Source: Nitrosomonas sp. (GTDB lineage Bacteria; Pseudomonadota; Gammaproteobacteria; Burkholderiales; Nitrosomonadaceae). From it: a stretch of 59,399 nucleotides of DNA. The stretch lies in contig JAJSDU010000015.1 of assembly GCA_028577615.1 (NCBI GenBank), positions 1 through 59,399 of the forward strand. Reading direction: 5' to 3'. Positions 1-59,399 of this stretch are shown here, piece by piece; position 1 is the first letter of the stretch, and the number at the start of each line of letters is the position of its first letter. The notes beneath the pieces were generated by a model. The model searched no databases and was not told the origin of the DNA. It was given only the letters and a program-made list of their open reading frames with translations. Made by a program: the position numbers and the translations under genes.

Positions 1-1
1 C

Positions 2-148
2 GACTATCTGAAAGAACACCCGAAAATGGCGCAGGAAATTGAAAAGAAAATCCGCGCGGCGGTTGGTCTGGTGGACACGGGAAGCAAGAACAGGAATCCT
101 GAAGGCAATACCGGCAAGAACGATACCGGCAGCCCGGAAAGCAAGTAA
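2..148 (+). CDS. recA: RecA recombinase, C-terminal end (partial)
   Basis: Only the last 48 codons are inside the window; the gene begins to the left. The reading frame ends in a helix of the form DYLKEHPKMAQEIEKKIR, which is the conserved end of the RecA C-terminal domain, followed by a polar Gly/Asn/Ser tail. RecA is the ATP-dependent strand-exchange protein of homologous recombination and the SOS co-protease. The immediate downstream neighbour is recX, its usual partner, which supports the call. The tail is rich in Lys, Asn and Gly rather than the very acidic tail of E. coli RecA, so the autoregulatory tail may act differently; that is inference. Confidence 0.9.
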   Translation, partial: DYLKEHPKMAQEIEKKIRAAVGLVDTGSKNRNPEGNTGKNDTGSPESK

Positions 149-160
149 TCGAGTCACGCA

Positions 161-619
161 ATGACGGCCGACAGTAAAACATCGCTGCAAACCCGTGCGC
201 TGCGTTATCTGGCAAGACGCGAATATTCGCGACATGAGCTGGAACAGAAACTGGCAGCGCATGAAAACTCCCAGCAACAGGTATCCGACCTGCTGGATCA
301 ACTGGAACGGGACGGTTACTTATCCACCGAACGCTTTGCCGAACAGACGGCGCGGATACGTCGCAGCCGTCTCGGCAGCCAGCGCATTGTCCGCGAACTC
401 AAAGAAAAAGGCGTCGATGAACATGTCATTGCCGATATACTGCCCGGCCTTCAGGAAACCGATTTTGAAACGGCGTGGCGTATCTGGCAAAAAAAATTCG
501 GCGCGCCGCCTGCTGATCTGAAAGCGCGCGGCAAACAGATACGCTTTATGATGAGCAGAGGCTTTTCATCGGATACAATCAACACCATACTGTCGCAAGC
601 TGGCAAGGAAGATACATGA
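161..619 (+). CDS. recX: RecX regulatory protein
   Basis: A 152-residue protein of the RecX family, which binds RecA filaments and limits their growth and ATPase activity. The three-helix repeats are visible: an N-terminal segment with ALRYLARREYSRHELEQKL, a central segment with DGYLSTERFAEQ followed by a basic RRSRLGSQRIVRELKEKG, and a C-terminal helix pair. The length is normal for the family. It starts 12 bases after the recA stop, so the two are almost certainly cotranscribed. Its stop codon overlaps the ATG of the next gene (ATGA), which suggests translational coupling. Confidence 0.93.
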   Translation: MTADSKTSLQTRALRYLARREYSRHELEQKLAAHENSQQQVSDLLDQLERDGYLSTERFAEQTARIRRSRLGSQRIVRELKEKGVDEHVIADILPGLQETDFETAWRIWQKKFGAPPADLKARGKQIRFMMSRGFSSDTINTILSQAGKEDT

Positions 620-975
620 AAAACATTCGAACACTGATCATCGGCCTGCTGATGTTCTTTTCATTCACGCATGGCGGCTGCGCCGCCGGCGGTAACGTCA
701 TCACACCGATTCATGAAATCAATGCCGCAGCCGCCGCGTTTGACGGCAGGGAGGTCAATCTCAGAGGCATCACCAAAGAACCCACACGCATCCCGATGAT
801 CGATTTAAAAGCCTACTCGCTCGAAGACGAAAGCGGCAAAATCACCATTCTGACAGGCGCCGAGTTACCGCGCATGGGCATAGAAATCACCGTCCGGGTG
901 CGCATTGAAAATCTGGCGATCATCCAAGGCGAAGCCGTCGGTACCACCGTTATTGAATTACAACGATACGAATAA
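616..975 (+). CDS. small secreted protein of unknown function
   Basis: A 119-residue protein with an N-terminal signal sequence: basic start, a hydrophobic stretch at about residues 7-17, then HGGC at residues 19-22, which could be a lipobox or simply precede a signal-peptidase I site. The mature part is short and beta-rich (GREVNLRGIT, YSLEDESGKITI, ITVRVRIENLAI), which resembles small OB-fold periplasmic proteins; that is inference from pattern only. It overlaps recX by four bases and lies 12 bases before alaS, so it sits in a recA-recX-alaS transcription unit, though nothing suggests a role in recombination. Confidence 0.7.
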   Translation: MKNIRTLIIGLLMFFSFTHGGCAAGGNVITPIHEINAAAAAFDGREVNLRGITKEPTRIPMIDLKAYSLEDESGKITILTGAELPRMGIEITVRVRIENLAIIQGEAVGTTVIELQRYE

Positions 976-987
976 ACCATTACAAAC

Positions 988-3582
988 ATGAAAAGCAGCG
1001 AAATCAGACAAAAGTTTCTCGAATTTTTTGAATCCCACGGCCACACCCGCGTTCCGTCCAGTTCACTGGTGCCGGGAAACGATCCGACGCTGTTGTTCAC
1101 CAACGCGGGGATGGTGCAGTTCAAGGATGTGTTTCTCGGCCAGGATCAGCGCAGCTATGTGCGCGCAGCCAGCTCGCAGCGTTGCGTGCGCGCCGGCGGC
1201 AAGCACAACGATCTGGAAAATGTCGGCTACACGGCGCGGCATCATACGTTTTTTGAAATGCTCGGCAATTTCAGCTTCGGCGATTATTTCAAGCGCAACG
1301 CCATCCAGTTTGCCTGGGAATTTCTGACGGTCACCCTCGGCATTCCCCAGGACAGGTTATGGGTCACCGTCTACGCCGAAGACGACGAAGCCGCCGACAT
1401 CTGGCTCAACGAAGTCGGCGTGAACCCGGCGCGTTTTGTCCGCATCGGCACGACGGACAATTTCTGGCAGATGGGCGATACCGGGCCATGCGGCCCCTGT
1501 TCCGAAATTTTTTACGATCATGGCCCCGATGTCGCGGGCGGACCACCCGGCTCCGCCGATGCGGATGGCGACCGCTACATCGAAATCTGGAACCTGGTGT
1601 TCATGCAGTATAACCGTGACGGCAGCGGCGAGCTGCATCCGCTGCCCAGGCCCTCGGTCGACACCGGCATGGGACTGGAACGGATTTCCGCCGTCATGCA
1701 GCAGGTGCACAGCAATTACGACATCGACCTGTTTCAGGATCTCATCAAAGCCGCCGCCCGCGAAACCGGCGCGCAGCATCTGGCGGACAACTCGCTCAAA
1801 GTCATCGCCGACCACATCCGCGCCTGCGCGTTTCTGATCACCGACGGCGTTATTCCGAGCAGCGAAGGCCGCGGCTATGTCTTGCGGCGCATTATCCGCC
1901 GCGCCATCCGCCACGGCTACCGTCTGGGACAGAAGGAACCGTTCTTTTGCCGGCTGGTGACCGATCTGAGCCGGGTTATGGGCACAGCCTACCCCGAACT
2001 GCCCGCAGCCCAGGATCGCGTTGCCAGCGTACTGCGGCAGGAAGAAGAACGCTTTGCCGAGACGCTGGAGCACGGCATGCAGGTGCTGGAAGGCGCGCTC
2101 GGCAGAAACGTCAAAGTCCTGGATGGCGAAACCGCGTTCCGTTTGTACGACACTTTCGGCTTCCCGCTCGACCTGACCGCCGACATCGCCCGCGAACGCG
2201 GCATCAGCGTCGACAATGACGGCTTTGAAAAAGCCATGGCCAGGCAGCGCGAACAGGCGCGCGCAGCCAACAAGTTCACCATGACCGAGGGACTGACCTA
2301 CCACGGCGACCACACGGTTTTTCATGGTTATGACGCGCTGCAACACGAAGGCAGAATCCTGGCGATCTACAAGGCAGGCACGCCCGTCGACTTCATCGAA
2401 GCCGGTGACGAAGCCGTCATCGTCCTCGATCACACGCCCTTCTACGCGGAATCCGGCGGCCAGGTCGGCGACAGCGGCGAACTCATGGCCGCCAACGGCA
2501 CGTTCGCCGTCACCGACACGCAGAAAATCCAGGCCGACGTGTTCGGCCATAAAGGTCTGCTGCGCAGCGGCCGCATGGTCGTCAAGGATCATGTGCAGGC
2601 CCGGGTCAACCCGGCCGCGCGCGCCAGCATCGCCAACAATCATTCCGCCACGCACCTGCTGCACGCTGCATTACGCAACGTGCTCGGCGCGCATGTCGCG
2701 CAGAAAGGTTCGCTGGTCGACGCCAATCGCCTGCGCTTCGACTTTTCGCACAACGCGCCGCTGACCACCGACGAAATCCGCGAAACCGAACGGCTGGTCA
2801 ACGAACAAATCCGCAATAACTGGCCGGTCAGCGCCAGCCATATGAAATACGACGAAGCCGTCAAGCAGGGCGCGATGGCGTTATTCGGCGAAAAATACGC
2901 CGATGTCGTGCGCGTCATCGGCATGGGCGACTTTTCCACCGAACTGTGCGGCGGCACGCATGTGGCGCAAATTGGCCAGATCGGTTTTTTCAAAATCACC
3001 GGCGAAACCGGTATTGCCGCAGGCATCCGCCGCGTTGAAGCGGTCACCGGCAAGGCGGCCGTCGACTATGTGCAGCAACGCGAAGCACAGCTGCAAACCA
3101 TCGCGCAAACCCTCAAAACCAGCCCGCAGGAAATCCATCAGAAAATCGCGCAGATCATTGACACGGTCAAACAGACCGAAAAGGAACTGGAGCAGCTCAA
3201 AGCCAAACTGGCCGGTTACCAGAGCGCGGGACTGGCCGATCAGGCCCGCGATATCAAAGGCGTCAAACTGCTCACCGCCCGTCTGGAAGGCGCCAATGCC
3301 AAATCGCTGCGCGAAACACTCGATCAGTTGAAAGACAAACTCAACACCTGCGTGATCGTGCTGGCCACCGCGGAAGCGTCTGACAAAGCCACGCTGATCG
3401 CCGGCGTCAGCGCCGATCTCACCAGCAAAATCAAAGCCGGCGAACTCGTCAACTTCGTCGCCCAGCAGATCGGCGGCAAAGGCGGCGGCCGGCCGGACAT
3501 GGCACAGGCGGGCGGCACGCAACCGGATCGACTGCCCGTAGCGCTGGACAGCGTGGCGGGGTGGGTGGAAGGAAAAATTTAA
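988..3582 (+). CDS. alaS: alanyl-tRNA synthetase
   Basis: An 864-residue class II synthetase that charges tRNA-Ala in the cytoplasm. The catalytic domain opens with the typical [20 protein letters not shown] and contains the class II signature regions ([36 protein letters not shown]). The editing domain has the zinc ligands HSATH at about residue 552 and CGGTH at about 653. A coiled-coil linker at about 690-740 leads to the C-terminal DHHA1-type domain with [15 protein letters not shown]. Length and domain order are normal. It is the last gene of the recA-recX group. Confidence 0.97.
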
Positions 3583-3668
3583 GTTTCATAGTAACAATTA
3601 AATGCCTCAACCGCCCAATTAACCTGTAACGAAAGCATTACATTATTCCTTCAAAAGGAAATCTGACC

Positions 3669-3887
3669 ATGAAAGCAGAATTTACAGCCATTATCGAGGC
3701 CGCGCCCGAAGGTGGTTACTGGGCTGTCTGCCCCGAGGTTCCCGGCGCCAACGGTCAAGGTGAAACGGTTGATGAAGCGAAAAACAACCTGAAAGAAGCC
3801 ATTGAACTGATTCTGGAAGACCGCAGAGAGGACATGATGCGTGGGTTATCTGCCGATGCAATCCGGGAAAAGATTTTCATCGAATGA
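3669..3887 (+). CDS. hicB: HicB-family antitoxin
   Basis: A 72-residue HicB-type protein. The degraded RNase H-like fold is recognisable from the run FTAIIEAAPEGGYWAVCPEVPG and GQGETVDEAKNNLKEAIEL, the family hallmark. HicB binds and neutralises HicA and represses the operon. A separate C-terminal DNA-binding domain is not evident; the protein ends soon after the core, so operator binding would need a short helix. An AAGGAA ribosome-binding site lies about ten bases before the ATG. The stop overlaps the start of hicA. The antitoxin-first order is one of the two known arrangements for hic loci. Confidence 0.85.
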   Translation: MKAEFTAIIEAAPEGGYWAVCPEVPGANGQGETVDEAKNNLKEAIELILEDRREDMMRGLSADAIREKIFIE

Positions 3888-4063
3888 AGCGCAGCGACCT
3901 TGAACGGCGGCTTCGCATCGCTGGCTGTTATCTTAAACGTCAAGGCGGCAGTCATTCCATCTGGATCAATCCAAAAAATGGCATTACGGAAGCCATCCCC
4001 AGACACAACGAAATAAAAGAACCGCTGGCAAAGAAGATTCTGAAAAGACTGGATGCCGAATAA
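3884..4063 (+). CDS. hicA: HicA-family mRNA interferase toxin
   Basis: A 59-residue toxin of the HicA family, which cleaves mRNA independently of ribosome sequence context. The dsRBD-like core is visible: LERRLRIAGCYLKRQGGSHSIW with the catalytic histidine in GGSH (residue 24), and the C-terminal PRHNEIKEPLAKKILK. The ATG overlaps the hicB stop (ATGA), giving strict coupling of toxin to antitoxin synthesis. All expected core elements are present, so the pair looks functional from sequence. Confidence 0.85.
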   Translation: MKRSDLERRLRIAGCYLKRQGGSHSIWINPKNGITEAIPRHNEIKEPLAKKILKRLDAE

Positions 4064-4078
4064 TCACCAGGCGCACCG

Positions 4079-4540
4079 ATGAAATTTGAACGACTGATCA
4101 CCATTATCACCAATCTCGCCGTGGTATCGGGTATGGTGCTGGTGGTGTTTGAACTGCAACAGAACCGCGAGGCGATTCAGATCGCGCATCAGTTTTCTCT
4201 CGCGGGATTGATGAGCCAGACGCACCTGGCCGTTGCAACGGATCACGAACTGGCCGATCTGATCACCCGGGCGAAACGTAACGACACGCAGGATTTCAGC
4301 CCTGCGGACATCGAGCGCGTCAATCACTGGGCGCTGGCAATCCTCGAACCGCGAATCAGCTCGTACCATCTCAGAAGCAACGAATTCGTCGTCCTGGAAG
4401 ACTGGTGCAACCTCATGCGCGATTTCACCGACCTCTACCGGCACCCGTATTTCGGCGCTATCGTAAAATCAGACATCAGTTACGCGGACGCCATCGCGGC
4501 GGATATTGAGAAGCGGTGTGTTGGAAAAAATGACCAGTAA
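4079..4540 (+). CDS. membrane-anchored protein of unknown function
   Basis: A 153-residue protein with one membrane segment at about residues 8-26 (IITNLAVVSGMVLVVFEL) followed by a helix-rich cytoplasmic or periplasmic part. The motif FELQQNREAIQ directly after the membrane segment, then a run of amphipathic helices, occurs in small uncharacterised proteobacterial proteins, but I cannot name the family. It begins 15 bases after hicA, close enough for readthrough. It could be a passenger of the toxin-antitoxin locus; no catalytic motif is visible. Confidence 0.65.
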   Translation: MKFERLITIITNLAVVSGMVLVVFELQQNREAIQIAHQFSLAGLMSQTHLAVATDHELADLITRAKRNDTQDFSPADIERVNHWALAILEPRISSYHLRSNEFVVLEDWCNLMRDFTDLYRHPYFGAIVKSDISYADAIAADIEKRCVGKNDQ

Positions 4541-4579
4541 GTCGAATCAATACATTGTCATAAAAATTAAGGAGATAAC

Positions 4580-4642
4580 ATGTCATTTACGGTATTAGGT
4601 TTCGTTTTTGATACAAGCCACTGTGTCATTTCGGATGTGTAA
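4580..4642 (+). CDS. possible 20-residue ORF or remnant
   Basis: A tiny reading frame, MSFTVLGFVFDTSHCVISDV, is preceded by AAGGAG at 4569-4574, five bases before its ATG. The ribosome-binding site is stronger than that of the 314-residue gene downstream. It could be a leader peptide for that gene, or the truncated start of a lost gene whose ribosome-binding site survives. No family is recognised. Confidence 0.3.
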   Translation: MSFTVLGFVFDTSHCVISDV

Positions 4643-4695
4643 TTCCATTGTTTCAAATAGATACATGCAATACAAAATTTCAGGACATAGGATAA

Positions 4696-5640
4696 ATGCA
4701 AGAGGACGAAAAACCACGGTTCTGTAGCGACTATGGAATGTCGTTAGTAAATCCTGGCGTAGCTTGCACATCCCGATACTGTGAGGAGTGTGGGCAGGAA
4801 ATATTTTATGTTCGCCGATCAGAAAATGGTGGGATAAGAATTGAAAAGGGAGAAAATTTCCACCTTCCGAAAATAACAATGTCTCTAGATCCCAGTTATA
4901 AATCTTATTTCTTTCGCCCTGGTCTAGAAGCCTTTTTAAAACAACTTTTCCTCGAAAAGAAAATTGATCCAGAAGAAATTGTAGACAGATTCAAGGAGCA
5001 AGAGGCTGCAATTGATAATGAACTGAGTGGATTAGACTGCATTCAGCACTGTGACTTAGAAACAAATGAAGGAGTAGAAGAAGCGGCGAAGATACTGGAA
5101 GCTGAAGGTCTAATGACATATTGGTATAACTTAGCAAGATCAGCTTGCTTGAGGAAGTGCTATGAAGCAATTGAAAATGGCGAAATAATCAAAGCCGTTC
5201 ATAGCTGCCATTCAGCAAACATCTTCAAAGAATACTCATTATTAGAGGACGAACATCTAAAAGAAATACTATGGATTGGTTATGTCACATATTGCGACCT
5301 ATTTAAAAATCAAGATACAACAATGGAAGCCGCTAAAGAAATGCAGCTTATCAAGGCTCTTGGTCCAAAAATAAAATCGCTTGATAATCAATGGATTTAC
5401 TCATTGATTAGCGACGGCATGGATATTGGCAAACGAATAGGAGTTAGTGGGATTGCAGAGCAGGCACTTAAATCTCTTTTGGAACATGAACTCAGCGAAC
5501 GAAATAAGCGTGACGAAGCATTACTAAAGGAACGAGAACTTCAGGTGCAAGAAAAGAGCAATAAAATAAAGCTGTGGGGGTTTCTCTTCACTTTGGTTAA
5601 TGCAATGATCTTGGCTTGGTACAAGGATTGGCTTGGATAA
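4696..5640 (+). CDS. zinc-ribbon protein with C-terminal membrane anchor, unknown function
   Basis: A 314-residue protein. The N-terminus has Cys10, Cys24 and a CxxCG knuckle at about residues 29-33 (YCEECGQEI), consistent with a zinc ribbon. A helical middle part follows with several more cysteines. A charged coiled coil at about 265-290 (HELSERNKRDEALLKERELQ) leads into one terminal membrane segment (LWGFLFTLVNAMILAWY). The architecture suggests a tail-anchored cytoplasmic sensor or effector, but no function is recognised. The coding region is visibly richer in A and T than its neighbours and uses many AAA, GAA and ATA codons, a sign of horizontal acquisition. Confidence 0.75.
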   Translation: MQEDEKPRFCSDYGMSLVNPGVACTSRYCEECGQEIFYVRRSENGGIRIEKGENFHLPKITMSLDPSYKSYFFRPGLEAFLKQLFLEKKIDPEEIVDRFKEQEAAIDNELSGLDCIQHCDLETNEGVEEAAKILEAEGLMTYWYNLARSACLRKCYEAIENGEIIKAVHSCHSANIFKEYSLLEDEHLKEILWIGYVTYCDLFKNQDTTMEAAKEMQLIKALGPKIKSLDNQWIYSLISDGMDIGKRIGVSGIAEQALKSLLEHELSERNKRDEALLKERELQVQEKSNKIKLWGFLFTLVNAMILAWYKDWLG

Positions 5641-5921
5641 GGCGATAAACGCACATAACAATGGGCTTCACTGCAACAAAATGGGTACAAAACGATATGG
5701 GTACGAAGTCTTGCAATAACATATGACAGCAAAAGGCAAATAACACAATCCGCCAAATTCATGTAAAAGATTTTGTCTATTTTTATAAAATGTGACGGCG
5801 GGCGGCACCACGTTGACACCGCACATCGATGCAAGGCGGATAACACATCCGATTACGGAATACTGACAGGGCCTATGCTGGCTTTGTTAGCGCCTCATAA
5901 TACGTAACAGGGGGTATTATT
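5641..5921 (+). other. gene-free spacer between zinc-ribbon gene and ParDE-like pair
   Basis: A 281-base spacer without a convincing gene. Its right half, from about 5829, holds one copy of a degenerate repeat (GCAAGGCGGATAACACATCC then GATTACGGAATACTGAC) that has relatives near 6520 and 8665. A weak inverted match between TAACAATGG near 5657 and TTTGTTAGC near 5884 was considered as an attC site but is too far apart and too imperfect. Confidence 0.5.
5829..5882 (+). repeat. degenerate dispersed repeat, copy 1
   Basis: About 54 bases beginning ATGCAAGGCGGATAAC and continuing through CCGATTACGGAATACTGAC. It aligns with loss of detail to 6520-6572 and to the end of the methyltransferase gene region near 8662-8705. 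It looks like an eroded intergenic palindromic element of the GGCGGATAAC type common in proteobacteria. Confidence 0.4.
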
Positions 5922-6146
5922 ATGAAATTAAATCAAATTGAAGCCGAAGCGCTCAATTTATCTAAAGAAGAACGGGCCGAATTAGCTCAGAAGCTATTGC
6001 TAAGCCTCGACACACCATCCGAAGCGGAAATTGCGGAAGATTGGTTGATGGAAGCACAACGTCGCGCACAAGATCTGGACGAAGGTATTGTCCAACCCAT
6101 TTCGGCAGAGGAGGTCAGGCGAAAGGCTCAAGCGCTTTTGCGATGA
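5922..6146 (+). CDS. addiction-module antitoxin (ParD-like, small CHP02574-type family)
   Basis: A 74-residue helical, acidic protein. The opening LNLSKEERAELAQKLLLSLD and the central DWLMEAQRRAQDLDEGIVQPISAEEV match the putative addiction-module component family that partners RelE/ParE toxins. The GIVQPIS segment is the typical toxin-wrapping region. A ribosome-binding purine run lies upstream (AACAGGGGG, 5906-5914). Its stop overlaps the toxin start by four bases (ATGA), so the pair is translationally coupled. Confidence 0.85.
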   Translation: MKLNQIEAEALNLSKEERAELAQKLLLSLDTPSEAEIAEDWLMEAQRRAQDLDEGIVQPISAEEVRRKAQALLR

Positions 6147-6436
6147 ACTACGTATTTCACCCATCCGCCGAAGCCGAACATCTTGAATCTATTGCCTACT
6201 ACGAGTCGAAACGACCCGGGCTTGGCGCTTCTTATCTGGCGGAGTTTGAAAGAATGTTGATGCATGTATGCGAGTCGCCCCAACGATATCCGGTTGAAAT
6301 GAAACCTGATTTCCGGTGTGCCCGAATGCAGCGATTCCCATATGCGGTAATTTATCGATATGTGTCAGGCGCAATTCAAATCCTGGCAGTTGCGCATCAC
6401 CGTAGGCGCCCACAATATTGGCTTGGAAGGCTCTAA
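6143..6436 (+). CDS. RelE/ParE-family toxin
   Basis: A 97-residue protein with the RelE/ParE fold pattern: YVFHPSAEAEHLESIAYYESKRPGLGASYLAEFE, then a beta hairpin region and FPYAVIYRYVSGAIQILAVAHHRRRP at the C-terminus. That last element (AV-HHRRxPxYW) is the conserved end strand of plasmid-stabilisation ParE-like toxins. The start was chosen at 6143 because it overlaps the antitoxin stop; longer in-frame starts would lie inside the antitoxin gene. Whether it acts on gyrase or on mRNA cannot be read from the sequence. Confidence 0.85.
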   Translation: MNYVFHPSAEAEHLESIAYYESKRPGLGASYLAEFERMLMHVCESPQRYPVEMKPDFRCARMQRFPYAVIYRYVSGAIQILAVAHHRRRPQYWLGRL

Positions 6437-6519
6437 ACATACGCTAAGACAGTATCAGCCGTTGCGAGCGGCGATCAAATAAGGTACCAGGTCCTGCAAT
6501 AACACATCGCTCGCCATTA

Positions 6520-6572
6520 ATGCAAGACGAATAGCGCGCCCGCTTACGCAACGCTCATCGACCACCGCGGGC
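6520..6572 (+). repeat. degenerate dispersed repeat, copy 2
   Basis: Begins ATGCAAGACGAATAGCGCGC and continues CCGCTTACGCAACGCTCATCG, then ACCACCGCGGGC. It is the clearest partner of the element at 5829, sharing ATGCAAG-CG-ATA, the TTACG core and a closing GGGC/GGCC. The preceding GTCCTGCAATAACACAT (6495) also resembles GTCTTGCAATAACATAT at 5708, so the similarity extends to the left. Confidence 0.4.
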
Positions 6573-6670
6573 TTTTTGTTGCCGGTGATGATGAGACGTC
6601 AGGCAATATGAAGGTCAAACCGATGAAAAACCCGGATGCTATAGAATTTGTTTTTTGCGGAGAAAACACC

Positions 6671-6892
6671 ATGAAAACAGAAGATTTGTTGAGAGAAATT
6701 GAATCACTCTCCGTGGAAGAACGTGCGCGGGTAGCCGACGCTGTGCTCAAGAGCCTGAATCCACCGGGATCGGGAATCGACAAAAAGTGGGTGGAAGTGA
6801 TCAGGCGACGACTGGATGAGGTGCAATCGGGTACGGTCAAATCCATATCAGGAGATGAAGTCTTTGGAGAAATCTGGAAACGGTTCTCGTGA
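6671..6892 (+). CDS. solitary addiction-module antitoxin of the same family as the upstream antitoxin
   Basis: A 73-residue protein: EDLLREIESLSVEERARVADAVLKSLNPP, then KKWVEVIRRRLDEVQSGTVKSISGDEVF. It aligns along its whole length with the antitoxin at 5922-6146, including the L-S-EER-A, LKSL and G-V-SISG/PISAEEV positions. The start at 6671 was preferred over an in-frame upstream ATG at 6608 because it matches the family length and has GCGGAGAAA before it. No toxin gene follows: the next gene is a VOC protein after 78 bases. It may be a remnant, an anti-addiction copy, or a partner in trans. Confidence 0.75.
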   Translation: MKTEDLLREIESLSVEERARVADAVLKSLNPPGSGIDKKWVEVIRRRLDEVQSGTVKSISGDEVFGEIWKRFS

Positions 6893-6970
6893 TCGGGTAC
6901 TCATTTACGGGAATCAATGACTTCCCGGGAGCGGTGCCGGTTCTCATTTTAATTACGATGGAGGCGTAAC

Positions 6971-7456
6971 ATGACGAAGATCGCAAAGAACACGGTTTGC
7001 CTTTGGTACGAACGCGACGCCGAAGCGGCGGCGCAGTTCTACGCCAGGACTTTTCCCGATTCGTCCGTCGGCGCGATACACCGCGCACCGGGCGATTTTC
7101 CGTCAGGCAAGCAAGGTGACGTGTTGACGGTAGAGTTCACCGTGATGGGCATTCCCTGCCTGGGGCTCAATGGCGGCGCTGCTTTCAAGCAGACTGAAGC
7201 GTTCTCGTTCCAGGTTGCCACCGAGGATCAGGCCGAAACCGATCGTTACTGGAACGCGATCGTCGGCAATGGCGGCGAGGAGAGCGAATGCGGCTGGTGC
7301 AAAGACAAGTGGGGCGTCTCCTGGCAGATTACACCGATCGCGCTGACCAAAGCGTATACGAGTCCCGATCGCTCCGCCGCCAAGCGGGCTTTCGATGCAA
7401 TGATGACGATGAAAAAAATCGACATCGCCGCGATCAAGGCGGCGGTTCGTGGCTAG
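6971..7456 (+). CDS. VOC-fold protein, PhnB / 3-demethylubiquinone methyltransferase-like
   Basis: A 161-residue protein of the vicinal-oxygen-chelate superfamily, PhnB-like subgroup. Recognisable parts are NTVCLWYERDAEAAAQFYARTFPDS at the start, GIPCLGLNGGAAFKQTEAFSFQV in the middle and the CGWCKDKWGVSWQITP segment near residue 107-122. These proteins are often annotated as 3-demethylubiquinone-9 3-methyltransferase, but they have no methyltransferase fold and most have no proven activity. It has its own GGAGG-like site (GATGGAGGCG, 6958-6967). Such genes are common in accessory regions. Confidence 0.85.
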   Translation: MTKIAKNTVCLWYERDAEAAAQFYARTFPDSSVGAIHRAPGDFPSGKQGDVLTVEFTVMGIPCLGLNGGAAFKQTEAFSFQVATEDQAETDRYWNAIVGNGGEESECGWCKDKWGVSWQITPIALTKAYTSPDRSAAKRAFDAMMTMKKIDIAAIKAAVRG

Positions 7457-7585
7457 GCGTCTGCCGGACATAAGACCAGCAGGATGTTGAAAAACTATCT
7501 GTGTTGCCGCTGCGGCGTTAAAAGCAGGCGCAAAATGCGCATTTATCACCCATGATTTACTTTGACCCACCAAAGGAGAAATAGC

Positions 7586-7993
7586 ATGAAAAGCAATCCC
7601 GTTGTCTGGTTTGAAATTTATGTCGATAACATGGCGCGCGCCAAAGCGTTCTACGAAGCCACCCTCGAAGTCAAGCTGGAAATCATGCCTGCGCCAACCG
7701 AGGAAATGTGCAAGGAAGCGAATATGGAAATGTGGTGCTTTCCCATGGATAAAGATAGCGCCATGACCACGCCCGGTGCAAATGGAATGCTGGTAAAAAT
7801 GGATGGCTACAATCCGGGCAGCGGCGGTACATTGATCTATTTTGGCTGTGAAGACTGCGCGGCAGCGGCTGCCCGTGCCGCTGAACATGGTGGCAGTATT
7901 GTCGAGGAAAAAATGTCTATCGGTGAACATGGGTTTATTGCACTGGTGCATGATACCGAAGGCAACATGATTGGCCTGCACTCGATGCAATAA
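7586..7993 (+). CDS. VOC-family protein (glyoxalase/bleomycin-resistance fold)
   Basis: A 135-residue protein with one VOC unit pair: VWFEIYVDNMARAKAFYEATLEV at the start and AEHGGSIVEEKMSIGEHGFIALVHDTEGNMIGLHS at the end. The G-HG-IA---DTEGN-IGLHS ending is typical of uncharacterised small glyoxalase-like proteins with a probable metal site. The start at 7586 has AAAGGAG at 7572-7578, a well-spaced ribosome-binding site. It lies next to another VOC gene of a different subgroup, so this is co-residence and not a recent tandem duplication. Confidence 0.88.
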   Translation: MKSNPVVWFEIYVDNMARAKAFYEATLEVKLEIMPAPTEEMCKEANMEMWCFPMDKDSAMTTPGANGMLVKMDGYNPGSGGTLIYFGCEDCAAAAARAAEHGGSIVEEKMSIGEHGFIALVHDTEGNMIGLHSMQ

Positions 7994-8055
7994 ATCTTCT
8001 GCTCCATGCTCATGCCTGCATTCCTGTATTACGCGCAAGCAGGACGACGGTCGCT

Positions 8056-8661
8056 ATGACGCCTGACAAAATAGCCGCTGGCTATAATCAGATCGCCGAC
8101 CGATGGGTAAGCGACGCTTTCCCCCTGGAAAATGGCATTGCCCAGCACGAACGTGCTTTGTCCTTCGTTGATAAAAAAGGTTACGCGCTGGAAATTGGCT
8201 GTGGCGGAAATGGCAGGTTTATTGATCTGCTTCTCAGGCGTGGATTCCATGTGGAGGGCGTCGATATCTCGGAAAGAATGCTGTCCCTTGTTCGGGCAAG
8301 GCATCCTGAAGTCACTTTCTATCACGCGGACATCTGTAGCTGGAACATTCCCCGCAAATATGAATTTATTTCCGCATGGGACAGTATCTGGCACATTCCG
8401 CTCTCGTCACAAAAACAGGTTCTCGGCAAAATTATTCAAAGCCTGGAACCGCGAGGGATATTCATCTTTTCTGCCGGCGGCGTGGATGCGCCGGAAGAAA
8501 AAATTGATTCGTTCATGGGGCCGGAAATGTATTACAGCGCACTGGGAATCCCTCAATTGCTAGCTGTGCTGGAAAGTCTGGGATGCATCTGCCGGCACCT
8601 TGAATACGATCAATATCCGGAAAAGCATTTGTATGTTATCGCACAGAAAACGCACGACTGA
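8056..8661 (+). CDS. class I SAM-dependent methyltransferase, substrate unknown
   Basis: A 201-residue Rossmann-fold methyltransferase. Motif I is ALEIGCGGNGRFIDLLLRRG (about residues 48-67), motif II ends in GVDISERML and the acidic residue after FYHAD (about residue 95) is the adenine contact. The later part has the LEPRGIFIFSAGG strand. The protein is short, with little room for a separate substrate domain, so a small-molecule substrate is likely. It stands alone, with 62 bases before it and a 383-base spacer after it. Confidence 0.85.
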   Translation: MTPDKIAAGYNQIADRWVSDAFPLENGIAQHERALSFVDKKGYALEIGCGGNGRFIDLLLRRGFHVEGVDISERMLSLVRARHPEVTFYHADICSWNIPRKYEFISAWDSIWHIPLSSQKQVLGKIIQSLEPRGIFIFSAGGVDAPEEKIDSFMGPEMYYSALGIPQLLAVLESLGCICRHLEYDQYPEKHLYVIAQKTHD

Positions 8662-9044
8662 GGCGCCCGATTACGCAAAACTGACCGAGTCTACGCGGGC
8701 CACCATGTAAAGAAAATGCTCCAGGCGAGCGCAAAAATCAGATTAAATCCATGATTAGTCAATATAGATCAGTCATTAAACAGCGCGAGCTCGCAATGGA
8801 AATTACAGCACAAAAAAGCAGATTCCCGCCAGCGCTCCCGGCAAACCGGGCATGCCAGTTTGAGTTGTTCATATTTTTTGCACAATCACGCAGGACAATT
8901 TGGCTTGCAGCGTGCTGTCATCAATTTACGGGCTATTGAAAAACGCTATCGACAGCCTGATGCGCTGGCTATCAATTCAACTGAATTATTTATTCCGAAT
9001 CTTGCCGGGTTCTCCCGTGCAAGCCGGGAAGTGAGCGGTGATCC
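8662..9044 (+). other. gene-free spacer upstream of sensor kinase gene
   Basis: A 383-base stretch with only short unconvincing reading frames. Its first 45 bases contain a third, partial copy of the dispersed repeat (GGCGCCCGATTACGCAAAAC then TGACCGAGTCTACGCGGGCC). The remainder presumably holds the promoter of the BaeSR-like operon; no strong -35/-10 pair is evident by eye. Confidence 0.5.
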
Positions 9045-10481
9045 ATGTCAATCCGAGTCAAATTATTCCTGACCTTCCTGCTGACCACTTTACTGGTGGT
9101 GATGGGTATGCATTTCTTCACCCGCTGGTCACTCGAGAAGGGGTTTGCCGAGTTTGTCGAAAAAAGACAGCTGGAACGGGTGGATAAAATTATCGATGTG
9201 CTGGAAGAGTATTACGCAGAGCATCAAGGCTGGGAAGCGCTGGCTGAAAACAAGCTCAAATGGATTTCATTGCTGTGGCGCGCTGATCCACACCGGCATC
9301 ATCCGCCAGAATGGGTCATTAAACAGGCACAGCGGGAGGCTCCTCTGCAATGGCCGCCTGCGACATTGCCTGAAAAAATGAACCACAGGTGGCCGCCATT
9401 CGGTTTACGCGTCATGCTGTTAAACGCGGACAAGTCGATATTGTTCGGACGCGAGGAGTTGCTTTCTCAATTACGCTTGTATGCGATCCGGTCTGATGAT
9501 CAGACCGTGGGTTATGTCGGACTGCTGCCGGGAAACCCGGTCAGTCAGGCGAGCGATATCTATTTTATGGAACGGCAGGCGAATCTGTTTTTCTGGGTTG
9601 CCCTGGTCATGGTAGCGCTTTCCGCGTTGATCGCCTGGTTTCTGGCCTATCACCTTGGCCGCCCGCTCAGGCGCATTACCGCGGCGGCGCGAAAGCTTGC
9701 CGTTGGCGATTACAAAGTCAGGCTGCCGGTTGAATCCAGCGATGAGATGGGACAACTGGCGCGCAACTTTAATGACATGGCGGCGGCGCTGGAGCAGGCG
9801 GAACAAAGCCGCAGACGGTGGGTGGCGGATATTTCCCATGAATTGCGCACGCCACTTTCCGTGCTGCGCGGCGAACTGGAGGCGATTACGGATGGCATAC
9901 GCCCGCTGACCTATGAAGCGATTAAATCGTTGTCGGGTGATGTGATGCGGCTTAATCGACTGACAGAAGATCTGTATCAACTGGCGCTGTCCGATCAGGG
10001 CGCTTTGAGTTACCGGAAAGTTTTACTCGACCCGGTGCCGATTCTGCAGGAAGATCTTGCGGCTTTTATTCCCGATTTCAATCAGAAACGGATCAACGTC
10101 AAATTGACGAATCGGCTGCCGAAACCCGTGCGGGTCAACGCGGATCCGGATCGATTATCGCAACTGTTCCGTAATTTACTTACGAACAGCCTGAATCATA
10201 CCGATCCGGGCGGCCAGATGGCGGTTACGATTCAGCGTATCAAGGATGAATTGCTGATTGAATTCACGGACAGCAGTCCCGGCGTTTCAGCTCAGGATAT
10301 CGAACATCTGTTTGATCGCTTCTATCGTGTCGACAGATCGCGTAACCGGCATTTAGGTGGCGCCGGTCTGGGTCTGGCGATATGCGCTAATATTGTAAAA
10401 GCGCATGAAGGAACGCTCTCGGCAGCCCATTCGGATCTGGGCGGACTTGCGATGCTGATTGCATTGCCGGTTGCATCATGA
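9045..10481 (+). CDS. baeS: BaeS-like sensor histidine kinase
   Basis: A 478-residue membrane kinase. One membrane segment is at about residues 7-25, a periplasmic sensor of some 140 residues follows, and a second membrane segment is at about 178-200. The HAMP domain (LGRPLRRITAAARKLAVGDYKVRLP) comes next, then the HisKA helix with ADISHELRTPLSVLRGELEAI, phospho-acceptor His265. The ATPase domain has the N box LFRNLLTNSLNHT, the G1 box around FTDSSPGV and the G2 box GAGLGLAIC. The HisKA region resembles BaeS. The periplasmic part is unusually rich in His, Trp and Pro (HRHHPPEW), which may bind metal; that is inference. It overlaps the regulator gene by four bases. Confidence 0.88.
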   Translation: MSIRVKLFLTFLLTTLLVVMGMHFFTRWSLEKGFAEFVEKRQLERVDKIIDVLEEYYAEHQGWEALAENKLKWISLLWRADPHRHHPPEWVIKQAQREAPLQWPPATLPEKMNHRWPPFGLRVMLLNADKSILFGREELLSQLRLYAIRSDDQTVGYVGLLPGNPVSQASDIYFMERQANLFFWVALVMVALSALIAWFLAYHLGRPLRRITAAARKLAVGDYKVRLPVESSDEMGQLARNFNDMAAALEQAEQSRRRWVADISHELRTPLSVLRGELEAITDGIRPLTYEAIKSLSGDVMRLNRLTEDLYQLALSDQGALSYRKVLLDPVPILQEDLAAFIPDFNQKRINVKLTNRLPKPVRVNADPDRLSQLFRNLLTNSLNHTDPGGQMAVTIQRIKDELLIEFTDSSPGVSAQDIEHLFDRFYRVDRSRNRHLGGAGLGLAICANIVKAHEGTLSAAHSDLGGLAMLIALPVAS

Positions 10482-11158
10482 ACCGTATCCTGATCGTCGA
10501 GGATGAACCCAAGCTGGCCAGTCTGGAGGCCGATTATCTGCATCATGCCGGTTTCCAGACGCATTGTTTAAGCCAGGGATTGGCAGTAGTGCCCTGGCTC
10601 AAAGACAACGGGGCTGATCTGGTGCTGCTCGATCTGATGGTGCCGGGCCGGGACGGTCTTGATATCTGCCGTGACATTCGCAGTTTCAGTCAGGTGCCGA
10701 TCATTATCGTCACCGCGCGTATTGAGGAAATTGACCGTTTGCTCGGTCTGGAAATGGGCGCGGACGATTATATCTGCAAGCCTTTCAGTCCACGGGAAAT
10801 GGTCGCGCGCGTCAAGGCCGTGCTGCGCAGATTGCAGCCGCAAGCCGCGAATACGGCCGAGCAGGCGCTCAGGCTGCATCCGCAGAGCTTCAAGGTGCAA
10901 TACGATGACCAGGAAATCGAATTGACGGCGGTTGAGTTCCAGTTGCTCCACGCGTTGTATCAGCATCCGGGACGCATCTTCTCGCGTTCCAGATTGATGG
11001 ATCTGATCTATCAGGATCAGCGCATTGTTTCGGATAGAACGATAGACAGCCACATCAAGAAATTGAGAAAGAAACTGGCTGAACTGATTCCGGGGAAAGA
11101 AGTGATTCATTCGGTTTATGGCGCGGGCTATCGGTATGACGCGCAAAATTTCGATTAG
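10478..11158 (+). CDS. baeR: BaeR-like OmpR-family response regulator
   Basis: A 226-residue two-domain regulator. The receiver domain has the acidic pocket EDEP at residues 8-11, phospho-acceptor Asp52 in LVLLDLMVPG, the Thr of IIVTARIEEIDRLLGLEMGADDYICKPF, and the conserved Lys in CKPF. The C-terminal winged helix has the expected ELTAVEFQLLHAL and SDRTIDSHIKKLRKKL. The start overlaps the kinase stop (ATGA). In enterobacteria BaeSR controls spy and efflux genes; the Spy/CpxP-like gene 160 bases downstream fits that role. Confidence 0.9.
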   Translation: MNRILIVEDEPKLASLEADYLHHAGFQTHCLSQGLAVVPWLKDNGADLVLLDLMVPGRDGLDICRDIRSFSQVPIIIVTARIEEIDRLLGLEMGADDYICKPFSPREMVARVKAVLRRLQPQAANTAEQALRLHPQSFKVQYDDQEIELTAVEFQLLHALYQHPGRIFSRSRLMDLIYQDQRIVSDRTIDSHIKKLRKKLAELIPGKEVIHSVYGAGYRYDAQNFD

Positions 11159-11318
11159 CAAGATACAGTTTTGATCACTCTGAATTTGAACGTATTCTTA
11201 TCTTTCACATTTTTTCCACAATCGCTGCAAAATGTTTACGCATTTACTGCGTATAGTTATTCTCAAGAGCAGTGGAAACACCGCTCTTTAATTAAACATG
11301 AATAAGGAGAACTACGCT

Positions 11319-11666
11319 ATGAACGTGAAACTTATCAGTATGGTAATCGCTTTGGCACTACCTCTGTCAGTAATGGCATATCCGGGTGGAAAAGGTGATC
11401 ATGAACAATACCGCGCAAAGAAAATTGAGCGGCTCGATAAGGAGCTGGGATTAAGCGAGGATCAGAAAGCCAAAGTTGAGGCGCTTTTCAAGGAACATGG
11501 CGATAAACACAAAGCGCTCCATCAGGAAACCCAATCGCAGTTACAGTCCATATTGACACCTGAGCAAAATGCCAAGCTGGAAGAAATGAAACAGCGCCGC
11601 CATGAAAAGTGGCGTGAAAAACACCAGCAAAGAAAACAGGATGAATCAAAAAGTTCCGGATATTAA
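11319..11666 (+). CDS. Spy/CpxP-like periplasmic protein (LTxxQ family)
   Basis: A 115-residue exported protein: signal peptide VKLISMVIALALPLSVMA, then a highly charged all-helical mature part with the LSEDQKAKVEALFKEH and LTPEQNAKLEEMKQRR repeats of the Spy/CpxP group. Such proteins are periplasmic chaperones or feedback inhibitors of envelope-stress kinases. The start at 11319 is preferred to the upstream in-frame ATG at 11298 because AAGGAG (11304-11309) lies between them. Its position just after the BaeSR-like pair suggests it is the output or the negative-feedback arm of that system. The C-terminus is unusually rich in Lys, Gln and His. Confidence 0.85.
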   Translation: MNVKLISMVIALALPLSVMAYPGGKGDHEQYRAKKIERLDKELGLSEDQKAKVEALFKEHGDKHKALHQETQSQLQSILTPEQNAKLEEMKQRRHEKWREKHQQRKQDESKSSGY

Positions 11667-11680
11667 ACGGGTGTGAAAGG

Positions 11681-11743
11681 TGTAGCCGGAGACAGTTGAA
11701 ACCAGCTGTCTCCGGCTGCACAAAAGTTCTTTAAAAGTTCTTT
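11681..11743 (+). terminator. strong hairpin followed by an 11-base tandem repeat
   Basis: Arms at 11682-11695 (GTAGCCGGAGACAG) and 11706-11719 (CTGTCTCCGGCTGC) form a 14-bp stem with one G-T pair and a ten-base loop. The classic T-run is replaced by two exact tandem copies of AAAAGTTCTTT at 11722-11743. It lies between the Spy-like gene and the convergent bacterioferritin gene and probably ends transcription of the former. Confidence 0.7.
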
Positions 11744-11838
11744 TAAAACTCATTCAACCTGGATAGATTGTCGCGATGCCATGCTTGGCAGGGGACGCAG
11801 CAGTAGCGCGGCAGATTATCATCGTATGACGGTAAACA

Positions 11839-12306
11839 TCACATCTGAGATTGCAGGTAATTCTGCAATCCGATCTTATCAATCAGATACAGTTGTTTCT
11901 CCAGCCAGTAAGCGTGGTCTTCTTCCGTTTCGGCCAGCAGTTGTTCAAGGATTTCTCTTGTCTGATAATCCCGCTCCTGCTCACAATCCGCTATGGCGTT
12001 TCGCAGCGCAACAATGACCGAACGTTCGAGGTCCAGATCATTTTGCAGCATTTCCGGCACATCCCGGCCAATCCTGAGCGGACTGCGGTTCCCCAGCACC
12101 GGTACGCCTTCCAGATATAAAATACGCTTGATCAGCAGATCGGCATGCTGTTTTTCATCGTCCATTTCATGATCAATACGCTCATAAAGCTTGGTCAGTC
12201 CCCAGTCTTCATACATGCGCGAATGCGCAAAATATTGATCTATAGCTGTCAATTCTTCAGCAAGCAGCGCATTCAGTGTGGCGATAATTTTCGTGTTACC
12301 TTTCAT
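11839..12306 (-). CDS. bfr: bacterioferritin-type iron store without the haem-ligand methionine
   Basis: A 155-residue four-helix ferritin-like protein, clearly of the bacterioferritin branch (MKGNTKIIATLNALLAEELTAIDQYFAH at the start, KIGLQNYLQSQM at the end). Ferroxidase-site residues are present: Glu18, Glu51, His54, Glu94, and Glu128/His131 in EEDH. The residue at the haem position, Met52 in E. coli Bfr, is Lys here (DEKQHAD), so this subunit should not bind the inter-subunit haem. Some bacteria build mixed shells from haem-binding and non-haem subunits; a partner may exist elsewhere. AGGAAA precedes the ATG at a good distance. Confidence 0.92.
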   Translation of the reverse strand: MKGNTKIIATLNALLAEELTAIDQYFAHSRMYEDWGLTKLYERIDHEMDDEKQHADLLIKRILYLEGVPVLGNRSPLRIGRDVPEMLQNDLDLERSVIVALRNAIADCEQERDYQTREILEQLLAETEEDHAYWLEKQLYLIDKIGLQNYLQSQM

Positions 12307-12849
12307 AAGACATTTTCCTTTCGTGACGAAAAATTGGATTGAAGATTGTTTCCGGATTTCTCCCGTTTTAAAACAACTTCCACCTGAAATAACCGAAGAA
12401 AGATAACTGTATACTTCCCGGTCTTCGTGATTTCAAGCTCCAGTAATAGCTGACAGCTTGATCTTTTCAGTTCCGGCGTTATGCTGTCAGTTTATGAAGT
12501 GCTCATTATAAGGCTAACCGCGCACAGAAAACAACATTATATTATTGATTATAAATGGAAATTATTATCAATATTGACCCCGCTTGCGTTTATGAATGAA
12601 AATAATGTCGAGCGCGTATGGAAACGCGCCAACAAGACACCGTTTAATTACCGATCCGCATCAGTGACGTACCGAAAGCGGTGAACGTAAAAACAACCAA
12701 TAACTTGTACCTAACGGACTGTTAAAGCAATGCGCCCAAGCAGGAATGGTGAAACTACATGAATATGGATTTGGGTTTTACAGATTATCGATATGCCAGT
12801 CTTGTTCATGACTCACGCGACACATGATCAGTCATCCAGGAATAATGTC
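12307..12849 (+). other. gene-free spacer, AT-rich
   Basis: About 540 bases between the bacterioferritin promoter side and the DUF3175 gene. No convincing gene. The stretch at about 12540-12580 (ATTATTGATTATAAATGG and AAATTATTATCAATATTG) loosely resembles a Fur-type A/T palindrome, but it is some 240 bases from the bacterioferritin start, so a role is uncertain. Confidence 0.4.
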
Positions 12850-13146
12850 ATGTCTCCGGAAAATTTTCATCGCTGGTCACAGCATATCACCGAAACCAGC
12901 AACGCCCTTGATCTCGAGCCAGGCGTTTTTACGTGGAACGATCCGCGCAGAATCGCATTGTCGCTGAAACATTCCGCCGACAGCAGCACGCGGCGCAAAG
13001 CAGAACCGTTTGCTTCCGCCATGTCAATGTTGAATTTCTATATCAACCGGGCTGGCAGACATTTATCCACAGCGCAGCGTGAAGTACTGGAAAAAGCCAG
13101 GGATGAGCTGCGTGTATTGTATGGAAAAGCGCGTCACAGCGATTAA
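12850..13146 (+). CDS. DUF3175 protein
   Basis: A 98-residue protein of the DUF3175 family: WSQHITETSNALDLEPGVFTW, DPRRIALSLKHSADSSTRRK, then AMSMLNFYINRAGRHLS and a final helix. The family is small, soluble and helical, with no known function; it is often found in soil and environmental bacteria. I chose the start at 12850 because AGGA lies eight bases before it and the family normally begins just before WSQ; an in-frame ATG at 12793 would add 19 residues that do not look family-like. Confidence 0.85.
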   Translation: MSPENFHRWSQHITETSNALDLEPGVFTWNDPRRIALSLKHSADSSTRRKAEPFASAMSMLNFYINRAGRHLSTAQREVLEKARDELRVLYGKARHSD

Positions 13147-13250
13147 TTGAGCGTTCCTGGTACACATCCGTGGCTTTTTTTGGTCTGGCCTGTCACAATC
13201 TATAGTTTTTTTTAAGTGAATAGCTGTTAACCCGACAGCATTGATTGCTC

Positions 13251-13889
13251 ATGAATTACCTCGATTTAACCAACCATCAATTCAATCCCATCGGTCATTG
13301 GGACCGGCCATTAACGACAACGCACATACCGCTGGCGCGCGATCTGGCGCTGTTCGATCAGAACGGTTACGACCTGACTGACCTGGAACAGCACTATGCA
13401 AAAGCCAACCATACACAGGCACACGCACACCGGGAGCACCGGTATGCACTCAAAGCACCCTGGTTCGCGCAGCCGGACCGGGTTGAGGGCGCCGTACTGA
13501 ATCATAGTTTATTGTTTGAACGCAAGGGCTATACCGGAGAAGCACTGCAGCAACTGGAACGCTGGGCAAAAGCCAATCCGCTGATTTACAAAATCATCCG
13601 CATCCGTCCGAAATGGGGACTCGATTTCAGCATGGACTATGCCGACCGTGACGGTAACGTATTCGAAGTGCTGCACTGGGAATATGACGGCTTTGAATAC
13701 GACGAAGTCGAATCCCACAAGCAGCAAATGGAAGCCAAGTTTGCCGCCATTGACTGGGACGATGCCGCCACCAGTATCCTGAAGCAGAAAGATCAGTGGC
13801 ATCACCTCGATTTCTTCGCGCAAAGCGACTGGAAATGCAATTACTTTGGCATTGTCAAAGAGCGCTTCAAGATGGTGATCTGGGCGTAG
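13251..13889 (+). CDS. soluble protein of unknown function
   Basis: A 212-residue protein with no signal sequence or membrane segment. Most residues are polar and aromatic; notable stretches are IRIRPKWGLDFSMDYADRDGNVFEVLHWEYDGF and DDAATSILKQKDQWHHLDFFAQSDWKCNYFGIVKERFKMV. The many Trp, Tyr, Asp and His residues suggest a compact mixed alpha/beta fold. I do not recognise a family. The ATG at 13251 was chosen over the TTG six bases earlier. It is flanked by unrelated genes on both sides and appears to be a single-gene unit. Confidence 0.75.
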   Translation: MNYLDLTNHQFNPIGHWDRPLTTTHIPLARDLALFDQNGYDLTDLEQHYAKANHTQAHAHREHRYALKAPWFAQPDRVEGAVLNHSLLFERKGYTGEALQQLERWAKANPLIYKIIRIRPKWGLDFSMDYADRDGNVFEVLHWEYDGFEYDEVESHKQQMEAKFAAIDWDDAATSILKQKDQWHHLDFFAQSDWKCNYFGIVKERFKMVIWA

Positions 13890-14146
13890 CGCACGGTGAA
13901 AACAACAGCAGGGTAACTTGCATAAGACAATTGACGTACCTGTCCTTGAAACCGAAAACGGAAGGACCATTTTTTTGTGTGCCCGCCATTCAGACAATCG
14001 ATCATATTTATAACAAATTGATCGCCATTGCTTCAGCGTAGTATTATCTTTCCGTAATAAAATCGAGGGCTTTATCTGCTGCACGCGGGAGACGGCCTGC
14101 CTGATCATTCAGATTCACCTTCACTTACTGGCCGCCATTGTTATCC

Positions 14147-15265
14147 ATGACAAAATCATTTTCCATCTACCTCGATTTAATTCGATTCTCAGCCGCCTTT
14201 GTCGTTTTGCTGTGGCATTCCAAGCCGCTTTATGAATTTGATCTGGCCATTTCAGGATACGGCCATGAGGCGGTTATCGTCTTTTTTGTGTTATCCGGCT
14301 TTGTCATTGCTTATGTTACTGACGCAAAAGAAAAAACGCTCAAGGATTATGCTATTTCCAGGGCGGCGCGTATTTACTCTGTCGCGATTCCGGCGATCAT
14401 TATCACCGCGCTGGTTGATTTCTCTGGATATACCCTCAACAGCGGCGCATACCCGGAAGCTTACAGAGCCTGGGATCACGCCGGGATACGCGTCATCTCC
14501 AGTCTGCTGTTTACCAATGAACTGTGGACACTATCAACACAACTTTTTTCGAATGTCCCGTATTGGAGTCTGAATTATGAGGTCTGGTACTATCTTGCCT
14601 TTGCCATTCTGACTTTTGTAAACGGATTCAAACGCTGGCTGATCTTTGGCGGCATATGTCTATTTGTCGGACCAAAGATTGTCTTATTGATGCCTGTATG
14701 GTGGCTGGGCGTTTATGTTTATCAATCCGAATATTGGCGGAATATTTCGACTGCCGCCGCCTTTTTATTGTTTTTGTTCTCTATCTTCGGGCTTTATCTT
14801 TACATGGCATACAATATCGGCGGATGGGGGTCCGATTATCTGCTGGCCATCGCTGGCCCGGATCTGCATAAAGAATTTGCATTCAGCCGCTACTTTATCA
14901 CTGACTATTATCTTGGTCTTGTCATCGCTGCGCACTTTATCGCAGTGAGGAAAATTTCCCAGAATTGCGCAAATATTCTCAACAGGGTAGAAAAGCCTGT
15001 CAGAATCCTTGCCGGCTCAACATTTTCACTTTACCTGCTGCACCAGCCGTTGCTCTGGTTCTTTTATGCCGTTTTTTACGCGGAAAATCCCAGCTTTGAA
15101 ACATTCATGCTCATCGTTTCCCTCACATTGATCGCTTCCTTCCTGATTGCATTGGTAACCGAACAGAAGAAGCATGTCTGGAAAAAGTGGATAACCCGGA
15201 TCTACAATTTCTTCGAGCAGAAAATCGTGAACAGACTACTGCTATTGAGAAAAACCCAGCGTTAA
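14147..15265 (+). CDS. acyltransferase 3 (OafA/YrhL-type) membrane protein
   Basis: A 372-residue integral membrane acyltransferase. It begins with the family signature: IYLDLIRFSAAFVVLLWHS at residues 6-24, with Arg and the catalytic His (WHS), and continues with about ten membrane helices, including VIVFFVLSGFVIAY. The FxLSGF motif after the first helix pair is diagnostic. It ends with a basic cytoplasmic tail and has no SGNH domain. Such enzymes transfer acetyl or other acyl groups to sugars of LPS, exopolysaccharide or small molecules; the acceptor cannot be read. No glycan genes are next to it. Confidence 0.88.
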   Translation: MTKSFSIYLDLIRFSAAFVVLLWHSKPLYEFDLAISGYGHEAVIVFFVLSGFVIAYVTDAKEKTLKDYAISRAARIYSVAIPAIIITALVDFSGYTLNSGAYPEAYRAWDHAGIRVISSLLFTNELWTLSTQLFSNVPYWSLNYEVWYYLAFAILTFVNGFKRWLIFGGICLFVGPKIVLLMPVWWLGVYVYQSEYWRNISTAAAFLLFLFSIFGLYLYMAYNIGGWGSDYLLAIAGPDLHKEFAFSRYFITDYYLGLVIAAHFIAVRKISQNCANILNRVEKPVRILAGSTFSLYLLHQPLLWFFYAVFYAENPSFETFMLIVSLTLIASFLIALVTEQKKHVWKKWITRIYNFFEQKIVNRLLLLRKTQR

Positions 15266-15319
15266 CGGTTCCAGTTGTGACGGGATGAACGAGCGAAATC
15301 GATGTCCTGCACGGGCTTT

Positions 15320-16411
15320 TTACACATTAAAGCGGAAATGCATCACATCGCCATCCCTGACGATATACTCCTTTCCTTCCAGTCTCATTTTGCCGGCTTC
15401 CTTGGCGCCCTGCTCACCGTTACAGGCGATAAAGTCGTCATAGCTGATCACCTCGGCGCGGATGAAACCTTTCTCAAAATCGGTATGAATCACACCTGCG
15501 GCCTGCGGCGCGGTATCGCCTTTATGGATGGTCCACGCTCTGACCTCTTTCACGCCCGCAGTAAAATAAGTCTGCAATCCCAATAAATCATACGCCGCAC
15601 GCACGAGCCGATTGAGTCCGGGTTCCGCCAATCCGATATCCTCCAGAAAAACTTTTTTATCTTCATCGGCCAGTTCGGCGATTTCAGACTCCAGCGCAGC
15701 GCAGATGGCAACAACCGGCGCGTTCTCAGTGGCAGCGTAGTCTCTGACTTTGTCGAGCAGCGGATTATTCTCAAAGCCCCTGTCATCGACGTTGGCGACA
15801 TAAATCGCCGGCTTGGCGGTCAACAGGCACAAGGGCCTGAGCAGCGCCTGCTGATCTTCATCCATTGTCATTGAACGCGCCGGTTTTCCCTGATCCAGAT
15901 GCGCCAGCACTGTTTCCAGAAAGCCGCATAATTTGATGGCATCCTTATTTCCGGATTTAGCCACTTTGGCTTCGCGCTGCAACGCTTTCTCCACGGTTGC
16001 CATATCGGCCAGCACGAGTTCCGTCTGAATGACCTCGATATCAGAAACCGGATCAACCTTGCCTGCCACATGCACGACATTGTCATTGGCAAAACAGCGC
16101 ACCATATTCACGATACCATCTGTTTCGCGGATATTAGCGAGGAATTTATTACCCAGCCCTTCACCTTTCGAGGCACCCGCGACCAATCCCGCGATATCGA
16201 CAAACTCGACGATAGCCGGTTGTATTTTTTCCGGCCTGACAATTTCGGCCAACTTATTGAGCCGCGGATCGGGCACTTCGACGATACCGACATTCGGGTC
16301 AATCGTGCAAAAAGGATAGTTTTCCGCCGCAATGCCTGCTTTGGTCAGGGCATTGAATAACGTTGACTTGCCGACATTCGGGAGGCCGACAATACCGCAC
16401 TTAAGGCTCAT
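15320..16411 (-). CDS. ychF: redox-regulated ATPase YchF (Obg/OLA1 family)
   Basis: A 363-residue P-loop protein. The N-terminal G domain has [15 protein letters not shown] at residues 7-21 and [22 protein letters not shown], with NVDD in place of NKxD, in keeping with the known ATP preference of this family. A coiled-coil insert and a C-terminal TGS domain ([31 protein letters not shown]) follow. It binds ribosomes and modulates oxidative-stress responses. It is the last gene of the rplY-pth-ychF group. Confidence 0.96.
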
Positions 16412-16469
16412 GATAGAATACTCACTCGGATTGTTCCTGTTTTATCGTTGATCGGTCGAAGCACTCGGT

Positions 16470-17036
16470 TTACTGGGTGTGCAGTTTCAGCATCGCTGAC
16501 TGAAAATCGCCCTGCGCCATCAACGGCCAGACCTGCAGGCTGCGACCAATGGCTTCGTTTATCAGCGCAGCTTCCTCTTTACCGGGAGGGTGCAGCACAA
16601 AACGTACAACTGCGTCACGATGCCCCGGATGACCGACACCGATGCGCAGCCGCCAGAAATCTTTTGTACCCAGCCGCGCAGCAATATCTTTAAGGCCATT
16701 ATGCCCGCCCAGGCCACCGCCCCATTTGAGCTTCGCCACACCGGGCAGCAAATCCAGTTCATCATGCACCACAATGATTTCATCGGGTTGAATTTTATAG
16801 AACTGGCAAAGTTCGGCAACGGAATGTCCGCTGCGGTTCATGTAGGTCTGTGGCTCAAGCAGCCATAAATCGATATCGCCCTGACTGACCCGCGCGCATA
16901 GCCCATGAAAACGCGTTTCCAGCCGCAATGTCAGATTGAGCATATCGGCAAGACAGTCAATCCAGTGAAATCCGGCGTTATGGCGCGTGTTTTCATACTC
17001 TTTGCCTGGATTACCCAGACCGACAATCAGTTTCAT
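16470..17036 (-). CDS. pth: peptidyl-tRNA hydrolase
   Basis: A 188-residue cytoplasmic hydrolase that releases peptides from peptidyl-tRNA that dropped off ribosomes. The family signature LIVGLGNPGKEYENTRHNAGF carries the catalytic His19, and IIVVHDELDLLPGVAKLKWGGGLGGHNGLKDI supplies the second conserved block with Asp. RLRIGVGHPGHRD is also present. Length is normal. It lies between ychF and rplY, its usual neighbours. Confidence 0.96.
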   Translation of the reverse strand: MKLIVGLGNPGKEYENTRHNAGFHWIDCLADMLNLTLRLETRFHGLCARVSQGDIDLWLLEPQTYMNRSGHSVAELCQFYKIQPDEIIVVHDELDLLPGVAKLKWGGGLGGHNGLKDIAARLGTKDFWRLRIGVGHPGHRDAVVRFVLHPPGKEEAALINEAIGRSLQVWPLMAQGDFQSAMLKLHTQ

Positions 17037-17071
17037 GATATTCGATGAGACTTACGACACGTCGCACATAA

Positions 17072-17116
17072 CAAAAATCTGCTGGCTTCATATAAAACTG
17101 AATATCCAGCAGATTT
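17072..17116 (-). terminator. rho-independent terminator after rplY
   Basis: Perfect 11-bp stem: AAATCTGCTGG (17075-17085) and CCAGCAGATTT (17106-17116), loop of 20 bases. Read on the minus strand the stem is followed by a T-rich run (TTTTTGTTATG). It lies just downstream of rplY and before pth, so part of the transcripts of prs-rplY should end here. Confidence 0.75.
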
Positions 17117-17148
17117 CCGACAATTCCACCACATGGCAGGAAAGTTTA

Positions 17149-17763
17149 TTATCCGGCCGCTCCTTCTTCCGCTGCTTCACCAGCAGCCAATGCTGAACGC
17201 GGGATGACAATTGCTGCCACAGCCTGGTCATCGCCTTTGGTCAACGCGGTGATTTCAACGTTTTCAGGCAGAATCAGTTCACTCAGATGAATGGTATGTC
17301 CGGCCACCAGATCTTTCATATCGACCGTAATAAATTCCGGCAGATCCTTGGGCAAACAGGTGACATCCACTTCGGTCAGTACATGACTGACAATCCCGCC
17401 TGATGTTTTAACGCCTGGCGCAATATCGGCATTGATAAAGTGCAGCGGCACTTTCATATGAATTTTGTTGTTTGGATCAACGCGCTGAAAGTCTACGTGC
17501 AGCACCACCTGCTTGAATGGATGCATCTGTATGTCACGTAACAAAACCTGTTCCTTGCCGCCGCCGACACTCAATGTCAGAATTGATGCATGGAAAGCCT
17601 CCAGCTTAAGCTTGTGGAATAGATCGTTATGATCCAGTTCGATCGATTGCGGCTCGCCATTTCCGCCATAAATGATTCCAGGTGTTTTACCTGAACGGCG
17701 CAGGCGGCGGCTCGCACCCTTTCCCTGCAATGTACGCTTTTCAGCGCTGACTTCAATTTTCAT
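17149..17763 (-). CDS. rplY: 50S ribosomal protein L25, CTC form
   Basis: A 204-residue L25 of the long TL5/CTC type. The N-terminal 5S-rRNA-binding domain begins [30 protein letters not shown]; the C-terminal extension ([35 protein letters not shown]) is the CTC domain absent from the short E. coli protein. The last residues are Ala/Gly/Glu-rich. It follows prs by 66 bases, and the prs-rplY-pth-ychF order is conserved in betaproteobacteria. Confidence 0.95.
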
Positions 17764-17829
17764 TGATTATTCTCCACAGTGATGACTTGTTCGCGACCAA
17801 ACAAATCGATTAATAAAAAAGTTTTCCAT

Positions 17830-18780
17830 TCACTCCATGAACAACGAGCTGAGTGAACTTTCATTGCTGATACGCACCATTGTCTCGGCCAACAGTCCCG
17901 CAATACTGAGCTGGCAGATTTTATCGCACGCGATGGCATCTGCACGCAACGGTATGGTATCGGTTACAACCAGTTTGTCCAGATTGGAACCGTTGATGCG
18001 TTCAACCGCAGTGCCTGATAGCACAGGATGCGTTGAGTAGGCCATAACCGCTTTCGCGCCTTCTTCTTTTAACGCGTCGGCTGCTTTACACAGCGTATTG
18101 GCGGTATCCACCAGATCATCGATAATGACGCAGGTACGCCCTTTCACTTCACCAATGATATTCATCACTTTGGCTTCATTGGGTCTGGGGCGACGCTTGT
18201 CAATGATCGCCAGCTCGCACTCCAGCCGCTTGGCCATATGCCTCGCACGCACGACACCGCCGACATCCGGAGACACCACCACCAGATCCTGATAATCATG
18301 TTTCCAGACATCACCAAGCAGGATTGGCGTGCCGTAGATGTTATCAACAGGAATATCAAAAAACCCTTGAATCTGATCGGAATGCAAATCCATGGTCAGT
18401 ACCCGGTCAACCCCCACAGTCGTCAACATATTCGCCACGACCTTGGCAGAAATCGGCACCCGTACCGAACGCGGCCTTCTGTCCTGGCGCGCATACCCGA
18501 AATACGGTATCGCCGCCGTAATCCTCCCGGCGGAAGCGCGCTTCAGCGCATCCACCATAACCAGTATTTCCATCAGACTGTCGTTTGTGGGCGCGCACGT
18601 CGACTGAAGCACAAAAACATCTTTACCGCGCACATTTTCCAGGATTTCCACCATCACTTCGCCATCACTGAATCGCCCGACCGTGGCGCGACCAAGATGA
18701 ATGTTCAGATGCCTGACAACATCATGAGCCAGCCTGGGATTGGCTGTACCGGTAAAAACCATCAAACTGTCGTAAGACAT
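17830..18780 (-). CDS. prs: ribose-phosphate pyrophosphokinase
   Basis: A 316-residue PRPP synthetase, class I. The start [24 protein letters not shown], the ATP loop YARQDRRPR, the PRPP-binding loop [14 protein letters not shown] and the regulatory flexible loop [13 protein letters not shown] are all seen. It makes PRPP from ribose 5-phosphate and ATP for nucleotide, His, Trp and NAD synthesis. It is downstream of tRNA-Gln and ispE in the same orientation, the classical ispE-tRNA-prs arrangement. Confidence 0.97.
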
Positions 18781-18958
18781 TGCTATTTAAATTGATTATG
18801 ATTAATTGGCTGGAAATCAGGAGACACACGCCGGTCCTGATATGACGAATGACACCCTTTCAATATCGCTTATCACTGACCCTAATAGGCTGAATATAAC
18901 TCAATTCCGGTGTTTATTGAAAAGATCCGTTGAAAGACTCCTGGATTGCTAAGACTAC

Positions 18959-19033
18959 TGGCTGGGGAGGTAGGGATCGAACCTACGAATGCCGGAATCA
19001 AAATCCGGTGCCTTACCACTTGGCGACTCCCCA
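18959..19033 (-). tRNA. tRNA-Gln (anticodon UUG)
   Basis: The minus strand reads TGGGGAGTCGCC at the start and CTCCCCAGCCA at the end. The seven-base acceptor stem TGGGGAG/CTCCCCA pairs perfectly, the discriminator is G and CCA is encoded. The anticodon loop ATTTTGATT gives TTG, hence glutamine. The T arm is GTAGGTTCGATCCTAC. It sits between ispE and prs, as in many proteobacteria. Confidence 0.97.
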
Positions 19034-19041
19034 ATTCTATT

Positions 19042-19881
19042 TCACGGTTTCGCGCATCGCATCGGATGTCTGTCCAAACCGCGCACAACAAACCCTCGCA
19101 TATCCGCAGGCAATCCTGCTAATGCCGCATTTGCCTCAGATTCCGTCGCAAATTCGGAAAACACACAGGCTCCCGATCCGCTCATTGCCGTTATTCTAGT
19201 ATTTTCCAAATGTTTTAGCCACTCCAAACTTCGATAAACTTCCGGATAAAGACTACAAACCACCGGTTCAAGATCGTTATGACCATCCCAAATGGAAAAG
19301 GGCGGTATTGTGATTGGAATCGTGTTTCGTGTCAATTCCTTATTTGAAAAAATTTCCGCCGTGGAAACATGTACGGGAGGCACGATGATCAGATACCAGG
19401 CTTGCGGCAACGATAAAGCGGATAATTGTTCGCCAACGCCCTCGGCAAATGCATTTTCTCCGAAAATAAAAACCGGCACATCTGCACCCAGTTTCAGGCC
19501 CAACGCCTGCAATCGCGAATTCTCCCAGTTCAGATGCCACAATTCATTCAGCGCCATCAACATCGTCGCCGCATCGGAGCTGCCGCCTCCAAGACCGCCT
19601 CCCATCGGAATGTTCTTATGCAACGCAATATCGACACCCAGTTGAGTACCGCTCTCAGTTTGCAACAACCTTGCCGCACGAACACACAAATCCTGTTCGG
19701 CCGGAACATTTTGCAGAGGCGTGATCAGATTGATCACGCCATCGTCACGCACCTCAAGATCGATCTGATCATAAAAATCCAGTAATCGAAAAACCGTCTG
19801 CAACAAATGATATCCATCCGGCCGTCGCCCGACGACATGCAAAAAAAGATTCAGTTTTGCGGGAGCTGAAAAAGTCTGCAT
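19042..19881 (-). CDS. ispE: 4-diphosphocytidyl-2-C-methyl-D-erythritol kinase
   Basis: A 279-residue GHMP kinase of the non-mevalonate isoprenoid pathway. The substrate region SAPAKLNLFLHVVGRRPDGYHLLQTVF at the start and the ATP-binding motif NIPMGGGLGGGSSDAATML are textbook. The C-terminal GHMP motif is ARITAMSGSGACVF-like (TRITAMSGSGACVFSEF). Length is normal. lolB lies upstream in the same orientation. Confidence 0.96.
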   Translation of the reverse strand: MQTFSAPAKLNLFLHVVGRRPDGYHLLQTVFRLLDFYDQIDLEVRDDGVINLITPLQNVPAEQDLCVRAARLLQTESGTQLGVDIALHKNIPMGGGLGGGSSDAATMLMALNELWHLNWENSRLQALGLKLGADVPVFIFGENAFAEGVGEQLSALSLPQAWYLIIVPPVHVSTAEIFSNKELTRNTIPITIPPFSIWDGHNDLEPVVCSLYPEVYRSLEWLKHLENTRITAMSGSGACVFSEFATESEANAALAGLPADMRGFVVRGLDRHPMRCAKP

Positions 19882-19966
19882 CGGTTTAACGGTCAGGGGG
19901 TATTAACAATGAGTGAGTTGTTCTGCTGGTGCCCTGAGTATTCATTAATCTTTTTATCGTCTGGCG

Positions 19967-20581
19967 CTAAATCCAGTTATCGACAGCCATACGGATCTTC
20001 AACGCATCAAACTGCAGCTCAATGACACGTGGACGAACAACAGCCTCTCCTGGTTGATCTGCAAAGTAACGCACATAAATAATCTGCCACCCATCCTGCC
20101 GGATGGCCACTATGCGGTCGTCTTCATCCAGTTCCACGACAGCGGCGCTGACTGGAGAATACGTGCCCTGTATCCAATATTGCAATCCACTCAGCGGTAA
20201 GCGCCAGCCCAGTATCTCGTCGGTCAGCTCTTCGACATCACGTGCGTAAAACGCTTCCTCCTTCGCAGTCACAAGACTCACCACATCATCGTTTTTTCTG
20301 ATTTCGGCGACTGCCTGACCGAGAGGAGAAAGTAACAGAATGGTATCTTCGAGCTGCGTATGCTGCCAATGCACATTCCCCGAGAAACTCTGCTCCGCAC
20401 TACGTACAGATACTCTGCCGATGACGGTAAAATCGGCAACCGGAACATCCCGCAGATTCTCCGTCGGTTCGATAACCAGCGTTCTGACTGTTGCAGGAAC
20501 TGTCGGCGGCGTAAGCACGGCACAACCCGCAAGAAAAAGAAAAACTGAAACAATGGTCAGTTGACCGGTTTTCACGGCCAT
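19967..20581 (-). CDS. lolB: outer-membrane lipoprotein receptor LolB
   Basis: A 204-residue lipoprotein: the signal GQLTIVSVFLFLAGCAVL has a lipobox ending in Cys19. The mature part has the LolB beta pattern (FTVIGRVSVRSAEQSFSGNVHWQH, then DTILLLSPLGQAVAEIRKND) and GWRLPLSGLQYWIQGT near the middle. LolB takes lipoproteins from LolA and inserts them in the outer membrane. I chose the start at 20581; an upstream in-frame ATG at 20644 would put 21 extra residues before the signal. lolB-ispE is a conserved pair. Confidence 0.93.
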   Translation of the reverse strand: MAVKTGQLTIVSVFLFLAGCAVLTPPTVPATVRTLVIEPTENLRDVPVADFTVIGRVSVRSAEQSFSGNVHWQHTQLEDTILLLSPLGQAVAEIRKNDDVVSLVTAKEEAFYARDVEELTDEILGWRLPLSGLQYWIQGTYSPVSAAVVELDEDDRIVAIRQDGWQIIYVRYFADQPGEAVVRPRVIELQFDALKIRMAVDNWI

Positions 20582-20703
20582 GAAACACCAGATTGACAAC
20601 CGCTCGGCGCCTCCCCGGCAGAATCCGGATAAGAAAACAATCATTGAGCTGCTTAAACAGTAGACAGTAAAATTATGACCAACCCGCTGCGCACACCCGG
20701 TTT

Positions 20704-20985
20704 TTACATATTGACACTTTTATTTTCCTGCTGATAATCCGGCAGGACAATATTCAGCTCCAGCGTTTCCTGATTCTCATCCTGCTCAAAATTAACGGAA
20801 ATCGCATCCTGATCAACATTCACATACTTGCGTATGACATCAAGGAGTTCTTTTTGAAGTTGCGGAAGATACGATGGCCGCCGATTACGCAGAGTACGTT
20901 CATGAGCCACCAGAATCTGCAGTCTTTCTTTGGCAATTGCCGCAGATTTAGGTTTGGATTTTCTGAAATAGTCCAGTAAACTCAT
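20704..20985 (-). CDS. minE: cell-division topological factor MinE
   Basis: A 93-residue MinE. The start is the amphipathic membrane helix MSLLDYFRK, followed by AKERLQILVAHERTLRN, the anti-MinCD helix, and then the dimerisation strands with LQKELLDVIRKYVNVDQDAI. It stimulates MinD ATPase and drives pole-to-pole oscillation. The start overlaps the minD stop by four bases. Confidence 0.96.
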   Translation of the reverse strand: MSLLDYFRKSKPKSAAIAKERLQILVAHERTLRNRRPSYLPQLQKELLDVIRKYVNVDQDAISVNFEQDENQETLELNIVLPDYQQENKSVNM

Positions 20986-21794
20986 GATCTACCTCCAAAA
21001 AGTTTCCTGAAGAAGCCCCGTTTATCATCAATGAATCGAAGCGGACGGTCTTCTCCGAGATAGCGCGCGACAACATCCTCATACGCCTGGCCAGCCTCGC
21101 TTTTTTCATCCAGAATAACCGGAATACCCGCATTGGATGCTGACAAAACCGATTTGGATTCTGGAATTATACCGAGCAGCTGCAGTGAAAGAATGTCCTG
21201 CACATCGTCCAGCCCAAGCATTTCACCAGATTTTACCCGGCTTGGATCATAGCGCGTCAGTAATAAATATTCCTTGACGGGTTCCTCGTTTCGTTCAGCC
21301 CGGCGCGATTTACTCGCCAGAATGCCCAGCATGCGATCAGAATCCCTTACCGATGAAACTTCGGGATTAGTAACCACAAACGCATCATCGGCATAATACA
21401 GTGCAAGATACGCGCCTTTCTCGATACCGGCAGGGGAATCGCAGACGATATACTGGAAATCCTTGGACATTTCTTCCAGCACTCTGCCGACACCTTCAAG
21501 TGTGAGCGCATCCTTGTCGCGCGTCTGAGACGCGGGCAGAATGTAAAGCTGATTGCAGTTCTTATCCCGTATCAGCGCTTGATTGAGACTGGCCTCGCCA
21601 TTGATTACATTAACAAAATCGTACACCACCCGGCGCTCGCAACCCATGATCAGATCCAGGTTACGCAGGCCTACATCAAAGTCAATCACAGCCGTTTTGT
21701 GACCCCTTTTTGCAAGCCCCATGGCAATCGCAGCACTTGTTGTTGTTTTACCGACACCGCCCTTTCCCGATGTCACGACAATAATCCTTGCCAA
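20982..21794 (-). CDS. minD: septum-site-determining ATPase MinD
   Basis: A 270-residue ParA-type ATPase. The deviant Walker A KGGVGKTTTSAAIAMGLA is at residues 10-27, with VIDFDVGLRNLDL and CDSPAGIEKGA following. The C-terminal amphipathic membrane helix is present (FRKLFG). It recruits MinC to the membrane to block polar septa. It follows minC by 23 bases. Confidence 0.97.
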   Translation of the reverse strand: MARIIVVTSGKGGVGKTTTSAAIAMGLAKRGHKTAVIDFDVGLRNLDLIMGCERRVVYDFVNVINGEASLNQALIRDKNCNQLYILPASQTRDKDALTLEGVGRVLEEMSKDFQYIVCDSPAGIEKGAYLALYYADDAFVVTNPEVSSVRDSDRMLGILASKSRRAERNEEPVKEYLLLTRYDPSRVKSGEMLGLDDVQDILSLQLLGIIPESKSVLSASNAGIPVILDEKSEAGQAYEDVVARYLGEDRPLRFIDDKRGFFRKLFGGRS

Positions 21795-21817
21795 TTGAGC
21801 CTCCTTAGTTAAAATTT

Positions 21818-22633
21818 CTAGGCAATTTCCTTAATGATCAATGCATGATCCTGTAAATAAATCTGAACAGGCCGTTTTTGAATCTGCTCGGTCAGATGCT
21901 CACTCGTTTTATAGTCTCCCGAAATCGAAATCAGCTCAGCCTGCAGATCCAGACAGAAAATGCGCGCGGTTGTATTTCCCTGTACACCTGCCAGCGCACG
22001 ACCCCGTAGCGTGTTATAGACATGAATATTTCCTTCAGCCATGATCTCCGCACCCGCACTGACCTGCGACATGACAATTAAATCACCGCGCGCATATATG
22101 CGCTGCCCGGAACGCACCGGTTGTGTAATCAGCATGGATCTGACCGGCTCTGGCGGCGTGCTGACCGATGCTATGCGACTCGCTGATGACGCTGGATTCC
22201 TGATTTCGTTATTCTCCACGGAATCCTGCTCCAGTGCCTGCGTTTCGATTTCCTTCCGTGACGCAGCAGCGGAAGTTGCGACTATGCTGTCATTTTCCCG
22301 GCCAGCATCGACCGGAATCGATAATTTATGCGCCTGCTTGTCCTGCTGTTCGTTTCCGCCCCGTACGCCGATTGGAAACATGCCAATCTTGCGTAACATC
22401 CCGGCAACTTCTATAACACTGATATCCAGTCCGGATTTATTCAATTCACGCAGATCGATGATCAGCGGAGAGTTTTTAAAAAAATCCGGCGCCCGGTTTA
22501 TTTTATCCTGCAGAGACTGCTCGATTGCTGCAAGATCATTGCTGTACAGAATCAGAATTGGTGAAAAAAAAGTACTGCTCTTGAATTCAAGAACTGACGA
22601 TGATGTTGTCATTTTCTGGAGGGTCGTCGACAT
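21818..22633 (-). CDS. minC: septum-site inhibitor MinC
   Basis: A 271-residue MinC. The N-terminal domain ([43 protein letters not shown]) inhibits FtsZ. A rather long Ala/Ser/Glu linker at about residues 100-160 leads to the C-terminal beta-helix domain with [45 protein letters not shown]. It is the first gene of minCDE; the promoter should be in the 376-base spacer upstream. Confidence 0.96.
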
Positions 22634-23009
22634 CCGTTAATCAGTGGTTAGTCATTACACAGTTGGCACAGCCAGATGAGTATTGATAGTATTCAGTACT
22701 GACTGGCAGCACATGCTAGCCGCACCGTTAGCCGCCTGGCCGGAATATTCTGACACTTTTTCACGATTGCTCATGACACCAAATGCATTATAAGTTTTTA
22801 ACCATAATCATATTGAATCTGAATGCCGCTTTCATCACACCGGTTGAACCGATTTTCCGATCAAGTGAGTTCAACCTGCCAGCATAAAAACATAAACTGT
22901 TATAGCATACAAATTCATACACCCTGAGCAATAGATTTTAATTATAACTGGAATATCTGTCTAATAGCGCAGCAACTGCATAAATAAAAACTGACGTATA
23001 CATCATATA
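22634..23009 (+). other. divergent intergenic region between minC and the 23010 gene
   Basis: A 376-base AT-rich spacer that must hold promoters in both directions. An 11-base palindrome CGGTTGAACCG is at 22841-22851, and GGTTGAAC at 22842-22849 recurs inverted as GTTCAACC at 22869-22876, so a regulator site is possible. No gene is evident. Confidence 0.45.
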
Positions 23010-24293
23010 ATGAAACTGATTCGCATATTGTTCCTGTCAATTATCGCCTTCGCGCTTTTGACTTCTGTCACGCTGGGTTTTCTGTTTTTCATGTCCATTG
23101 AAAAAAGACCCAGCGTAGAAAGGCTGACGACTGTTGCGCCAGAACACATAGAACGCGCCAGATACCTTCTCGATCAACAGCGCCAGCGTCGCCCCGGGAG
23201 TGCTCCAGCAACAATCAGCATTCTTCCGGAAGACATTGATATAGCAGCCAACTATCTGACGAAACTGTTTGCCAATGGAAAAGCGCGCATCAAATTATCG
23301 CATCAGCAGGCAGAAATTCACGCCAGCCTGCCATTACCGTGGCAATCCATTAAAAGATATATTAATTTTCAAGCAACGCTGACTGAAACCACCGCATTGC
23401 CGCAACTGCAATCCATACGCATCGGTCGGCTGGCAATTCCAGACGCTATCGGTCAATTCCTGATTACCCGGCTTATTCTGGAACTCAAAAAACAGCCACA
23501 TTACGGCAATGGAATAAATGTCATTCAAAGTGTGCATTTTTCCGCAGAGTCCCTTAAAGTAACCTACAATTTGCCCGACAGGCTCTTCGACTCGAATAGC
23601 TACAATTTTCCGGTACTCAGCAAATTCGAACGGGATAAAATTTATCGCTACCACCTTTTTCTGGTGCAAAACAGCTACCGGATACCTTCGGAAAAGTCCG
23701 CGCAAACCAGTCTGACACTTGCTCAAATTTTACAACCGTTGATGCAGATGGCAGCACAATATTCCGGAAAAAACCAGGCGCCAATAGAAAATCGCGCAGC
23801 CATTCTCGCAGCCACATTCCACATATTAAAACTGCCGCTTGAATATCTGATACCTGAAGCAGTCGACTGGCCGCGCGCAAAACACCAGATTGTCACATTG
23901 GATGGCCGTCATGATTTTGCTCAGCATTTTATCGTGTCTGCCGCAATTACCGCCTATACAGACACATTCCTGTCCGATGCAATTGGTCTATATAAAGAGA
24001 TAGAAGATGCTCGCAGCGGCAGTGGCTTTTCATTTAACGATATCGCTGCCGATCGCGCAGGAACGTTGTTCGGTGAACTTGCCACAGCCAGCCATGCCAC
24101 AGCGTTAAAACTTCAGCAATGGGCCGCCCGAGGTATAACCGATAAGGATCTGATGCCGGATTGGACTGATTTGCCGGAACATCTGCCTAAATCAATATTC
24201 AGACAACAGTTTGGCGATATGGATACACCGGCTTATGGTCAGATGATGAAAATAATCGAACAACGCGTGGCCGATTTGTCTTTTTTGCAATAA
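23010..24293 (+). CDS. membrane-anchored protein of unknown function with YfiM/DUF2279-like C-terminal pattern
   Basis: A 427-residue protein. One N-terminal membrane segment at about residues 5-28 (LFLSIIAFALLTSVTLGFLFFM) should place the rest in the periplasm. Residues 30-280 are unrecognised. The last third carries DGRHDFAQHFIVSAAITAY, then SDAIGLYKEIEDARSGSGFSFNDIAADRAGTLFGE. That spacing of His, Lys-Glu, Asp, Gly and Asp resembles the membrane-proximal YfiM/VanZ-type motif set, but this is pattern reading only. It is transcribed away from minC and alone on its strand. Confidence 0.7.
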   Translation: MKLIRILFLSIIAFALLTSVTLGFLFFMSIEKRPSVERLTTVAPEHIERARYLLDQQRQRRPGSAPATISILPEDIDIAANYLTKLFANGKARIKLSHQQAEIHASLPLPWQSIKRYINFQATLTETTALPQLQSIRIGRLAIPDAIGQFLITRLILELKKQPHYGNGINVIQSVHFSAESLKVTYNLPDRLFDSNSYNFPVLSKFERDKIYRYHLFLVQNSYRIPSEKSAQTSLTLAQILQPLMQMAAQYSGKNQAPIENRAAILAATFHILKLPLEYLIPEAVDWPRAKHQIVTLDGRHDFAQHFIVSAAITAYTDTFLSDAIGLYKEIEDARSGSGFSFNDIAADRAGTLFGELATASHATALKLQQWAARGITDKDLMPDWTDLPEHLPKSIFRQQFGDMDTPAYGQMMKIIEQRVADLSFLQ

Positions 24294-24339
24294 CCCGTGG
24301 ATTCTTCAATACTTAAAACACCTGATTCTTCTGATTGCA

Positions 24340-26127
24340 CTATTCCTTTAAACGTCTGATTGTTTCGAGCAGAATTTCATTATCAGGATCTCTCTCCAGA
24401 GCGGAGCGCCAGATATTTTCAGCATCCTCCTGCGCACCCTGAACCCACAGCACCTCGCCTAAATGGGCTGCTATTTCGGAATCCTGGCTGATGGCAAAAG
24501 CGCGATTCAGATAATTCAGCCCTTCCGTGAGATTTCCCATGCGGTAATAAACCCAGCCCAGGCTATCCATAATATAGGGATCGTCTGGTGACAGCTCCAC
24601 GGCTTTTTTAATCAATTTCAAAGCTTCCGACAAGCGCAGACCCCGCTCGGCGTAGCTGTAGCCCAGTGCGTTGTAGGCATGCGGATTATCCGGCCGGAGC
24701 TCAATCAATCGGCGCAAATCTTTCTCAAGCACTTCAAACCGGCCAATCCTGTCAGCCGCCAAGGCTCGATCATAGAGTAATTCGGGATAATCCGGAAGAT
24801 TTTCCAGTCCCTGATCAAGCACTTCAAATACTTCCTGGTACGAGCCTGCGCGCCTCAGAATCTGGGCCTCAGCCAGCACCAGATGCGCTTTTTGCTGATC
24901 ATTTGCTGCGGGTAATTGCTGTATCAACTGGCGCGCATCCTCCAGCTGACCTCTTTGAGCCAGCAGGTCGGCATAGCGGATCTGCGCTGGCAGGAAACGC
25001 CCGCCTCTTTTGACCTGGCGATAAGAGGCCATAGCCAGATCAGTCTGCTGCGTTTCTTCGTACACTCTGGCGAGATGAAAATGTATGGCGCTGGCGTCAG
25101 GATATTCCAGCTCGAGTGCCCTTTTTAAACTTTTCTCCGTTAAATCGAAATCATAAAGCTCGGTTGCCATCAAACCGATTGCCACCATCACTTCCGCATC
25201 TTTCTGGTTTTTTTCAAACAGCAATCGCAATTGCTCGCCAGCATAATCTTTTTCACCTTGCTCGATCAGCAGCTTGCCATACGCTATCCTGACCTCAATG
25301 CTGTCAGGATATTTATCAAGATAAGCGCGATAGAAATCGATAGCCTGCACGCCCGATCTGCGCTGCAGAATTCTACCCAGTTGGGCTGCCGCCAGCTCCC
25401 ATTCCGGACGTAAGGAGAGCGCACTGTTCATCTCCGCTTCAGCAATCTCATATTCACCGCTGAACCATGCCGCCTGCGAAACGGCAAAATGTGCTTCAGG
25501 TAATTTGGGATAGGCCGCCGCCAGTTTTTGTATCAAGCGGAATATTTCGCCTTTATTCGGATTGCGGGACAGCATCTGGTTAAGCTGCATAAAAGCACTG
25601 GCGGTATTTTCAGGCTCAGCAGCTATCAATTTTTCCAGATGCGGGAATGCTGCATCCAGCCTGCCCAGGTTGACCAGCATTGCCGCCAGTGTCTGTCGCG
25701 CATCCAGCGAATCAGGATCATACTCCACCCACATGTCAGCCGCACGTTCAGCTGCGAAAGGATGGCGCGCGTGCAAGGCTATCTCACTGGCGCGCCTGGC
25801 AATACGTGGGTCACGTGTCGTCTGCGCCAGCTTCAGATACCGGCTGACAGCCACATCCAGATTACCCCGCTGCAGCGCAGTTTCACCGAGCAGAAAATCA
25901 AAAAGGATCGCCGCAGTCAATTCCTGCCTTGGAAGCTTGGATTCATCAATAGCGTAGTCCGAATCTGAATCCGCATCTGCAATTTCGGCTTCCTCGACAA
26001 TTTCAGATTGCGCTTTTTCCTGAGTTTCCGAGGATTTTTCATTTTTACCTCCACCTTCATGCGTGGGAAGCTGCACACATGCCGTTAGACCGAATATCAA
26101 CAATGAGGCTAAGATTCTTAGGTTCAT
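24340..26127 (-). CDS. TPR-repeat lipoprotein
   Basis: A 595-residue protein with a lipoprotein signal (ILASLLIFGLTACVQL, Cys17), an acidic linker at about residues 25-65 rich in Glu, Asp and Ser, and then some twelve tetratricopeptide repeats to the end. Clear units include HAYNALGYSYAERGLRLSEALKLIKKAVELSPDDPYIMDSLGWVYYRMGNLTEGLNYLNRAF. Such proteins are scaffolds in envelope assembly or polysaccharide export; the partner is unknown. A 313-base spacer lies upstream, so it is read from its own promoter. Confidence 0.88.
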   Translation of the reverse strand: MNLRILASLLIFGLTACVQLPTHEGGGKNEKSSETQEKAQSEIVEEAEIADADSDSDYAIDESKLPRQELTAAILFDFLLGETALQRGNLDVAVSRYLKLAQTTRDPRIARRASEIALHARHPFAAERAADMWVEYDPDSLDARQTLAAMLVNLGRLDAAFPHLEKLIAAEPENTASAFMQLNQMLSRNPNKGEIFRLIQKLAAAYPKLPEAHFAVSQAAWFSGEYEIAEAEMNSALSLRPEWELAAAQLGRILQRRSGVQAIDFYRAYLDKYPDSIEVRIAYGKLLIEQGEKDYAGEQLRLLFEKNQKDAEVMVAIGLMATELYDFDLTEKSLKRALELEYPDASAIHFHLARVYEETQQTDLAMASYRQVKRGGRFLPAQIRYADLLAQRGQLEDARQLIQQLPAANDQQKAHLVLAEAQILRRAGSYQEVFEVLDQGLENLPDYPELLYDRALAADRIGRFEVLEKDLRRLIELRPDNPHAYNALGYSYAERGLRLSEALKLIKKAVELSPDDPYIMDSLGWVYYRMGNLTEGLNYLNRAFAISQDSEIAAHLGEVLWVQGAQEDAENIWRSALERDPDNEILLETIRRLKE

Positions 26128-26440
26128 GAAAAATCCAAAATGATATTAAAAAACTACGAAACCAGCGTATAAAAAGATGTTATTGACTTCTTGCCGACAA
26201 ATGTTATTTTACTTTTTTACGTCCGATAAAGTGTAAAAATAATTTACACACACGTCCGATCAAGCTCGCGATTCGCGTCTCAACATACCATGCCTGCAAT
26301 ATTACAATAATAACGCCCATTGTTAATCTGCTTTCTTATTTCCTCAGAGCAGTATTATTTCATTAAAGTTCACAGTGTTAACTGCAGAAACAGCGGCCGG
26401 TCACCCGCCCTATTCGGATGCACTTGAATGCGCATGAACG
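26128..26440 (-). other. intergenic region with a palindrome flanked by direct repeats
   Basis: A 313-base spacer upstream of the TPR lipoprotein gene and downstream of the peptidase gene; both are on the minus strand, so this is the TPR gene promoter region. It contains the structure annotated at 26219-26260 and no gene. Confidence 0.5.
26219..26260. promoter_or_regulatory. candidate operator: palindrome inside a direct repeat
   Basis: A 19-base perfect inverted repeat GTGTAAA-AATAA-TTTACAC (26231-26249) is flanked by two exact copies of ACGTCCGAT at 26219-26227 and 26252-26260, 33 bases apart, close to three helical turns. It is about 100 bases upstream of the TPR lipoprotein start, in the right place for an operator. 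The binding protein is unknown. Confidence 0.5.
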
Positions 26441-29400
26441 CTAGCGCGCGCCAGGCACCACATTAATGGTATTTATTTTACTTTCCCTCCGATATTCCAG
26501 TTCCACTTTCTGTCCAGCCTGAAGCGATTTCAAAATATCGGCATACGTTTTCAGATCGACAACCGGCTTACCGGCCAGCCGAACCAGGACATCACCCGCC
26601 CTTAATTGCGCCCGCTCCGCAGGAGAATCCGACATCACGCTGTCGACACGCACGCCTTCGCCCTGATAGGAGAAATCAGGCACTGTGCCCAGGCTTGCAC
26701 TGCGCCGGGTGCGCGAAGCATGATCGGAAGACGAAGCGCTCGCTTCGCCTATGGAGTCTCTTGATTGCAGTGTAACGGTCAGCGGTTCGATGCGATTGGA
26801 CAAATACTCAGCGGCTTCCTTGAGCACGGCAGCCACTTTGGCAAGTCCGGCGGCATCGATTTTATCAATCGTATCGCCAGGCGCGTGATAATCCTCATGC
26901 GCGCTGGCAAAAAACTGCACAGCCGGAATACCGGCTTCAATAAAAGCGGTCTGATCGCTGGAGCCAAAATCATTGGCCACTGCATTCACCGGAATCCCGG
27001 TGACAAATCCTGTGCCACGAAAAATATGTGCCCATTCGCGCGCACTGCCGGTTCCAAACAGAGTTACCGGATGCTCGCCAAGCCGTCCCACCGTATCAAG
27101 ATTCAGCATCGCTGTGATTTTCTCAGCAGGATATCGCTTTGCTTCGTTCAAATAATATCGAGCGCCCAGCAGGCCGGTTTCTTCACCAGTAAACGCGACA
27201 AAAACAATACTGCGCTCAGGCCGCCACTTTTCCGCCACTTGCCGGACAAACTCCAGCATAACGGCAACGCCGCTGGCGTTATCGTCCGCACCGTAATGAA
27301 TTTTTCCTTCGTTTCCGGCCTTCACATCCGGCCAGCCCATGCCGAGGTGGTCGTAATGCGCACCAATAACAAGACTTTCCGCTGCCAGCCCAGGATTCTT
27401 TCCGGGTAAAACACCGACCACGTTACGCAATGTAATTTTTCCTTTCGGCGCACCGACATCCTGCCGCCAGGATTGCATAAAATTATTGCCATCCCCGCCA
27501 GGCTGCAAACCGGCGAGACGGAACTGCTGTGCAATATAGTCAGCGGCTTTATCCAGCTCGATCGTTCCCAATTCGCGTCCTTTCAACGCTTCACCAGCCA
27601 GAAAGGCGATATCAGCCATCATGCGTTCTTCCAAAAAAACCGGCGGCAATTGCGCCAGCGCCTGACGCGGCATCAGTTTGCCGGTTTGCGAATGATCAAC
27701 GACTCCGCCATCCGCCTGTTCTACCGCCAGCGATAACGGTGAGCTGAGTATCGGCCACTGGCCTTTGAGTACATTGGTCAACTCGTCATCCTGAAAAGCA
27801 AGATAGCTGTATTTACGGTAATGCGGCAGTTTACGTGCCAGTTCGGCTATTGCCTGCGGCGTATTTCCAGCCACCCACAGCAGTGTTTTATCCGGATTCT
27901 CCAACTGCCTGGCGGTCAATACGACTGCGTACTCACCCGGTGTAAAACGCTGACCATTCAGTGCAAGTGTTTCGTCTGCATAATGGACCGGCCGGCCAGG
28001 CAGCGCTTCTATCACATGTCCTGCGAACCGGTTCCGCCATCCCATAATCCAGACAGTGCGATCCGGCGGCAACACATGCAATTCATTATCCAGCCTCACT
28101 TCAAGTTGTCCCGATTGTGTTCTCCGCCAGTTGTCCGCCAAATTTCTATACGCCTGAAGAATCAGAGGATCAGCATCCGCCGGCAGAATCAGCAGCGGGT
28201 CTTGCGCGCCGAATCCCTGCGACAGCGCCGAAGGTATTTCACGACTATCCAGACGCCGGAAAACATCAAATTGCGGATCGATTTCGATGCGTAAAGGGCG
28301 TGCCGCGAAATCCAGTTCAATTTCCTGGGTGCGCTGCCGCAAGGCGACTCGGGAATGGTAGGCCTGTTCCTCACCTTCCAGATGGACAGCAACAGGCACC
28401 AGCAATTGATATAAATCACCTTGCTGGACTTGTTTCAATGTAGCCTTAAGTTTATAGCCCTGGGCAGTCTGAGTTGCGGCAGCAGACTCAATAATCAGAT
28501 CCGGTGCGCCGCTGCGGTAAATCCATTGTTCAAAAAACGCGGAGAAATCCCGCTCCGTGACTTCACTGAATATTTCTTCCAAGTCTTTAAAAGCTGCCTG
28601 CTTGAATTTGAATTGACTGTAAAACCGCCGCAACGCGCGGATAAAATCCGTATCACCGACTTCCTGCCGCAACATATGGAAAAACATCATCGTCTTGCCA
28701 TAACCCACCGCTTCGGAGCTGGAACTATGCCGCGAAACAAAACGTGCAACCGGAAAATCGCTTTCCTTACCGACAAAATCCGCATATTTCTGCAAGACAT
28801 CACGTCGGTATTCCTCACCCTTGCCGCGCTGTTCATTCACCAAATGATCGGCAAGATAGGCCGTCAAACCTTCCGCCCAGTTACCCTCGGCGTAATCGAC
28901 AAACACGCCGTTGCCCCAATAATTGTGCAGAATTTCGTGCGGATAGGAAGAATGCAGAATAAAAGGAAAACGAATGACTTTAGGACCCAGCAAAGTAAAC
29001 GATGGCATGCCATACCCGGTCTCCCAGAAATTCTCGACCAGGGCAAATTTGGCATACGGATATGGCCCAAGCAGCTTGCTATACATGCCGATATACTGCG
29101 CGGTGACATCCAGATATTTTTTTGCCAGCGCCACATCCGCTTCGCGCAGATAAACCAGCGCTTCAACAGCGCCTGTTGACTGGGCATAGCGCTGGAAACG
29201 TCCGGCAACAAGATAAATATCATCCTGCGGATGCAGTTCCTCCCAGACCACGGCACGCTGTGCCCCGTCCTGCTGCGCATTGATCAAACGCCCCTGGCTG
29301 ACCGCATCCCAGCCTGCGGGCAGGCTGATATTCAATCGAAAAGACACCATCGGATTTTCGAACTGCGGATACCAGGCCGTTGAATTCGCCAGAAAAATAC

Positions 29401-29851
29401 CTTCTTCGGAAATCACGCCCGGCGTATAACTGAAACTGCGTGCATATTCCTGCCCTGGTTCCATCACCGCGTGATTGATTTTTCCACTGTAATGCAGCGT
29501 TACGGATTCAGCTGAAGGTGCGGCGGTCAACGTATAATGCTTCAGTGGCACGGGCGCACGCGCCACCACACCCGATGGCAATAACGCAATCTGTCCGCCT
29601 TCAACATGGTCAATTGTCAAGTGCGCATGCAGACTGAACTTCAGCTGTTTCAGCTGCGGCAAGCGAATCTGGTTTTTAACGCGGATTTCATTGCGATCGG
29701 GAAGCAATGCAATATCCATGTCATGAAAAACCACATTGCCGCCGAATGACACACCGGATGACGCTTTGATCGGCTGCAGCGGGACAAACAATACAATCAG
29801 TGCAACCAGCGCATATACTATGATCAGATCAGGATAATACTTTTTATACAT
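26441..29851 (-). CDS. double peptidase: M1-family domain fused to M28-family domain and PDZ
   Basis: A protein of 1136 residues with a signal or anchor segment at about residues 8-26. The first half is a gluzincin: HEILH at about 304-308 and the third ligand Glu (AEGLT) 19 residues on, the HExxH-18-E spacing of M1 aminopeptidases, then [21 protein letters not shown]. The second half is an M28 peptidase with the co-catalytic zinc ligands GAHYDHLG (about 830), GADDNASG (about 853), [14 protein letters not shown] (about 889), NLDTVGRLG and [13 protein letters not shown] (about 985). A PDZ domain ends the protein ([22 protein letters not shown]). I start at 29851, just before the membrane segment; a longer frame begins at 29947. 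All metal ligands of both domains are intact. It is probably a periplasmic peptide-recycling enzyme. Confidence 0.88.
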
Positions 29852-29966
29852 GTCCAGCGTTGAAATCAGGATTGATTGGCGTGCTTGATAAAGTGGATCG
29901 GTTTTTGCTGTATTCCGCAAACACGGACGACCGGAAAATTTCCGCACAGCAGGTGCGCTGCTTTAT

Positions 29967-30419
29967 TCATGTTTCATGCTGCTTTCCTTTCAGCGCGCTC
30001 TGCCTGTCCAGGCAGTCAAAGTAGACTGTCGCGTCAGGCGCAGTCTGACTGCGCTGAGACTGCCACAGCATCTCGGCCAGACACTCCATAATGCGATGCG
30101 CGGCTGCGTGCTCATCACCGGTCTGTTGCCGCAACCGAATAAAACGGTCACAGATACCAACAGGCTGATTGATCGAAAGCTGCTCTTTGATGGCAACGTG
30201 CATACTCATATGTAAAAAAGGATTCGTATCTCCCATTTCCGGCAGATAGTCTCTATCGCGATAGGATTCGGCATCTTCCAGGATTTCATGATATTCCGGA
30301 TGCTGCAGAATGACTTCCAGGGCAATCTGCTCAACGCCTGTCAACACTTCCTGCCGCCGGTATTTCGCCCAGCTGTCAAAAAACAGATGGCGCGCCTGAT
30401 CTCTCGTCGGTTTGAACAT
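29967..30419 (-). CDS. DUF1841 protein
   Basis: A 150-residue protein of the DUF1841 family: it begins KPTRDQARHLFFDSWAKYR and contains HPEYHEIL, MGDTNPFLHMSMHVAIKEQLSINQP and the helix HAAAHRIMECLAEMLWQSQR. The family is confined to proteobacteria and has no known function; the conserved His residues (HMSMH, HAAAH) hint at metal binding. It lies directly after nth on the same strand, a conserved betaproteobacterial order. Confidence 0.9.
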   Translation of the reverse strand: MFKPTRDQARHLFFDSWAKYRRQEVLTGVEQIALEVILQHPEYHEILEDAESYRDRDYLPEMGDTNPFLHMSMHVAIKEQLSINQPVGICDRFIRLRQQTGDEHAAAHRIMECLAEMLWQSQRSQTAPDATVYFDCLDRQSALKGKQHET

Positions 30420-30438
30420 AATTATATATTGCTAAACT

Positions 30439-31071
30439 TTAAATCGTTTTTTCCTTGAACTCGCATAAATGTTGAATAATACATTTACCGCATTCAGGTT
30501 TTCTGGCCTTGCACACATAGCGCCCATGCAAAATCAGCCAATGATGCGCGTCATACCTGAATTCCCTGGGAACTACCCTGAGCAGCTTCAGTTCAACCGC
30601 CAGCACGTTTTTACCTCGCGCCAGTCCGGTCCGGTTGGCCACTCGAAAAATATGCGTATCGACAGCGATGGTCGGCTCGCCAAAAGCCGTATTCAATATG
30701 ACATTTGCCGTCTTGCGCCCCACGCCGGGCAATTCCTCCAGCGCTTCCCGTGTGCGCGGCACCTCGCCCGCATATTTTTCAACCAGCAGCTGGCAAGTAG
30801 CCAGAATATTTCTGGCTTTTGATTTATACAAACCGATGCTTTTGATACATTCGAGCAAGCCCGCCTCACCCAAAGCAACAATTCCCTGCGGTGTATTTGC
30901 CCGCGCAAACAGTTTCCGGGTCGCCCGATTGACGCCTTTGTCTGTTGCCTGCGCCGACAAAATCACTGCGACCAGCAACTCAAAAGACGATTGATATTCA
31001 AGTTCGGTTGTCGGATGTGGATTGGACGCTTGTAGACAGGCAAATAACTCACGGCGCTTGGCTGAATTCAT
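30439..31071 (-). CDS. nth: endonuclease III
   Basis: A 210-residue base-excision DNA glycosylase/AP lyase for oxidised pyrimidines. The helix-hairpin-helix LPGVGRKTANVILN contains the catalytic Lys, VDTHIFRVANRTGL has the catalytic Asp, and the C-terminal CxxxxxxCxxCxxxxxC ([4Fe-4S] loop: CKARKPECGKCIIQHLC) is complete. Length is normal. It lies 14 bases after the RnfB-like gene. Confidence 0.97.
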   Translation of the reverse strand: MNSAKRRELFACLQASNPHPTTELEYQSSFELLVAVILSAQATDKGVNRATRKLFARANTPQGIVALGEAGLLECIKSIGLYKSKARNILATCQLLVEKYAGEVPRTREALEELPGVGRKTANVILNTAFGEPTIAVDTHIFRVANRTGLARGKNVLAVELKLLRVVPREFRYDAHHWLILHGRYVCKARKPECGKCIIQHLCEFKEKTI

Positions 31072-31085
31072 ACCGCAGGTTCGGT

Positions 31086-31763
31086 TTATTTATTGATCTG
31101 AGCGCGCATCGCCGCAGCCCGCCTGAGTGCCGCCTGTACAATATCGTGCTTTCGGTCATCTCCGGGAAACTGCATGGACAAATCAGCCTGCTGCGGACTT
31201 ATGCCATCGGCTGGGCGTGAGACGGCGACTTCTTCGCGCTGTGCTTTTTCAAGCGACTGACGTTGCAGTTTGAACTGATAGCGCACACGGGCACGGTCCG
31301 CTCTTGTCTTTAACGCTTCCGCAATTTGCACACCTGCGCCCTGATATGCCTCCACCGGAACCATCGCAATGCAATCCATTGGACAAGGCGTCACACACAA
31401 TTCGCATCCCGTGCACTCATCGGTCAAAACGGTATGCATCTGCTTGGCCGCGCCAACGATTGCATCCACCGGACAGGCGCGCAGACAAAAGGTGCAACCG
31501 ATACACAGATTCTCATCAATAATTGCTACGGCGCGTGGCTTGGGTAATCCATGCCGTATATTCAGCGGTTTCGGCTCAACACCCAGCAACTTTGCAATTT
31601 TGCGAATGCCTTCGGCATCACCCGGCGGACATTGATTAATATCCGCATGCCCTTTCACGATAGCCGCAGCATAAGGTTCGCAACCTGGGTAACCGCACTG
31701 GCCACACTGCATCTGCGGTAACAGCGCATCAATTGCTTTTATGAACTTCTCGCTAAATTTCAA
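31086..31763 (-). CDS. rnfB: RnfB-like iron-sulfur protein without membrane anchor
   Basis: A 225-residue protein. A four-Cys Fe-S domain comes first ([18 protein letters not shown] ... NQCPPG), then two ferredoxin [4Fe-4S] motifs, [18 protein letters not shown] and [16 protein letters not shown], and a Gln/Arg-rich tail of about 70 residues. These match RnfB, the electron-entry subunit of the Rnf/Rsx complex. True RnfB proteins start with a hydrophobic anchor; here the protein starts [16 protein letters not shown] and is soluble. None of the other Rnf genes is beside it. It is likely a stand-alone ferredoxin linked to nth, perhaps keeping its Fe-S cluster reduced; that is inference. Confidence 0.85.
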
Positions 31764-31862
31764 ATAAAAACCTGCTTATTTCTTTCTGTCGCATCGCCGA
31801 AAATATGCCACACGATAACTGCTTTTCACACTCCGGACAGTTACAGCTTCAGTCCATATTTA

Positions 31863-32261
31863 CTATCCCTGTCCGCAGGCCACTTTCCATTCAGCCTCAT
31901 CCAGACTTTCGGGCAACACCGTCTGCCATTGCTGCGGTTGATTATAAGATCGCAGAAGTTCACCTTTCCCCATATTCAGGCTGAATAATTTAAACGCCAG
32001 ATCCCTCACCAGTTCCTCTTTGCAGTCATAATCACGGCGGATTGTTTTGGATAAAAAACTTGCTCCCGATGCCCTTTGTTCAGTTTTATAGTCAATCAAA
32101 GTCCACATTTTAGCTTTACCGGCGGCCTGACGTGCAGAAACCAGATCCGCATAAACCGTATAGCCACCACCTTCATCGCTTTCACCCACTGGAGTCCACT
32201 CAGCCATTACATCCGGAATCATGAAAAGCAGCAGTATTAAAGCGGATATAATTTTTTTCAT
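31863..32261 (-). CDS. exported protein, surface-adhesin protein E-like
   Basis: A 132-residue protein with a signal peptide (IISALILLLFMIPDVMA). The mature part, WTPVGESDEGGGYTVYADLVSARQAAGKAKMWTLIDYKTEQ, then TIRRDYDCKEELVRDLAFKLFSLNMGKGELL and the final EWKVACGQG, matches the small family named after Haemophilus surface-adhesin protein E, widespread in beta- and gammaproteobacteria. Two cysteines (DYDC, VACG) likely form a disulfide. The start at 32261 was chosen because the signal sequence begins there; the frame extends upstream to 32396 with residues that do not fit a signal. Confidence 0.8.
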   Translation of the reverse strand: MKKIISALILLLFMIPDVMAEWTPVGESDEGGGYTVYADLVSARQAAGKAKMWTLIDYKTEQRASGASFLSKTIRRDYDCKEELVRDLAFKLFSLNMGKGELLRSYNQPQQWQTVLPESLDEAEWKVACGQG

Positions 32262-32674
32262 CGTTAACGTTTCAGTCCTGATTATCAAAAAACAAGCTTC
32301 AAAAAATAAACAACAGTCTAAAAAGGATATTCGATACTCAATCGGATACGACTTAGGGATTTTGTAATTCAATACCTGCCGCACAAGCCGCACCACTTAA
32401 CTCACAGCACCTTATTGTATTACCATCCGGTCGATTCTTACACTATCGTTACACAAATGCAATGAAAGACAGAACGTAGCATACTTTTCAGCTGGCATCC
32501 GAAATTCTTTCGCAACACCCGCAACCGTCTTTCCCGGGCGATGCAAATCAGTCCTCACATTTTGCATAGCCCTTCTCTTCGCGTCAATTAGACGTTAGAC
32601 TGACATCAATTAATCATAACGATAACAACTGATTAATTTTACGGGCCACTTCTATTTGCCATAAGAGCGTTTAA

Positions 32675-33982
32675 ATGAATTGTAATCATCGTATCGCGTT
32701 AATTCTTGTTCTACTGGTTTCAGCAACCGTTCTGCCTGGTTGCATGACGAGTAAAAAAGAACGAAGCATGATGCCTCCATCCGAATCACAAAGCGCCGCG
32801 CCAACGAATCTTCCTTTTTTCAAAACAAACCGCAGAACCAGTTACGAAGATCCCGGAAAATTCATCATGGTCGAAGGAAACCAATGCACGGTACGCGACA
32901 GAGGGCCGGAATCGGCAACCATGTTGATCACTATTGATATGCCGTCTTATGTCAATCAGGCAACAGCAATCCTGAATGGCTGGGATTTGCGCTATTTAAA
33001 CAAGGACCAAGAGATCCGCGCATTACGCGCGGATATCAGGCACAGTAAACTGCTAACCGGCGCGGGTTCCACCACGCTTATTTTTGAGGCAACCGGTGAA
33101 ATCAGCGATCAGAACTGGAATGATGCCTATGAATTTTGCGCGCATTACACTGGCTTCGGTTTTAACACCACATGGATCAATGCACGCATTGAAGGTGATT
33201 ATAATGGCATTGACACCTGGACTTTGCAAACTGTGGCCAATGGCCCTGTTGCCACACTGGAAAGCTTATGGAATGAAGGCTTATTAAAAAACAGTGACTC
33301 AATCGTCGTTATACCGCGCGGTTTTGACTTTCAGTTCGACAATACGTTTGAATGCGAATGGCGTTTTCCGCCATGCCGCTGGAGAGATCCTTCCGATTAT
33401 CATCTGCGTCAAATTGCTTACAGTCTCTATCAGATTGGCGCATCTCCCAATCCCGATGGCAAACCGCACTGGGTAACACAAACCCTGTTCAAAGACAACA
33501 ATACCCGCCCACACTGGGTTAAAACGCGCGCGGCGTTGATCGGCGGCAACAGCGTCAAGCTTAACGCTGACTTTCTCGCACTGAATCCACGTTCCGGCAG
33601 AAGTAATACCTGCCGCAGCGGTGTTGAAGGTGTTGTGCGCACAGAAACATTCCGCATCAATGATTTGCCATATGATTATGCCATACCGATGCTGACCGGA
33701 TGGGATCTGAACTATGAATGCGATGATCAGCGTGTACAGCGCGCCGGCATCTGGATACATGATATCCGCTTTGACGCGGGATCCAATGCACTGGAATATA
33801 AAATCTCATCCATTCTCCGTGACCGAAACGGTGCTCCAGGCTTTAACGCTGTGCATCGTGTCAGTGTTCTGGGATTAAACCGAATCGCTGTTGCTCCGGT
33901 TACAGAGCGCGCAGCGCCCGATATTCAGATCCGGCTTAGGAATCATGACAAAAATCCCCCAGAATCAAGTATATACAGATGA
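32675..33982 (+). CDS. lipoprotein of unknown function with duplicated core
   Basis: A 435-residue protein with a lipoprotein signal (IALILVLLVSATVLPGCMTS, Cys23). The mature part seems to be two related halves. Each has a Cys-containing strand (NQCTVRDRGPESATM and NTCRSGVEGVVRTE), a stretch ending in LNGWDLRYLNKDQEIRALR or LTGWDLNYECDDQRVQRAG, and a DIRHSK or DIRFDAG strand. Between them sits an acidic-aromatic region with Trp-rich loops. No enzyme motif or named family is recognised. It probably sits on the inner face of the outer membrane. A 349-base spacer follows before the porin gene. Confidence 0.75.
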   Translation: MNCNHRIALILVLLVSATVLPGCMTSKKERSMMPPSESQSAAPTNLPFFKTNRRTSYEDPGKFIMVEGNQCTVRDRGPESATMLITIDMPSYVNQATAILNGWDLRYLNKDQEIRALRADIRHSKLLTGAGSTTLIFEATGEISDQNWNDAYEFCAHYTGFGFNTTWINARIEGDYNGIDTWTLQTVANGPVATLESLWNEGLLKNSDSIVVIPRGFDFQFDNTFECEWRFPPCRWRDPSDYHLRQIAYSLYQIGASPNPDGKPHWVTQTLFKDNNTRPHWVKTRAALIGGNSVKLNADFLALNPRSGRSNTCRSGVEGVVRTETFRINDLPYDYAIPMLTGWDLNYECDDQRVQRAGIWIHDIRFDAGSNALEYKISSILRDRNGAPGFNAVHRVSVLGLNRIAVAPVTERAAPDIQIRLRNHDKNPPESSIYR

Positions 33983-34331
33983 CAAAAAACTACTCAAGTA
34001 ATCAGAAACTGTCTGTTATTCATCACAAGATTGTAATGATTTACTTTATTCAGTTTTACTCACACAATACAGCAGCCTGATCATGATACAAATAACACGG
34101 ACAGCGTGTATTTTTAGAAAATAGCAGGTTGTAATAAATCAAATCGAAAATATGAATTTTCCGCAGTAAAGTGTTGTAATTTTGCTGAAAATAAAAGAAA
34201 AAGTTTGCGCGTTCAGTATCCGTTCAGTATGCTTGACCTCGTGCTAGGTATGGTTTTTCCTTGCGCACCAGATCATCACAGAATGGCGTCATGTTTCGCC
34301 CTATAATTTTAATGAATCACAATTATCACAT
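33983..34331 (+). other. intergenic region upstream of the porin gene
   Basis: A 349-base AT-rich spacer. Its right third carries regulatory structure, annotated separately at 34211-34307. The left part has only a weak hairpin at 34095-34109 (ACACG-GACAG-CGTGT, followed by ATTTTTA) that may terminate the preceding lipoprotein gene. No gene is evident. Confidence 0.5.
34211..34307 (+). promoter_or_regulatory. porin promoter with tandem direct repeats
   Basis: GTTCAGTAT occurs twice, at 34211-34219 and 34222-34230, start to start 11 bases, one helical turn, the layout of tandem OmpR/PhoB-type sites. TTGACC follows at 34233-34238. A perfect -10, TATAAT, is at 34302-34307 with no good -35 before it, so an activator-dependent promoter is plausible. 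The porin start is about 40 bases further on. Confidence 0.5.
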
Positions 34332-34346
34332 ATGGAGGGTTGCGCT

Positions 34347-35675
34347 TTGATTGCTCATAATAAATTAAAATTGACCGGGACAATGCTTGCACTTTGCAGC
34401 GTATTTATTGTCAATTCAACAATACATGCTTCGTCTAATTCAACTATTACCGCTTCATCTCTCAAAATTTCCGCGGCTTCATCTGACACAACCACCGCGC
34501 CTTTCGGGCATGAGACTTATGCGGAACCAGCAAGCGGCGATAAAGGCTTGATAGAAAGCCTGACCGGGTTCAAATACAACGAAACACCTTTTCTACAGTC
34601 ACTGGGTGTCAAAGTCGGCGGCTGGGTTGATATCGGATTTACCGGAAATCCCGCTAACCCAAGCGGCTCGAATGGCCCGGTCACATTCAACAGAGGTCCG
34701 AATGAATTCAGATTGCACCAGGTCTATGGTTTCATCGAACGCGAAGTCAATACAAACACGAAAACTTTAAGCGTAGGCTTCCGTGCAGATTTATTATATG
34801 GTTCTGACGCGCGATATACGTTTGCATCGAATTTCGATGCAAATGAAAACTTCGTTGGCCGGGTTCTGGATCCCAACAACCAGCATCAACTGGCGTTCCC
34901 GCAGGCGTATGCGAATATCTACGTTCCGGTTGGCAACGGCCTGACATTTCAAGTCGGGCATTTTTATACGCTGATCGGGTATGAAGTTGTACCCTCTGTC
35001 GGCAATTTCTTCTTCTCGCACGCCTACACCATGCAATATGGCGAACCGTTCACGCATACCGGCGCATTGGCGATATACCCTGTAAACAATAACATCACCG
35101 TCAAAGGCGGGGTTGTGAGCGGATGGGACGCGCATTTCAATCAACCGGCAAACTTTCTTGGCAGCATCAGCTATACCACGGATAATGAACGCACGACTTT
35201 GACCGGCTCATTGATCACCGGCAGCACGGAATCAGCATTTGCAGCAGGTGCGGGCACCGCGAAGGTCGATCATAATCGCACATTATACAGCTTGGTACTG
35301 GAACATAGCTTCACAGACAGGTTGCATTACGTATTGCAACATGATCACGGCAATCAGGAAAAAACCGCATTCGGTCGCGCCGCACAATGGTATGGCGTAA
35401 ATCAGTATGTTTTCTACGATATCCTCCACAACCTAGCAGCCGGCTTGCGCATGGAATGGTTCCGCGATGACGATGGCGTACGAGTTAACGGGTTCACCGA
35501 CAATTACATTGCTGTAACGGGTGGATTGAATTACACACCGATCGCCGGATTTACCATTCGTCCGGAAGTCCGCTATGATCGCTCAACTTCGAACAGAAAG
35601 ACAGATAGAGCATTCGATAACGGAAAAGACAATGATCAGATTCTGTTGTCTGTAAGCGGTATTTTCCGCTTCTAA
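34347..35675 (+). CDS. outer-membrane beta-barrel porin (OmpL-like / BBP2 family)
   Basis: A protein of about 442 residues with a signal sequence and then an outer-membrane barrel. The first part of the mature protein is Ser/Thr-rich; the barrel starts with VKVGGWVDIGFTGNP and has alternating strands such as LSVGFRADLLYGSDARY, YANIYVPVGNGLTFQVGHFYTLIGYEVV and LHYVLQHDHGNQ, and it ends in VSGIFRF, a C-terminal Phe as in barrels. The family match is to the OmpL-like putative porin-2 group. I start at the TTG at 34347 because GGAGG at 34335-34339 has the right spacing; an ATG at 34332 overlaps that site. The substrate is unknown. Confidence 0.85.
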   Translation: MIAHNKLKLTGTMLALCSVFIVNSTIHASSNSTITASSLKISAASSDTTTAPFGHETYAEPASGDKGLIESLTGFKYNETPFLQSLGVKVGGWVDIGFTGNPANPSGSNGPVTFNRGPNEFRLHQVYGFIEREVNTNTKTLSVGFRADLLYGSDARYTFASNFDANENFVGRVLDPNNQHQLAFPQAYANIYVPVGNGLTFQVGHFYTLIGYEVVPSVGNFFFSHAYTMQYGEPFTHTGALAIYPVNNNITVKGGVVSGWDAHFNQPANFLGSISYTTDNERTTLTGSLITGSTESAFAAGAGTAKVDHNRTLYSLVLEHSFTDRLHYVLQHDHGNQEKTAFGRAAQWYGVNQYVFYDILHNLAAGLRMEWFRDDDGVRVNGFTDNYIAVTGGLNYTPIAGFTIRPEVRYDRSTSNRKTDRAFDNGKDNDQILLSVSGIFRF

Positions 35676-35692
35676 TCGCTGTATCTCATTGT

Positions 35693-35731
35693 AAAAAAAA
35701 GGAAGGGATAGGAAAATTCCACATCCCTTCC
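35693..35731 (-). terminator. rho-independent terminator reading leftward
   Basis: Stem GGAAGGGAT (35701-35709) with ATCCCTTCC (35723-35731), an inner GGAA/TTCC pair in the loop, and eight A bases at 35693-35700. On the minus strand this is a textbook stem plus T8. On the plus strand it lacks a T-run, so it may or may not end the porin transcript. Confidence 0.75.
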
Positions 35732-36204
35732 TCGTTGCTGCCTAACCAGCCACCAACAGGCTATTTCTCCGAACAGATTGTCAATGGCTATTTTGCTTAC
35801 AATTGAAGAGCTGTTTTTTTCAATGTATTCAGTTAGTTAGCATAAAAAAAGAAACAAAAAAACCGAACTTTATCATTCTATTGCTTTATTTCTCGTCACG
35901 ATTAACACCTTGAAATCCAGAAACCCGACTCCAGTGGTTGACAATAAAAATACTCAGCTTATCTTTCTTACTGAAATCTCTAAAAATTCATTACAGACAA
36001 ACATGTTTTCCAGGAAGACAGAAGTATCGGCCTCAACCAAACCATACTCAATAAAACCTTTTAACTTCAGTTACAACTCACACTCCAAGAATAATTCAAG
36101 ATTTCTCTTTTTTCAAAACTAAGTGCATCATACCGGTTTAAATAATTTCCGATAAGTACTGCATACTGAATTACATTGGTTCCACAGGGTTAACAATATT
36201 TCAA
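35732..36204 (+). other. gene-free AT-rich spacer upstream of LysR gene
   Basis: A 473-base AT-rich stretch. A 70-codon frame at 35910-36122 rich in Asn, Ser and Lys looks like chance in AT-rich DNA. LysR regulators usually control a divergent neighbour, but no minus-strand gene lies here. Confidence 0.5.
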
Positions 36205-37116
36205 ATGACGCAAGATCTCAATTTGTTCGGTATCTATGCGCGCGTTGTCGAGGCCGGAAGCTTTGCCGAGGCTGCAAGACGAATGGGTATTTCACGCGCC
36301 GCAGTCAGTAAGGCAATTTCCAAACTGGAGAAGAATCTGGGTGCGCAATTATTAAACCGCAGTACACGGCACCTCAGCCTGACCGAGGCGGGCGCTGTAC
36401 TTGCAGAGCACTCCGCGCACATTCTTGACGAAGCGGAGCAGGCGGAACGGTTTGTAAACAGCTTGCAAGCCGAGCCGCGCGGCATGCTGAAAGTCAGCGC
36501 CTCTGTTGCCTTTGGCACACTGCATGTAGCGCCTGCACTGGCTGATTTTCTTGCCCGCTATCCAGAAATCCGGATTGACTTAACCATCACTGACCGTCCG
36601 GTTGATTTGGTCGAGGAAGGTCAGGATGTCATTATTCGAGTAACCAATGAACCGGATCTGAATCTTGTTGCCCGCAAACTGGCACCCGCACGGCGCAGAT
36701 TATGCGCAACTCCCCGGTATTTTGAGAAAAACGGCATACCGCGAACACCAGAAGATCTGATCAAACATAATTGTTTGGATTACACACTTTCAGGAGAACA
36801 GGGACACTGGAATTTTACCGGCCCCGAGGGAATCATTACCGTACCCGTTTCGGGCAATCTGCGCATCAATGACGATGACGCCCTGTCTCAGGCTGTATTG
36901 GGCGGCCTGGGCATCGCGTTACTGCCAACATTTACTGTCGGCAAGGAGTTGCAAAGCGGAAAACTGCAGGCAGTGCTATCCGAATATATCGCGGTGGAGC
37001 GTTACGTTTACGCCTGCCATTTACCCAGCCGTCATGTACCCGCCAAGGTACGTTCATTTATTGATTTCCTTGCCATGCGCATTGGTAAAATACCGTACTG
37101 GGATCAGGACCCATAA
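36205..37116 (+). CDS. LysR-family transcriptional regulator
   Basis: A 303-residue LTTR. The N-terminal winged helix runs NLFGIYARVVEAGSFAEAARRMGISRAAVSKAISKLEKNLGAQLLNRSTRHLSLTEAG, of the subgroup with RSTRxxxLTEAG (AaeR/CrgA-like). The effector-binding domain follows with GMLKVSASVAFGTLHVAPALADFLARYPEI and HNCLDYTL. Normal length. There is no divergent target gene; the porin upstream is on the same strand. Its end overlaps the end of rluD by 13 bases (convergent). Confidence 0.9.
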   Translation: MTQDLNLFGIYARVVEAGSFAEAARRMGISRAAVSKAISKLEKNLGAQLLNRSTRHLSLTEAGAVLAEHSAHILDEAEQAERFVNSLQAEPRGMLKVSASVAFGTLHVAPALADFLARYPEIRIDLTITDRPVDLVEEGQDVIIRVTNEPDLNLVARKLAPARRRLCATPRYFEKNGIPRTPEDLIKHNCLDYTLSGEQGHWNFTGPEGIITVPVSGNLRINDDDALSQAVLGGLGIALLPTFTVGKELQSGKLQAVLSEYIAVERYVYACHLPSRHVPAKVRSFIDFLAMRIGKIPYWDQDP

Positions 37117-38129
37117 ACAGCATCCCGTGCAGCTTCCTGACTAAAAAACCGGAGCTGTTCAAGCAATGTTGTCAGATCATCAGGTATTTCCGAACACCAC
37201 TCCATCATCTGTGCATTTCCTGGATGATGGAGCACCAGCTTCCATGCATGCAGCGCCTGCCGGGGAAATGCACCTAAGAGCATTCCGATCTCAGCCGTCA
37301 CCTTCCCCGGCTTGCCGCCATAAACAGAATCGCCGACCAATGCATGTCCTATGGAATGCATATGAACACGAATCTGATGCGTACGCCCCGTTTCCAGACT
37401 GCACTGCAACAATGAGCAGCCCGCCAAACGCTCAAGAATGCGGTAATGTGTTCGCGCCGGCTTCCCGCGCGGGTTAACAGCCATTTTTGTTCGATGCACC
37501 GGATGACGGCCGACAGGCGCGTCAACATTGCCGCTGCCAGCCACTTTACCCAATACCAGCGCCAGATAATCGCGTTTAACTGTGCGCTGCTGCAGCTGGC
37601 GCACCAGACTCGTTTGCGCCTCTATCGTCTTTGCAACGACCAGCAATCCGCTGGTATCCTTATCCAGCCGGTGAACTATGCCGGCGCGCGGGACATGCTC
37701 AAGCTGCGGCGAGTGATGCAGCAGCGCATTCAATAACGTGCCCCGCCAGTTGCCATTTCCAGGGTGCACCACCAGGCCGGCCGGTTTATTGACAACCATC
37801 AGCGTCTCATCCTCGAAAACAATATCCAGCGAGATAGCCTCGGCCACATGTTGATGTTCGGCAACAGGAACATCGGGGTAAATTGAAATACGCTCCCCAC
37901 CCCAGACTTTCTGTTTAGCCGTACAACCCTGATCATCCAGTTTGACGCACTCACTGAGTATCCAGGACTGAATGCGGCTGCGCGACCAATCCGGCAATAA
38001 TTGCGCCAGCGCCTGATCAAGCCGCTGACCGGCATTTCCCATCGGAATCACGACATGTATAACCGATGCGCTTGCCGCAAACCATGCGGGCGATGGCGTC
38101 TTTACGTTATAATCTTTTTTTGATCCCAT
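37104..38129 (-). CDS. rluD: 23S rRNA pseudouridine synthase D
   Basis: A 341-residue RluA-family enzyme. An S4 domain comes first (GNAGQRLDQALAQLLPDWSRSRIQSWILSECVKLD), then the catalytic part with VVNKPAGLVVHPGNGN and the active-site loop GIVHRLDKDTSGLLVVAKT, with catalytic Asp. RTHQIRVHMHSIGHALVGD follows. It modifies helix 69 of 23S rRNA. rluD and bamD are divergent, as in E. coli. No pgeF (yfiH) follows it here, which is unusual. Confidence 0.94.
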   Translation of the reverse strand: MGSKKDYNVKTPSPAWFAASASVIHVVIPMGNAGQRLDQALAQLLPDWSRSRIQSWILSECVKLDDQGCTAKQKVWGGERISIYPDVPVAEHQHVAEAISLDIVFEDETLMVVNKPAGLVVHPGNGNWRGTLLNALLHHSPQLEHVPRAGIVHRLDKDTSGLLVVAKTIEAQTSLVRQLQQRTVKRDYLALVLGKVAGSGNVDAPVGRHPVHRTKMAVNPRGKPARTHYRILERLAGCSLLQCSLETGRTHQIRVHMHSIGHALVGDSVYGGKPGKVTAEIGMLLGAFPRQALHAWKLVLHHPGNAQMMEWCSEIPDDLTTLLEQLRFFSQEAARDAVYGS

Positions 38130-38144
38130 GTTTTTTCTGGCTTT

Positions 38145-38957
38145 ATGATGATGTTCAAAAACATTGCGTTGTTTTTAATTCTGGCGTCTACCCTATCAGC
38201 ATGCGGTTTACTGCCCGATCAGAAAGAAGATACGCATAACTGGTCGGCAAGCAAATTTTACGAAGAAGCGAAAGAAAAATTAAACAATGGAAATTATGAA
38301 GCTGCAATTAAACTGTTCGAAGGACTGGAAGCCCGGTACCCTTACGGCCGTTATGCACAGCAGGCTCAGCTTGAAACGGCCTACGCGCATTACAAAAATC
38401 AGGAACAGGCTTCCGCTATTGCCGCGGCTGATCGTTTTATAAAACTGCACCCCAATAATCCAAATGTTGATTATGCCTATTATATCAAGGGCCTGGTTAA
38501 TTATCATGACAACTGGGGCATGATGAGTTTTTTGATGCGCGGTTTTCTGAAACAGGATATGAGCGAGCGCGACTCAAAAGCATCACGCGAATCGTTTGAA
38601 AATTTCAAGGAGCTGGTGACACGCTTTCCGAACAGCAAATATGCGCCCGATTCCAGGCAACGCATGGCGCATTTGCTGAATGTCATCGCCATGAGCGAAG
38701 TACACGTTGCGCGTTATTATATGAAACGGCATGCCTATGTTGCCGCAGTCAATCGTGCGCAGTACACGATCAAGGAATACCCGCTCACGCCCGCCGCCGA
38801 AGAAGCGCTCTACATTATGGCTCAGGCCTACAATGCACTGGGCATGCCCGATTTAAGCGATGACGCCGAACGTGTTCTGAAAAAGAATTTTCCGGACAGC
38901 AAGTTTCTCGGCGATATACAGGAATCGGAAAATCCATCATGGTGGAAACTCTGGTAG
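38145..38957 (+). CDS. bamD: outer-membrane assembly lipoprotein BamD
   Basis: A 270-residue lipoprotein: signal NIALFLILASTLSACGLL with lipobox Cys21, then a TPR-like fold (SKFYEEAKEKLNNGNYEAAIKLFEGLEARYPYGRYAQQAQLETAYAHY; KEYPLTPAAEEALYIMAQAYNALG). BamD is the essential partner of BamA in inserting outer-membrane proteins. Three ATGs in a row open the frame. TATAAT at 38108-38113 is a candidate -10, but the -35 is weak. It is divergent from rluD. Confidence 0.95.
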   Translation: MMMFKNIALFLILASTLSACGLLPDQKEDTHNWSASKFYEEAKEKLNNGNYEAAIKLFEGLEARYPYGRYAQQAQLETAYAHYKNQEQASAIAAADRFIKLHPNNPNVDYAYYIKGLVNYHDNWGMMSFLMRGFLKQDMSERDSKASRESFENFKELVTRFPNSKYAPDSRQRMAHLLNVIAMSEVHVARYYMKRHAYVAAVNRAQYTIKEYPLTPAAEEALYIMAQAYNALGMPDLSDDAERVLKKNFPDSKFLGDIQESENPSWWKLW

Positions 38958-38964
38958 CGGAAGC

Positions 38965-39411
38965 CTATTGATTGGCTTTTAAATGCACTGTCAGAACGTC
39001 ACATTCAGCATTAAAAATAACGCCTTTAGCGGTTGATCCCATCAACGCCGCCAATCCATGATGACCGTGCGATCCCACGACAATCAGATCGACCCGCTCT
39101 GTTAGCGCAAGCCGGATAATTTCCTCCTGCGGCCTTCCCCAGATCAACCAGCGATTGGCCGGCGCGATATCCACGCTATCGCACACCTGATTGAATCTGT
39201 TTTTTTCATCTTCCAGAAGCGAATCACCGGATTGATCACCCAATGCAATGATGGCGCCATACGGCGTATCCGGCATGGGAATATTATCCAGAACATGGAT
39301 TACACTGAGTTCGGCATTGAATTTTCCGGCCAGACGATTGGCCTGCCCGATAACAATACCGTCATAATCCGAGAAATCAACAGCAACAAGAATCTTTTTA
39401 TAATCACTCAT
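38965..39411 (-). CDS. universal stress protein (UspA family)
   Basis: A 148-residue Usp domain. The start YKKILVAVDFSDYDGIVIGQANRLA and the nucleotide-binding G-x2-G-x9-GS pattern VGSHGHHGLAALMGSTAKGVIFNAECDVLTVH are typical of ATP-binding Usp proteins. The middle ANRWLIWGRPQEEIIRLA is normal. I start at the ATG at 39411; a TTG lies six bases upstream in frame. It is convergent with bamD, only seven bases apart. Confidence 0.88.
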   Translation of the reverse strand: MSDYKKILVAVDFSDYDGIVIGQANRLAGKFNAELSVIHVLDNIPMPDTPYGAIIALGDQSGDSLLEDEKNRFNQVCDSVDIAPANRWLIWGRPQEEIIRLALTERVDLIVVGSHGHHGLAALMGSTAKGVIFNAECDVLTVHLKANQ

Positions 39412-39840
39412 ATACAATTCACTCTAAACAACAATCAACTGGATCAGCAGGCGGTTAACTCTACCATATCCAGAGTTTTTCGGGATAACGCATCCACGGC
39501 GCAAAGCAAAAACGTAACGCATCTGGCCGGAGTTCAACAAGCCAGAAAATCATTCATCATACAATCACTTATTTTGCAAAACTTTAATCTTTCCTTAACA
39601 TGAATATTACATTGCTCTGGTTATAATAGCTTGCGCTGGAATTTTACTGATCACGGACAATGTTGCCGTACAAAATACCCGGCGCATTGTTCAGAAAGGT
39701 ATATCCAATCGAGTGAGTACATTTCCCGGCTATTAATCTATACTGAAAAGCGACCTCATGAGCACCACCGCATCCCGCCAATCCGCTCACTGTTTCCAGT
39801 GGCAACCGCCAGATCCGCAGCGATTAACAGGATCGTACCT
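39412..39840 (+). other. intergenic region upstream of second two-component system
   Basis: A 429-base spacer between the Usp gene and the divergent response-regulator gene. TATAAT at 39622-39627 within TGGTTATAATAG is a good extended -10, with no clean -35. The response-regulator frame is open from 39631 but the extra 70 residues do not resemble a receiver domain. Confidence 0.4.
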
Positions 39841-40524
39841 ATGAATATATTGATCGTGGAAGATAATCAGGATATTGCAGCCAGTATTTATGACTATCTT
39901 GAAACCCTTGGCTACACGATTGATGCTGCACGTGATGGCTTGACAGGATTGCATCTGGCCCTTACCAAAGACTATGACGTCATCATTCTCGATCTGGGAT
40001 TGCCGGGCATTGACGGTACAGATCTCTGCCGCAGGCTCCGGCAGGAGGCGAAGCGGGCAATTCCGGTGATCATGCTGACCGCCAGGGATTCTCTCGAAAA
40101 CAAACTGGAAGGTTTTAAATCCGGCGCTGATGACTATCTCATCAAACCGTTCGCACTAAAAGAACTGGCGGCGCGCGTTAAAGCATTATCAGAGCGCATC
40201 AGGCGCATACCGTCGTCACAATTGCAAATTGGTGATCTCACGCTCAACATGGAAACACATGACGTGCATCGCGCGGGAAAGCACATCAGTCTCAACCCCA
40301 TGCTCTTTCGATTACTGACCTATCTGATGCAGAATCCGCATCGCGTGATCAAACGGGAAGAACTGGAATATGCTGTCTGGCAGGATCATCCACCCGACAG
40401 CGATGCACTGCGCACACATTTGTCGAATCTCCGCCAGGCCGTTGACAAGCCTTTTGATCAACCTTTGATACTCACTATACGCGGCTTCGGTTATAAATTA
40501 ACTGACAACAATGCAAAGAACTAA
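39841..40524 (+). CDS. OmpR-family response regulator
   Basis: A 227-residue regulator. Receiver: acidic pair VEDNQ, phospho-acceptor Asp51 in VIILDLGLPG, VIMLTARDSLENKLEGFKSGADDYLIKPF with conserved Thr and Lys. Winged helix: NPMLFRLLTYLMQNPHRVIKREELEYAVW and RTHLSNLRQAVDKPF. The start at 39841 is where homology begins. Its last codons overlap the kinase start by 14 bases, so the pair is coupled. The regulated genes are unknown; the secreted-protein cluster 500 bases downstream is a candidate. Confidence 0.9.
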   Translation: MNILIVEDNQDIAASIYDYLETLGYTIDAARDGLTGLHLALTKDYDVIILDLGLPGIDGTDLCRRLRQEAKRAIPVIMLTARDSLENKLEGFKSGADDYLIKPFALKELAARVKALSERIRRIPSSQLQIGDLTLNMETHDVHRAGKHISLNPMLFRLLTYLMQNPHRVIKREELEYAVWQDHPPDSDALRTHLSNLRQAVDKPFDQPLILTIRGFGYKLTDNNAKN

Positions 40525-41794
40525 GCGCCTGCGAAGACGCATCACACTTGCGTTTCTGCTGTTTGGTGTTTTTCTGGCGCTCACGCTCGGTATCAGTCTG
40601 GTTGCGGCGCTGAAATCCGTTGAAACGGAAATACTCGATGACATCCTCAGAATCGAGCTGGCAGCATTGCAGAAACAAGCCGGGAGCACAGCGCATATTC
40701 CAGTCACTTCTCGATCACGCTCAACCATCATCACTTATACCGCCCCGCTTTCTGAGCAGCATCAATTGCCGGAGCATGTACGCAGCCTCCCCCAGGGAAC
40801 CCACGATATCATGTTCAACAACCGGGATTATCGCGTTCTGATTCAGCATGTCAATGACACAAGGTATGTCGTGCAATTCGATGACACGAGCATCCACAGG
40901 CGTGAAAATGATTTCGTCCGCCTTGTCTGGCTATACGTCACTTTGACCCTGGTCATCGCGTTGGTCATCGGCTGGGCGGTAGCCGAGCATGTCATCAGTC
41001 CGATAAAGCGTCTTGCCTATCAGGTTATGGCGTTCAAAAATCAACCGGGCGAGGCGCTCAATTTATCCGAGTTCGGTGATGATGAAATAGGCGTACTGGC
41101 GCGCAAACTGAAACATTATCACGAACAGCTGCAATACTTGCTGATTCGCGAAAAAGAGTTTGCCAGCAATGTAAGTCATGAATTGCGCACACCCGTGACC
41201 AGCATCAGCATGGCCGCTGAAGTATTGGCAGCGAAAGCCGATCCCTCCACGCCGGAATACGCCCGGATTCAGCGCATTCAGCGCGCCGCAGACGAAATGT
41301 CTGAACTGATCGAGACTTTTCTGATACTGGCCCAGATCAATCACGCATCCACGCACAGCAGCACAGTCTGCGCCATGGAGCCGATCGTACGCAAGGTGAT
41401 TGAACAACAACGCGTCTGGCTGGCCGACAAACCGGTCAAAGTAAGCATTACGGTAAGCGGCCAGCTGGAAGTTGCCGCGCATGCGGGGATACTCAGCGTA
41501 CTGGTAGCCAATCTGGTACGCAACGCATTCCGCCACACGAATAAAGGCGCGATCACAATAGCGCTGTTACCTGACCGGCTGTCGGTCAGCGATACCGGCA
41601 CCGGTATTGATCAGACCATACAGACACAATTATTCAAAAATCATATTACGCACAAATCGGGCGACAGCAGCAGAATCGGACTGGGTTTGACCATTGTTCA
41701 GCGGATCTGCGAGCGTTATGGCTGGAAGGTATTTTTTGAAAGTGAAAAAGATCAGGGATCCCGCTTTACCGTGCTGTTTCATCCGCATCCGTGA
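40511..41794 (+). CDS. sensor histidine kinase
   Basis: A 427-residue membrane kinase with helices at about residues 11-32 and 138-160, and a periplasmic sensor of about 105 residues between. HAMP follows (VISPIKRLAYQVMAFKNQPG). HisKA: ASNVSHELRTPVTSISMAAEVLAAKA, phospho-acceptor His223. ATPase boxes VANLVRNAFRHTNKG, VSDTGTGID and IGLGLTIVQRICERYGW are intact. The periplasmic part has no recognisable ligand motif. Confidence 0.9.
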   Translation: MQRTKRLRRRITLAFLLFGVFLALTLGISLVAALKSVETEILDDILRIELAALQKQAGSTAHIPVTSRSRSTIITYTAPLSEQHQLPEHVRSLPQGTHDIMFNNRDYRVLIQHVNDTRYVVQFDDTSIHRRENDFVRLVWLYVTLTLVIALVIGWAVAEHVISPIKRLAYQVMAFKNQPGEALNLSEFGDDEIGVLARKLKHYHEQLQYLLIREKEFASNVSHELRTPVTSISMAAEVLAAKADPSTPEYARIQRIQRAADEMSELIETFLILAQINHASTHSSTVCAMEPIVRKVIEQQRVWLADKPVKVSITVSGQLEVAAHAGILSVLVANLVRNAFRHTNKGAITIALLPDRLSVSDTGTGIDQTIQTQLFKNHITHKSGDSSRIGLGLTIVQRICERYGWKVFFESEKDQGSRFTVLFHPHP

Positions 41795-42278
41795 TTATTC
41801 CGCGCGTTCCGCAGCAGAAATCGCCGTGTAAAACCCTTCTTGCTTAGCTACCTGTATCAGAAACTCTCAATTTGCTCAGTGGCAACGGCGCGCAGCAATC
41901 GCGGCGTCTGGCAGCCGAACAGCGGAAATCCACATACTGCCTTTTCCACCGGCTGCAGGGCGAACGCCCGTATGTTGAAAACGCATACCATCATGGGGTG
42001 GCAAGCGACGGGAACAATGGACGGATATCATTTGGATGATGTCTTTTTATCAATACAGAAATACCGCTTTATTGCCTGGCGAACACCGCTATACAAACCG
42101 CATCTCATCAGCTTGACATCGATTCAAACAGAATGTTCCAATTGCAGCTGATGCAAATACCGCCGGATTTATGGTGAACGCGGATACTACAGACAAAACG
42201 CATCGAATGACCGGTCACCAGTTGTATGGCATACAAACAGCCAATTTTTAATCCACGCCACGTAATAAGGGAGGCACC
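41795..42278 (+). other. gene-free spacer upstream of the secreted-protein cluster
   Basis: A 484-base spacer with no convincing gene; a 103-codon frame at 41840-42151 has no family features. TTGACA at 42113-42118 is a perfect -35 hexamer but no good -10 follows. GGGAGG at 42269-42274 is a strong ribosome-binding site for the next gene. Confidence 0.45.
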
Positions 42279-43160
42279 ATGAAACACTGTATCAAATCCA
42301 TCACCTCAACAGCATGCCTGCTGGTTCTGTTATTCAGCTTCAATCCGGCTACCGCGGCGACAACCCCGCAGATTGAAACGTTGTTCAACTGGGCGGAAAA
42401 TACTTTTCCCGATCTGTTTCCAGATCATCAGATCACCCAGACGGTCGATCCCTGGGCATTTCGTTTTTATCCGGCTACCGGCATTTACGCGGGCGTGAAG
42501 AATGACGAAGTTTTCGTGCTGGGCGGACCGTGGGGAACGGAAAATCCAACATTCATCGACACACTGCCGAGCCTGCTCGCGCAGATACAAGGCAGCGGCG
42601 GCAACGGCAGCGTCCCGGCATGCAGCGATACAGCAACGATTCCTGAAGGCATGGTCATCACCCAAAGCGGTAATGTGGTCAATATCACCACCAACGGACA
42701 GTGTCTTGTCGTTTCCAATCCCGGAAACACCAATTTCTGCGAACCGCCCGCACCGTCGCAACCGACCGGCATTTCCATCCTGAGCACCAACACTGTCAGT
42801 TCATTCCAGACCACCGGCATTACGCTCAATCTGCCGCCGAATCTTCCCAATCCGCTGGATGCCTTTGCGCAGAATACGTCAACCTGCATCATCAATGCTC
42901 AGGAAGCGTTAACCAGTCAGGTGGTGAACAGCAATATCTGTCTCGACATCACCAATCAGCTTTCACAGCTGTCCGGCTTTCCGGGCGTAACCATCAGCCC
43001 GCCGGTTACCATCACAACTGTCACGTCAAGCACCAACCAGCGCGTAGCGGATTGCTTCGCCACCAGCGCGGCATTTATCACCGATATATTCAGCGGCGAA
43101 TCGTGGGTGAACGTCAATGGCAGTTTTGTACCCGCCTCGAGCGTGGGTTCCGGTTTCTGA
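42279..43160 (+). CDS. secreted protein with shared A domain and six-cysteine B domain, unknown function
   Basis: A 293-residue exported protein (signal TACLLVLLFSFNPATA). Domain A, about residues 30-105, reads LFNWAENTFPDLFPDHQ, FRFYPATGIYAGVK and VFVLGGPWG. A Gly/Ser linker follows. Domain B, about 113-290, holds six Cys in the contexts ACSD, QCLV, FCEP, TCII, ICLD and DCFA, likely three disulfides. The gene at 44764 has the same A and B domains with all six Cys in order. Domain A resembles a short motif block (FPxHQ, YRxYPxTxxYxGV, VYVxG) seen in many betaproteobacterial exported proteins; I cannot give it a function. It has its own strong ribosome-binding site. Confidence 0.8.
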   Translation: MKHCIKSITSTACLLVLLFSFNPATAATTPQIETLFNWAENTFPDLFPDHQITQTVDPWAFRFYPATGIYAGVKNDEVFVLGGPWGTENPTFIDTLPSLLAQIQGSGGNGSVPACSDTATIPEGMVITQSGNVVNITTNGQCLVVSNPGNTNFCEPPAPSQPTGISILSTNTVSSFQTTGITLNLPPNLPNPLDAFAQNTSTCIINAQEALTSQVVNSNICLDITNQLSQLSGFPGVTISPPVTITTVTSSTNQRVADCFATSAAFITDIFSGESWVNVNGSFVPASSVGSGF

Positions 43161-43206
43161 TACCAGCGGTCGAACGTAACAAAAACAGCAATCTGACAGC
43201 GCAATA

Positions 43207-43235
43207 CGTTGAGGGTTATTTATGAACCCTCAACG
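43207..43235 (+). terminator. hairpin after the first six-cysteine gene
   Basis: Perfect 11-bp stem CGTTGAGGGTT (43207-43217) with AACCCTCAACG (43225-43235), seven-base loop, then TTTCC. The T-run is short, so termination may be partial. Confidence 0.6.
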
Positions 43236-43346
43236 TTTCCAACCACAAATTCAGTCCGATTCACTACATAAGTAAAATATAATTGATAATGCCTATTTCT
43301 GGGCAGATCAAGACAGTCATTCCACTCAAAACTCTGGAGATACTTT

Positions 43347-44240
43347 ATGCCATTTTTTCTGTGCAATAAATTGTTGACCAACCTCGTACCAGCTTTCATC
43401 ACGATCATCCTCATGCTTTCCGCCATGACGATCCAGGCAGCAACTTATAACTCAAAAACTGGTGAATTGTCTTTGCCGCACTTGATTGATGGGTCTAAAA
43501 CACTCATGGATGTCGTTATAAAATTAAATGCAGACGGCACTTATGCCATCCAAAGCGCCACTGAATCAGCGTTACCCATGTTTTGCCCGGGTACATTCTC
43601 TGAAGCAACCTTTAATTTAATCAGACAGGCAAACGGCGCAGATGAAATCAATGCGCTATTAGGCTGCCGCTGGCAACAACAGCAAAAAACATTATTCGAA
43701 TTTGATGCGGATACCAAACAATCCAGCCATTCTTTATCATGGCTGGATTCAGCATGCCAAACACTATCGGTAGGCATAGAAGAAAAGACCGGTCGCGTCG
43801 AGTTTTCGTCGCTCAGTAAAAATAATGCGGGCTGCGATATTTTTAGCACACTCTATCCGTATGATTTAAGGAAAAGAATATTAAGCCTGCAATATGTGAA
43901 AATTGATGATACTGCTATTGCTACAGAAGTTTATATAAAGTTTTACACGCTTAATGGTATAAACCGCTATGAGCTGGTTAGTTATGAAATCACGCCGAAC
44001 ACCACTCCTCCAGCTGTATGCAAACTCATTACAGAAGCAGCCTACAATGCGATATCAACATCAATGACGCCTAATGAGATCAGTAATTTATTAGGCTGTC
44101 AGTGGATGACAGAAAGTGTTTCAGATCCAGATCACGGTGAAACTTACTATCAATGGAAAGACCACGAATGGAATAGCATAGATTTTAGCAATGGAAGCAA
44201 ATCTTTTTGGCAATTCAGGATCGGAAGAACTCCAAACTAA
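43347..44240 (+). CDS. secreted protein with two BLIP/SmpA-like repeats
   Basis: A 297-residue exported protein (signal PAFITIILMLSAMTIQA). The mature start, ATYNSKTGELSLPHLIDG ... VVIKLNADGTYAI, is a beta unit found at the front of other exported betaproteobacterial proteins. Two copies of a Cys-spaced unit follow: Cys80 to Cys107 (CPGTFSEATFNLI to EINALLGCRW) and Cys225 to Cys251 (CKLITEAAYNAI to EISNLLGCQW). This resembles tandem repeats of the beta-lactamase-inhibitor / SmpA fold. The function is unknown; binding of a partner protein is a reasonable inference. Coding DNA is richer in A and T than the gene before. Confidence 0.75.
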   Translation: MPFFLCNKLLTNLVPAFITIILMLSAMTIQAATYNSKTGELSLPHLIDGSKTLMDVVIKLNADGTYAIQSATESALPMFCPGTFSEATFNLIRQANGADEINALLGCRWQQQQKTLFEFDADTKQSSHSLSWLDSACQTLSVGIEEKTGRVEFSSLSKNNAGCDIFSTLYPYDLRKRILSLQYVKIDDTAIATEVYIKFYTLNGINRYELVSYEITPNTTPPAVCKLITEAAYNAISTSMTPNEISNLLGCQWMTESVSDPDHGETYYQWKDHEWNSIDFSNGSKSFWQFRIGRTPN

Positions 44241-44267
44241 ACCATACACACTGAGGAGACTGAGTAA

Positions 44268-44699
44268 GTGAACATTAAGATATTCATTATGATAGTCGCT
44301 GTCTGGCTAGCTTCATTTCTCGCCCAGCCCGTTTTAGCCGCAGAACCCACAGCAGCCGAAATGAAAGACGCGCTTTTGCAAACGATGCAGAATCAGGGAG
44401 GATCACGATCCGGCGACGATTCTGTTTCAGTGGACAATTCCATTAGCGGCGCATCGATTTATATCAAACATTTTGAGAAAATTGGTTGCGAAAAAGCCTC
44501 CAATCGCCCCGGTTATTACTGCGACTATGAAATATCAGCAGGAATGGATTTCCATTCCAATGAAGGAACTGCCGCCGGAGATAGACACGCAGCGGGAATC
44601 AATGCGCTGTTTAATGCGCTCATGCCGCAAAATCAAATTTCCAACGAAACAAGGCGTTTCGTACGCTCCAATTCAGGCTGGAAGGTACTGCAAGATTAA
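44268..44699 (+). CDS. small secreted protein of unknown function
   Basis: A 143-residue exported protein (signal IFIMIVAVWLASFLAQPVLA). The mature part begins with a helix (TAAEMKDALLQTMQNQGG) and has two Cys, in GCEKASNRPGYYCDYEIS, likely a disulfide, then a beta strand ending SNSGWKVLQD. It starts with GTG at 44268 after GAGGAGACTGAG, a clear ribosome-binding site, 27 bases after the preceding gene, so the two are probably cotranscribed. No family recognised. Confidence 0.75.
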   Translation: MNIKIFIMIVAVWLASFLAQPVLAAEPTAAEMKDALLQTMQNQGGSRSGDDSVSVDNSISGASIYIKHFEKIGCEKASNRPGYYCDYEISAGMDFHSNEGTAAGDRHAAGINALFNALMPQNQISNETRRFVRSNSGWKVLQD

Positions 44700-44763
44700 C
44701 AGATTCATCAAGTACTTTTTATGGTGAATGAATTCACCTTGTATTGAAAATTTAATTTACTAC

Positions 44764-46050
44764 ATGAGAAAAATAATGAAAAACGAATTCATACTGAATA
44801 AGCATAATAATCAAGTTGCATGGATTATAGGCTGGATAGTATTAATAACATTAATTATTTGTACAGAATCAGCATATGCCATTACTTTGGTAAAATCCGA
44901 TCCAGCGGGAGGTACAGGTGGACGTCGTAGTATAGTGTCCACGCCCCCCGCACAAATACAACTCTGGTTTTCCGAGAATGTTAATCAAGCCAATATTTCG
45001 CTATCTGTCTATGCCGAAGATGGTAGTCTGGTTACCGACGCAACACCTCAAGTTACCGCAAACGATCCCACCTCGATAATAGTGCCGTTACCCGCGTTAA
45101 CCGCCGGATTGTATACCGTGGAATATTACGTAACGTCGACAAGCGGGCAAAGCATCAACTCTGAGTATACATTCAGAGTAAAAGAGGAAGAGAATTCCTC
45201 TCCTGTAATAAGCACGCAAACACTGATCGATACAGAAACCCTGCTTAATTGGGCCGAAAACACCTATGCAGAGTTTTTTCCTGATCATCAGATTACGCAA
45301 AATATCGAACCCTGGTTGTTTCGCCATTATCCGCAAACAAATATTTATGCGGGCGTCAATACCAATGATAACAATGTTTATGTGCTTGGCGGGCCGTGGG
45401 GCAATAACCCCGCTTTTATTGACACCCTTTCCAATCTGTCAGCTCTGATTGCCAACTCGAATAATAATAATAACGGGAACGGAAACAATAGTAATAACCG
45501 CACGCCTACCTGCGATACCACCAATGCGCCTGCCGGTTTACTTTACACCCAGAATAGCACTATTGTGAACGTTACAACTAATGGAGAATGTATTCCATTG
45601 CCCGAGAATACTAATCTATGCCCAATACCACAACAGACTTCGGCTACGGGTATTTCTTTGATAACTTTTTACACAGCTACTTCATCAGTAATCAAAGGAG
45701 TAGAGAATCCTTTTTATCCAGCTATGAGTGCAAGTGCCTTTACTCCGACGCGCGAGATACTTGAAGCACAGTATTGCACTATTAATGCACCGGAAGAGAC
45801 AGTCAGTCTCATTGTAAATGCTGATTTTTGTTATGACATGACGGCAGAAATTAATGAATCAACACTTCCCATAATGCGAGGTACAACTACAATCAATCCG
45901 CCAGTGACTTTTGCCACCAAAGGCGTTTTCAAGACCGTAGTATCTCAGCGCGATTGTTTTGCTAGCGGAGCAACGATCATTACCGATGCGGCCACGGGGG
46001 AAATGTGGAAACGTCAAGAAGATGACAGTTATATCAAAGTAAGCAATTAA
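44764..46050 (+). CDS. secreted protein: CopC-like domain, A domain, six-cysteine B domain
   Basis: An exported protein of 428 residues (signal VAWIIGWIVLITLIICTESAYA). The first mature domain, ITLVKSDPAGG ... PAQIQLWFSENVNQANISLSVYAEDGSLV ... GLYTVEYYVTSTSGQ, has the CopC/YcnJ-like Ig fold but lacks the N-terminal His that ligates copper. Domain A follows (LLNWAENTYAEFFPDHQ, FRHYPQTNIYAGV, VYVLGGPWG), then an Asn-rich linker, then domain B with six Cys (TCDT, ECIP, LCPI, YCTI, FCYD, DCFA) matching the paralogue at 42279. The start is uncertain: ATGs at 44728, 44764 and 44776 are in frame and none has a strong ribosome-binding site. Confidence 0.78.
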   Translation: MRKIMKNEFILNKHNNQVAWIIGWIVLITLIICTESAYAITLVKSDPAGGTGGRRSIVSTPPAQIQLWFSENVNQANISLSVYAEDGSLVTDATPQVTANDPTSIIVPLPALTAGLYTVEYYVTSTSGQSINSEYTFRVKEEENSSPVISTQTLIDTETLLNWAENTYAEFFPDHQITQNIEPWLFRHYPQTNIYAGVNTNDNNVYVLGGPWGNNPAFIDTLSNLSALIANSNNNNNGNGNNSNNRTPTCDTTNAPAGLLYTQNSTIVNVTTNGECIPLPENTNLCPIPQQTSATGISLITFYTATSSVIKGVENPFYPAMSASAFTPTREILEAQYCTINAPEETVSLIVNADFCYDMTAEINESTLPIMRGTTTINPPVTFATKGVFKTVVSQRDCFASGATIITDAATGEMWKRQEDDSYIKVSN

Positions 46051-46171
46051 TTCAGTCTTCTTTGCATTTTATGAAAATTTTTCCGTTCATAAAGAGCACG
46101 CTCCTGCTGATTTTTTGTAAGGCAAATAGTGTGGCGAAACATCATCCACTAGACGCATTCAATCATGCATT

Positions 46172-46206
46172 GGTAGGTGGGTGGCGCTTTACTTGCCCAC
46201 CCTACC
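46172..46206 (+). repeat. palindromic REP-like element
   Basis: GGTAGGTGGG (46172-46181) pairs with CCCACCCTACC (46196-46206) with one bulged base, around a 14-base loop. Elements of the form GTAGGTGGG-N-CCCACCCTAC recur in proteobacterial genomes as intergenic palindromes. It lies between the CopC-like gene and the convergent mscS gene. Confidence 0.6.
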
Positions 46207-46256
46207 AGGTCAATGTAGCCTGTTATCAGCCAAAAAGTATTTAACTGAGGACATCC

Positions 46257-47078
46257 TCACTCCCGATAAACCCGCTCCAGCACGCCCTGTGTGATATGCC
46301 GCTCGAGTTCGGCGGCTTTTTCGGTGGGACAGAAGATAATGACGGTAATAATGCATTTAGCGAACTCGCTTGTGCTGATCATGATGCGCGGTTCAGGGCC
46401 GGGAATGTCGATGCCGGTTCTTTTTTCGATAAATGCGTTATAGCGCCGCGCGACCTCGGCGAAATCGGCTGAACAGTGATCGATTTCGGCTACGATCCAC
46501 TCACGGATATCAGCGATATTGAAGCGCGCATCAATCGCGATATTGAAGCGGTGAAAAGCGTAACGCTTGGAAAAGTTCAGATTCCTGATGGGCTCCGATA
46601 AAAAAAGACTGTTGGGAATCACGATAACCTTGCCGGTAAAACTGTAATCATTAGGCGGCCTGTCGAGTTCCTGCAGCGTAGTGGAAAACATGTTGAAATC
46701 GATCACTTCTCCCCGGTTCGGCCCCACTTCGATCCAGTCACCGATGGTAAAGGCGCCCGTGCCCGCGCGCAGCATGGCACCGCTGAAACACAGAATCAGT
46801 TCCTTGGTTGCGATCACCAGCGCCAGCGTCACTGCGGCAATCGAAAAAGCGAAATTTTTCAGTTCAGGCCACCAGATGGCCAGTAACCCGAAAACAATAA
46901 TCAGCCAGCTGAAGTTTTTCACGCTGGTAATCCAGTGCCTGCGTCCCTCCGTGAGGATCGCCCGGTTGCGTTTGATCAGATGCACCAGCGCAATCCGCAG
47001 CGAGAGCATCACCGCAATCAACACGCCGCTTCGCACCAGCTGATAGTCATCCTGATAGATCAACAGCAATTCAGACAT
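46257..47078 (-). CDS. small-conductance mechanosensitive channel (MscS family)
   Basis: A 273-residue channel. Three membrane helices are at about residues 14-32, 52-70 and 76-100; the pore helix region reads FAFSIAAVTLALVIATKELILCFSGAMLRAGTGAFTIGDWIEV, ending in the conserved GD-I-V/EV. The beta domain follows with GEVIDFNMFSTTLQELD and VIVIPNSLFLSEPIRNLNFS. It is a short MscS without extra N-terminal helices; it releases solutes on osmotic downshock. Confidence 0.9.
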   Translation of the reverse strand: MSELLLIYQDDYQLVRSGVLIAVMLSLRIALVHLIKRNRAILTEGRRHWITSVKNFSWLIIVFGLLAIWWPELKNFAFSIAAVTLALVIATKELILCFSGAMLRAGTGAFTIGDWIEVGPNRGEVIDFNMFSTTLQELDRPPNDYSFTGKVIVIPNSLFLSEPIRNLNFSKRYAFHRFNIAIDARFNIADIREWIVAEIDHCSADFAEVARRYNAFIEKRTGIDIPGPEPRIMISTSEFAKCIITVIIFCPTEKAAELERHITQGVLERVYRE

Positions 47079-47189
47079 AAATTATGGAACCCAGCGCAAT
47101 TCACCGGACTTATAGATGTATTTTTTCAAAAATGATTGTACAGCACGACGCTGCTGGCGATGACAACACTACCGCGCACGAACACCTGC

Positions 47190-48035
47190 TCACACAAACC
47201 GCATCGACAAATCCACCGCCTGTATGTTTTTCGTCAGACTGCCGATGGAAATCCGGTCAACACCGGTTTCAGCCACACCGCGCACCGTATCAAGCCCGAT
47301 ATTACCGGATGCTTCCAGAATGATGGTCCGGCCGGTTTTTGCGGCATGATGCGCGCGCAGCGCAACCGCCTCGTTTAATTGCGCCAGCGTAAAATTATCG
47401 AGCAGCACCATCAAAGCGCCTGCATCGAGAGCGATCTGCATTTCCTGCGGGGATTCCACCTCGATCTGAATAAAAACATTCCGCGGCGCGATCGCCCGCG
47501 CTGTTTCAAGCGCCCGGCGTATGCCGCCGGCTGCGGCAATATGGTTTTCCTTGATCAGAATGCCATCGTACAGGCCCAGGCGATGGTTAACGCCACCGCC
47601 GCAGCGGACTGCGTATTTCTGCGCCAGCCGCAGGCCGGGCAATGTTTTGCGGGTGTCCACAATCACCGCCTGCGTGCCATCAATGGCATCCACATACCGT
47701 CGCGTCTGCGTCGCCACGGCGGACAGCAGCTGCAAAAAATTCAGCGCCGAACGTTCGGCTGTCAATAAAGCCCGCGCGCTGCCGGAAATCCGGCAGATAT
47801 TCTGCTGCGCCGCGAGACAATCGCCGTCTCCGGCAAACCATTCAATGTGAATATCCGGACAAAGCATTCGGAAACATAGTTCAAACCACTGCGCACCGCA
47901 CAGCACCGCATCCTCACGAACCATGACATCCGCCACGAGCGTCTGTTGTTCAGGAATCAGCAGCACAGTCAGATCACCCGTTCCAATGTCTTCCGCCAAT
48001 GCCTGACTGACGTTATTTTTGATTTCTTCGCGCAA
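47190..48035 (-). CDS. nadC: quinolinate phosphoribosyltransferase
   Basis: A 281-residue enzyme of de novo NAD synthesis, making nicotinate mononucleotide from quinolinate and PRPP. Seen: EDIGTGDLTVLLIPEQQ, LLTAERSALNFLQLLSAVATQTRRYVDAI, VDTRKTLPGLRLAQKYAVRCGGGVNHRLGLYDGILIKENHI, then ASGNIGLDTVRGVAETGVDRISIGSLTK. All catalytic Arg/His/Lys positions are in place and length is normal. It is alone here; nadA and nadB are not in the window. Confidence 0.96.
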   Translation of the reverse strand: MREEIKNNVSQALAEDIGTGDLTVLLIPEQQTLVADVMVREDAVLCGAQWFELCFRMLCPDIHIEWFAGDGDCLAAQQNICRISGSARALLTAERSALNFLQLLSAVATQTRRYVDAIDGTQAVIVDTRKTLPGLRLAQKYAVRCGGGVNHRLGLYDGILIKENHIAAAGGIRRALETARAIAPRNVFIQIEVESPQEMQIALDAGALMVLLDNFTLAQLNEAVALRAHHAAKTGRTIILEASGNIGLDTVRGVAETGVDRISIGSLTKNIQAVDLSMRFV

Positions 48036-48253
48036 GATATCCGCTTTCCTTCATTGTTTTCTTCAGACCTCAATTATAGTATGTCATGCTTTCACGCATC
48101 GCTGAAAGCTGCACTTTTAATTCAATTCAACAAACCGGACGACACGATGCCGCATATTTGCGGTTCCTGATTGCCGTAGCAATTGATTCAGATCAGCCCG
48201 AGCTTCAAAAAAATAACATAAAATCCTGTCTGTATTAAAAAGGAGATCTGCAT

Positions 48254-49303
48254 ATGAAAATGAAGCGTGTTATTTCAACCCTGAGTGCTGTGCCATTCGT
48301 GTTCATGCTGTCACACACTGCCCACGCGATGCCGGGCATGCACGGCTCCGGCGGCGGAAGTGCAGACGGGGCGCCACGCTTATCGAAAGATATGGGTGAA
48401 CCGATCAATTCATCGGGCGCGGAAATGGAGATTACCTACAGCGCCGATGGCAAAACCGCGATCTTTGTATCAACCCGCGCAGGCAGCATTGAATCACCCG
48501 GAAATCCCTATAACTTTGATATCTGGATGTCTCACAACGTCGATGGTGTCTGGCAGCCGCCTGTTCATCTGGGGCCGGACATCGATCCCGCGGCAGGGCC
48601 GAACATCAACACATCCGCCTGGGAGCTGGAGCCGAGTTTTTCCGACGACGGCAATGTCATTTACTTCACGCGCTATGAACCGGGTAATATGCTGTCCGGC
48701 GATCTCTACGTCGTTCAGAAAATCGATGGCGTCTGGCAATCCGCCAGAAACTGGAACGATGTGCCGGAATTGCCGAATATCAATACGCCGACCGGTGAGG
48801 AACATTGTCCGATCATCGCTTCCGATAGCCTGATTTACTTCAGCTACAATCAGCCGGGCGTCACCCAGGACAGCGATATCTGGAAAGTTGAAAAGAAGGA
48901 CGGTGTCTGGCAGGAGCCGGTGAGCCTGGGACCGAAAATCAATTCACCGTATCGCGATCACATGCACTGGACCGGACTATCGAAAGACGGTAAAAGCCTG
49001 ATCATAACCAGCACGCGGCCTGATCTGGGTTCGCGGGGCGGGCATGACGAATGGATTTCGCACCAGAATGAAGATGGTGAATGGCAGGAACCGCTGAATC
49101 TCGGCGATGCGATCAACACGGATGGAGAAGATATGTGCTGGACTTTCACACCCGATGGCAGGAAATTCGCCGGCAGCTGGGGCCCCCACGGTACCTACGA
49201 TATGGATATCCGCTGGGTCAACAAGGACGATGTACCCTTGCTCAGGGACTTTGAACCGATCGGTCCGCCGCCCAATCTGCTCAAATCGACTTATCGGCAG
49301 TAA
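48254..49303 (+). CDS. exported PD40 (WD40-like) beta-propeller protein
   Basis: A 349-residue exported protein (signal VISTLSAVPFVFMLSHTAHA) with four or five PD40-type repeats: EMEITYSADGKTAIFVSTR, LEPSFSDDGNVIYFTRYEP, CPIIASDSLIYFSYNQPG, HWTGLSKDGKSLIITSTRP, DMCWTFTPDGRKFAGSWGP. Repeats alternate with W-x-EPVxLGPxIN strands. It is related to the TolB propeller but has no TolB N-terminal domain. AAGGAG lies just before the ATG. A Met/His/Gly-rich stretch after the signal (MPGMHGSGGG) could bind metal; that is inference. Confidence 0.85.
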   Translation: MKMKRVISTLSAVPFVFMLSHTAHAMPGMHGSGGGSADGAPRLSKDMGEPINSSGAEMEITYSADGKTAIFVSTRAGSIESPGNPYNFDIWMSHNVDGVWQPPVHLGPDIDPAAGPNINTSAWELEPSFSDDGNVIYFTRYEPGNMLSGDLYVVQKIDGVWQSARNWNDVPELPNINTPTGEEHCPIIASDSLIYFSYNQPGVTQDSDIWKVEKKDGVWQEPVSLGPKINSPYRDHMHWTGLSKDGKSLIITSTRPDLGSRGGHDEWISHQNEDGEWQEPLNLGDAINTDGEDMCWTFTPDGRKFAGSWGPHGTYDMDIRWVNKDDVPLLRDFEPIGPPPNLLKSTYRQ

Positions 49304-49317
49304 AGCAGATCGAACCA

Positions 49318-49339
49318 CTACCGGCTTTGATGCCGGTAG
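49318..49339. terminator. hairpin after the propeller gene
   Basis: Perfect stem CTACCGGC (49318-49325) and GCCGGTAG (49332-49339) with a six-base loop TTTGAT, 15 bases after the propeller gene stop and before the convergent small gene. No T-run on either strand, so termination is uncertain. Confidence 0.5.
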
Positions 49340-49372
49340 ATTGGATTGCGTTGGTCAACACGGCAAAAATCG

Positions 49373-49864
49373 TTATTGACAGCGCTGGTAAGGCGATCCG
49401 TTTACCAGCGCCTGATGCGGCTGGCTGAGCGGCGGACCGCCCGCCCAGCCATGGTCGTGGCCGGTTATGTCCAGGCGGCCGAACTGTTCTTCGGCATTGA
49501 AGTTAAACAGAATGGGACGCTCCGGTTCGTGGTAGGGAAACAACCAGACCTGAATGCCCTCATAGTAATTGCCGCCGTAACTGTAAGCGATATCGGGCTT
49601 GATACGCTCGGTCTTGTCATCGGCATGGATACTCAGTTCACCGGCTGGCGTTACCGCGATGACCGGCTGTTTGGTACAATCGCCTTGCGGCGCGTAGCGG
49701 CCGGACAGAATGTAACTCCGGTACTCACTCAGCGGAAGCCCCGATTTTTTCGCCTCGGCTTCCGCCCGCTCTCTGGTCATGACGTTCTCTTCAACTCCGG
49801 CGCTGGCGGCGACAGAAAAAATACACAGTATGACGGTTATCACCGTACGCATGTTAATGATCAT
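49373..49864 (-). CDS. small exported protein of unknown function
   Basis: A 163-residue protein with a signal sequence (TVITVILCIFSVAASAG). The mature part has RAEAEAKKSGLPLSEYRSYILSGRYAP, two Cys (GDCTKQP, YQRCQ at the very end), and a short histidine-rich stretch (DITGHDHGWAGGPPL). The start at 49864 has GGAGT before it. It is convergent with the propeller gene. No family is recognised. Confidence 0.7.
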   Translation of the reverse strand: MIINMRTVITVILCIFSVAASAGVEENVMTRERAEAEAKKSGLPLSEYRSYILSGRYAPQGDCTKQPVIAVTPAGELSIHADDKTERIKPDIAYSYGGNYYEGIQVWLFPYHEPERPILFNFNAEEQFGRLDITGHDHGWAGGPPLSQPHQALVNGSPYQRCQ

Positions 49865-49954
49865 TATGACTCCTTTACTTTGTGTTCTGTAATAACAGGA
49901 TTATGCCGCGGCGGAACACGGATAATTTTTCAACAGCCCGCTTACAACACCGAA

Positions 49955-51658
49955 TTAATGCGATTCGACACCATGCGACAAGGCCTTCGCTTCTCCTTCG
50001 GATAAGATAAACACACGGTCTGCCGCATTAATCACGGCAGGTTGATGCGATACCGCGATAATTGTAAGCTGTCTGGACAGTTGTTGCAGTGTTTCACAGA
50101 TCGTTTTCTCACTTTCCGGATCCAGCGCGCTGGTTGGTTCGTCCATGATTAAAAATACCGGCCCGTGCGCAAGCGCGCGTGCAATGGCGATTCGCTGCCG
50201 CTGCCCGCCGGACAGCAATCCGCCGCGTTCGCCGACAACGGTATGCATACCGTCTGGCAGGACACTGACAAAATCCCATGCCCCCGCCTGACGCAGAGCA
50301 CGCTCGGCGTCCGCTGCCGTCAGCGCCGGTTCGCCAACCAGAATGTTATTCATGATGGTATCGTGCAGCAGGATGGTATCCTGCGAAACATAGCCAATCA
50401 TATGCCGCCATTTTCTCAGATCGATATCATGCAGTGATTTGCCATCGATCAGTATCTTTCCCGCATTGGGTTCGGTCAATCCGCACAGCAGATCGATCAG
50501 CGTACTCTTGCCCACGCCCGAAGGCCCGGTAATCGCGGTGAATGTTTTAACCGGAATGTCAAGATCGAGCTGTTTAAAAATCACTTTCTCGCCATAACTG
50601 AACTTGACATGCCGCAGCGCAATGCCCTGCCGCAAGGTCGGTTCCGCAGTTCCGGAATTCCGTTCAGCGGCGGCGGCGGCGTCTTCCGCCGCTTTGCGCA
50701 GCGCCCAGTAGGCGCTTTCCTGCACGGCCAGTTGCTGGTATTTACGCTGTGTCTTGTTGAGCAAACCCAGTATGCGCGTCAGCAAAAAAACCATCACCAT
50801 CACTTCAGGCAACGATAGTTGCCAGACCACCAGCGCAAGATACAAACCCGCCGCGGTAATTGCCGCCAGAATCGGTTCCTGCAATGCCATGAGCGCCGCC
50901 CGGCTCATGACTTCGTGGCGCGTGGCTTTTTCCAGTTGCGTGGTCTGATCACGCAATATCGCATCGGCAACATTATCGCGCGACATGGCTTTGAGCGACT
51001 TTACGGAATTCAGCACATCTGAAAGATAAGTCAGCAGATAACGCAGCAACTGGGTCTGATTTGCACCCGCCCGGCGCGTCGCACGCACCAGGCGATGCAG
51101 AACAACCAGCAGGAACAGGCCGATAAACAGTGACGCCAGTGTCGCCTGCCATGAAATAAACACGGCGACCACGGCATAAACAAGCACCTGTATGGCCAGT
51201 GCCAGCACAATCACGCTATGCTCGAAACCGTTCGCCGCACGATACGCCTCGGTTGCCACGGAATTTGCCAGCGCGCCGACCGGCTGGCGCAAATAATACG
51301 ACCAGCGGCTGGCCAGCAGCGCCTCGATCAGATTCAGGCGCAAAGCCGTTGCCACATGTGCAACGGTGTACCCGACCTGCCGGTTCGCCAGCAGCAATAT
51401 CACACCCTTGGTCAACATGCCGCCGACAATAATAATCAGAATCATATCCAGCGTCGGTTCGATACCGATCTTCTGCAACGCTTCCGCCATGAACTTGCCG
51501 ATACCCGAATCGTCACTCGATTCACCTACCGCGATCGACAATAAAGGCAATAATGCGGTCAGACTCAGTCCTTCCGCCACACCTGCGATAAGCAACGCCA
51601 GCAGTACAAATGCGCTGCGGCGTGGAAAAACCATGATATAGGTAATAAGGGTTCGCAT
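49955..51658 (-). CDS. ABC exporter, fused permease-ATPase (MsbA-like)
   Basis: A 567-residue half-transporter. Six membrane helices span about residues 10-300. The ATPase part has Walker A ITGPSGVGKSTLIDLL, Q-loop IGYVSQD, signature LSGGQRQRIAIARAL, Walker B VFLIMDEPTSALD and H-loop VSHQ, all intact. The N-terminus is short relative to canonical MsbA. It probably exports a lipid or hydrophobic molecule; neighbours give no substrate. It is not next to an lpxK gene, unlike many msbA genes; the LpxK-like gene lies 5.6 kb away. Confidence 0.9.
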   Translation of the reverse strand: MRTLITYIMVFPRRSAFVLLALLIAGVAEGLSLTALLPLLSIAVGESSDDSGIGKFMAEALQKIGIEPTLDMILIIIVGGMLTKGVILLLANRQVGYTVAHVATALRLNLIEALLASRWSYYLRQPVGALANSVATEAYRAANGFEHSVIVLALAIQVLVYAVVAVFISWQATLASLFIGLFLLVVLHRLVRATRRAGANQTQLLRYLLTYLSDVLNSVKSLKAMSRDNVADAILRDQTTQLEKATRHEVMSRAALMALQEPILAAITAAGLYLALVVWQLSLPEVMVMVFLLTRILGLLNKTQRKYQQLAVQESAYWALRKAAEDAAAAAERNSGTAEPTLRQGIALRHVKFSYGEKVIFKQLDLDIPVKTFTAITGPSGVGKSTLIDLLCGLTEPNAGKILIDGKSLHDIDLRKWRHMIGYVSQDTILLHDTIMNNILVGEPALTAADAERALRQAGAWDFVSVLPDGMHTVVGERGGLLSGGQRQRIAIARALAHGPVFLIMDEPTSALDPESEKTICETLQQLSRQLTIIAVSHQPAVINAADRVFILSEGEAKALSHGVESH

Positions 51659-51949
51659 TGTTTACAATTTTAGAAGATAAGCCGGTCGACAGTTACAAGC
51701 GGCAGGAATTCAAGAACCGCATTATATTACCTGAAAGCCAGGCACAGTTTATCGCATACGCTCAGTCTCAGGCAGTGTTATGGCGTGTTGTTGCAAAAAT
51801 ACCGGTAAAAATCAATTCCAATCAGCGCCGGAATGGACCGGAATTCATAATTTACGCGGCTTAACACCCGCTAATAACGAAATCAGCGCAAGAGTACAGT
51901 ACCTAAAATAGACGTTTTCATTATCACGTAACAGGAACAAGGAACGACC

Positions 51950-52231
51950 ATGGCTTTGAAAACGTCAATAAAAGAATTCTCCGCGCTGCTGGGTGATAAA
52001 GAGTCACTGCTGGATAAGCATTTCAGACATTTAGCGCAAAAAATTGAATTACACTGGAGCTATGATGAGTTTTATCCGTTTATAGAAAAACTTCTTCTGG
52101 ATACCCGGAACGGCAATCGAGCAGGATTACCCGTCGAAGTGATGCGGGAGATCTCTGATTTATATGAAATTCACGAGAAAAAATTTCCAGTCAAAAAAGA
52201 TGCCGGACGATATGCATTTCATCAACACTGA
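51950..52231 (+). CDS. small soluble protein of unknown function
   Basis: A 93-residue helical protein. The sequence DKESLLDKHFRHLAQKIELHWSYDEFYPFIEKLLLDTRNGNRAGLPVEVMREISDLYEIHEKKFP suggests a compact helical bundle with a charged C-terminus. GGAACAAGGAACG lies before the ATG, a weak but usable ribosome-binding site. It is alone on its strand between two minus-strand blocks. A strong terminator 270 bases later may end its transcript. Confidence 0.65.
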   Translation: MALKTSIKEFSALLGDKESLLDKHFRHLAQKIELHWSYDEFYPFIEKLLLDTRNGNRAGLPVEVMREISDLYEIHEKKFPVKKDAGRYAFHQH

Positions 52232-52552
52232 GCATTATCCGGAAATGAAAAATAGATTTCGTCATTTCCAGGGATGAATCTGGTGCGAATCCGTTGAAAG
52301 CGTTGCTGAACGACGTTAAAGCATGCAGACAAGGCGCGCGCAGTGCGGCTTTCGACTGTCAACAGAATTAAACGGGTAAATCATCGGTTATTTGAAAGAT
52401 AGCCTGCCAGAAGCACCGGTATACTGAACACATATTCACGCGTCACTCCGATATACCGATCGATAGTACGCTTGTATATTTTCCTTATGGTAGTCCTTTT
52501 AAGCATCTCCTTCCGGGGAGATGCTTTTTTCTTTTCAGCAGACCGGATCGGT
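52232..52552 (+). other. gene-free spacer ending in a strong plus-strand terminator
   Basis: A 321-base spacer. The only notable structure is the terminator at 52501-52532. The region between 52232 and 52500 could hold a long 3' leader or a small RNA on the plus strand; nothing specific is recognised. Confidence 0.45.
52501..52532 (+). terminator. rho-independent terminator (plus strand)
   Basis: Stem AAGCATCTCC (52501-52510) pairs perfectly with GGAGATGCTT (52517-52526) around a six-base loop, then a T-rich run. It is 270 bases after the small gene at 51950 and 21 bases from the end of hslU on the opposite strand. Confidence 0.85.
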
Positions 52553-53887
52553 TTACAACACATACCGCGCGAGATCTTCGCTCTGCGACAAGTCCTGCAA
52601 CCGTTCATCGACATAGGCGGCATCGATTTCTATCGTTTTCCCGCTGTATTTCGGCGCGTCATATGAAATTTCCTCAAGCAATCTTTCCATGACAGTGTGC
52701 AGACGCCGCGCGCCAATGTTTTCGGTTTTATTGTTGACAGAAAATGCAATCTCGGCCAGACGTTTAATACCTTCATCCGAGAATTTAAGTTCGACGCCTT
52801 CCGTTTTAAGCAGGGCTTCATATTGCCGCGTGAGGCAGGCATCGGTATTGGTGAGAATCTGCTCAAAATCGCTGACACTCAAACTGGCAAGTTCCACCCT
52901 GATCGGGAAACGCCCCTGCAATTCAGGAATCAGATCGGACGGCTTGGTCAGATGAAATGCCCCGCTGGCGACAAAAAGAATATGATCGGTCTTGATCATG
53001 CCATACTTGGTTGAAACGGTCGTACCCTCGACCAGCGGCAACAGATCCCGCTGCACGCCCTGACGGGAAACTTCCCCTCCCGAGCTCTGACCTGACCGGC
53101 TGGTGATCTTGTCGATTTCGTCAAGAAAAACAATACCATTTTGCTCGACATTATGAACCGCGCTTAATTTCAGCTCTTCGTCATTGATCAACTTGGCGGC
53201 TTCTTCTTCGAGCAGCAGTTTTTTAGCTTCCCGGATGGTCAAACGGCGCGTTCTTTTCTTTTCTCCGCTGAAGCTTTGAAACATGCCTTGAATCTGTGAA
53301 GTCAGATCTTCCATTCCGGGCGGCGCGAAAATTTCCATACTGGCTTTTGGCGCAGCGATTTCAATGTCAATTTCCTTGTCATCCAGACTGCCTTCACGCA
53401 GCATTTTGCGAAATTTCTGCCGTGTCGAATTATTCTGTTCAGCAGCATCGGCATGCGAATCAAAACCGCGCGCCGGAGGCAGAAGCGCATCCAGTATGCG
53501 CTCTTCCGCGGCATCCTCGGCAAGCGGCAGCCGCTTTCGAGTCTCTTTCTCGCGTGACTGCTTGATGGCGGTTTCAACCAGATCACGGATAATCGAATCA
53601 ACATCGCGGCCGACATAACCGACCTCGGTAAATTTTGTCGCCTCGATTTTGATAAAAGGCGCATCGGCCAACTTGGCGAGCCGCCGGGCAATTTCTGTTT
53701 TGCCGACACCGGTCGGCCCTATCATCAGAATATTTTTAGGTGTGATTTCCTGGCGTAATGGATCAGCGACCTGCTGTCTGCGCCAGCGGTTTCTCAGCGC
53801 AATAGCCACCGCGCGTTTAGCCGAATGCTGTCCAATGATATGTTTATCCAGTTCGTGGACAATTTCCTGGGGTGTCATTTGAGACAT
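52553..53887 (-). CDS. hslU: HslU ATPase of the HslUV protease
   Basis: A 444-residue AAA+ unfoldase. Walker A is [26 protein letters not shown], Walker [12 protein letters not shown], and the pore loop region [17 protein letters not shown] is canonical. The I-domain (about residues 110-240) and the C-terminal [15 protein letters not shown] tail that enters HslV are present. It unfolds substrates for HslV. It is the last gene of the dapF-DUF484-xerC-hslV-hslU run. Confidence 0.97.
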
Positions 53888-53965
53888 AGTATTATCTGTT
53901 GTGGTTATTTGGCTTTCTTATAAGCAGTGCGATGTATGGAGACCCGTTTCTTTCAGGGGTGCGCT

Positions 53966-54490
53966 TTAACAGTTAATCGTTTCTATAACATGGTCCTGAT
54001 TGGTATAAATGCATAAATCCCCGGCTATGGTCAGCGCCTTGCTGACGATATCCCTGGGTGACAAATCGGTATTTTCCAGCAATGCGCGCGCGGCGGCTTG
54101 TGCGTACGCGCCCCCGCTGCCAATCGCCGCCAGTCCGTACTCGGGTTCGATGACATCACCTGCGCCGGTAATAATCAGCGTGGCATCCTCGCTGGCCACA
54201 ACAAGCATGGCTTCGAGTCTGCGCAAAATACGATCGGTACGCCAGTCCTTGGCAAGCTCAACCGCCGAACGCATCAGGTGACCCTGATGCGCTTCCAGTT
54301 TGCCCTCGAACCGTTCAAATAATGTAAATGCATCGGCTGTTCCACCGGCGAAGCCAGCCAGAATTTTGTCATGATAAAGCCGGCGCACTTTTCGCGCGCT
54401 TGATTTGGCAACGACAGCGCCCAGTGTGACCTGTCCATCGCCGCCAAGCGCAACCTGTTTTCCACGTCTTGCGGATACGATCGTCGTCAT
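53966..54490 (-). CDS. hslV: HslV protease subunit
   Basis: A 174-residue threonine protease. The start [10 protein letters not shown] gives the nucleophile Thr2 after removal of Met. [44 protein letters not shown] and [16 protein letters not shown] are typical. It assembles with HslU into the HslUV protease. The start overlaps no other gene; 78 bases separate it from hslU. Confidence 0.97.
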
Positions 54491-54619
54491 TGTGTTCTTA
54501 AACCGGAAACAAAAGGTTTATTATACTGCATAAAGACAGGGCTAATACTGCCCTGAAGTCGCGCATTGCCATTTAACACTCCGTCAGGCTCTGATATCAC
54601 ACATCCAGCGCAAGGCGCG

Positions 54620-55510
54620 TTATTTCTTCTTGGCGCGCGGATGCGCCGCATCATAGATCCTGCTCAGATGCTGAAAATCAAGATGCGTATAAACCTGGGT
54701 CGAGGTAATATGCGCATGCCCCAGCATTTCCTGTACGGCGCGCAAATCACCACTGGATTGCAACAGATGCGAAGCGAAAGAATGCCGCAGTATATGCGGA
54801 TGCACATTCTGGTGCAGACCCTGTTGTATGCTGCGCGCCTTTAAACGATGACTGATTGTTCTTGCACTGATTGCCTTGCCGTGCTGTGACAGGAAAAGCG
54901 CGCTGACTTCCGGTCTGACGATTTTTTTCCGCTGCTCCAGCCAGATCTGCAATGCCTCCAGCGCCTGCCGGCCTACCGGCACGATACGCGTCTTACCGCC
55001 TTTACCCAATACACGAACCGTGCCTTCCTGAAAATCCACATCGGCGGGTTTCAATTGGGTCAGTTCGGCAAGCCGTAATCCCGAAGAATAAAACAGCTCC
55101 AGCATGGCGCGATCGCGGATTGTCAGCGCATCCAGCGCAGTAAATGCCAGCAGTTGAGCGGTTTCATCCGGAGATAGCGCGCCTGGCAGTTTTTTAGGCG
55201 ACCGGGGTACGCGTATGCCGATACAGGGATTCGACTGAAAACGGTAATCGCGCATCAGATAATGATAAAACCGCCGCCAGGCGGACAACATGCGCGCCAG
55301 ACTTCTCCCCGACAGTCCCTTGCCATGCAGTTGCGCGATAACCAGCCGGATTTGATGCGGTTGCACCTGTTCCAGCGGCGTCGCGGTCAGATGCGCCAGC
55401 AGAACCCGTATATCATGACCATAGCTTTTGCAGGTATGCGCCGCCAAGCGGCGCTCATAAGCAAGATGATCCGCGAATGCGCGGGCGAGCTGCTCAGCTG
55501 TTGCGTTCAT
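54620..55510 (-). CDS. xerC: tyrosine recombinase XerC
   Basis: A 296-residue tyrosine recombinase that resolves chromosome dimers at dif. The N-terminal SAM-like domain reads AFADHLAYERRLAAHTCKSYGHDIRVLLAHL. The catalytic set is YSSGLRLAEL (Arg), HILRHSFAS (His, Arg), LGHAHITST and VYTH with nucleophile Tyr. The start at 55510 was chosen because it begins the conserved domain and overlaps the DUF484 gene by 17 bases; a longer frame starts at 55558. Confidence 0.95.
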   Translation of the reverse strand: MNATAEQLARAFADHLAYERRLAAHTCKSYGHDIRVLLAHLTATPLEQVQPHQIRLVIAQLHGKGLSGRSLARMLSAWRRFYHYLMRDYRFQSNPCIGIRVPRSPKKLPGALSPDETAQLLAFTALDALTIRDRAMLELFYSSGLRLAELTQLKPADVDFQEGTVRVLGKGGKTRIVPVGRQALEALQIWLEQRKKIVRPEVSALFLSQHGKAISARTISHRLKARSIQQGLHQNVHPHILRHSFASHLLQSSGDLRAVQEMLGHAHITSTQVYTHLDFQHLSRIYDAAHPRAKKK

Positions 55511-56198
55511 CGGAACATTCTTCCCGCGTTGCGTCCGGCATACCCTGCTCCAGGTCATAACGCGCGATCGCGGCGCTGATCAATTCCCCCAGCCGTTTTA
55601 AATGCAGCGTCCCCATATCCGCATAGAAGCGTTCAAGTTCGGGACTGGCCAGAACCAGCAAGCCAATTGTGCGCGTTGTGACGAGGGGAATCATGGAAAA
55701 TGATTTCAAATGCGCCCTGGCCTCGCCAAACAGATCCTTGATGGCATCGGCAACATGATTGCCACAGTAAGGCTGTGTCAGACTTTCGGCAATTGCATGG
55801 ATATCCGCGCTGACTTCGGCGAATTCATCATGATTTTTCTCCTGACAATTCACCCCCCACAATCGCATGACAAAGTCAGGAATCGCAAAATCTTCACGCA
55901 GGCTGTAATTCAGATTGTTGAGAAAATCACTCAAATCAAGTGACGCCAGCAACGCAATGGTTAACCGGTGCATTTTTTCGCTGATGGCGTCATTCTCTTC
56001 GCCGAACCCGATCAGCTCGAGCATTTTATCCTGCAGAATTCTGTTCTTATCCCTGACGGCGATGACCTGACGTTCCTGCAATGAAACAACCTTGTTTTCC
56101 TGCGGGTAAGGAATCCGCATGTCCGTCAACAGGCCCGCATGTTCATTAAAAAAGTCGGGATGATCAGTGAGATACTGCACAACATCTTCAGGGGTCAT
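55494..56198 (-). CDS. DUF484 protein
   Basis: A 234-residue protein of the DUF484 family: TPEDVVQYLTDHPDFFNEHAGLLTDMRIP, then KVVSLQERQVIAVRDKNRILQDKM, the family signature, and a C-terminal GAF-like part (SFSMIPLVTTRTIGLLVLASPELERFYADMGTLHLKRLGELI). The function is unknown, though it is nearly always placed before xerC and after dapF, as here. Confidence 0.92.
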   Translation of the reverse strand: MTPEDVVQYLTDHPDFFNEHAGLLTDMRIPYPQENKVVSLQERQVIAVRDKNRILQDKMLELIGFGEENDAISEKMHRLTIALLASLDLSDFLNNLNYSLREDFAIPDFVMRLWGVNCQEKNHDEFAEVSADIHAIAESLTQPYCGNHVADAIKDLFGEARAHLKSFSMIPLVTTRTIGLLVLASPELERFYADMGTLHLKRLGELISAAIARYDLEQGMPDATREECSDERNS

Positions 56199-56256
56199 TT
56201 ATTGTTTCTTCCTCGAATTATACGAATTGAAGTCTTTGCAAAAATCTCAAATTGCC

Positions 56257-57084
56257 TTATAAATTTATTTCACCTTCAAAAACAGCCACGGCAGGACCGG
56301 TCATAAATACCGGCGCATGCTCCCCTGACCAGTTGATGGTCAGGTTTCCGCCGCGCGTACTGACCAGAACCGGAGTTTCTACAAGGCCCAGCTGAATACC
56401 CGCGACAGCCGCCGCGCAAGCCCCTGTGCCACAGGCCAGCGTCTCTCCGGCACCGCGTTCGAACACGCGCAGACGGATATGATGACGATCCATAGCCTGC
56501 ATGTAACCGACGTTCACCCGTTTGGGAAAACGCGGATGCGCCTCGATCAACGCGCCTTCGCTGCAAACCGGCGCGGCATCCAGGTCGTCCACGACACGCA
56601 CGGCATGCGGATTACCCATGGACAGTGCGCTTATCCTGACCATTACACCCTGTACATCCAGCGCATAGGTCAATTCACGGCGCTCGGCAACAAACGGAAT
56701 ATTGACCGGCTCAAACTCCGGCATGCCCATATTGACCCTGACTTCACCATTCTCCTGCAGTACCGGTGCAATCAATCCACTCCTTGTCTCAACCCGGATC
56801 TGATGCTTATGCGTCAAACCATGATCATGCACATAACGCACGAAACAGCGCGCGCCGTTACCGCACTGCTCAACTTCGCCGCCATCGGCATTATAAATGC
56901 GATAGAAAAAATCGGCATCACCGTTTGCCTGTTCCACCAGCAGAATCTGGTCGCAGCCAATACCGAAATGCCTGTCGGCGATAAAACGTATCTGTTCGCG
57001 GTTCAGCGAAACAGTCTGATTGATAGCGTCGATCACAACAAAATCATTGCCAAGACCGTGCATTTTAGTAAATTTGATTTTCAT
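56257..57084 (-). CDS. dapF: diaminopimelate epimerase
   Basis: A 275-residue cofactor-independent epimerase of lysine and peptidoglycan precursor synthesis. The two catalytic Cys are in [10 protein letters not shown] and [14 protein letters not shown]. The start [19 protein letters not shown] at 57084 matches the family exactly; an in-frame upstream ATG at 57102 adds six residues. It opens the dapF-DUF484-xerC-hslVU run. Confidence 0.96.
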
Positions 57085-57286
57085 CTGGGAACAGGAATAC
57101 AAACAACTCCGGATTGTTAGCGGAATCCATATATACAGGATTTTATTAATGGATTCATATCTTTTCCATTATACCGGTCTTGCGCTCTCTATAAATACCG
57201 TGTGAGAATCGTAACTCATTGCATTATTTACACCGCCGCCGCGCACTGACACATCCGCTGCGCAGCCTGATCAATGGGAGACCCGC

Positions 57287-58330
57287 ATGAAACTAACCGA
57301 ATTATACTGGCACCGCATCACCCCTTTGCACCTTCTGCTGTGGCCGTTAAGCCTGTTGTTCGGTTTTTTCATAGCGCTGCGCAAACTGGTTTACTGGCTG
57401 GATTTTTTTCCTTCGGTGAAATTGCATGTTCCGGTTGTTGTCATTGACAGCATCACCAGTGACGACGCCGGCAAAACACCACTGACACTGTGGCTTGTCG
57501 ACAATCTGCTGGCCAGCGGCCTGCGCCCCGGCATTGTTGTCCGCGGCAATCTCGATAATCCCGGCCAGCCGGAAGCCGTGTCAACCACAAGTGATCCCAT
57601 CAGCGCGGGTGACAAAGCTGTTCTGCTGGTCAACCGGTTTCAGCAGAAATGCCCCGTATGGGTTGGCGGCGATCCCGCCGCGACTGCATCAGCGCTACTC
57701 AAAGCGAACCCGGAATGCAATATCATCATCAGCACGCATGGCCTGCAATATCCGCGCCTCGAACGCGACATCGAGATTGCCGTCGTCAATTTCAGCGACG
57801 CCAGCTTCGGCAACGGCCTGCTGCTGCCAGCCGGCCCCTTGCGCGCCAGTCTTAAAATGCTGCAGAAAGTCGATGCCGCCGTCATCACTGGTGCGTATCC
57901 GGAGCGTTATGACATGTCACGCTGGGCGAAGACCTATACCATGAAACTGTCTGGCCAGACGGTCTATAAACTGACCGATCCGGGCGACCGCCATCCGGCT
58001 TCGGTTCTGAAAGACAAAAAATTGCTGGCTGTAAGCCGTTACGGAAACATGCCCTGGTTTTTCGAACAAATTCAGCGTACCGGACTTCGGGCCGGCATGC
58101 ATGCCTTTAATGATGAGCATCGCTACGTTGAAGCAGATTTTCAGAAACTCGAAAACGAAGCAGTCCTCATGCCCGAAGAGGAAGCACTGCAATGCAGGGA
58201 TTTCAAGCAGGTATCCGTCTGGGCGTTACCGGCTGAAATCTGGATCAGCAGTAATGAATTGCAGTCTCTGCTTTTGAACCGGTTGAAAGAGAAATACCCC
58301 GATGTTGAATTGACTGCCGTCACGGATTAA
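57287..58330 (+). CDS. LpxK homologue with altered nucleotide-binding and catalytic motifs
   Basis: A 347-residue protein clearly homologous to tetraacyldisaccharide 4'-kinase: an N-terminal membrane segment, VPVVVIDSITSDDAGKTPLTLWLVDNLL, GFGNG-like SFGNGLLLPAGPLRASL and a kinase-like C-terminal half. Several motifs differ from functional LpxK. The P-loop that is usually GNITVGGTGKT reads DSITSDDAGKT (residues 54-64), so the Gly pair is Asp-Asp. GDEP reads GDKA (108-111), DDGLQH reads THGLQY (150-155), SRGYGG reads VRGNLD, and the DHH-type motif reads DEH. It is therefore probably not a working lipid A kinase. The real lpxK should be elsewhere. It is monocistronic. Confidence 0.85.
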   Translation: MKLTELYWHRITPLHLLLWPLSLLFGFFIALRKLVYWLDFFPSVKLHVPVVVIDSITSDDAGKTPLTLWLVDNLLASGLRPGIVVRGNLDNPGQPEAVSTTSDPISAGDKAVLLVNRFQQKCPVWVGGDPAATASALLKANPECNIIISTHGLQYPRLERDIEIAVVNFSDASFGNGLLLPAGPLRASLKMLQKVDAAVITGAYPERYDMSRWAKTYTMKLSGQTVYKLTDPGDRHPASVLKDKKLLAVSRYGNMPWFFEQIQRTGLRAGMHAFNDEHRYVEADFQKLENEAVLMPEEEALQCRDFKQVSVWALPAEIWISSNELQSLLLNRLKEKYPDVELTAVTD

Positions 58331-58399
58331 TCCACCCGGTTTAGCCGCAATCCGGGTAATTGAGCAATCCTGCCCGCATCCCTGCTTTATCAATCGCAC

Positions 58400-58780
58400 T
58401 CAGGGCAGGTATTTAATCACTGCGATCACAATGCCGCCAACCGTAAGCGTTGTCGCGAATGACCAGACCATGAAGCGGTCTATGCAGGCCGTCATGACCT
58501 CAAATCGCCTGTCAATCTGCTCAAAGCGTTTATCAATCTGCTCGAAACGTTTCTCCATCTGTTCAAAACGCTTATCTATTTGCTCGAAGCGTTTTTCCAT
58601 CTGTTTGAAACCCTCAAGCATCAGTTCGCGCTGATGTTTTAATTCCTCTTCAACACGTACTATCCGCTCTCTCAACTCGAGTTCGTAACGCACATTCGCT
58701 TGACTCGCCTCCGGCTTTTCCGTGAAGGCTTTTGCAATCATTTCCTGTATGAGATCAATGTCTTCTTGTGCCAGTGCCAT
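58400..58780 (-). CDS. heptad-repeat coiled-coil protein with C-terminal membrane segment
   Basis: A 126-residue protein. Residues 30-55 form one helix, then five tandem seven-residue units with the pattern RFEQ(I/M)(D/E)K run at about residues 64-98, encoded by 21-base DNA repeats near 58500-58610. A membrane segment follows at about 105-122 (MVWSFATTLTVGGIVIAVIKYL). It should form a parallel coiled coil tethered to the inner membrane, as in DUF1640-like proteins. GGAAAG precedes the ATG. The repeat number may vary between strains. Confidence 0.75.
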   Translation of the reverse strand: MALAQEDIDLIQEMIAKAFTEKPEASQANVRYELELRERIVRVEEELKHQRELMLEGFKQMEKRFEQIDKRFEQMEKRFEQIDKRFEQIDRRFEVMTACIDRFMVWSFATTLTVGGIVIAVIKYLP

Positions 58781-59000
58781 TTCACGCTTTCCGGTTGAAT
58801 TTTCAGATTAGCATAGCATATCAGGCGATAAAAAAACCGCTCGGGACTCTTCTCCATCGACTGTTTTGTTTTGCGCTGGTTCGCGGTGGTGTCGGATTAC
58901 GCGGGCATGACGGCTGAAGAAAAGCGGACAATGAGACTCACTTCACGGGACAGGCATGGCTGAACCCTCTCTGCCCTGATGGACTACGGACTTACAAAAT

Positions 59001-59090
59001 CTATTCTTCCGATAATTTATAAACCGCGAAAAGCAACACTGCAGCTGTCAATATGGCAATGCCGATAATCGCAAACAAACCCAGATTCAT
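59001..59090 (-). CDS. 29-residue single-helix membrane protein
   Basis: MNLGLFAIIGIAILTAAVLL then FAVYKLSEE: almost all of it is one membrane helix with a charged C-terminal end. It begins two bases after the stop of the 81-residue membrane protein upstream, with AAGGAA inside that gene's end at a good distance, so translation is coupled. Too small for most gene callers. Confidence 0.65.
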   Translation of the reverse strand: MNLGLFAIIGIAILTAAVLLFAVYKLSEE

Positions 59091-59092
59091 GC

Positions 59093-59338
59093 TTACAATT
59101 CCTTTATCTCTTTTGTCTTTTGAGAAATCTTGATGATCAATAGAAAAATAATCACCAGCAAAAATACCGCGAACAGAAAGTCCAGCCAAAAGACCATATC
59201 TACCCGATTCTGATCAAACCGGTTGATTATTCCACTCACCACGATCACCAGCATACCGAACGAAAGACTCATAGCCACTCTTAATGTATTCAGAATCTCT
59301 TTTACTTCATCCAGTTTGCTCATTGACAAAGCGTACAT
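59093..59338 (-). CDS. 81-residue two-helix membrane protein
   Basis: Begins with an amphipathic stretch (KLDEVKEILNTLRVAMSL), then two membrane helices at about residues 23-42 and 50-71, and ends with a basic-acidic tail (KISQKTKEIKEL). It resembles a family of small proteobacterial proteins of the same layout that precede a still smaller membrane protein. The ATG at 59338 opens the frame; another ATG is at 59323. The 29-residue gene follows after two bases. The function is unknown; a toxin, a regulator or a holin-like role are all possible. Confidence 0.7.
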   Translation of the reverse strand: MYALSMSKLDEVKEILNTLRVAMSLSFGMLVIVVSGIINRFDQNRVDMVFWLDFLFAVFLLVIIFLLIIKISQKTKEIKEL

Positions 59339-59399
59339 AGTATTCTTTTTCTTGTCAAAGTCACTCAGCGCAAATGAAAATCCACTGCGAATCCTGTTC

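Follow-up and report, generated by a model that had tools for sequence, protein, structure and literature searches.

The 59,399-nt window (the whole stretch of Nitrosomonas sp. DNA that was analysed) carries four same-strand genes, here designated P1 to P4, downstream of a two-component pair, and all four reading frames proposed in the preliminary description were found to be open at its coordinates. The features of the locus are as follows.

39841..41794, + strand: OmpR-type response regulator and histidine kinase, neighbours whose membership in the cluster is unsupported
42279..43160, + strand: P1, A-B protein of 293 aa (ORF; orthologues in named Nitrosomonas genomes)
42366..42614, + strand: domain A of P1, a mobile module without conserved Cys (alignment)
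42615..43157, + strand: domain B of P1, six invariant Cys (alignment)
43206..43236, + strand: 12-bp perfect hairpin 3' of P1, terminator-like, without a clear T run
43237..46213, + strand: block P2-P3-P4 of about 3 kb, missing in the related locus L003 (blastn of the window against L003; approximate boundaries)
43347..44240, + strand: P2, two Cys-containing repeats, weakly BLIP-like (alignments, profile searches)
44268..44699, + strand: P3, small two-Cys protein, GTG start (ORF)
44764..46050, + strand: P4, CopC-like + A + B fusion of 428 aa (ORF, Pfam)
44887..45180, + strand: CopC-like domain of P4 without copper ligands (PF04234, residues 42-139; alignment with the genome's own CopC)
45202..45456, + strand: domain A of P4 (alignment)
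45505..46047, + strand: domain B of P4, six Cys (alignment)

As described preliminarily, each of the four proteins begins with a basic/hydrophobic N-terminus followed by an AxA-like site, read by eye as a signal peptide, P3 is a small protein with two Cys, and the two-component pair does lie near the cluster. The genes P2, P3, and P4 are spaced by 27 and 64 nt, with a terminator-like hairpin at 44723-44738 separating P3 from P4, and seven promoter-like sites were observed across the region against 8.7 expected. An in-frame ATG upstream at 44728 offers a possible alternative start for P4. The terminator scan did not list the hairpin following P1; at the same position in L003, a 10-bp stem was found in which two pairs differ, each being changed on both sides. 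P1 apparently constitutes its own transcription unit.

The preliminary description had taken the layout of the four genes to suggest a secreted or cell-surface system, an interpretation that the comparison with other genomes does not support and that fails by the description's own refuting condition, as the genes do not stay together there. In the nearest relative, L003, whose P1 is 88% identical, the stretch of about 3 kb with P2-P3-P4 is missing. Neither P2, P3, nor the CopC-A-B fusion occurred in the stretch read at eight P1-type loci (L003-L009 and L011, including the short contigs L008 and L009), L010 and L012 being members of P4's sister clade and hence outside this group. Among 125 genomes of the family, P2 matched in five, P3 in the source genome only and in none of the other 124, and the CopC-A-B fusion, among the matches listed, in one. 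Two opposite-strand genes lie between the two-component pair and P1 in L003 and L004, and no such pair was detected in the vicinity of P1 in L005-L007. Judged from these comparisons, the "cluster" consists of P1 and, behind its hairpin, a strain-specific P2-P3-P4 block.

The characterization of P2 as a tandem BLIP/SmpA-like repeat protein held only in part. Two repeats with common C, G-C, and W positions were recognized, but the likeness to BLIP did not reach the threshold (E 0.057 for the best BLIP entry of the PDB; E 0.024 for the Pfam BLIP family, in one of seven rows) and was short, covering BLIP profile positions 7-30, and SmpA/BamE was not among the families listed for P2 in the Pfam search. 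The structure model of P2 was unusable (pLDDT 41). At L065 (12 kb), which holds the single relative of P2 that is nearly full-length, no A-B gene lies in the vicinity. P3 gave no Pfam or NCBIfam match. The common core suggested for the cluster is shared by P1 and P4, whereas P2 and P3 are devoid of it.

The relationship between P1 and P4 was borne out far beyond chance, since the two proteins are homologous across A+B with an E value of 9.8e-54 and 46% identity (own-genome match), and both display the arrangement defining the A-B family, namely, domain A followed by the six-Cys domain B. All six Cys sit in domain B and none of them in domain A, and the B alignment has all six in every one of its 39 rows; in the first set of 42 sequences, which includes both halves of one split gene (L011), Cys was present in 41 at each of the six columns. 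Domain B holds no invariant His or Met, its best His column reaching 27/39, and one His column in domain A reached 26/29. Domain B was present in 69 of 85 Nitrosomonas genomes, a few of the matches being fragments at contig ends, and gave no match in the remaining 16; in the order-level sample, the matching genomes (9/399) were all Nitrosomonas, and none was found outside the genus. From this distribution, domain B looks genus-restricted. It showed no significant match in curated families or PDB sequences, in keeping with the preliminary remark that no known system corresponds. The P1 structure model reached pLDDT 80.6; Foldseek with the whole model gave no PDB match at E <= 0.001, residues 1-80 made up most of what the VIA-align rows covered, and no usable relative emerged from the fold searches. 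Domain A, on the other hand, was found in the absence of B on propellers of the RCC1 and PD40 types, on GH114, PhoX, and DUF3465 proteins, and, by a sub-threshold match, on an alpha/beta-hydrolase-like protein; a DUF4347 protein carries it at its C-terminus. Judged by the sequences that carry it, domain A is a mobile module occurring on exported proteins. Fusions of A-B with cytochrome c also occur. P1 and P4 are members of an uncharacterised family of six-Cys proteins, probably exported, in ammonia-oxidising Nitrosomonas.

The added CopC-like domain of P4, said to be without its copper His, was corroborated on both counts. Residues 42-139 matched PF04234 (E 5.9e-14; 53.3 bits vs a cut-off of 23.3), although the NCBIfam copper_CopC equivalog did not reach its threshold (43.9 bits vs 95). 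PMC12362106 gives the N-terminal His, an Asp, and a second His as the Cu(II) ligands of CopC and describes CopC both alone and in fusions. Alignment with the separate CopC of the same genome revealed that all these ligands are missing in P4, the N-terminal His being lost and DGH replaced by SGQ, and the mature CopC stretch contains 0 His, 0 Met, and 0 Cys.

In the tree, P4 was placed as sister to, and outside, a clade of 22 rows (support 99/92) on a long branch (0.55), and P1 fell outside that clade. With groups chosen after the tree was seen, the AU test rejected both P1 and P4 as a pair (p-AU 1.5e-6) and P4 within the clade of P1 (p-AU 0.019). By this phylogeny, P1 and P4 are old paralogues from different clades. 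Upstream of the A-B gene and on the same strand, a TonB receptor gene was found in 17 of the 22 rows of P4's sister clade versus none of the 31 rows scored outside it, mostly with YfiR between the two, the identity of receptor and YfiR being assigned by Pfam on L076 and by BLAST at the other loci. One of the five sister-clade rows without this linkage has only 635 bases upstream. The linkage was explained by two changes on the tree, suggesting about one gain and one loss rather than many independent events. Directly upstream of P4 itself lie P3 and P2, with no TonB receptor or YfiR gene; YfiR gave no match in the source genome while three other genomes matched, a lack that could reflect an assembly gap because the genome is 90.5% complete.

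Beside the receptor-linked genes, a further operon encoding an EGKCG-repeat precursor, MNIO (PF05114), and DUF2063, identified by Pfam at one locus (L076) and by BLAST at the others, lies tail-to-tail with the A-B gene at 12 of 19 distinct receptor-linked loci and at 0 of the 22 loci without a receptor (L012 and L089 are the same contig, so that 42 loci represent 41 and 20 receptor-linked loci represent 19). According to PMC12452194, EGKCG precursors constitute the Buf_EGKCG/oxazolin family, kept apart from bufferins proper, and oxazolin binds copper. Being convergent with the A-B gene, the peptide operon is not co-transcribed with it, and their adjacency is limited to part of the tree. In three genomes the MNIO gene lies elsewhere, about 270 kb or more away in G074 and on other contigs in G048 and the source genome. 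A copper link of the A-B family is no more than suggestive.

Taken as a whole, we tentatively favor the reading (probability about 0.45) that P1 and P4 are disulfide-stabilised envelope adaptor or binding proteins, P4 being an orphaned and rewired member of a TonB-receptor system. The A-B proteins would be exported via Sec, whereupon the six Cys, given their invariance and the presumed export, would pair as three disulfides. Domain A could serve as a small alpha/beta adaptor, positioning the protein within the envelope or at a partner molecule, and may act likewise beside propeller, glycosidase, and phosphatase domains, with domain B as the putative family-specific binding module. The partner in the P4 clade would most likely be the TonB-receptor/YfiR pair encoded just upstream, and the ligand-less, Ig-like CopC of P4 would probably be a structural or docking extension rather than a copper carrier; P1 lies on a separate branch that has no receptor linkage.

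That the four genes nonetheless form a newly assembled, strain-specific secreted or surface system run by the adjacent two-component pair appears improbable. Their common strand, the short gaps within P2-P3-P4, and the export signals seen by eye would suit it, whereas P1 is set apart by a hairpin that is kept in L003, the eight P1-type loci lack the other genes in the stretch read, the hairpin between P3 and P4 and the count of promoter-like sites do not favor it, and L005-L007 lack the two-component pair in the vicinity of P1. Somewhat less doubtful, yet still unlikely, is that the A-B proteins, instead of partnering a receptor, form part of the extracellular matrix or the surface, domain A being a cell-surface retention module; its presence on exported enzymes, on propellers, and at the C-terminus of the DUF4347 protein fits such a role, but no anchoring signal or sorting tail was seen by eye in P1 or P4, and the cytochrome c fusions fit the periplasm better.

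We give about the same low weight to periplasmic copper handling, in which the receptor of the P4 clade would import a copper chelate such as an oxazolin-/bufferin-like peptide, YfiR would sense it, and the A-B protein would bind it or pass it on, leaving the CopC fusion as a relic. The fusion itself, the tail-to-tail peptide operons confined to receptor-linked loci, and the copper binding reported for oxazolin all point this way; against it stand the loss of the Cu(II) ligands and the lack of Met in the CopC of P4, the variable His columns of both domains and the lack of invariant Met in B, the convergent orientation and partial distribution of the operon, and the MNIO genes located elsewhere. 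The boldest extension, namely, that the P4-clade proteins constitute a novel class of soluble envelope partners serving TonB-receptor/YfiR systems taking up or sensing copper chelates (such as oxazolin-/bufferin-type peptides) in ammonia oxidisers, and that in P4 the ligand-less CopC took over docking after receptor-gene loss, we consider a long shot.

Ammonia oxidation relies on envelope enzymes with copper and iron, and to our knowledge metal import by Nitrosomonas is poorly defined. Encoded behind TonB-receptor/YfiR genes, often next to copper-peptide operons, and occurring in fusion with CopC and with cytochrome c, the six-Cys A-B protein is a concrete and testable candidate part of such machinery. 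The analysis corrects the tempting four-gene reading, and the link to an outer-membrane receptor operon in relatives provides the first testable clue to the family's role.

Among known systems, BLIP (beta-lactamase inhibitory protein, PF07467) resembles the P2 repeats by the short sub-threshold match only; that match is not significant, and the function of BLIP is not transferable to P2. P4 is akin to CopC (PF04234), including fusions such as YcnJ, in matching the CopC profile, and differs from them in lacking the Cu(II) ligands, Met, and a CopD domain and in having partner domains, A and B, that are undescribed. RiPP operons of the EGKCG/oxazolin type adjoin the receptor-linked A-B genes at the 12 loci, yet on the opposite strand, and the MNIO gene of the source genome is on another contig. 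While no pair of TonB-dependent receptor and YfiR/HmsC-like protein (PF13689) adjoins P4, and YfiR was not found in the source genome, the genes of its sister clade are usually located behind such pairs.

The four open reading frames of the cluster (P1, 42279-43160; P2, 43347-44240; P3, 44268-44699; P4, 44764-46050; all on the + strand) were found where the preliminary description had placed them, and putative export signals were recognised by eye on all four products. P1 (293 aa) and P4 (428 aa) were indeed homologous across the two proposed common modules, domains A and B (46% identity, E 9.8e-54). Domain A spans about 80 aa without conserved Cys, and domain B about 180 aa, with six Cys present in every one of the 39 aligned members. 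The CopC domain of P4 (PF04234) was confirmed to lack the copper His: in an alignment with the genome's own CopC, the N-terminal His and the D/H pair were replaced, and its mature stretch contained no His, Met or Cys. The tandem repeat of P2 was also borne out by common C, G-C and W positions in two repeats, but its supposed BLIP likeness was sub-threshold; P3 matched no family in Pfam or NCBIfam. A model of mature P1 built from 11 sequences (pLDDT 80.6) displayed a helix, five strands and a helix in domain A, and a beta-rich domain B with two long strands. Foldseek gave no match to this model at E <= 0.001 in the PDB or the viral library, and a second-look structure aligner covered mainly domain A.

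A protein search with P1 in the named genome collection returned Nitrosomonas records only (10 of 10 confirmed loci), which places the source genome in Nitrosomonas or a very near relative. Of 85 Nitrosomonas genomes, 69 matched domain B, a few by fragments alone; in an order-wide sample it was detected in 9 of 399 genomes (158 genera), all Nitrosomonas, with no match in two sampled genomes of that genus. No significant relative of domain B was found in Pfam, NCBIfam or the PDB. Domain A was present in 5 of 369 genomes of a class sample, three of them outside the genus, and its partners were RCC1 and PD40 propellers, GH114, PhoX, DUF3465, a DUF4347 protein and an alpha/beta-hydrolase-like protein (the latter likeness being sub-threshold). 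At L105, L107, L110 and L111, loci from two other genera and from genome G074 of Nitrosomonas, this unnamed mobile module was carried, between them, on a PD40 propeller, a PhoX phosphatase, GH114 and DUF3465. Cytochrome c fusions were encoded in two genomes of the genus, with PF00034 above cut-off in both:

L051:3944-5161, - strand, A-B protein with C-terminal cytochrome c (CxxCH)
L052:3891-5096, + strand, A-B protein with C-terminal cytochrome c (CxxCH)

In the tree, no A-B branch was more divergent than that of these two fusions.

Whereas the description of the genes holds, the idea that the four form a system staying together in other genomes does not. At L003, the nearest relative's locus, P1 was 88% identical and the left (rluD-, bamD- and usp-like, regulator, kinase) and right (mscS-, nadC-like and onward) neighbours were kept (gene names by eye), and the mscS-like gene directly followed P1. 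The DNA alignment with L003 broke off at 43215 and restarted at 46215, the two matches lying 18 nt apart in L003. Among 125 family genomes, P2 was matched in five including the source genome (one near full length, 56%) and P3 in one. No second CopC-A-B fusion appeared among the matches listed, best first, from these genomes; therein, A-B matches to P4 began no earlier than residue 120, and those to CopC reached residue 154 at most, with one exception (G007, to 179, with five stops inside). In the five genomes of L003-L007, A-B and CopC were on separate genes.

The 12-bp hairpin ending P1 has a 10-bp counterpart at the same place in L003, in which two pairs are changed, each on both sides; from this, P1 seems to be a separate unit. 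L003 and L004 place two opposite-strand genes between kinase and P1. The window interval 41794-42278 is about 2 kb shorter than in these loci, the absent portion comprising universal-stress-like and SulP-like transporter genes (by eye or weak BLAST). In L005-L007, the genes in front of P1 are one read by eye as mnmA-like and a small one:

L005:7484-7921, + strand, small DUF4019 gene directly upstream of the P1 orthologue (Pfam)
L006:7483-7896, + strand, small gene in the same position, presumed DUF4019
L007:7447-7923, + strand, small gene in the same position, presumed DUF4019

In the window, a terminator-like hairpin (44723-44738) stands between P3 and P4, overlapping an alternative P4 start at 44728, so that P4 may be transcribed separately from P2-P3. 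In Nitrosomonas sp. Nm51 (L011:7995-8874), the P1 orthologue was broken into two overlapping frames.

In the A-B tree of 55 rows, P1 grouped with its orthologues (9 rows counting P1), and P4, on a long branch, was sister to a separate 22-row clade (support 99/92). In AU tests, whose groups were named once the tree had been seen, pairing P1 with P4 was rejected (p-AU 1.5e-6), as was joining P4 to P1's clade (p-AU 0.019); the alternative uniting P4 and L115, which is the second A-B gene in the genome of L003, was not rejected (p-AU 0.21). Subject to these post hoc groups and the long branch, P1 and P4 are thus old paralogues that are now adjacent.

In 17 of the 22 sister-clade rows, a TonB-dependent receptor lay upstream on the same strand, mostly with a YfiR gene between receptor and A-B gene (families assigned by Pfam for L076 and by BLAST for other loci); no such receptor was found in the 31 other rows scored. 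Because two changes suffice on the tree, this linkage is a clade trait rather than repeated evidence. Longer flanks were compared for 42 loci (41 distinct, L012 and L089 being one contig), and a tail-to-tail operon of EGKCG precursor, MNIO and DUF2063 genes adjoined 12 of 19 distinct receptor-linked loci versus 0 of 22 others. Of the loci compared, the L012/L089 contig stops 173 bases past the A-B gene, too soon to show such an operon, L133 offers 3 kb of sequence, and L125, counted positive, carries its DUF2063 gene only partly on the contig. The twelve positive loci are:

L076:472-11718, TonB receptor, YfiR and A-B genes, meeting an EGKCG/oxazolin-type operon tail-to-tail
L075, L079, L080, L083, L088, L123-L125, L134-L136, eleven loci like L076 (YfiR not in all)

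At 9 of the 12 loci, genes for a TPR-response regulator and for a small kinase intervene. The EGKCG precursors constitute the Buf_EGKCG/oxazolin family, one oxazolin of which is reported to bind Cu(I) (PMC12452194). The source genome carries its MNIO gene on a contig other than the window's; YfiR had no match in this genome (2.6 Mb, 58 contigs, 90.5% complete), and three other genomes matched.

We tentatively read the A-B proteins as disulfide-stabilised envelope adaptor/binding proteins, with P4 as a rewired orphan of a TonB-receptor system (probability about 0.45). The proteins would be exported, their six Cys presumably pairing into three disulfides, with domain A a putative adaptor and domain B a candidate binding module; the P4 clade may partner the TonB receptor and YfiR, and the CopC of P4 could be a structural extension. 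That P4-clade proteins are periplasmic partners in copper handling is suggested by the CopC fusion and by the copper-peptide operons adjoining receptor-linked A-B genes, but we consider this unlikely; the ligands missing from the CopC of P4 and the convergent orientation of the peptide operon both argue against copper being handled directly by P4. Still more doubtful is the bolder proposal that these are new soluble partners of copper-chelate TonB-receptor/YfiR systems, in which a ligand-less CopC took over docking in P4. Within the searches made, the new elements are the family with six Cys, the receptor context specific to one of its clades and the two odd fusions, to CopC and to cytochrome c.
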